A stretch of 23,959 bases of DNA. It comes from a virus. The stretch covers positions 322-24,280 of the IMG/VR virus record IMGVR_UViG_3300029448_000427. One strand, given 5' to 3'. How positions within the stretch are numbered: position 1 is the stretch's first letter; each line of letters begins with the position of its first letter. The notes beneath the pieces are model-generated. The model saw only the letters and a list, made by a program, of their open reading frames with translations. It ran no database searches and had not been told where the DNA came from. The translations under genes were made by a program, and so were the position numbers. Below, one piece after another: positions 1 to 23,959 of this stretch.

Positions 1-1
1 C

Positions 2-106
2 TACTCAGTTTGGCCATCAGCATATGGGTCAGGAGCCTTGGTTAAGTGCAGACGTGTTGGCGCAGCGAACTGGGGCAACAGCTCCAAGAAAAAGAAGAAG
101 AAGTAA
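2..106 (+). CDS. 3' end of a small basic phage protein (partial)
   Basis: Reading frame 2 is open from the window edge to a TAA at 104-106. The visible C-terminus carries a PSAYGSGALVKCRRVGAANW segment followed by a run of six lysines. From memory, this segment recurs in small proteins of marine myoviruses and related phages that also carry DUF5872-like neighbours; their function is unknown. The stop overlaps the ATG of the next gene (TAATG at 104-108), so the two are probably translationally coupled. The 5' part lies outside the window, so length and domain content cannot be judged. The lysine tail suggests nucleic-acid contact, but that is inference. Confidence 0.7.
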   Translation, partial: YSVWPSAYGSGALVKCRRVGAANWGNSSKKKKKK

Positions 107-318
107 TGGCTAACGACAGTCTCCACAAATGGTTCAGCCGCAACAACGGCAAAGGATGGATTGACTGTAATACAGGCAAGCCATGTGGCCGTAAGTCTGC
201 CAAGAAATCTAAGCGTGGTTATCCCGCTTGCAGACCAACTCGCGCGCAATGCACGTCTGCTGCGCGAAAGAAAAAGGGTCCAGCTCGTATAAGCTGGAAG
301 AAGGGGAAGAGGGCATGA
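106..318 (+). CDS. small Cys-rich basic protein, DUF5872-like
   Basis: This 70-aa protein begins at the ATG overlapping the previous stop, behind a purine-rich GAAGAAGAAG leader. It contains GKGWIDCNTGKPCGRKSAKK followed by YPACRPTRAQC, the spaced-cysteine pattern that I associate with the phage family annotated as DUF5872. Three cysteines (in DCNTG, PCGR and PACRP) plus a fourth in AQC could bind a metal ion. The C-terminus is strongly basic (KKKGPARISWKKGKR). It sits between the preceding basic protein and two zinc-ribbon proteins. Function is unknown; a nucleic-acid-binding role is a guess from charge and cysteines. The next gene starts inside its stop codon (ATGA). Confidence 0.8.
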   Translation: MANDSLHKWFSRNNGKGWIDCNTGKPCGRKSAKKSKRGYPACRPTRAQCTSAARKKKGPARISWKKGKRA

Positions 319-482
319 TCTGCCCTCGGTGCGGTAGCGAACACCAAGTGTTCGTCCACGGCCACACGCAGTGTGGCTTCTGTCATTTGGTAGTAGAAGA
401 GTGCTGTCAGGGAGAAGTTTGCGAGGTTTTACCTACACCGCCTTCGCCTGACGGCGAGGCGGCGGCAGATGAACTGCCGTAA
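315..482 (+). CDS. small zinc-ribbon protein
   Basis: The 55-aa product starts at ATG 315, overlapping the previous gene by 4 nt (ATGA), with a GAAGGGGAAGAGG leader as ribosome site. It opens with CPRCG and 15 residues later has CGFC, a classic two-knuckle zinc ribbon, then two more cysteines (EECC) and an acidic, proline-rich tail. Proteins this size with one ribbon are common in phages and usually unassigned; some contact RNA polymerase or DNA. An upstream in-frame start at 228 exists but would lie wholly inside the previous gene, so 315 is preferred. No specific function can be given. Confidence 0.7.
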   Translation: MICPRCGSEHQVFVHGHTQCGFCHLVVEECCQGEVCEVLPTPPSPDGEAAADELP

Positions 483-804
483 GTGTGGAAAAAAAACCAC
501 AGTCTACGATAGTAGACCCGCAAGCTACGGCATCCGACGCAGACGTAAATGTCTCTCCTGTCTTCATCGCGAGACATCAATCGAGACTTGGGAGATCGAG
601 GTTCAGAAAACGGAAGCCCACAAACCCCAACTGGTTCCGTCTCCACACCCTGCGAAAAAGAAAACAGCAACTCAGAAGAGACAGAAAGTCTCCAGCTATC
701 AAAATCTTGTGATGTCTGCTGAAGAAATAACAAAACTTACAGATGAAGAACTAGAAGACCTCATCATGTCTGGCTCAGTAGAGTTCGACGAGGACGAACT
801 GTAA
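469..804 (+). CDS. NrdR-type zinc-ribbon protein lacking the ATP-cone
   Basis: This 111-aa protein starts at 469, overlapping the previous gene by 14 nt. Residues 1-45 match the N-terminal zinc ribbon of the ribonucleotide-reductase repressor NrdR: CRKCG, then VYDSRPASYGIRRRRKC, then LSCLHRET. The paired CxxC knuckles and the DSR...IRRRRxCxxCxxR spacing are diagnostic. Genuine NrdR (about 150 aa) continues into an ATP-cone domain that senses ATP/dATP; here residues 50-80 are a basic linker and the C-terminus is an acidic helix (EEITKLTDEELEDLI). It is therefore a DNA-binding ribbon on a new tail, not a standard nucleotide-sensing repressor. No ribonucleotide reductase gene is visible in the window. 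Confidence 0.75.
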   Translation: MNCRKCGKKTTVYDSRPASYGIRRRRKCLSCLHRETSIETWEIEVQKTEAHKPQLVPSPHPAKKKTATQKRQKVSSYQNLVMSAEEITKLTDEELEDLIMSGSVEFDEDEL

Positions 805-827
805 CCAACATTTTGGTATCTTGAGGC

Positions 828-1286
828 ATGGAACCAATCACCGTGCTCATGGGTAGTTTTACCGCAATCAAGGCTGGCGTTTCCGCTGGCCGTGAGATGA
901 CGTCTTTGGCTAAAGACATCGGCAAACTCTTCGATGCCATCGACGACATCCGCAACGATCACAACAAAGCCAAAGGCAATCCTCTTCGCTCTGCTAATGA
1001 GGAGGCAATGGAAACTTTCATTGCCAAGAAAAAAGCGGAAGACATAGAAAGTCAGCTACGACAGATCGTCATGGCAACACGCGGCATGAATGGCTGGCAT
1101 GAGCTTCAAAAACTCCGCGCAGACATTCGACATGACCGCGCGGAGGCTGAGAAAGAGCGCAAGAAAAAACGCGCTCAATTTGTTGAGAATTTTTGGACGA
1201 TAGTCCTAGTCGTCTTTGGCATCATTGTTGTCGGTGGTGTCGCCATTGGCGGTCTCTGGATCGCTCGGCAGCGCGGCATCATCTGA
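828..1286 (+). CDS. coiled-coil protein with C-terminal membrane helix
   Basis: The 152-aa product begins MEPITVLMGSFTAIKAG. Residues 55-120 are highly charged and predicted coiled coil (KKKAEDIESQLRQIV, RHDRAEAEKERKKKR), followed by one strongly hydrophobic helix at about 124-146 (TIVLVVFGIIVVGGVAIGGL) and a short basic tail, giving a tail-anchored topology. Proteins of this design, beginning with MEPI, recur near structural genes of marine phages and are of unknown function. Lysis or virion membrane roles are possible but not shown. The start is weakly supported (GAGG lies close to the ATG). Its last 81 nt overlap a convergent gene on the other strand. Confidence 0.75.
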   Translation: MEPITVLMGSFTAIKAGVSAGREMTSLAKDIGKLFDAIDDIRNDHNKAKGNPLRSANEEAMETFIAKKKAEDIESQLRQIVMATRGMNGWHELQKLRADIRHDRAEAEKERKKKRAQFVENFWTIVLVVFGIIVVGGVAIGGLWIARQRGII

Positions 1287-1484
1287 TCTGTCTGGCACAG
1301 ACGTCACCGTCTTCGTCACCCACCCACTGCTGTTCAGTGCATTACGACACAAGTCTAACGTATGGACCGCACCGTTGGGGTTCCTCACTGCATCCGTAAA
1401 GGCCATCGCCAAATCAACAATCTGGCTGTCTTGTTCAACCAAATAAACTTCTGCAACCTTTACGGTTTTCATTTCTTCTGACAT
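1206..1484 (-). CDS. hypothetical protein, convergent with the upstream operon
   Basis: This 92-aa ORF starts at an ATG preceded by AGGAG at good spacing, and the ATG overlaps the previous stop (TGATG), which supports the start. The first 60 residues (VKVAEVYLVEQDSQIVDLA, then AFTDAVRNPNGAVHTLDLC) look like a normal folded protein. The final 30 are Asp/Ser/Thr-rich and are encoded opposite the membrane-helix codons of the plus-strand gene, so that tail may be under constraint from the other strand. I do not recognise a family. It is the most distal gene of the leftward integrase operon. Confidence 0.6.
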   Translation of the reverse strand: MSEEMKTVKVAEVYLVEQDSQIVDLAMAFTDAVRNPNGAVHTLDLCRNALNSSGWVTKTVTSVPDRSDDAALPSDPETANGDTTDNNDAKDD

Positions 1485-1690
1485 CAGTGTAACTCCTGCA
1501 CATATTCGTCTGGGTCATACATGTTCTCAATTTCGTCTATCATGGCCTCACGCTCGGAATGTTCGACGCCTTCGGGGTCCAGCTTTGTTCCGATCAAGTA
1601 ATCGAGAACATCCTGCCGGAACTTCTTGATCCTTTTGGCTTCATCCCTTGTCATGTCGAACGCCTCTTGGCTCACTACTATATTGGACAT
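1484..1690 (-). CDS. hypothetical small acidic protein
   Basis: The 68-aa product is mostly helical and charged (MTRDEAKRIKKFRQDVLDYL, then EREAMIDEIENMYDPDEY). The ATG at 1690 has an AGGG ribosome site eight bases upstream. It is coupled to the next gene through a TGATG overlap. A possible weak promoter (TTGCAA, 18-nt spacer, TATGAG) and a 6-bp dyad (CATACA...TGTATG, 1712-1731) lie upstream on the same strand. No family is recognised; size, charge and position beside the integrase fit a small regulatory or accessory protein, but this is inference. Confidence 0.65.
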   Translation of the reverse strand: MSNIVVSQEAFDMTRDEAKRIKKFRQDVLDYLIGTKLDPEGVEHSEREAMIDEIENMYDPDEYVQELH

Positions 1691-1711
1691 GTTCTACACC
1701 CTTTCATAACC

Positions 1712-1927
1712 TCATACACTAAAAGCTGTATGATTTGCAATACGATTTAGCTGGATATGTGTCTGAAACGTGTCACAAGACACCTTATGACGTGCCGCAA
1801 GAGAAACGTCTTGCAACGACTTGTAATATCTACAAATACTTTTAGGTGTCAAAGGTGTCTTGAAGGTGTCTGCAATACCCTTACCAAGGGTATCACAGAC
1901 AGTATTCAAACCGTCAGTGAGTGTCAT
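1712..1927 (-). CDS. candidate small HTH protein downstream of the integrase (Xis/regulator-like?)
   Basis: This 71-aa ORF starts within the last codons of the integrase (14-nt overlap). Residues 30-58 (KSICRYYKSLQDVSLAARHK and the following VSCDTFQTHIQ) resemble a helix-turn-helix: a helix with LAARHKVS leading into a recognition-like CDTFQTHI. A small DNA-binding protein coupled to an integrase would fit an excisionase or directionality factor. Against it, the ribosome site is poor, and its codons are unusually repetitive: GACAC recurs as Asp-Thr codons, so a DNA-level repeat may explain the open frame. I consider it about as likely real as not. Confidence 0.45.
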   Translation of the reverse strand: MTLTDGLNTVCDTLGKGIADTFKTPLTPKSICRYYKSLQDVSLAARHKVSCDTFQTHIQLNRIANHTAFSV

Positions 1928-2003
1928 AACCTATTGTTTCCTTTCTGTTTTTCACTAGGGTGTGTCTTGCAAAGCTGATGCCGTGTGTCTCAAATGTGTC
2001 ACG
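1759..2003. repeat. GTGTC repeat cluster around the integrase 3' end (possible att/arm sites)
   Basis: GTGTC occurs on the plus strand at 1759, 1770, 1846, 1855, 1866, 1921, 1962, 1985 and 1996, and inverted at 1779, often about 11 bp apart (one helical turn). Two 19-nt copies, GTGTCTGAAACGTGTCACA (1759-1777) and GTGTCTCAAATGTGTCACG (1985-2003), match at 16 of 19 positions and lie 226 bp apart. The cluster includes AGGTGTC three times within 1844-1870. Phage attP regions carry repeated integrase arm sites next to int, so this is a candidate recombination region. Some copies are also Asp-Thr codons of the overlapping frames, so coding repetition is an alternative. Confidence 0.45.
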
Positions 2004-2996
2004 CTTTTCAAGTAGGTCTACAGTAGTCTTTAGGTGTGACGGTGCGAGGTGAGCATATCGCATCACCATCGACAGCGTCGTATGCCCCAGCAAGTCTGCC
2101 ACTGCTCTCAGGCTTGCGCCCTTCTGCACCAACAGGCTGGCATATGTGTGCCGACAATCATGGGGATGAAAGTCTGTGATCCCGCAGATGTCGCAAGCCT
2201 CGTTGAAGAACGGGTAGAAGTCACCCCGATCCCACTCGATGCCGGAAAGCGTAGGAAAGATCAGGCCGGAGCCTCTCTTGCCCATTGCATCCACAGCCTC
2301 TCTTGGCAACGGTATAGACCGCACCAACTTCCTCTTCTTCTTGCCCTTGAAAGAGGTCACATGGACGTTACCACGCACCACATGATCCCACTTCATACGG
2401 AACAACTCACCGATCCGCACACCAGTGTAAAACAGAACAATAACCATTGCCCTTATCTCTTCTGGCGCACTATCAATCAGCGCATCCCGCTGTTCTTCAT
2501 CAAGCCAACGCACTCTGGAATCGTCGTAGACTGGCTTGACTATCTCAAGTCTTGGATATTCCAACCCATTGTTCTTCGCATGGGTAATCACTGCACTCAA
2601 AGTCTGCAATCGTCTGGCCACAGAATTAGCAGCTAGACCGCCATGATGCGCCCAAGACATAGCCTCTTCCAATGTCAGACTTGCAAACGTCTTGGACCCC
2701 AAAGCCCTGACAAGGATGTTGCCGTTCGAGACGTCTGTCTTGCCAGGTTTGGTCGGTCTGTTCAAGAAAGCGTCAACCGCAAACTCAACTGTTGTCGTAT
2801 CCTTCTTCTTCGTTTCGCCTTTGTATGATCCTTCGAGAGCGAGCAACAAAATCCTTTGCAACTCATCCTCTGCCATCCGCTTCTGGCTCATGTTAAAACC
2901 AGTGCTTTTTCTGACACGAACCTTCTCACCAAACTTGCTGGTGACAGTCCCTACAATGTGCCAGCTTCCGCTGCGTGGCTTCAAAGCTAACGACAT
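1914..2996 (-). CDS. int: tyrosine recombinase / phage integrase
   Basis: This 360-aa protein catalyses site-specific DNA strand exchange for prophage integration. The catalytic set is visible: Arg194 in YTGVRIGEL, a likely Lys217 in the beta-hairpin SFKGKKKRK, His279 and Arg282 in HPHDCRHTYAS, His305 in LLGH, and the nucleophile Tyr314 in MRYAHL. The N-terminus (about 1-60) is a short arm-binding-like region and 70-155 is the core-binding SAM-like domain, so the length is normal for the family. Its ATG overlaps the stop of the upstream LuxR-type gene (TAATG), implying joint expression. The C-terminal 30 residues extend past the usual end and lie in DNA rich in GTGTC repeats. No frameshift or missing residue is seen, so it should be active. 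Confidence 0.95.
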   Translation of the reverse strand: MSLALKPRSGSWHIVGTVTSKFGEKVRVRKSTGFNMSQKRMAEDELQRILLLALEGSYKGETKKKDTTTVEFAVDAFLNRPTKPGKTDVSNGNILVRALGSKTFASLTLEEAMSWAHHGGLAANSVARRLQTLSAVITHAKNNGLEYPRLEIVKPVYDDSRVRWLDEEQRDALIDSAPEEIRAMVIVLFYTGVRIGELFRMKWDHVVRGNVHVTSFKGKKKRKLVRSIPLPREAVDAMGKRGSGLIFPTLSGIEWDRGDFYPFFNEACDICGITDFHPHDCRHTYASLLVQKGASLRAVADLLGHTTLSMVMRYAHLAPSHLKTTVDLLEKRDTFETHGISFARHTLVKNRKETIGYDTH

Positions 2997-3679
2997 TATC
3001 TCGACTTCTCATACAAGTATGCCCAAGGACATATTGTGTTCGGGTTCTCTTCCCTCCACGCATCCCACTTGGCGTCCCAAGCCTTCGGAAGACCACCGCT
3101 CATAAGCAGGTATTCTTCTTCATCACACGCATCAAATTCCTTTTGCAGACGCAAAATAATCTGGGTTCTCGTGTTTGCCCCTACCTTCTTGGCCACGCCA
3201 CGGACGTGAACCTTGGCGGTGTTGAGCGTAATGCCCATCCGTTCGCTGATCTCTTGATTGCTTCGTCCACCAAGCAACATCTGCAATGCTACATGCTGTT
3301 TGGTTGTAAGCGTCTCCAGCTTTCCGTGATCTTTTACTTCGGAAACTTCTGCTGCAACACTTCTCACTGCTTGATTATTCCCAAACGCTAAATGGGTGAG
3401 CAAGTTATCTAACTTCAACTCAATCCTATCCAACTGTGCGTTCATCTTAACTTCTCCTATGCTCCTCGTATCGTCGTCGTCATCATATGACATGAATGTC
3501 CCTTCAAACTGGACAGGCGGTGCCGTTGCCCAGTCATTGTCTTGATTAATATGATCTCGGAGTATAAGTGGAGGCGCGTTAATCAAATCATCTGCCCATC
3601 GCACTCTTTGGAACAGACTACTCACCTGTTTAGCTACATATAAGCTGCCTCCACACATTTCTTGATATCCAAAAATCAT
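2996..3679 (-). CDS. LuxR/GerE-type HTH regulator upstream of int
   Basis: Residues about 122-180 form a GerE/LuxR HTH: LTTKQHVALQMLLGGRSNQE followed by ISERMGITLNTAKVHVR, with the conserved NQEIS and TAKVHVR positions. No receiver or acyl-homoserine-lactone domain is present; instead there is a short coiled coil (LDRIELKLDNLLTHL, 83-97) and a Trp-rich C-terminal extension. Three starts are possible: ATG 3679 (GAGG, 7 nt away), Met63 at 3493, and Met79 at 3445, which has the best ribosome site (AGGAG). The shortest form, beginning MNAQLDRIE, looks the most natural. Coupling to the integrase by TAATG suggests that it controls lysogeny or integration. Its ligand, if any, is unknown. Confidence 0.8.
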   Translation of the reverse strand: MIFGYQEMCGGSLYVAKQVSSLFQRVRWADDLINAPPLILRDHINQDNDWATAPPVQFEGTFMSYDDDDDTRSIGEVKMNAQLDRIELKLDNLLTHLAFGNNQAVRSVAAEVSEVKDHGKLETLTTKQHVALQMLLGGRSNQEISERMGITLNTAKVHVRGVAKKVGANTRTQIILRLQKEFDACDEEEYLLMSGGLPKAWDAKWDAWREENPNTICPWAYLYEKSR

Positions 3680-3762
3680 AACAACACCTCGCTTATCTTT
3701 GTCCTAACTCGGACATTGTTTACCCGTGGCGTGAAGCACACGCTTTGTTTGCCATCGGGATA
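3680..3762 (-). other. short spacer with two small dyads
   Basis: The 83-nt gap between the tRNA and the LuxR-type gene holds two small inverted repeats, GCGTG/CACGC and GTCC/GGAC, without U-tracts. They could mark processing of the tRNA 3' flank or weak attenuation before the regulator gene. No strong promoter can be read here, so the regulator may be co-transcribed with the tRNA. Confidence 0.3.
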
Positions 3763-3837
<75 letters not shown>

Positions 3838-3903
3838 TATACAGAGGGTGTATCATGTACAATACATAATGTCTAGCATATAATACACAAGTTAGATTAC
3901 TAA
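3838..3903 (-). promoter_or_regulatory. AT-rich spacer upstream of the tRNA, probable promoter region
   Basis: The 66 nt between the 153-aa gene and the tRNA are much more AT-rich than the flanks and contain TTGTGT and TATATG/TATGTA elements on the minus strand, plus a 6-bp hairpin (AGTTAG/CTAACT) at the end of the preceding gene without a U-tract. A promoter for the tRNA/LuxR/int transcript is plausible, but no single -35/-10 pair stands out. Confidence 0.35.
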
Positions 3904-4365
3904 CTAGAAAAGTTGTTTCACGCTCGCGTCTAGGTCTTTGAAGCTGTCGTGACGTGCAATTACGGTCCCAACGATCATTGCTTCATCGCCGTTGTTCTCG
4001 ACCACCGATGCGCCACCCCCATCGTTGCGGCACAAGATGTAGTGTTTTGGGTCACGCCAAGCCACAATATAGTATCCATTGTCTGGAACTTCCGTCGCCA
4101 CGTCCTTCACCCAGTTGCCTTCGATCCGCATAACCGCTTTTTTCGTCGGGTCATACCCAGTCACAGACTTTGCCCACGTCTTCCCAGACCTCGGAGACCA
4201 GCCGCCACGCTTCTTTTTGGCTGACACCTTTGGTTTGCTTTCGATGTCTGCCTCACTAACCAGCCCATCTTTCACTGCCAGCGCACTCAACTCGAACATC
4301 AAGTCCTTCTTCTCCTCCATGTTCATAGCCCGATACATATTCACAACCATCTCAACTGCACTCAT
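3904..4365 (-). CDS. hypothetical protein, basic linker plus compact C-terminal domain
   Basis: This 153-aa product starts at ATG 4365, which has GGAGG upstream and overlaps the preceding TGA (TGATG); a GTG/ATG further upstream in frame lies inside the previous gene and is rejected. Residues 1-45 are helical (VEMVVNMYRAMNMEEKKDLM), 46-75 a Lys/Ser/Gly linker (KPKVSAKKKRGGWSPRSGKT), and 76-153 a probable beta-rich domain (VMRIEGNWVKDV, NGYYIVAWRDPKHYILCRND, GGGASVVE). No family is recognised. It is the last gene of the leftward small-gene operon before the tRNA. Confidence 0.75.
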   Translation of the reverse strand: MSAVEMVVNMYRAMNMEEKKDLMFELSALAVKDGLVSEADIESKPKVSAKKKRGGWSPRSGKTWAKSVTGYDPTKKAVMRIEGNWVKDVATEVPDNGYYIVAWRDPKHYILCRNDGGGASVVENNGDEAMIVGTVIARHDSFKDLDASVKQLF

Positions 4366-5009
4366 CACACACCTCCTACGACGTGACCGCCCCATTGCTT
4401 GGCCATTGCGTCTGCAATGCCTTCATAAAACTTGCTTCTAATCTTCCACCGATCCTTGCTCGGCGGCGTCTTGTGACACTCGTCTCTGGCTGTCTTCCCA
4501 TCCAACGTGCCAGTTGCAACCAGCTTCGGAAGGTTCCTCAACCACAGACATGTCCGCTTCTTCACGTTGTCTGCACCAGCTTCATCAACACCAAACTCCC
4601 ACGGCTGCACACTCTGGCTGTGCGGCTCGAAGTTCCGTATCCTCTCCTTGGCATGGCGGTGCATCACTGGGTTCTCCACCGCTACATGAGGTACGTCTGC
4701 GTTCCACAAGTCTGAGAACAAGTTTGCGCCCTCGTCCAGCTCACGCCACATTTCCTCAAGGCTCCGCCCAGGTGGCGGCTTGCTCAACCACCGCACTCCG
4801 CTGTTACACAGACGCGTACAAGGCGGGTGTGCAATCACAAGCAAGTCAAATACCTCAACCGCGAGCACTTCACGCACGTCTGCAACGATGTGCCGATTGC
4901 TCGGCACATCGCTTGGCAAGACATCGCAACTCCACGCATCATGCCCTTCACGCAAAAACGCCTGACGCACAACGCCAGACGTTTCGCAACCAACCAATAC
5001 TCTGGCCAT
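4365..5009 (-). CDS. cytosine-C5 DNA methyltransferase-like protein
   Basis: This 214-aa protein looks like the short phage relatives of C5-cytosine methyltransferases, which transfer a methyl group from S-adenosylmethionine to DNA cytosine. VLVGCETSGVVRQAF (4-18) is motif I-like. HPPCTRLC (61-68) contains the catalytic-type Pro-Cys (Cys64), and VENP (111-114) stands where the motif VI Glu-Asn-Val is expected. It is much shorter than host Dcm enzymes (about 350-470 aa) and lacks an obvious full target-recognition domain, so it may be specialised or act on modified bases. A companion restriction enzyme is not visible. The start is ATG 5009 (GGAGG, TGATG overlap); the GTG three bases upstream is not needed. 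It could protect phage DNA from host restriction. Confidence 0.75.
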   Translation of the reverse strand: MARVLVGCETSGVVRQAFLREGHDAWSCDVLPSDVPSNRHIVADVREVLAVEVFDLLVIAHPPCTRLCNSGVRWLSKPPPGRSLEEMWRELDEGANLFSDLWNADVPHVAVENPVMHRHAKERIRNFEPHSQSVQPWEFGVDEAGADNVKKRTCLWLRNLPKLVATGTLDGKTARDECHKTPPSKDRWKIRSKFYEGIADAMAKQWGGHVVGGV

Positions 5010-5254
5010 CACACACCTCCTACATAAATAGCCTTCCGGCCTTTCACATACTCACTCAACGGCACAACAAACCCAGACGGCTCTTCGTCTGGCTCCATAC
5101 CGCTCTCGATTTGATTGCGTCTCAAGTCTGCAAAGACATCATCAATCTCTGCTTGTGCCTCTGCCTCAGTCGCAAAGACTTCGGGGGAGCCACTCGACTC
5201 CCCCCACGCTTGCCACCCCTCACACAGGGTGTCGATTACAACTACATAAGCCAT
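5009..5254 (-). CDS. hypothetical phage protein with F-x-TEAEA motif
   Basis: The 81-aa product has an N-terminal beta-like strand (YVVVIDTLCEGWQAW), then SPEVFATEAEAQAEIDDVFA and a C-terminal VVPLSEYVKGRKAIY. Similar small acidic proteins occur in many phages without assigned function. The motif VFATEAEAQAE resembles MFDTEAEANAE in the 136-aa protein at 12476-12886, so the two may share a fold. The start is ATG 5254, with GGAGG upstream; its stop overlaps the start of the methyltransferase gene (TGATG), so it is co-translated with that gene. Confidence 0.75.
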   Translation of the reverse strand: MAYVVVIDTLCEGWQAWGESSGSPEVFATEAEAQAEIDDVFADLRRNQIESGMEPDEEPSGFVVPLSEYVKGRKAIYVGGV

Positions 5255-5266
5255 CACTCGTCCTCC

Positions 5267-5479
5267 CTAAAAAATTACTTCGTTCAGCTTGTCTGTCAGC
5301 TTTTCGCTGTCATGGATCAGTGGCGCAAAATCGAATGGGTGTTCGCGAACCGCACCGTTTGGCAAGACGCAGTACAAAGTCCACTTGCCTCCATCGTTGC
5401 TGATCTTCCACTCGGTTTTCTTGTCGCCTTGATACACGGACAACAATCCCTGTCTGCTTTGCTTGACTGTGTAAGACAT
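5267..5479 (-). CDS. hypothetical small protein
   Basis: The 70-aa product (SYTVKQSRQGLLSVYQGDKK, then WKISNDGGKWTLYC) reads as a small beta-rich domain. The ATG at 5479 overlaps the upstream TGA (TGATG) with GGGAG in front. There is a 12-nt gap to the next gene, one of the few non-overlapping junctions of this operon. No motif or family is recognised. Confidence 0.7.
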   Translation of the reverse strand: MSYTVKQSRQGLLSVYQGDKKTEWKISNDGGKWTLYCVLPNGAVREHPFDFAPLIHDSEKLTDKLNEVIF

Positions 5480-6627
5480 CACTTCACTCCCTTCGTCAGT
5501 AGTTTGTACTCATGCTCAATCACACCGAGCGCAGCGTTACCCACAACCTGCTCGGCAATCCAACGCTCGGTCACACGACCATCCTTGTGGTGGTACAGAC
5601 GCCAATGCCCACGTCTGACGTGCTGTCTCTTCGGACCACCGCCACCCTTGAACATCCGCTCGTACCGCTTCACACCCCTTGGCTTGGGCAGATCAATCTC
5701 CAAGACGCGCACCTCATTGCGAGGCACACGTCTGCCGTAAAGCACACGGTCAACGCCTTTGGCTAATTCCCTTTCGACAACGATGTGCGGATAGTTCATC
5801 AGAGCAAACACAGCGATCAGAAACCGCATGTCACCGCCATGCAATTTCAGATGACCCAGCCAAGCCTTCGTCGTCTCTACCAATGGTTGGTCGGTAATCA
5901 TCCCAGCACACTCGTGAATACCCATGCCAAGATGGCTAGAAAACTCACTCACTGCGCGTCTGTTCTTGCCTTGCCACCGACCAGCATCGCTTGCTGTTTT
6001 ACCAAGCCAATACTCTATGTAAGACTCGCCAAGAAACGCTTGAGCCATCGCCATCTGCTGCTTGGCGAACTCTTCTTTCGAGACCGTATCAATATGGTTG
6101 GCACTGTTGCGCTGCGCCCACTCCTGATCCAGCTTGTTGTCTTGTTGCATGTAGATACCAGCAACTTCGACAAACAACTTGCCCCCAGCAGACGCGTATT
6201 GCATGTAGCAAGGAGTTGGCTCGTCTGGGAATAGGTTGTGCTCGATGTGATAGCCAACCTTGTCTGCTTCCTTCCCCTGACTGGCCGTAATCCCAAGTCT
6301 GGCGTAGGCATCAACCAGCAACTGGGTCCGCTTCTTCTCATTCCATTCAATCCACAAGTTCTCGAATGGCGGCTTGGCTACATAAAACATATCCATCAGC
6401 ACACTTGGCGGTGACATGCTCGCAAGCACCGCATGTTCCAACAGACTGTCTGCGACCATGATCTTGGTGGCCCCCAACAACTGGGAGCGCACACTATTTC
6501 TGGCATAGTCAGACTGCTTACCTTTCACATACCTGTTGAAGGCACGTTTAGGCTCAGTCAAAGAGAGCAAGACCTCGTTGAAAAAGTCTTGCTCCTCGTA
6601 AGCACCCAAGGCTGTGATGTCTGCCAT
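5479..6627 (-). CDS. hypothetical protein, 382 aa
   Basis: This is the largest unknown of the small-gene operon. The ATG at 6627 overlaps the upstream stop (TGATG) and has AGGA seven bases upstream; an ATG six bases earlier has too short a spacing. The protein is mostly helical and lacks signal peptide or membrane segments. The C-terminal 80 residues are basic and aromatic: a Gly-rich stretch (MFKGGGGPKRQHVRRGHWRL) followed by YHHKDGRVTERWIAEQVVGN. A terminal RGHW...G...W module of this kind is seen at the ends of various phage proteins of unknown role and may contact nucleic acid or other proteins. No catalytic motif is evident. Confidence 0.8.
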   Translation of the reverse strand: MADITALGAYEEQDFFNEVLLSLTEPKRAFNRYVKGKQSDYARNSVRSQLLGATKIMVADSLLEHAVLASMSPPSVLMDMFYVAKPPFENLWIEWNEKKRTQLLVDAYARLGITASQGKEADKVGYHIEHNLFPDEPTPCYMQYASAGGKLFVEVAGIYMQQDNKLDQEWAQRNSANHIDTVSKEEFAKQQMAMAQAFLGESYIEYWLGKTASDAGRWQGKNRRAVSEFSSHLGMGIHECAGMITDQPLVETTKAWLGHLKLHGGDMRFLIAVFALMNYPHIVVERELAKGVDRVLYGRRVPRNEVRVLEIDLPKPRGVKRYERMFKGGGGPKRQHVRRGHWRLYHHKDGRVTERWIAEQVVGNAALGVIEHEYKLLTKGVK

Positions 6628-6785
6628 CAGCATTTCCTTTCCAAATATGAAATCAGGAGAAGCACACGGTCATACGCACTCAACTGCGTCTCAAAACCAT
6701 CGACCATGTAGTTGTCCTTGTGTTCATCAGGCATGACCTCAAGCTGGTGCTTGAGGTCATAGGCGAGGGTCAGTTCTTCAATCAT
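6627..6785 (-). CDS. hypothetical 52-aa helical protein
   Basis: The product is a 52-aa, probably all-helical protein (MIEELTLAYDLKHQLEVMPD to LLLISYLERKC). The ATG at 6785 has GGGAGG at good spacing and overlaps the upstream gene by 8 nt, so the longer in-frame ORF is rejected. Codons for YDLKHQLEVM form a perfect 12-bp inverted repeat (6733-6760), which would fold as a strong hairpin in the mRNA. The stop overlaps the next ATG. Function unknown. Confidence 0.65.
   Translation of the reverse strand: MIEELTLAYDLKHQLEVMPDEHKDNYMVDGFETQLSAYDRVLLLISYLERKC
6733..6760 (-). repeat. perfect 12-bp inverted repeat inside a small gene
   Basis: On the plus strand ATGACCTCAAGC is followed by a TGGT loop and its exact complement GCTTGAGGTCAT. 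It sits fully within the coding sequence of the 52-aa gene and is palindromic in both DNA and RNA. No U-tract follows, so it is not an ordinary terminator. Confidence 0.85.
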
Positions 6786-6987
6786 TGGCGTCCTCCCATT
6801 CATCCTTGGGCATGATGGATGTCTCGCCATCACAGTCGTGACACCACTTGTCCACGCCGCCCTCTTCATCGCCGTCGAACCAGCACCCCTGCCAGTTCGC
6901 CCAGAATTTGTTGGTGTGCCAACGCTCACCGCCACACTTCACACAGACGTGCGGCTCTTTCTCGAAGACCCAAAGTGGTTCAGTCAT
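6778..6987 (-). CDS. zinc-ribbon protein, 69 aa
   Basis: The 69-aa product has two CxxC knuckles, CVKCGGERW near residue 15 and WCHDCDGET near residue 48, spaced as in a zinc ribbon, with a Trp-rich insert between them (FWANWQGCW). The start is ATG 6987, supported by GGAG eight bases upstream; a GTG six bases earlier is less likely. It overlaps both neighbours by 8 nt. Such ribbons bind DNA, RNA or partner proteins, but the target cannot be inferred. Confidence 0.75.
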   Translation of the reverse strand: MTEPLWVFEKEPHVCVKCGGERWHTNKFWANWQGCWFDGDEEGGVDKWCHDCDGETSIMPKDEWEDAND

Positions 6988-7165
6988 CGTCACTCTCCGC
7001 CTCTACGAGGATTTCGCCGAACATTTCGGGGCTGATGGTCAGGGTGATTTCGATGTCAGGATCGTATCTTGACGAGAAGCAAACGCAGACCTCTGGATAA
7101 TCGTCGCTGTAGTCGAGGATTTGGAAACCCGTTGCCTGTTCGTCGACGTGAAATGTCATACTCAT
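6980..7165 (-). CDS. hypothetical small acidic protein
   Basis: The 61-aa product (TFHVDEQATGFQILDYSDDY, ending EILVEAESDDD) is acidic with beta-rich character. ATG 7165 overlaps the upstream TGA and has GGGAGG before it. The gene is part of the tightly coupled leftward operon. No family is recognised; the acidity would fit a small inhibitor or DNA mimic, but that is only a thought from charge. Confidence 0.65.
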   Translation of the reverse strand: MSMTFHVDEQATGFQILDYSDDYPEVCVCFSSRYDPDIEITLTISPEMFGEILVEAESDDD

Positions 7166-7692
7166 CACTCACCTCCCTTCACAGCAACGAAGCGACGGCG
7201 ACCAGACAGATCAATGTGAGCCATGCGCGTCTGTATGAACTCACCGAGCAACTTCCTCAGCTCCTTGTTATCACTGGCTCCGTGCCGATACACAAAGCCA
7301 GCACCCTCCATCACGTCTGCCATGTAGCGGCTGACCTCCATGACCATCTCGTCATACAAGTCTGGCTCGAACACTGCGTCTGTCTGCTCAAGCACTGGCA
7401 TCTTGGCCAGCACACTCAGCTTCACATCCAGCACAGGACGCACCGCAGAAGACGGTGTTTGCGCTGACTTGAACTGCTTGATATACTGCTCGCGTGAGGT
7501 TGATGGTTTGGGCGTGTACGTCTTGGCCTTCGACTTGGAAGCAGGCGCACGTTTCGCTGTGGTTGGTTGAACGTGCGTCTGTTTCCTGTCCAGAAATGCC
7601 GGAATGTCTGGCACTTCGCTCTTCGTCTTCACGCCATAGTCTTCCAAGGACTTGTTTGTGATCGAGTCCACGATCTTCTTTGCATCTGACAT
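7165..7692 (-). CDS. hypothetical protein with basic linker, 175 aa
   Basis: The 175-aa product starts at ATG 7692 behind AGGAG. Residues 1-40 are helical and acidic, 40-75 form a Lys/Pro/Thr/Ser-rich disordered linker (KRAPASKSKAKTYTPKPSTS), and 90-170 are a probable helical domain (LYDEMVMEVSRYMADVMEGA, NKELRKLLGEFIQTRM). It is separated by 9 nt from the preceding gene. The pattern of a flexible basic linker joined to a compact domain fits a DNA-associated protein, but no family is recognised. Confidence 0.75.
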   Translation of the reverse strand: MSDAKKIVDSITNKSLEDYGVKTKSEVPDIPAFLDRKQTHVQPTTAKRAPASKSKAKTYTPKPSTSREQYIKQFKSAQTPSSAVRPVLDVKLSVLAKMPVLEQTDAVFEPDLYDEMVMEVSRYMADVMEGAGFVYRHGASDNKELRKLLGEFIQTRMAHIDLSGRRRFVAVKGGE

Positions 7693-7701
7693 ACTTATCT
7701 C

Positions 7702-7980
7702 CTATGCAGCATGGGTTGTCTTGGTACGAAAGAACCCCTCGTGTTCGGGGTTCTTGAAGTGAAAGTATCGGGCGTAGTACGCCCGATGATTGTTTGAGAG
7801 TTTGAACTCACCGCCAGTCTCAATCTCCGTGTGCCACCTGATGCGCTCGAAGATTGCGTTGGCCGAATAGTTCGAGTAGCCACGCTCGATGACATCGAAC
7901 GTGAACTGCTCGAACAACTCGTAGACGTGAGGGTTCTCATTGTGGAACTCCCACCACTTGCGCTTGAGTCCGTCACTCAT
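7702..7980 (-). CDS. hypothetical aromatic-rich protein
   Basis: The 92-aa product starts at ATG 7980, overlapping the upstream stop by 4 nt (ATGA); the GTG 18 nt upstream is less likely. Its sequence (LKRKWWEFHNENPHVYELFE, then GYSNYSANAIFERIRWHTEI, NNHRAYYARYFHFKNPEHEG) is a pattern I have seen in small conserved phage proteins and may be a winged-helix-like or endonuclease-accessory fold, but no name can be given. The 3' part holds two strong inverted repeats (7730-7755 and 7767-7787). Confidence 0.75.
   Translation of the reverse strand: MSDGLKRKWWEFHNENPHVYELFEQFTFDVIERGYSNYSANAIFERIRWHTEIETGGEFKLSNNHRAYYARYFHFKNPEHEGFFRTKTTHAA
7730..7787 (-). repeat. two adjacent strong inverted repeats in coding sequence
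   Basis: AAGAACCCC/GGGGTTCTT (9 bp, 8-nt loop, 7730-7755) is followed 11 bp later by ATCGGGCGTA-G-TACGCCCGAT (7767-7787), a perfect 10+1+10 palindrome. Both lie in the last third of the 92-aa gene, with the second encoding RAYYAR. No U-tract follows on the minus strand, so simple termination is unlikely; protein binding or mRNA stabilisation before the next gene is possible. Confidence 0.8.
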
Positions 7981-8195
7981 ACGAGCCACCCGAACCAACG
8001 CTTCCAGAACGATGGCGTCTCCACCGCCACTGGCTGTGCCACTGGCACGTCTGGCTTGACCTTCGGCGGACGACCACGACGCTTACCGTTGGCTGTCAGC
8101 GTTGGTGTCTTGACCACCGTCAGCTTTGCTTTTGGCGGACGACCTAGACGCTTGCCATTTTTGGACAGGGTTGGCTTCTTTGCTGTTGAACTCAT
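7977..8195 (-). CDS. double AT-hook protein
   Basis: The 72-aa product contains two AT-hook motifs, GKRLGRPPKAK (about 13-23) and GKRRGRPPKVK (about 34-44), inside a tandem duplication of PTL-xx-NGKR-x-GRPPK-x-K. AT-hooks insert the GRP core into the minor groove of AT-rich DNA. The C-terminus (FWKRWFGWLV) is aromatic and hydrophobic and may mediate self-association or membrane contact. The start is ATG 8195 with GGAGG; the longer in-frame ORF is not needed. A nucleoid-binding or host-chromatin-interfering role is likely in general terms; its target is unknown. A candidate gene in another frame overlaps its first half. Confidence 0.8.
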   Translation of the reverse strand: MSSTAKKPTLSKNGKRLGRPPKAKLTVVKTPTLTANGKRRGRPPKVKPDVPVAQPVAVETPSFWKRWFGWLV

Positions 8196-8370
8196 ATTCA
8201 ACCTCCATACATATGCGACGCACCGCGTCGCGGTTGGTGGAACGAACACCTCGTTCCTTCACACGGCGACCCACAGCAATCCAAAAGCTGTAGTGCCACC
8301 CTCTCTGTGGCCACAGTCCACGCCAATGCGTATGAACCGTGACCGACTTGGGTCTGGTTGGCCGCCGCAC
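8083..8370 (-). CDS. candidate overlapping gene, Trp/Arg-rich
   Basis: A GTG-initiated 95-aa ORF begins directly after the VWA gene stop (TGA-GTG) and overlaps the AT-hook gene by 113 nt in another frame. Residues 12-60 look protein-like: HTHWRGLWPQRGWHYSFWIA, then GRRVKERGVRSTNRDAVRRI. This resembles small phage proteins in which a GWHYSxWxA segment precedes a GVxxTxxxAxRR segment. The C-terminal 35 residues, which coincide with the AT-hook frame, look random. It lacks a good ribosome site. It otherwise fills a 175-nt gap that would hold no gene. Confidence 0.4.
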   Translation of the reverse strand: MRRPTRPKSVTVHTHWRGLWPQRGWHYSFWIAVGRRVKERGVRSTNRDAVRRICMEVEYEFNSKEANPVQKWQASRSSAKSKADGGQDTNADSQR

Positions 8371-10308
8371 TCACGAGGCCAACAACTTCGAGTTATCAAT
8401 CTGGAAACGCTCACCGAGCAGGATGCGGCTCAGTTGATCCATCGCCGCGCCAGCCAAGTCCTCTACGCTGCTCACCACCACATACTTGGGATAGAACTGC
8501 TCGACAGAATTGTCTGCGATACCGATGCCGACGACGTCTGTGCCGTCCTTCTCGATGCGGTCAACGACCTTACGCAACTGCTTGTCTTGCGCTTCGGGGT
8601 CTGCATACATGCCGCGATTGCAAGCAGGACTGCCGTCGCTCAGTGTCATAAACACACGACGTCTCTCTGGCCTCGCCTTCAGACGCTCATACGCATACTG
8701 CACAGCCTCGGCATCCGAGTTGTTGCCGCCAGCGCAATCCTCAATGCTGGCAATCGCACCCTTGGCCTCGAACAGACGCTCCTCGAATGTCTTGAACATC
8801 CACATGTCAAGCGGCTCCATACGATTGTAGTGGCCTCCGTATGGGTCCGTGATAGGTGGGTACACAGTGCCACGGCAGTTGCTGAAGCCGAGTATCTCGT
8901 ATGTGATACCAGTCCGATCAATCGCCTCGGCAATGGCAATCGCACACTGCATCGCAATTCCAACTTTGACGCGACGCATCGAACCAGACAGGTCAACCAG
9001 CATGGTGAACGCAGTGTCCATCTCAGCACGGTCATCACGCTGCTTGAACACATTGGGATTGCCGTTGAACGCACCCACCAGACGCCGACTGTCGAGCCGA
9101 CCATCCTCTCGTCCGTAGTCCCAGTCCCTTGCCATCTTGGCTGACAACGCACGTTCCAGCTTGCGCCGCATGACGTTGACCTCGCCAGTCATGGCGGAAA
9201 GCTGGTTGTTATACGACTTGGCTGTCTTTGTTCTCAGCTTGCGCGAGAAGCGCGTCTTGCCAGTGCGGTGATGCCACTCGTCATTTGCGGTAGTGTAAGG
9301 TCTGTAGCTACCATGCGTACCAGACGCACTCGATCTGGCCTCGGCGATCTCCTTGCGGACAATCGTACCGACATCGAAGTTGTCATAGACATCCTCGAAC
9401 TCACCGACACCAGTGACCTCATCGCTACCCTGACGCTCGCGACCACCTTCGCCACCGTCAAAGCTGTTTACTCCAGCTCCCCCGTGATCGTCACCTTCAT
9501 CTCCGCTGGGTTTATCCCCATCACCTTCATCGCCTCGATCATCGCCAGAGCCAGCAGTTTCTTCTTCTCCTCGCTCGTCGTCACCAGCACCACTTCCAGT
9601 TCCGTGTCTGACGTCATCGCCGTCGCCACTATCCCCTTTACAGCGGCCTCCTTCAGTCTCTTCCTCTTCTTCTGGGTCGCGATAGTCTCCATCTCGTATC
9701 TCCTTCTCAACAATCTTGGCTAGGGTGATGACGTCTGCGGTGTCCTTGCATCCGTCCAGTGAAGCAATCCACTTGGGCAACTGCCGCTGTATGTCTTCGG
9801 GCAGCATGTCGATGCACTCTTGGCTCAGACCGCCGTAGTCCCTGCGGCCCTCCCATGTCAGTGCAACTGCGGTGATGAACTTGTCATCGCCCAGACGTGG
9901 ATCGTCTGGCTTGATGCTGTTCAAGAACTCCTTGTTGACCGCAGTCGACACGGCCTTGAGGTTCTCGGCTGCACCTGGGTACTCGTCGATGACACGACGC
10001 TCCAGCCAGACGTCTTCCAATGCGTTGTGGACCCCGCGCAGCAGCTTGTTGTCACCGCACTCCTCCGCAAACGTCTTGAGCGCACGGAAGTCTGTGTGCC
10101 TGACATGCCCAGCTTCGTGGTCAACGTAACCGCGCATGATGTCTTGCTCTTTGTCACTCACGTCAGCGTTGTGATCCAACGTGGGCAGGATGATGGTGGA
10201 GCCGTCAGTCGCGGCTCCATCACCTTGGAACACGACATTGATGTCGTGCTTGCGTCCGAAGACGCTCGAAGTCTTGCCAATCTCGTGGCTGAAAAGATGT
10301 CCTTTCAT
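8371..10308 (-). CDS. CobT-like protein: HEAGH zincin-like N-terminus, acidic linker, VWA domain
   Basis: This 645-aa protein resembles the CobT/VWA partner of MoxR-type AAA+ ATPases. The N-terminal part has YVDHEAGHVRHTDF (HEAGH at 64-68) and then NALEDVWLE (95-103), the zinc-binding helix plus downstream Glu/Asp pattern of gluzincin-like peptidases. Residues about 210-305 are an extreme Asp/Glu/Gly linker. The C-terminal 200 residues are a von Willebrand A domain with MIDAS DLSGS (439-443) and TLSDGS (Asp558). In CobNST such proteins help insert cobalt into a corrin ring; in other systems they serve as substrate adaptors for MoxR ATPases. GGGAG precedes the ATG. It follows the CobS-like gene by 10 nt. 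With no CobN gene in view, a role in protein or complex remodelling is at least as likely as chelation. Confidence 0.85.
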   Translation of the reverse strand: MKGHLFSHEIGKTSSVFGRKHDINVVFQGDGAATDGSTIILPTLDHNADVSDKEQDIMRGYVDHEAGHVRHTDFRALKTFAEECGDNKLLRGVHNALEDVWLERRVIDEYPGAAENLKAVSTAVNKEFLNSIKPDDPRLGDDKFITAVALTWEGRRDYGGLSQECIDMLPEDIQRQLPKWIASLDGCKDTADVITLAKIVEKEIRDGDYRDPEEEEETEGGRCKGDSGDGDDVRHGTGSGAGDDERGEEETAGSGDDRGDEGDGDKPSGDEGDDHGGAGVNSFDGGEGGRERQGSDEVTGVGEFEDVYDNFDVGTIVRKEIAEARSSASGTHGSYRPYTTANDEWHHRTGKTRFSRKLRTKTAKSYNNQLSAMTGEVNVMRRKLERALSAKMARDWDYGREDGRLDSRRLVGAFNGNPNVFKQRDDRAEMDTAFTMLVDLSGSMRRVKVGIAMQCAIAIAEAIDRTGITYEILGFSNCRGTVYPPITDPYGGHYNRMEPLDMWMFKTFEERLFEAKGAIASIEDCAGGNNSDAEAVQYAYERLKARPERRRVFMTLSDGSPACNRGMYADPEAQDKQLRKVVDRIEKDGTDVVGIGIADNSVEQFYPKYVVVSSVEDLAGAAMDQLSRILLGERFQIDNSKLLAS

Positions 10309-10318
10309 GTTCGTCTCC

Positions 10319-12187
10319 CTATTTCAGAACTCGGTTGCCGATGCCCTTGAGCACCGCTTTGTCTTGCGTGGTACACGCATTGAGAATGGTCATGTCGAAC
10401 GCCATGTCGATTGCCTTGGTCTCGTCACCAACCATGTCTGTGAACGCCACAATCGCTTGGGCGAACGCCATGAAGTTGCGTGGCGAGATAGGCTGTAAGA
10501 CCTTGGCGTTCGTGAACGCTTCAAGATGCTCGGTGATGTACTTGCCCACCTTGTCAAGCGTGTCTGCCTTCAGCTTGTGCTGGCTCTCAATCAGCTTGCG
10601 ACGCTCGGTGGACGTCATGTATGGGACATGCACGAACGTCTTGAACCTGTTGAGAAACGCTTGCGATTGGACCCTCGCACCCTGATACATGCCGAACTCA
10701 TCGCCTTGGCCAACGGTGTTGGCTGTAGCGAAGGCGCGGAACATCGGGTGTGGCTTGATGAGACGGCCACCATCCTCTGTCAGCAACAGGCCGTTGCCCT
10801 CCAGAGCACGTTGCATCACATAGCTGACGTCAGCCCGAATGAAGTCGCACTCGTCAAAGCAAGCAATGCACGGTGTCTGCAACATCTGCGGCAGAATACC
10901 CTCAACGAACGTAGATGCAGTCGCACCGCCATCGTTCACGAGTGTGTCACGACCCAGCAAGTCAGCGCGGCTGATCTCGCTGTCGAAGTTGACACGCAAG
11001 AACGGAAAGCAAGTGAAGGCGGCAACCTGTTCGAGCAGGGTGGTCTTGCCACAGCCTGTGTGACCGTGAAGCCACTGCGGCTGGTTGGTAACGATGGAGT
11101 ACAGAACCATCGTCAACTGGTCCTTGCGGAAGATGTAGCTGTCATCACGCGTTGGCACGAGAGGATGCGGTGCGTCCCACTCCCACACAGGTATCTTGAA
11201 CTCCAAGCCCTTGCGCTTGATACCAGTGAAGCCAAAGACATCAGCCGCAACCTTGAGCCTGACCTTGCCAGACGGATACGCACCAGACGCAGCCGCTGGA
11301 GCAGATGCAGATGCCATCATCGAAGCCTCTGCCTCCGCCTTGGCTTGCGCCTCGGCAATCTTCTCAGACGCGCCGTTGATCTCCTCGATCAGCGTAGCAA
11401 TCGGTGGCAGCTTGGCGTTCTTGAGTGCGAGGTCAATGAGCGAAGACTCCGCACCTGCTGGCACTGTGTACTTGGTTGCCGTAGGCTCTGCTTTCGGTTT
11501 TGGCGCGGCATCGTCGAACTGCAACTCGGTCATCGCGATGGCATTTTTGACACGCTCTGGCAACTCCGAGTACGCAGAAATCTCAAATGCACCACGCAGT
11601 CCGACCATGTTCTGAGCCGCATCACACTTGCCATTCCACTCTTCAATCGAGTGATATTTACGCATGGCTGAGAAAGCATCGTCCGAGGATACCCCGCACC
11701 GCTCGACAACGTGGTCGTGTATGTCGATGATGTCCTGCAAGCCGAATGTCTCTGGCGCATAAGCAACGGTTGGCAAGAACTCGGCATCACCCATGACGGC
11801 GGCGTTGTTGGCGGCCACCATCTCGGATGTGAGTTTGTTCGGACGCCCGAACGCATAGCCAGACTTGCTTGTGGGCGAGGCTGTGCCGTCAGTGGCTGGG
11901 CTGCGAATTGCCTCAGTCACCTCATTCCACTTGACTGAACCCATGCAAAGAGCCGTCAGCGTGTCGAGGTCGAGCGCATCACGAATAGCAGACCACGTTG
12001 GCCTAACCTTCATCTGATGTGGCTCGTCACCGCAGATGGGTGAGCGTTCGATAAGCGCAGCTAGGTTTGTGAGCCGTGCTTTAACCTCAAGTATCGGCGA
12101 GACCAGCTTGCGAAGCTCGGCTCGTGTGGCGGAATAGCCTCCGAGGCCGTATGCCTTGCGGAGGTCGTCTGTGGTTGGTTTAGTCAT
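10319..12187 (-). CDS. CobS/MoxR-like AAA+ ATPase
   Basis: This 622-aa protein carries a C-terminal AAA_5/MoxR-type ATPase domain: Walker A GHTGCGKT (375-382), Walker B CIACFDEC (440-447, acidic pair Asp445-Glu446), a sensor-1 ATAN (487-490), and an Arg-finger candidate in FLNRF (Arg514). The same order is found in CobS, the ATPase of the aerobic cobaltochelatase, but CobS is about 330 aa, whereas here the first 310 residues are an additional helical region ending in an Ala-rich coiled segment (AEAQAKAEAEASMM). The start is ATG 12187 with AGGAG; an in-frame TTG nine bases upstream is too close to that site. It pairs with the VWA gene 10 nt downstream; such ATPases form hexameric rings that act through their VWA partner. 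Confidence 0.9.
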   Translation of the reverse strand: MTKPTTDDLRKAYGLGGYSATRAELRKLVSPILEVKARLTNLAALIERSPICGDEPHQMKVRPTWSAIRDALDLDTLTALCMGSVKWNEVTEAIRSPATDGTASPTSKSGYAFGRPNKLTSEMVAANNAAVMGDAEFLPTVAYAPETFGLQDIIDIHDHVVERCGVSSDDAFSAMRKYHSIEEWNGKCDAAQNMVGLRGAFEISAYSELPERVKNAIAMTELQFDDAAPKPKAEPTATKYTVPAGAESSLIDLALKNAKLPPIATLIEEINGASEKIAEAQAKAEAEASMMASASAPAAASGAYPSGKVRLKVAADVFGFTGIKRKGLEFKIPVWEWDAPHPLVPTRDDSYIFRKDQLTMVLYSIVTNQPQWLHGHTGCGKTTLLEQVAAFTCFPFLRVNFDSEISRADLLGRDTLVNDGGATASTFVEGILPQMLQTPCIACFDECDFIRADVSYVMQRALEGNGLLLTEDGGRLIKPHPMFRAFATANTVGQGDEFGMYQGARVQSQAFLNRFKTFVHVPYMTSTERRKLIESQHKLKADTLDKVGKYITEHLEAFTNAKVLQPISPRNFMAFAQAIVAFTDMVGDETKAIDMAFDMTILNACTTQDKAVLKGIGNRVLK

Positions 12188-12226
12188 GTCTGGCAATCTC
12201 CTTGTCCAGTGTGAGGTTGACGAGGT

Positions 12227-12297
12227 CAGACACCTTTGGTTGTGTATAACCTCTTAGACAACGCATAGTCAACAACTTACGGTGTGTAAGGTGTCTG
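12227..12297. repeat. 10-bp perfect inverted repeat bracketing the ATPase promoter
   Basis: CAGACACCTT at 12227-12236 and AAGGTGTCTG at 12288-12297 are exact complements, 51 bp apart, and flank the promoter of the CobS-like gene. The same 10-mer is present once more at 1863-1872, with close variants at 1852-1861 and 1777-1786. The arrangement fits two operators around one promoter, a geometry suited to looping. The binding protein is unknown. Confidence 0.6.
12243..12272 (-). promoter_or_regulatory. sigma70-like promoter of the CobS/CobT-like operon
   Basis: On the minus strand, TTGACT (12267-12272) is followed after 18 nt by TATACA (12243-12248); a 17-nt register would give TTATAC. It lies about 55 nt upstream of the ATPase start and just after a strong terminator, the expected position for a fresh promoter. 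The -35 matches the consensus at 5 of 6 positions and the -10 (TATACA) at 4 of 6. Confidence 0.6.
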
Positions 12298-12315
12298 CGT
12301 ATGCGTGAATTGGGT

Positions 12316-12351
12316 AAAGAAAAACGCCGCTGACGTTGCCGTCTGCGGCGT
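12316..12351 (-). terminator. intrinsic terminator upstream of the ATPase operon
   Basis: On the minus strand a stem ACGCCGC/GCGGCGT (7 bp), one mismatch, and GACG/CGTC (4 bp) around a 4-nt loop is followed by TTTTTCTTT. This would end leftward transcription from the 12.4-13.7 kb genes before the ATPase operon promoter. It falls inside a short Arg-rich ORF (12180-12374), which I therefore do not accept as a gene. Confidence 0.85.
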
Positions 12352-12370
12352 CTGGCTTGATTTGATTTGG

Positions 12371-12466
12371 TCATGGCTGTTGTCGTTGCCCTCCTGCGTT
12401 GAATGTGAAACGAGACATAGCAAGACCAAGTCGTTCAGCAATTTGCCGAACAACTGGTCTCACCAT
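12371..12466 (-). CDS. possible 31-aa peptide gene
   Basis: A minimal ORF starts at ATG 12466 behind AAGGAACTTTA and ends in TGA at 12371. The peptide starts MVRPVVRQIAERLGLAMSRF and resembles half of a helix-turn-helix. It follows the 136-aa gene by 9 nt and is followed by the terminator. It may be an unrecognised small protein or merely a leader; the leader sequence AAGGAACTTT also occurs before another ATG at 13833-13845. Confidence 0.3.
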   Translation of the reverse strand: MVRPVVRQIAERLGLAMSRFTFNAGGQRQQP

Positions 12467-12475
12467 TAAAGTTCC

Positions 12476-12886
12476 TTAAACCGTGGCCGTGTGTGGGGCT
12501 TCTGGTTCCTCGCACGACGTGATTGGTTCTTCGTCGTCATCGCACACGACGTCCCAAATCTCGAAACTGGAATCGTCGTATCCCCAGCCGCCCTTTTCGG
12601 GTTCGGTGACGGTCATCTCGTGGTCGCCCAGCTCTTTGGCTTCGTGCTCGTCCGCCGCCCAGAACTCCTTTTGGTACTCGGTTGTCATGGTCGCGAACAC
12701 GGTGAACCGCTTGCACTTGACGACACGCAGTTCGAGCGATGGATCATCTTTGATCGCCTCGGCCATCTCGGCATTGGCTTCGGCCTCGGTGTCGAACATG
12801 CACGGGCGTCTGACGTTGTCGTCTCCTGTGACGCCCCAGACGTTGAGCCAGTCGTTGAACTCGGTGAGTGTTTGAACTACATACAT
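12476..12886 (-). CDS. hypothetical acidic protein with F-x-TEAEA motif
   Basis: The 136-aa product starts at ATG 12886 behind AGGAG; the long upstream in-frame extension overlaps two real small genes and is rejected. It begins MYVVQTLTEFNDWLNVWG and continues MFDTEAEANAEMAEAIKDD, a layout like that of the 81-aa protein at 5009-5254. Two further strand-rich segments (FTVFATMTTEYQKEFWAADE, GWGYDDSSFEIWDVVCDDDE) look like a repeated small beta/alpha unit, and the tail is very acidic. Function unknown. Transcription probably ends at the terminator at 12316-12351. Confidence 0.75.
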   Translation of the reverse strand: MYVVQTLTEFNDWLNVWGVTGDDNVRRPCMFDTEAEANAEMAEAIKDDPSLELRVVKCKRFTVFATMTTEYQKEFWAADEHEAKELGDHEMTVTEPEKGGWGYDDSSFEIWDVVCDDDEEPITSCEEPEAPHTATV

Positions 12887-12900
12887 GAGCGTAGTCTCCT

Positions 12901-13035
12901 TTACTTGTGGTTGAGAAGGTTGCAGATGCGTGTGGCTTCTGCGTGTGAACGGCAACGCTCCACGATGTGGCCAGACACAACGTGCCTGACCCCATATCCG
13001 CGTGTGAGGTTGATGACGTGGTAGGTGTTGCCCAT
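12901..13035 (-). CDS. 44-aa small protein
   Basis: A short ORF, ATG 13035 to TAA 12901, encodes a peptide that begins MGNTYHVINLTRGYGVRHVV, continues SGHIVERCRSHAEATRICNL and ends LNHK. Its strand-turn-strand-helix pattern (YHVINL, VRHVVSG, SHAEATRICNLLN) is what is seen in small phage proteins with an xRAEAxxxCxxLN ending. Its start overlaps the upstream stop (TAATG), a junction type used throughout this region. It lies in the otherwise unexplained gap between the 136-aa and 77-aa genes, which strengthens the call. Function unknown. Confidence 0.65.
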   Translation of the reverse strand: MGNTYHVINLTRGYGVRHVVSGHIVERCRSHAEATRICNLLNHK

Positions 13036-13268
13036 TACCACAACCACTCGGTGATGATCGTGGCCATGCTGATGCACTCACCCATCTGCCATGTGTAGGC
13101 GTCTGAGTAGATGCGCGAGCCACATTGGCTCAACCAGTTTACAGCCATGAACATCATCAGGATGTAGAAGCAGATGAACCCGACTGCGATGGAAAAGACC
13201 TTCGCCATCGTGCGAGGCCACGGCGTCGTGTAAACTGGCGCGTTGTAGCGGTATCGTGTGCGTCTCAT
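13035..13268 (-). CDS. small membrane protein
   Basis: The 77-aa product starts at ATG 13268, with AGGAG seven bases upstream. Residues 1-22 are basic (RRTRYRYNAPVYTTPWPRTM) and are followed by one hydrophobic helix at about 23-46 (VFSIAVGFICFYILMMFMAV), then a polar tail with two cysteines. This gives a single-pass inner-membrane topology with positive residues inside. Small early membrane proteins in phages often target host envelope functions or exclusion, but nothing here says which. The gene begins directly after an intrinsic terminator, leaving no room for its own promoter. Confidence 0.75.
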   Translation of the reverse strand: MRRTRYRYNAPVYTTPWPRTMAKVFSIAVGFICFYILMMFMAVNWLSQCGSRIYSDAYTWQMGECISMATIITEWLW

Positions 13269-13292
13269 GTGAAATCTCCTGTTTTCAGACAC

Positions 13293-13325
13293 AAAAAAAC
13301 CCCCACAGGCTCGCGCCTGTGAGGG
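13293..13325 (-). terminator. intrinsic terminator after the 133-aa gene
   Basis: On the minus strand the stem CACAGGC/GCCTGTG with a 4-nt loop extends by a G-U and three G-C pairs and is followed directly by seven T residues. It is well formed. The next gene starts only 25 nt further on, so downstream genes must rely on read-through, antitermination or processing. Confidence 0.85.
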
Positions 13326-13346
13326 TGATAGGTCGTCCCGAAGGGA

Positions 13347-13748
13347 CTAGGCGTTGCGCTTGCCGACATACGCGTTCAGGAACGCGGCGAGCGCGGTGTC
13401 ATCGAGGCCGTCGAGTGCGGCTGCGAGCGCATCCATCGCGCCAGTCTCGGCCTGCTTGGCAGGCTTCGCCTTGGCCTTGGGCTTGGAAGCCTTCGGCTTT
13501 GGCGCAGGAGCGTCCTCGAACTTGGCCAACGCGGCCTTGCGTCCGGCTGCGTCCGTGGCTGCGCGGTACTCGATGCGCGCGGTGTCCTTGGCCACGATGG
13601 CGTTGTGCAAGCGTTCCCAGCGGACGCGAGTCGAAGACTCGGCCTTCGCGGCGATGTACTTGGCCAGCTTCGCTTTCGCGGGTGCGGACTTGGCGTCGAG
13701 GTAGGCTTGTGCAGCTTCGCTGCATGTGAGGTTGGTTGAGTTTGCCAT
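13347..13748 (-). CDS. Ala/Lys-rich, histone-H1-like linker protein
   Basis: The 133-aa product starts at ATG 13748 behind AGGAGG; an in-frame extension up to 14018 has no strong support, although ATG 13835 has the leader AAGGAACTTT. Residues 1-80 are helical and Ala-rich (SEAAQAYLDAKSAPAKAKLA, RWERLHNAIVAKDTARIEYR). Residues 85-105 form a Pro/Lys/Ala segment (PKPKASKPKAKAKPAKQ) like bacterial histone-H1-type tails, and the C-terminus is an acidic helix. DNA binding is plausible from the basic tail. It is the first leftward gene of the divergent region and therefore probably early expressed. Confidence 0.7.
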   Translation of the reverse strand: MANSTNLTCSEAAQAYLDAKSAPAKAKLAKYIAAKAESSTRVRWERLHNAIVAKDTARIEYRAATDAAGRKAALAKFEDAPAPKPKASKPKAKAKPAKQAETGAMDALAAALDGLDDTALAAFLNAYVGKRNA

Positions 13749-14176
13749 GATTGGCCTCCTGTGTGAGCGTGGGTGAAACCCTGCGCTCGCGCTCACGGCG
13801 AGGCAGGTCGGAGAGCAGTTTTGCTGTCCACCCATAAAGTTCCTTCGGAGTGCGCCCCTGTGTGTGTACGCGAGGACGACCCGACAAATGCTGTGCTGGT
13901 AAGTTTTTGGAATGATTGGAACGACCTGCCGAAAGGCATTGTGTGGCCGCACGGAAGGTGTCACACGCAAACGTGCAAGGTGTGATGCGCTACATGCGAG
14001 GCAAAATCCCCTTTTCAAGGGTGCTGAAACCGAGCAAAAACAGCGACTTAGCGATGACCAAGGCGCGTATGTGTCACAGACGCAGGATCACACACGGGGG
14101 GGCGGGGGTCATGCCGCCGGAGGGTCGCGCGTCGGGTGAGTCACCTCCCCACCCCCGCGAGTAATCGGAGCAAATT
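13749..14176. promoter_or_regulatory. 428-bp non-coding divergent control region
   Basis: No convincing gene is present. The region separates leftward from rightward transcription. It contains a nested hairpin (GTGAGCG...CGCTCAC, 13763-13796), AAGGTGTC at 13955-13962 with a related AAGGTGT at 13977-13983 (22 bp apart), an inverted TCACAC/GTGTGA pair, a G-run (14096-14108) complementary to a C-run (14152-14158), and the palindrome GGTGAGTCACC (14135-14145). No clean sigma70 promoter can be read in either direction, so late transcription may depend on a phage factor. Confidence 0.6.
14096..14158. other. G/C-rich dyad upstream of terminase, candidate packaging site
   Basis: Seven G, one C and five G (14096-14108) are complementary over 7 bp to CCCCCGC (14152-14158), and enclose the palindrome GGTGAGTCACC and CG-rich steps. 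It lies 19 bp before the small-terminase start, where cos or pac sites of many phages lie. No known cohesive end is recognised; this is a positional inference. Confidence 0.3.
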
Positions 14177-14701
14177 TTGGAAACGTCCAAAGGAAGAGTG
14201 GAAATAAAGTGCAAGGTCTGCGGAAAAATCTTTGAAACCAAAAAGTTTCACGAAGAAAGACGCAGGTTTTGCTCCATGTCGTGCAGAAAAGCAGACAAAC
14301 AGGTGAGAAACATGACGGCCATAGCCAAAAAAGCAGACGAAACCAGACTAACCCCGCAGCAATCGTCACAGATACGCGGACAAATCGCCAATTACGTCAC
14401 AGACCAGATCAATCTGGCCCATGCCGTAGTCACTGGCTCGGTAGACTGGAACCCGACCCAAGCTCGCGTCTTCGGGATGCTCCTGAACAAGGTAGTCCCA
14501 GACCTGAACGCCAGTTTTCACCAGCACGAGCACGAAGTTAAGCAGCTCACAGACTTATCGCGCTCCGAACTGGAGGCCATCGCCCAGGGCGTGGCCTCCA
14601 TAGACGTCGAGTCCCAAGAAGACGAGGCAGAACAAGCCGGAAAGATGGCTTACGGCAACATCATCATCGAGGAGAACCCATCCTATGACAGTAACCAATA
14701 A
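14177..14701 (+). CDS. terminase small-subunit-like protein with N-terminal zinc finger
   Basis: The 174-aa product begins at TTG 14177, preceded by GGAG at ideal spacing; no ATG fits. Residues 12-36 have CxxC and CxxxC (Cys12, Cys15, Cys32, Cys36), a zinc-finger-like site. Residues about 70-150 contain VTGSVDWNPTQARVFGMLLN and KVVPDLNASF followed by LTDLSRSELEAIAQG, the pattern common in small terminases directly ahead of TerL. Small terminases recognise the packaging site and load TerL. The start codon sits in a hairpin (TTTGGA-AACG-TCCAAA, 14176-14191), which might limit translation. Context two genes upstream of TerL supports the call. Confidence 0.75.
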   Translation: METSKGRVEIKCKVCGKIFETKKFHEERRRFCSMSCRKADKQVRNMTAIAKKADETRLTPQQSSQIRGQIANYVTDQINLAHAVVTGSVDWNPTQARVFGMLLNKVVPDLNASFHQHEHEVKQLTDLSRSELEAIAQGVASIDVESQEDEAEQAGKMAYGNIIIEENPSYDSNQ

Positions 14702-14909
14702 ACAGAAGGACGCTCTGCCCGCAGACCTCACGCTGCACGAACTTGGCAAGGCAATGTCGCAAGTCGACCTCTCTAACGTCTCTCCACACCAGCGCGAAAA
14801 AGCAATCTTCGACCACTTTACCCGCATCATGGGCGACACACTCGTCGACAAAGACAAGGCCCGCGAAGTCAAAGCCAGCAGAAAGCTCCGTCAACAGCTA
14901 TGGGGGTAA
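14685..14909 (+). CDS. hypothetical protein between terminase subunits
   Basis: The 74-aa product overlaps the previous gene by 17 nt and ends in a TAATG junction with TerL. It is helical (LHELGKAMSQVDLSNVSPHQ, EKAIFDHFTRIMGDTLVDKD) with a basic C-terminal tail (KAREVKASRKLRQQLWG). No family is recognised. Position suggests involvement in packaging or a DNA-binding accessory role, but sequence alone does not show it. Confidence 0.7.
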   Translation: MTVTNKQKDALPADLTLHELGKAMSQVDLSNVSPHQREKAIFDHFTRIMGDTLVDKDKAREVKASRKLRQQLWG

Positions 14910-16519
14910 TGTCCCAATCACAGGTCGCCAAGTACGTCATCAAGCTGCGCGACGCCCAAGACTCGTTCCTTGGCTTCGTCAAGCTGCACTATCCTGACTG
15001 GACGCTTGCAGACTTCCAGCTCGAACTCATCGACGCCCTAGACAAACTGGAGCGCGACCAGCTCGGCACAAACAATCTTCTAATCACCATGCCACCACGC
15101 CACGCCAAATCCACCTTTGGCACAGTTCTGTTCCCCAGCTACTACATGGCCCGCAATCCAAACCGCTACGCCATGTCTTGCTCATACAACTCCCAACTTG
15201 CCACAGACTTTGGCCGTCAAATCCGCACAGTCGTCGAAGAAAAGTGCATGACCCAAGCCTTCCCAGACTTTGGCCTTTCCAAAGACAGCCGTGCCGTCGA
15301 CGTCTGGCGCACAGACCAAGGCGGTGCATACTTCGCAGTCGGCGTGGGCGGCACAACATCTGGTCGCCCAGCCAACCTCCTCATCGTCGACGATCCCATC
15401 AAGTCACGCGAAGACGCGGAGTCCATGACCCAGCGCAACAAGACATGGAACTACTACACCTCCGCACTCTCTACCCGCCTACAGCCAGAGGGCAACCAAT
15501 CCCCGCCCAAACAAATCATCATCCTCACACGCTGGCATCCAGACGACCTTGCTGGCCGCCTTATGGAAAGCCCAGACTGGAAAGAGGGTCTCTGGTCACA
15601 CGTCAACTTCTCAGCAATCAAAAAGGTCCACGGCCACAAGATCAGCCGCCGTGACCTACCCAAAGACCACCCCCAATACCTAGACTCCGGCGAACTCCAC
15701 AAAGTTTCCCCCGCCCAACGCAAAATCCTGTCCGAAGAAGAAGCCCCACTCTGGCCCGAACGCTTCCCGCTCGACGAACTAAAACGCCGCGAACGCCTAA
15801 ACCCACGAGAGTTCGCATCCCTCTACCAACAACAACCCTATGTCGAGGGCGGTAACATCATCAAAACAGAATGGTGGCGCAAATACCCAGCCGACCTCTC
15901 CCCCGAAAACTTCGTGACCCTCGTCATCGGCGTCGACACAGCCTTCAAGAAAACAGAAACCGCCGACTACTCAGTCGCAGTCGTCGCTGGCATGGACAAG
16001 AACGGCGACATCTACATCGTCGACATCATGCGCGGCAAGTACGACTTCCCCGAACTCAAGCAACGCCTCATTCGGCTCAACACCAAGTGGCGCGGCAAAG
16101 GCTTACGAGCCATGTACATCGAGGACAAGGCATCTGGCCAATCGCTCCTCCAAGAACTCAAGCGCGAGTCTGGCATGTCCCTGATCCCCTACAAGGTCGT
16201 CCACGACAAGGTCGCCCGTGTCAACGCGATCCTCCCTCTTATCGAGGGAGGCCGCGTCTTCATTCCCGAACAATCACAATGGCTCGACGAGTTCATTGAC
16301 GAAGCAGTCTCGTTCCCATCTGGACGACACGACGACCAAGTGGACGCTATGACAATAGCAGTCGACGTTCTCTCCAGAACATCAATCTCACCCGAAGCAT
16401 GGATGCTTCATACAGACACATCACAATCGCTCAACAACATAGAAACCAAAACATTCGGCAAGTCTCTCAGAGAAGCCTTCAACAAGTCTGCACCCAAGTG
16501 GAGCGGCTGGGGCATGTGA
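14909..16519 (+). CDS. terL: terminase large subunit
   Basis: This 536-aa packaging motor has both domains. In the ATPase, MPPRHAKST (61-69) is the Walker A of this terminase class and LLIVDDPIKSREDAES (from 157) holds Walker B with Asp161-Asp162. In the RNase-H-like nuclease, VIGVDTAFK (Asp343), YIEDKASGQ (Asp406) and HDDQVDAM (Asp475, Asp479) supply the metal ligands. The start is chosen at ATG 14909, which overlaps the previous stop (TAATG); an ATG nine bases upstream has no ribosome site. The protein drives ATP-dependent filling of the prohead and cuts the concatemer. Third codon positions are strongly C-rich here. Confidence 0.95.
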   Translation: MSQSQVAKYVIKLRDAQDSFLGFVKLHYPDWTLADFQLELIDALDKLERDQLGTNNLLITMPPRHAKSTFGTVLFPSYYMARNPNRYAMSCSYNSQLATDFGRQIRTVVEEKCMTQAFPDFGLSKDSRAVDVWRTDQGGAYFAVGVGGTTSGRPANLLIVDDPIKSREDAESMTQRNKTWNYYTSALSTRLQPEGNQSPPKQIIILTRWHPDDLAGRLMESPDWKEGLWSHVNFSAIKKVHGHKISRRDLPKDHPQYLDSGELHKVSPAQRKILSEEEAPLWPERFPLDELKRRERLNPREFASLYQQQPYVEGGNIIKTEWWRKYPADLSPENFVTLVIGVDTAFKKTETADYSVAVVAGMDKNGDIYIVDIMRGKYDFPELKQRLIRLNTKWRGKGLRAMYIEDKASGQSLLQELKRESGMSLIPYKVVHDKVARVNAILPLIEGGRVFIPEQSQWLDEFIDEAVSFPSGRHDDQVDAMTIAVDVLSRTSISPEAWMLHTDTSQSLNNIETKTFGKSLREAFNKSAPKWSGWGM

Positions 16520-16556
16520 GGACGACCACTCAACCTAACGAAGGTATCTTTCCACT

Positions 16557-18494
16557 ATGAGTGTAACAGGCCCAAATTATCGCACCGCGCAGTACGGAGC
16601 ATCTCTCAACGAAGGTGTGGTCGTCGACCTTTCCGAGTACGCAGAGCGTCTCGTAAACTACGAAGACATCTCGCACCTTCTCAACGAAGATCAGGAACGC
16701 CGCATCGTCGACTACGTCAAGTCGATGGTCGATATGTCCTACTACAAAATCCGTGGCCGCTACGACCACTGGAAAGAAGCTGACCGCGCACACGACGTCT
16801 ACGTCCCAGCAGGCACCACAGACTTCCGCGAAAAGGCAGTCATCGCAGACACCCGCGCAATCGCAGACACAGTCCTCACCTACCTCATGGCCGCACTCGG
16901 TGGCCGCAACCCGATGTTCCAACTCGAAGGACTCAACCGAAAATCGCGCAACGCCTCGATGATCCTTGAACGTGTCCTCCACCAACAGATGCGCCGCACA
17001 GCAGGCGAAGCTCGCCTTGCACAACTCCTCCTAGACAGCATCCGCTACGGCTTCGCACCAACCAAAGTCGTCTGGGACGGCAAATCAAACCAGAACCAGA
17101 TCGTCAACTTCGATCCACGCCGCTGCTTCCCTGACCCCCGCGTCAACTTCGGTGACTGGGAAAACATGCAGTACATAGCCTTCGCAGACTATGTCTCCTT
17201 CAACTCACTTCTCTACTCTGGCCTATACCCCAAGCTCCGCATGTTCCCAGCCCTGCGCCACAAGGTCAGTCCTCCGCGCAACTCGTGGAGCGCACACCAC
17301 TTTCACAAAGAAGATTTGCGCGGCCTCTCAATCGACCCAGCAACCGCGCACCAGCGCGAACGATCAGACCACGCCTACTTCACGCTTGGCGATGCACGGG
17401 TTGTCGACGAAGCATGGGTCCGTCTATCAGGCCACGAGATCGGCATACCAACCATCGACCAGATATATCTCTGCGTCACGATCCTCGACGAGAACGTAGT
17501 CATCCGCTTTCAACTCAACCCTTACGGCCAGCAAATGCCAGCCGTCATCGGCGGTCTCTACCAAGACGCACACAAGACATACGGTCAATCACTCTACGAC
17601 CTCATCCTGCCGATGCACGACATCGCCACCTATCTGATGCGTTCACGCATCGACAACATCTCGGCAGCCCTCAACAACCTTATCTTCGTAGACCCAACGC
17701 AAGTCTCCGTACCAGACCTCATCGACAGGAACCCATACGGCGTTGTCCGCACACTCCCTGGCTCGAAACCAGGCGACGGCGTCTTTATCGCACAAGTCCC
17801 AGACGTAACGCGCGGCCACTTCCAAGACATCTCAGCAATGTCAGAACTCAAACAGCGCGTTTCAGCAGCCTCAGACGCACAACAAGGTATGCCAACCGCA
17901 GGCGGCGTTCGCACAGCCACAGAAGTCCAACGCCTTTCACAACTCGGATCACAACGTCTTGGCGTCCTATCCCGTGTCCTCTCCGCCACAACCATCCGCC
18001 CGATGGTCCGCATGATGGTCGCCAACATCCAAGACAGCCTATCCATGCAAGGCTCAATAAACATCGACGGCCAGAACATGCCCAACCAACTCAGCAGCAT
18101 GGTCGAAGACGGATACCTCGATTACGACGTCAGCAAAGACCTGCAAGGCGACATCGACTACCTCGTCATCGACGGCACACTCCCCCTAGAACCAACGCGC
18201 AACGCTGAAACATGGATGAACATGCTTCAGATCATGCAGAACACTGGCCTCAACATGGAGTACAACGCTGGCCAGATCGCCGAAGAGGCCATCCGCGCAA
18301 TGGGCATCACCGACCTAGATCGTTTCCGCGTCAACCAGAAAGACATGGCACAGAACGGTCCATCGCCATCCCAGCAACTCGCCATCATGGAAAAAATGCG
18401 TGGCGCATCCGTCCAACCAGCCGAGCAAGTAGGCCGCGAAGTGGAGAAGGGCAACCTTATCCCAATGAGCGAAGCGAGGAGTGCAAATGGATAA
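16557..18494 (+). CDS. portal protein
   Basis: The 645-aa product directly follows TerL and has the features of podovirus-like portal proteins: an N-terminal helical segment (LLNEDQERRIVDYVKSMVDM), a stretch RAIADTVLTYLMAALGGRNP, the motif RYGFAPTKVVWDG, followed by NFDPRRCFPDPRVNFGDWEN, and a Gln-rich C-terminal region typical of barrel or crown ends. Portals form the dodecameric DNA gate at one capsid vertex and dock TerL. The ribosome site is weak (GAAGG at long spacing). It overlaps the next gene by 8 nt. Length fits known 600-730-aa portals. Confidence 0.85.
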   Translation: MSVTGPNYRTAQYGASLNEGVVVDLSEYAERLVNYEDISHLLNEDQERRIVDYVKSMVDMSYYKIRGRYDHWKEADRAHDVYVPAGTTDFREKAVIADTRAIADTVLTYLMAALGGRNPMFQLEGLNRKSRNASMILERVLHQQMRRTAGEARLAQLLLDSIRYGFAPTKVVWDGKSNQNQIVNFDPRRCFPDPRVNFGDWENMQYIAFADYVSFNSLLYSGLYPKLRMFPALRHKVSPPRNSWSAHHFHKEDLRGLSIDPATAHQRERSDHAYFTLGDARVVDEAWVRLSGHEIGIPTIDQIYLCVTILDENVVIRFQLNPYGQQMPAVIGGLYQDAHKTYGQSLYDLILPMHDIATYLMRSRIDNISAALNNLIFVDPTQVSVPDLIDRNPYGVVRTLPGSKPGDGVFIAQVPDVTRGHFQDISAMSELKQRVSAASDAQQGMPTAGGVRTATEVQRLSQLGSQRLGVLSRVLSATTIRPMVRMMVANIQDSLSMQGSINIDGQNMPNQLSSMVEDGYLDYDVSKDLQGDIDYLVIDGTLPLEPTRNAETWMNMLQIMQNTGLNMEYNAGQIAEEAIRAMGITDLDRFRVNQKDMAQNGPSPSQQLAIMEKMRGASVQPAEQVGREVEKGNLIPMSEARSANG

Positions 18495-18756
18495 GCAACA
18501 AGTCCTAGCCGGAAACATTGACGGCAAGATCGTCGACTACGTCGAGGAAGTCATGCGTGTTCACAACATCGAAACCACCGCCAGAGAAACAGAAATTCTG
18601 GCTCGCGTCACAGCAGTCAACGATCACATCCAGCTCCTGTCAGAACAACTCAAAGAACTGAAAACTCAAATGACGGAGTCCACTTCGGACGACAAGTACG
18701 CTCTTACCAAGGCAAAATTGATCCGAATGATGAAAGACATGGGGTACTACGACTGA
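18487..18756 (+). CDS. small coiled-coil protein between portal and tail fibre
   Basis: The 89-aa product starts at ATG 18487 with GAGGAG upstream. Residues 25-65 are a coiled coil (TARETEILARVTAVNDHIQL and LSEQLKELKTQM), and the C-terminus ends LIRMMKDMGYYD. Its stop overlaps the fibre start (TGATG). Small coiled coils in this position can be connector, scaffold-like or fibre-attachment proteins; the sequence does not discriminate. Confidence 0.75.
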   Translation: MDKQQVLAGNIDGKIVDYVEEVMRVHNIETTARETEILARVTAVNDHIQLLSEQLKELKTQMTESTSDDKYALTKAKLIRMMKDMGYYD

Positions 18757-21700
18757 TGGCAAAGACCCAACCAACAGGAGAACAGATACGCTTTCGCTCT
18801 GCTAACACGGGCGAGCATGTTCTTGACACATATCTTGAGTCCGCAGAAATCGGGGGCCGCAATCTCACAGACTTGCTCGATGATCTCTTTGATCCATCAA
18901 ACAACGGCACATTCCGCGCAAGCAACTTCGAGTTCCGTTTCGACCCCGCCACAGACAAGCTACAGTTCCGTGTTGGCCAATTTGCGTCTGCCACGGCTGG
19001 CTTCACAGACCTCACCACATTCTTCAGCATCGAAGGCACGTTCAGCACCAGCACAACCTACAACAACTTCGATGTCGTCACCCTCTCGAACAAGGATGTT
19101 TACATTGTACATGGTCTCTCCAGCGGCACGACTTTCTCGTCTGAATCCAACTTCATCTCTAGCGCGAACACAGAGAAGCTCGTCGATGTATCGGGCGCAC
19201 AAGACTGGGCCTCAAAGGTCAACGGCATCGTCGACTCCACAGACTACTCATCAAAAGCCTACGCCATCGGTGGAACAGGAGTAGACACAGGGTCAGGTTC
19301 CGCAAAAGACTGGGCCATCAAAACATCCGGCACAGTCGGCAACACCAGCGAAAACTCTGCCAAGTACCACGCCACCGCCGCCGCCTCATCTGCCTCAACT
19401 GCCACCACACAAGCCAATTTAGCAACCACAAATGGCGCGGCTCAAGTAACTCTGGCGACTGCCCAAGTCGCGCTGGCAACAACCCAAGCCAACAACTCGG
19501 CATCAAGTGCCAGCTCATCGTCGACATCAGCAACAAATAGCGCAAATTCTGCGTCTGCGGCCTCGACTTCAGAGACAAATGCGGCCGCGTCTGCGGCCAC
19601 AGCAACCACCCAAGCTGGCCTAGCGACCAGCAATGGAGCCGCTCAGGTTGCTTTGGCGACGACCCAAGCCAACAATGCGGCGTCATCAGCCACAGCGGCA
19701 TCAAATTCGCAGACAGCCGCAGCAGCATCAGCCGCATCAGCCGCAAACAGCTATGACTCCTTTGACGACAGATACCTCGGAGCCGCCAGTAGCAACCCCT
19801 CGCAGGACAATGACGGAAACTCGCTGGTTGCTGGCGCATTATATTTTAATAGCACCGCAAACGAAATGCGTGTCTTTGATGGCGGGAACTGGATTGCAGC
19901 CTCGTCTGCTGGCACTGCCAGCCTACTAATCTACAAGTACACAGCGTCATCAAACCAGACCAGCTTCGGTGGATCAGACGACGCATCAAACACACTCAGC
20001 TATACCGTAGACAATCTCATCGTCACATTAAACGGCGTGGTCCTCGAAGTTGGCACAGACGTAACAGCAACAAACGGCACAACAGTCGTCTTGGCGTCTG
20101 GCGCAGCAGCCAACGATGAACTCAACATCTACGCCTTCAAGTCATTTACCACCGCAGACATGGTCAGCAAGACCAACGGTGGAGCCTTTGTCGGCAACGT
20201 AGACTTTGGGGCAGGGGTGGATGTCACAGGCAATATCACTGTCACAGGCACTGTTGATGGACGGGATGTAGCAGCAGACGGCACAAAACTGGATGGAATT
20301 GCATCTAGTGCAACCGCAAACCCGAACGCAATTAACAACGTAGTCGAAGACACTTCGCCGCAGCTTGGAGGCAACTTTGACCTAAATAACAACGACATCA
20401 CTGGCACTGGCCAGATTGATATAAGTCACGATGGCGGCACTGGAACTGTCACTGCCACAAATACTACTGGGCCGCAATTTCAGGCAAAATATAGTGCTAA
20501 TCAGTGGCTTGCTTTAGATCAGTCGGGTGCTGCTTCTTATATAAAATCCCGTCATAACTCAGGTGATGGAGAAATAGTTTTACAAGGTGGGTATACGTCT
20601 AAAACCAGAATGATAGTGCGCACTAACGGTGACATTGACTTTTACAACACAGACGGCACTACAAAAAAGATGGAGTGGGATGCTACGGCAAACGCACTGG
20701 AGTTTGAAGATGATGCCAAGGCCGTGTTTGGTGCGGGTTCTGACTTGCAGATTTATCACGATAGTGCAAACAGCTACATTCAAGACACAGGCACAGGTGA
20801 CTTAATCATTACAAGTGGCGTTCATCGTGTTCGCACAGACCAGTTTCAGTTAAATAATGCAGCTAATAACGCGGCACTTATCACTGCTGCAAATGGTGGT
20901 GAAGCCAAACTGTTTCACAACGGGTCAGCTAAGATTTATAGCCAAAGCCACGGCGCAAGAATAGACGGCGGCCTTAGGTTTGCGTCATCTGGCGCAGCAA
21001 GCGATACATCTAATCCATACATCTTTAGAACAAGTGGTGCAGACAGTATGGCGTTCGCCACGGGGTCGGCTGAACGTATGCGCCTGACTAGTGCGGGTCG
21101 CTTAGGGATTTCAACTAGCAATCCTCTGTCAGCCCTTCACGTTGCTGGTGGTGTAGACGCAAGCCCTGCTGCTGCTGGTTTTCACGCAGGAATGTCAGGA
21201 AATTATGCAGCTATTGAAATGGCTGGTAGTGATGGTGGCTTCATAGATTTCCAAGATGCGACAGATGGCAATGACCACGCTGGCAGGATTATCTACGCAC
21301 ACTCAGACGACACTATGAAATTCTCTACCGCTGGAGTGCAACGCTTAACAATCACAAGCAACGGCAATGCTACATTCAATGGCACTGTATTTGCACCTAA
21401 CGTTTCGCTCTATCCAAACTCTAGCGCACCAAACGCAGATGCCGCAATCTTTCGGCCTCAAGATGGTCATTTAGGTTTCGTTGCAGCGGCTTCTGAACGT
21501 GGTCGATTTGCTGGTGGCACTTTTCTTGTCGGCAAGACTAGTTCAGGAACAACTACAGCGGGATTTGAAGCACAAAGCAGTGGATTAACCGCAATAGTTA
21601 GAGACAGCAACACGCCTCTTTATGTCGGACGTAATAGTAATGATGGTGACATTGTTGTGCTGCGTAAAGGTAGCACAACGGTTGCCTCAATCGGCGTTAT

Positions 21701-22484
21701 GAACGGCAACAATCCTTATATTGCCAACGATGCCGACAACTCAGGTTTGCAGTTTGGCTCTGGCTCAATTACGCCATCCTTTGATGGAGCGGGCCAACAC
21801 GCATCTGTCGATATGGGCAGTAGCAGCACAAGTTTCAAAAACTATTACGGCCTTCAATATATGGGTGCTGGAGGTCACACAGGTTATATGCAAATGACAG
21901 GGTCGCACGATGTTCGCTTTGTGACCAACGGCAGTGAGAGGGCTAGGTTTAGCACTGGCGCACTCAGAATTGGGCAAGCCTCAACTGACCATCCAGGTTC
22001 TGGCAACACCACCACTGGAATTGGGTTAAGAACAAACGGTGACGCTTTTTTCTCTGATGCAGATTCAGATGCAATCTATGGCAATCGAAATAATGCTGGT
22101 GGTGTAATTTCTATAGCATTGAGTGGAACTGCAAAAGGTGGAGTTGCTGTAGCAAGTGGCGGCGTAACTTTTAACACAACCTCTGACCGTAGATTAAAAG
22201 AAAATATAGAACCCCTAAAAGCCACCGATAAGTTAATGGAGATGAATCCAGTTTTATTCAACTGGAAAGCTGACCCAGACGGCCCTAAGAACATGGGCTT
22301 TATAGCGCAAGATATGCGGAACATCATGCCAGAGGCAGTCAGCACTGGCGATGATGACGAGGCTATGATGTCAATGGATTACGGACGCATCACACCAATC
22401 TTGGTGTCGGCGTTGCAGGATGCTCACAGGAAAATCGAACAACTTGAACAGCGCATAGCTGATATGGAGACTGGCAATGAGTAG
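18756..22484 (+). CDS. tail fibre with C-terminal S74 intramolecular chaperone
   Basis: This 1242-aa protein should form a trimeric host-binding fibre. Residues 1-80 are a likely attachment domain, about 211-331 are Ala/Ser/Gln repeats typical of a triple coiled coil, and about 332-390 hold FDDRYLGAASSNP followed by GALYFNSTANEMRVFDGGNW, common in marine phage fibres. Then come hinge segments (VDGRDVAADGTKLDGI; SPQLGGNFDLNNNDITGTGQ). The distal half carries beta-helix repeats of the type ERMRLTSAGRLGIS and ERARFSTGALRIGQ. The C-terminus has the S74 peptidase signature TSDRRLKEN with Ser1143 and Lys1148, which cleaves the chaperone off after folding. Base composition changes near 20.42-20.44 kb. 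Confidence 0.9.
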   Translation: MAKTQPTGEQIRFRSANTGEHVLDTYLESAEIGGRNLTDLLDDLFDPSNNGTFRASNFEFRFDPATDKLQFRVGQFASATAGFTDLTTFFSIEGTFSTSTTYNNFDVVTLSNKDVYIVHGLSSGTTFSSESNFISSANTEKLVDVSGAQDWASKVNGIVDSTDYSSKAYAIGGTGVDTGSGSAKDWAIKTSGTVGNTSENSAKYHATAAASSASTATTQANLATTNGAAQVTLATAQVALATTQANNSASSASSSSTSATNSANSASAASTSETNAAASAATATTQAGLATSNGAAQVALATTQANNAASSATAASNSQTAAAASAASAANSYDSFDDRYLGAASSNPSQDNDGNSLVAGALYFNSTANEMRVFDGGNWIAASSAGTASLLIYKYTASSNQTSFGGSDDASNTLSYTVDNLIVTLNGVVLEVGTDVTATNGTTVVLASGAAANDELNIYAFKSFTTADMVSKTNGGAFVGNVDFGAGVDVTGNITVTGTVDGRDVAADGTKLDGIASSATANPNAINNVVEDTSPQLGGNFDLNNNDITGTGQIDISHDGGTGTVTATNTTGPQFQAKYSANQWLALDQSGAASYIKSRHNSGDGEIVLQGGYTSKTRMIVRTNGDIDFYNTDGTTKKMEWDATANALEFEDDAKAVFGAGSDLQIYHDSANSYIQDTGTGDLIITSGVHRVRTDQFQLNNAANNAALITAANGGEAKLFHNGSAKIYSQSHGARIDGGLRFASSGAASDTSNPYIFRTSGADSMAFATGSAERMRLTSAGRLGISTSNPLSALHVAGGVDASPAAAGFHAGMSGNYAAIEMAGSDGGFIDFQDATDGNDHAGRIIYAHSDDTMKFSTAGVQRLTITSNGNATFNGTVFAPNVSLYPNSSAPNADAAIFRPQDGHLGFVAAASERGRFAGGTFLVGKTSSGTTTAGFEAQSSGLTAIVRDSNTPLYVGRNSNDGDIVVLRKGSTTVASIGVMNGNNPYIANDADNSGLQFGSGSITPSFDGAGQHASVDMGSSSTSFKNYYGLQYMGAGGHTGYMQMTGSHDVRFVTNGSERARFSTGALRIGQASTDHPGSGNTTTGIGLRTNGDAFFSDADSDAIYGNRNNAGGVISIALSGTAKGGVAVASGGVTFNTTSDRRLKENIEPLKATDKLMEMNPVLFNWKADPDGPKNMGFIAQDMRNIMPEAVSTGDDDEAMMSMDYGRITPILVSALQDAHRKIEQLEQRIADMETGNE
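19390..19750 (+). repeat. Ala/Ser/Gln-rich repeats in the tail fibre
   Basis: This part encodes near-repeats such as ATTQANLATTNGAAQVTLAT and ATTQAGLATSNGAAQVALAT, each followed by a run of NSASSAS-like residues. At DNA level the copies are diverged but alignable. Such repeats form flexible or coiled shaft segments and often change in number. Confidence 0.75.
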
Positions 22485-22803
22485 CTTTGGACCTAACCAT
22501 CATGCGGCTTCATCTTGGATTGACTTTGTTGGTAACCCTGTGTCCATATCGGACAGTTTTTCGTACTCGTCGGTCGCAGACAACGGAACAGGAAACTACA
22601 CCCCAAATACAAGCATTTCTATGGCAAGCGCAAATTACTCTTGTGTTTTCGGTGGCAGCTTTTCTGGTGCTTCAGACCCTCGCTTTATGAACGCCTACCA
22701 AAATGCCGCAAGTTCACAAAGAGTGCGGACTGCTAACACGTCTTCAAGTTCCGCTTTAGATTGGCAACATATTCAATTAGCAAATCTTGGAGACTTAGCT
22801 TGA
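22477..22803 (+). CDS. tail-fibre-associated protein, possible receptor-binding domain
   Basis: The 108-aa product begins 8 nt before the fibre stop (ATGAGTAG). It contains SISDSFSYSSVADNGTGNYT followed by a beta-rich Ser/Gly/Ala stretch. From memory, the phrase DS-x-SSV-x-DNGTG-x-Y is widespread at the ends of marine phage tail fibres, so this looks like a free-standing distal fibre module, either a separate tip or one split from the fibre gene. No catalytic motif is seen. Confidence 0.7.
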   Translation: MSSFGPNHHAASSWIDFVGNPVSISDSFSYSSVADNGTGNYTPNTSISMASANYSCVFGGSFSGASDPRFMNAYQNAASSQRVRTANTSSSSALDWQHIQLANLGDLA

Positions 22804-23222
22804 TGCGCCTGATTGACCGTTTAGCAGATGCAAAACAACGGCTTGAGCCACATCGGACAGACTATGCTGTTGTGTATGAGGACGTTGATATGGACTGTTG
22901 TGCGGTTATGCACCCAGATCCCCACGCTATGGCGGCACTGATAGATGGCGGTGTGTTCCCACCAGTATGGGTCTATTGGGAATTGGCAAAAGACGAAGCC
23001 CAGCCTGATTTCAAACGGCACACCAGAGGCTACCTATTGCACGACACGCCCCGTGAAGGTCCGAAAACAGAAGAAGAAGCATTGTTGTTTTTGATTATGA
23101 AGGATGTGCCACAACATATCTGGCGCAACTACGAAACTAGCAACAGCGTGAAGATGAAAATCATTAGGCGTGAACAGCAGCCAAACAGAGAGTTCCGAAA
23201 CTCTTGGAGAATAGCGGCATGA
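22803..23222 (+). CDS. hypothetical tail-region protein
   Basis: The 139-aa product starts at ATG 22803 (TGATG overlap); an upstream in-frame ATG at 22761 lies inside the previous gene. It contains VYEDVDMDCCAVMHPDPHAM, then VFPPVWVYWELAKDEAQPDF. It ends in NREFRNSWRIA, a motif (FRNxW) that recurs near the N-terminus of the next protein. It belongs to the tail gene cluster and is likely a virion or tail-assembly protein, but no enzymatic domain is visible. Confidence 0.65.
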   Translation: MRLIDRLADAKQRLEPHRTDYAVVYEDVDMDCCAVMHPDPHAMAALIDGGVFPPVWVYWELAKDEAQPDFKRHTRGYLLHDTPREGPKTEEEALLFLIMKDVPQHIWRNYETSNSVKMKIIRREQQPNREFRNSWRIAA

Positions 23223-23575
23223 CAACAATCATTGCAGACAAAGACGGCAACGAGATTGATGCCGCATCAGCCACAGTACCAAGCGACAGACATTTCCGTA
23301 ACGCTTGGGCATTGGATGGCACGGTTATCACAGAAGATTTGGCAACAGCTAAAACAATCTTTGCCGACAAGATTAGAGAAGCCCGTAAGCCGCTGCTTGA
23401 GGCACTAGACGCTGACTATATGAAGGCACTTGAGACTAGCGCAGACACAGCCGCAATCGTGGCTGACAAACAAGCGTTGCGGGATGCGCCTACGGCTGGC
23501 AACAGCGCAACAACAATCACTGAACTTAAAGCAGCGTGGCCTTCATGCTGCGGCACAAGCCCATACAAGGAGTAG
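23219..23575 (+). CDS. phage tail protein of the xFRNAW type
   Basis: The 118-aa product starts at ATG 23219, overlapping the previous gene by 4 nt. It has VPSDRHFRNAWALDGTVI, KIREARKPLLEALDADYMKA and ADKQALRDAPT, a combination that I recognise from many marine phage proteins located after tail-fibre genes and sometimes fused to them. They are thought to be tail or fibre-assembly components; the biochemical role is not known. Two cysteines lie near the C-terminus (SCCGT). Confidence 0.7.
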   Translation: MTTIIADKDGNEIDAASATVPSDRHFRNAWALDGTVITEDLATAKTIFADKIREARKPLLEALDADYMKALETSADTAAIVADKQALRDAPTAGNSATTITELKAAWPSCCGTSPYKE

Positions 23576-23578
23576 AAA

Positions 23579-23926
23579 ATGGCAAATGCTTACGAGTGGA
23601 CTTACCCACAATTAGAACGAGTAGCAAAAGAGGGTGACAATTCTGACGTTGTCAAAGTCATCCATTGGCGTGTAACAGCGACCTCCGACAGCGACAAAGA
23701 TGCTGACGACAATTTCCTGACGGCCACAATGTACGGCACGACAGGCGTAGAGGTCGATGATGGTGCTGCGTTTACACCGTATAACGACATCACCAAAGAC
23801 TGGTGCAAGACAAAAGTCTTGGAAGACATGGCCAAGACTGAGGCTGAAGTGAAGACAATGCTTGACGCGCAGATTACCGAAAAGGCAACCCCAACCATCC
23901 TGACAGGGACACCATCCGGCTGGTAA
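23579..23926 (+). CDS. conserved phage protein (HWRVTATD family)
   Basis: The 115-aa product starts at ATG 23579, with GGAG six bases upstream. It has WTYPQLERVAKEGDNSDVVK, then VIHWRVTATSDSDKD and ATMYGTTGVEVDD, a beta-rich pattern common to a widespread phage family found in tail clusters. The C-terminal half is helical (EDMAKTEAEVKTMLDAQI). I expect a structural or tail-accessory role without being able to specify it. Confidence 0.75.
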   Translation: MANAYEWTYPQLERVAKEGDNSDVVKVIHWRVTATSDSDKDADDNFLTATMYGTTGVEVDDGAAFTPYNDITKDWCKTKVLEDMAKTEAEVKTMLDAQITEKATPTILTGTPSGW

Positions 23927-23940
23927 GCTAGGAGAATAAC

Positions 23941-23959
23941 CGTGACCAGAGCAAGAGAC
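23941..23959 (+). CDS. start of a further tail gene (partial)
   Basis: AGGAG at 23933-23937 is followed by GTG 23941 and an open frame to the window end, encoding MTRARD. That N-terminus is familiar as the start of marine phage tail-fibre-like domains, so another tail gene probably begins here. Six codons are too few to be sure. Confidence 0.4.

What the first reader, a model, noticed from the sequence alone, without database searches (positions are those of the whole stretch)
12227..12297. Perfect 10-bp inverted repeat brackets the ATPase operon promoter and recurs at two other control regions
CAGACACCTT and AAGGTGTCTG flank the promoter. The core AAGGTGTC is also found at 1852, 1863 and (inverted) 1779-1786 behind the integrase, and at 13955 in the divergent early/late region; one further copy (4224-4231) is inside a gene. 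By chance an 8-mer should occur less than once in 24 kb on both strands. A common repressor or activator, perhaps the LuxR-type or NrdR-like protein, could bind all three regions.
Basis: partly seen in the sequence, partly recalled or inferred. Interest (0 to 1): 0.6.

Follow-up and report, generated by a model that had tools for sequence, protein, structure and literature searches.

The report
Marine phage early-promoter repressor operators
The repeated DNA word marks two different switches of a temperate ocean phage: paired docking sites over the promoter of its early genes, most likely for a small Cro-like repressor encoded elsewhere in this phage family, and, near the integrase, the docking sites of the integrase itself beside a 13-base core that matches a bacterial threonine-tRNA gene.

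Summary
In detail: AAGGTGTC occurs 7 times (0.84 expected), and the perfect 10-bp inverted repeat brackets the cobS-operon promoter. The single-motif reading is only partly right. The window is a fragment of a CRP-810-type temperate marine phage. Comparison with relatives separates two signals. (1) At the cobS promoter the conserved unit is a 14-bp palindrome, ACACC-N4-GGTGT, covering -10/+1 and abutting -35, with centres 21, 42-44 or 63 bp apart. It is ~60-fold enriched at this promoter and ~27-fold upstream of a 75-aa Cro/YdaS-like HTH gene (CRP-810 gp24). In the complete CRP-810 genome 7 of 22 GGTGTC copies are intergenic (1.7 expected). Most likely gp24 represses the early operons; binding is inferred, and gp24 lies outside this fragment. 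(2) The copies behind the integrase lie in attP: tandem 11-bp GACAC-type repeats on both sides of CCCTTACCAAGGG, the anticodon stem-loop of tRNA-Thr(GGT). They are most likely integrase arm-type sites. The phage also carries a complete tRNA-Thr(GGT), which fits tRNA-dependent lysogeny. The copies at 13955 and 4223 are unexplained or chance. LuxR-type and NrdR-like binding is not supported. New member of a known kind, undescribed in this phage family.

The parts
12230..12243 (.).
   Evidence: perfect palindrome at the same place in L017 and CRP-810
12272..12285 (.). Operator B, ACAACTTACGGTGT (- strand ACACCGTAAGTTGT): second palindrome (1 mismatch), overlaps the first base of -35; centre 42 bp from operator A
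   Evidence: same register in L028 (ACACCcaagGGTGTTGAC), one base off in CRP-810
12288..12297 (+).
   Evidence: kept in L016 and L017
12227..12236 (-).
   Evidence: GGTGTC kept at this place in CRP-810, L016, L017, L020, L023-L027 and others
12243..12272 (-). cobS early promoter TTGACT-N18-TATACA
   Evidence: conserved TTGAC...GTTATAC in most cobS relatives
10319..12187 (-). CobS-like AAA ATPase, first gene of the operon
   Evidence: phrog_249; CRP-810 gp06; 47% identity
8371..10308 (-). CobT-like protein
   Evidence: CRP-810 gp07
3763..3837 (-). complete phage tRNA-Thr(GGT)
   Evidence: ARAGORN; Rfam 72.6 bits
2996..3679 (-). LuxR-type HTH protein, same operon direction
   Evidence: GerE E=8.7e-10; CRP-810 gp13 homologue
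1914..2996 (-). tyrosine integrase, distal gene of the same strand
   Evidence: 45% identical to CRP-810 gp14
1878..1890 (.). attP core CCCTTACCAAGGG (anticodon stem-loop of tRNA-Thr(GGT)), inside a 16-bp inverted repeat 1867-1901
   Evidence: [quoted passage not shown]
1985..2000 (-). integrase arm-type tandem pair GACACATTTGAGACAC
   Evidence: 89% direct repeat of 1758-1776
   Evidence: conserved in L004
1759..1774 (-). arm-type tandem pair GACACGTTTCAGACAC
1779..1786 (-). AAGGTGTC as inverted arm-type half-site (GTGTC-N4-GACAC) next to the tandem pair at 1759-1774
   Evidence: same arrangement in CRP-810, G032, G004, G010
13955..13962 (+). isolated AAGGTGTC upstream of the divergent 133-aa gene; GGTGTCACACG kept in L016 and L017 but no palindrome; role unknown

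Best explanation
The inverted repeat is the visible part of a pair of repressor operators (ACACC-N4-GGTGT, 42 bp apart, four helical turns) lying on the same DNA face over the early cobS-cobT-...-LuxR-integrase promoter. A small Cro/YdaS-like XRE-fold protein, the gp24 homologue of this CRP-810-type phage (encoded outside the fragment, in the prim-pol region), binds as dimers and blocks RNA polymerase, and in the same way controls its own divergent promoter and the HTH/recombination promoter on the other side of the prim-pol gene. The look-alike copies behind the integrase are mainly arm-type binding sites of the integrase in attP. Shown: the palindrome, its spacing, its enrichment and its place at the same promoters across the family; gp24's sequence, predicted fold and position beside the operator; the attP core and tandem arm repeats. 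Inferred: that gp24 is the binding protein, that it represses, that this phage has gp24, and that integrase binds the arm repeats.
For: Spacing scan: N=4 is the highest peak (11 perfect, 36 with up to 1 mismatch). Non-redundant sets: cobS upstreams 10 observed vs 0.17 expected (5 of 12 sequences), gp24 upstreams 7 vs 0.26 (7 of 24); the nine other permutations of the half-site give 0-3. Centre distances 42 (window, L017), 43 (CRP-810, L027), 44 (L028), 63 and 21 (L066). CRP-810, 57.7 kb, has only five sites up to 1 mismatch, all between genes: 1682 and 1725 at cobS, 14406, 16987 beside gp24, 31261. G005, G006, G022, G023 have perfect sites beside gp24 and about 2.5 kb away across the prim-pol gene. 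gp24 found in 18 of 30 records, many of the rest short fragments. gp24: weak Pfam YdaS and P22_Cro matches, AlphaFold pLDDT 87.6, nearest solved folds include N15 Cro, Xfaso 1 Cro, P22 Cro, P22 c2. GGTGTC intergenic enrichment in CRP-810, P about 0.001. The contig sharing parts of the window's left end at 71-77% DNA identity (L205/G036) has gp24 beside a perfect operator.
Against: gp24 is not in the 24-kb fragment, so its presence in this very phage is inferred. In the window alone two sites with one mismatch are not significant (27 of 100 shuffles); the case rests on relatives. Seven of 12 non-redundant cobS upstreams lack a site at up to 1 mismatch, and some relatives (L037, G007, G008) lack GGTGTC at cobS. 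Pfam matches of gp24 are below the curated cut-offs and the structure matches are the common HTH fold (best E 0.055; Z about 5-6). No co-variation of the recognition helix with operator sequence was established. GGTGTC also occurs in attP, so one protein for both is not excluded.
Confidence: 0.66

Rival explanations
1. The integrase itself is the common protein: it binds GACACC-type sites in attP and, because int lies distally in the same operon, represses the cobS promoter (autoregulation as known for P4 Int, from memory).
For: Both places share GACACC; int is on the same strand downstream of cobS; in CRP-810 intergenic GGTGTC copies fall in both the cobS promoter and attP.
Against: Different architecture: 14-bp inward palindromes at promoters against 11-bp tandem GACAC repeats and outward GTGTC-N4-GACAC in attP. 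gp24-promoter operators such as ACACCtcaaGGTGTa do not need the flanking G/C of the arm sites. Many operators lie by gp24 and the HTH gene, far from int.
Confidence: 0.12
2. The LuxR-type protein (CRP-810 gp13) is the regulator, as the CRP-810 authors suggested in general terms for the lysis-lysogeny switch.
For: It has a GerE HTH, is encoded in the operon, and co-occurs with integrase in many relatives.
Against: G007, G008 and G009 have no LuxR match, yet keep GGTGT in the gp24 promoter (G007, G009) and G009 keeps GGTGTC in the cobS promoter (L030); G009 is a 44.7-kb partial record. Operators sit beside gp24, not beside luxR.
Confidence: 0.07
3. A host transcription factor or the HTH/Zn protein encoded next to the second operator (CRP-810 14023-14316) is the binder; gp24 only happens to lie beside its sites.
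For: An operator also lies upstream of that HTH gene; host factors were not tested.
Against: The family is predicted to infect different bacterial groups (PMC11288001), which argues for a phage-encoded protein; gp24 is the small Cro-like regulator directly adjacent to the sites in most records.
Confidence: 0.13
4. The recurrence is chance or G/T-rich composition.
For: The window alone has only two palindromes with one mismatch, within shuffle range.
Against: Seven 8-mers vs 0.84 and the cross-family enrichment at fixed promoter positions.
Confidence: 0.02

Closest known systems
Lambdoid CI/Cro operator systems, 434-type 5-4-5 operators
   Same: Several short palindromes, 5-bp half-sites separated by 4 bp (14 bp in all, as in 434, from memory), overlapping -35 and -10/+1, repeated at several early promoters, small XRE-fold regulator beside its own divergent promoter
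   Different: Operator sequence ACACC-N4-GGTGT; operators 21, 42-44 or 63 bp apart; no separate CI-type repressor was identified; the controlled operon is cobS-cobT...int
YdaS of prophage CP-933P (Cro analogue, PMC8630535)
   Same: Small HTH, weak Pfam YdaS match, binds a divergent immunity promoter and a second distant promoter
   Different: Repeats there are 18-bp palindromes with consensus GTTTAGTAA next to a PaaR2 (CI-like) repressor; gp24 is below Pfam's cut-off
Phage CRP-810 and CRP-810-type phages (PMC11288001)
   Same: Same phage family, gene order, integrase, tRNA-Thr, attP core of tRNA-Thr
   Different: The words repressor and promoter do not occur in that paper's main text
tRNA-dependent lysogeny of mycobacteriophages such as Fionnbharth (PMC10865867)
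   Same: attP shares only a short core with a host tRNA and the phage carries a complete tRNA of the same isotype
   Different: tRNA-Thr(GGT) in a marine family; requirement of the tRNA not tested
Phage 186 Apl / P2 Cox (from memory)
   Different: The two site classes here differ in architecture; no such protein identified

Membership tests
Lambdoid CI/Cro-type operator-repressor system | Short palindromic operators overlapping early promoters | tested here: met
Lambdoid CI/Cro-type operator-repressor system | Several operators per promoter on one helical face | tested here: met
   Centre distances 42-44, 63 and 21 bp; sequence only, cooperativity untested
Lambdoid CI/Cro-type operator-repressor system | Small HTH_XRE regulator gene beside its own operator | tested here: met
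   gp24 in relatives; fold; not within the window
Lambdoid CI/Cro-type operator-repressor system | Regulator binds the operators and represses | not testable with these tools
   needs gel shift and reporter assay
YdaS/P22 Cro protein families (Pfam) | Score above curated cut-off | tested here: not met
   best 23.7 bits vs 30 for YdaS, 18.1 vs 30.2 for P22_Cro; not filed as a member
attP of a tRNA-targeting tyrosine integrase | Core identical to part of a tRNA gene next to int | tested here: met
   CCCTTACCAAGGG 1878-1890; CRP-810 counterpart PCR-verified (PMC11288001)
attP of a tRNA-targeting tyrosine integrase | Arm-type repeats on both sides of the core | tested here: met
   tandem 11-bp pairs on both sides; background 0.067 per 550 bp
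tRNA-dependent lysogeny | Short (~10 bp) common core that does not rebuild the tRNA | tested here: met
   core not continued into a T-arm/acceptor half in window, CRP-810 and others; host attB of this phage not seen
[quoted passage not shown]
   tRNA-Thr(GGT) 3763-3837
tRNA-dependent lysogeny | Phage tRNA required for lysogeny | not testable with these tools
   needs tRNA deletion mutant
NrdR regulon | NrdR box ACACWATATATWGTGT at the promoter | tested here: not met
   one 3-mismatch hit at 4030, none at 12.2 kb
NrdR regulon | Regulator with Zn ribbon plus ATP-cone | tested here: not met
   469-804 matches only Zn_ribbon_NrdR

The most novel reading that the evidence does not exclude
One DNA-binding protein of this phage family (gp24, or the integrase acting as repressor of its own operon) reads the GACACC half-site both in attP and at the early promoters, so integration/excision and early transcription are switched by the same protein without a separate CI repressor.
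Probability: 0.17. Interest if true: 0.62.

Novelty: new member of a known kind. Interest (0 to 1): 0.52.

Why it matters
CRP-810-type phages are globally distributed temperate marine phages (251 related genomes reported, PMC11288001), but no repressor or operator was described for them and LuxR was the suggested switch. A defined operator, a candidate 75-aa regulator and a short list of controlled promoters make the lysis-lysogeny control of this family directly testable. The attP/tRNA-Thr arrangement extends tRNA-dependent lysogeny, described in mycobacteriophages, to a marine family in which both solutions (carry a spare tRNA, or carry the tRNA 3' half in attP) occur side by side.

Tried and rejected
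AAGGTGTC as a single regulon motif: rejected, because two architectures are mixed. NrdR box: no match at the promoter. The 71-aa ORF across attP as a gene: differences to L004 by codon position 19/16/12, no third-position excess. Sigma-70 scanner: found no promoter because of its rule for the last base of -10. Operator palindrome within the window alone: not significant at 1 or 2 mismatches. 13955 as an operator: no palindrome, and GGTGTCACA is absent from CRP-810, G004, G005 and G007 (one copy in G006). Sequence search of the gp24 alignment against the PDB gave no plausible relative. The genome-contig scan with integrase found only distant integrases. Co-variation between recognition helix and operator: looked at by eye, inconclusive.

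Full report
Source. The window is a 24-kb IMG/VR fragment (record of 24,280 bases) of a phage whose nearest isolate is Roseobacter phage CRP-810 (terminase 77% identity; integrase 44%). Gene order cobS-cobT-...-LuxR-integrase is the same as in CRP-810. Near relatives L004, L016 and L017 are mostly 85-98% identical over their parts.

Observation. AAGGTGTC occurs seven times against 0.84 expected, never reached in 100 shuffles. The perfect 10-bp inverted repeat is at 12227-12236 and 12288-12297. Only one coordinate was off, by one base (4223).

What is conserved at the promoter. Seventy-three cobS relatives were fetched. Many of their promoters align on TTGAC...GTTATAC, with GGTGTC just after -10 in most of those. 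The aligned sequences show that the unit is ACACC-N4-GGTGT: of spacings 0-12, N=4 stands out with 11 perfect and 36 near matches. In non-redundant sequence sets the palindrome (up to one mismatch) occurs 10 times in 12 cobS upstreams (0.17 expected from whole-genome density; sites in 5 of the 12) and 7 times in 24 gp24 upstreams (0.26 expected), whereas the nine other arrangements of the same letters give 0-3. In the window the two sites are 12230-12243 (over -10/+1) and 12272-12285 (touching -35); their centres are 42 bp apart. Other relatives have 43, 44, 63 and 21 bp, close to whole numbers of helical turns. Taken alone, the window's two palindromes are within shuffle range; the argument is comparative.

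Where else the operator lies. In the complete CRP-810 genome there are five sites with up to one mismatch, all between genes: two at cobS, one upstream of an unannotated HTH gene before gp22, one between gp24 and gp25, one before gp36. GGTGTC itself is intergenic in 7 of 22 copies, 1.7 expected, P about 0.001. In G005, G006, G022 and G023, perfect palindromes lie beside the gp24 homologue and about 2.5 kb away on the other side of the prim-pol gene.

Candidate regulator. gp24 is a 75-aa protein with weak matches to YdaS and P22 Cro (below cut-off), a confidently predicted HTH fold (pLDDT 87.6), and N15, Xfaso 1 and P22 Cro among its structural neighbours (weak scores, common fold). It is present in 18 of 30 records and in 49 loci found directly; its RTAPYGWV segment is invariant among the 23 aligned homologues and most of the upstream regions carry GGTGT sites. 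The related contig L205/G036, which shares the window's left end, has gp24 with a perfect operator. YdaS of CP-933P is described as a Cro analogue that binds a divergent promoter and a second one (PMC8630535). I therefore propose repression of the early operons by gp24. Binding and repression were not shown.

The copies behind the integrase. 1878-1890 is CCCTTACCAAGGG, the anticodon stem-loop of tRNA-Thr(GGT). [quoted passage not shown] On both sides lie tandem 11-bp GACAC-type pairs: 1985-2000, 1855-1870 and 1759-1774. Such pairs flank the core in CRP-810, G006, G032, G010, G022, G020, G004 and G036, on one side in G005 and G043, against 0.067 per 550 bp of background; none lies near the integrases of G007, G038 and G013, which have no tRNA-type core there, and none was found by this pattern in G039, G040, G044 and G048, which do have a core. 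This is the layout of arm-type integrase sites. The 71-aa ORF over this stretch does not show a coding pattern.

tRNA. The window, L004, CRP-810 and ten further records have an isolated core (in G020 an imperfect one) plus a complete tRNA-Thr(GGT); G032, G044 and G022, and G004 with tRNA-Ser, lack a phage tRNA near int and have a core that runs on into the tRNA 3' half. That is the distribution expected for tRNA-dependent lysogeny (PMC10865867) and its alternative. The CRP-810 sections read do not discuss it.

Verdict. Observation confirmed; interpretation partly supported; a new member of a known kind.

Noticed in passing
window 3763-3837 and 1878-1890; L018 9328-9402; records G005, G006, G010, G012, G020, G036, G039, G040, G043, G048 versus G032, G044, G022, G004: Two alternative solutions in one phage family: 13 records have an isolated tRNA-Thr core plus a complete phage tRNA-Thr(GGT); 4 records have no phage tRNA near int but an attP that continues into the tRNA 3' half. 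Fits tRNA-dependent lysogeny.
   Followed up: partly
window 12477 and 13845 (- strand); CRP-810 844, 1762, 57604; G004 282, 1405: A repeated leader element AAGGRACTT (often in a small hairpin, TCCCGAAGGGA) lies downstream of early promoters, including the cobS leader of CRP-810. Function unknown.
   Followed up: partly
window 13955-13990: GGTGTCACACG and AAGGTGTG 22 bp apart, upstream of the divergent 133-aa gene; GGTGTCACACG kept in L016 and L017 but not elsewhere.
   Followed up: partly
L018 14023-14316 (- strand): Unannotated 97-aa ORF in CRP-810 with weak HTH matches and a CxxC Zn motif upstream of the Holliday-junction resolvase gene; homologue in G023; next to an operator.
   Followed up: partly
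window 469-804: NrdR-like Zn-ribbon protein without an ATP-cone match.
   Followed up: no
G005 28261, G006 31812, G023 11047: A perfect ACACC-N4-GGTGT palindrome inside the start of the gp25 homologue, conserved in three records.
   Followed up: no
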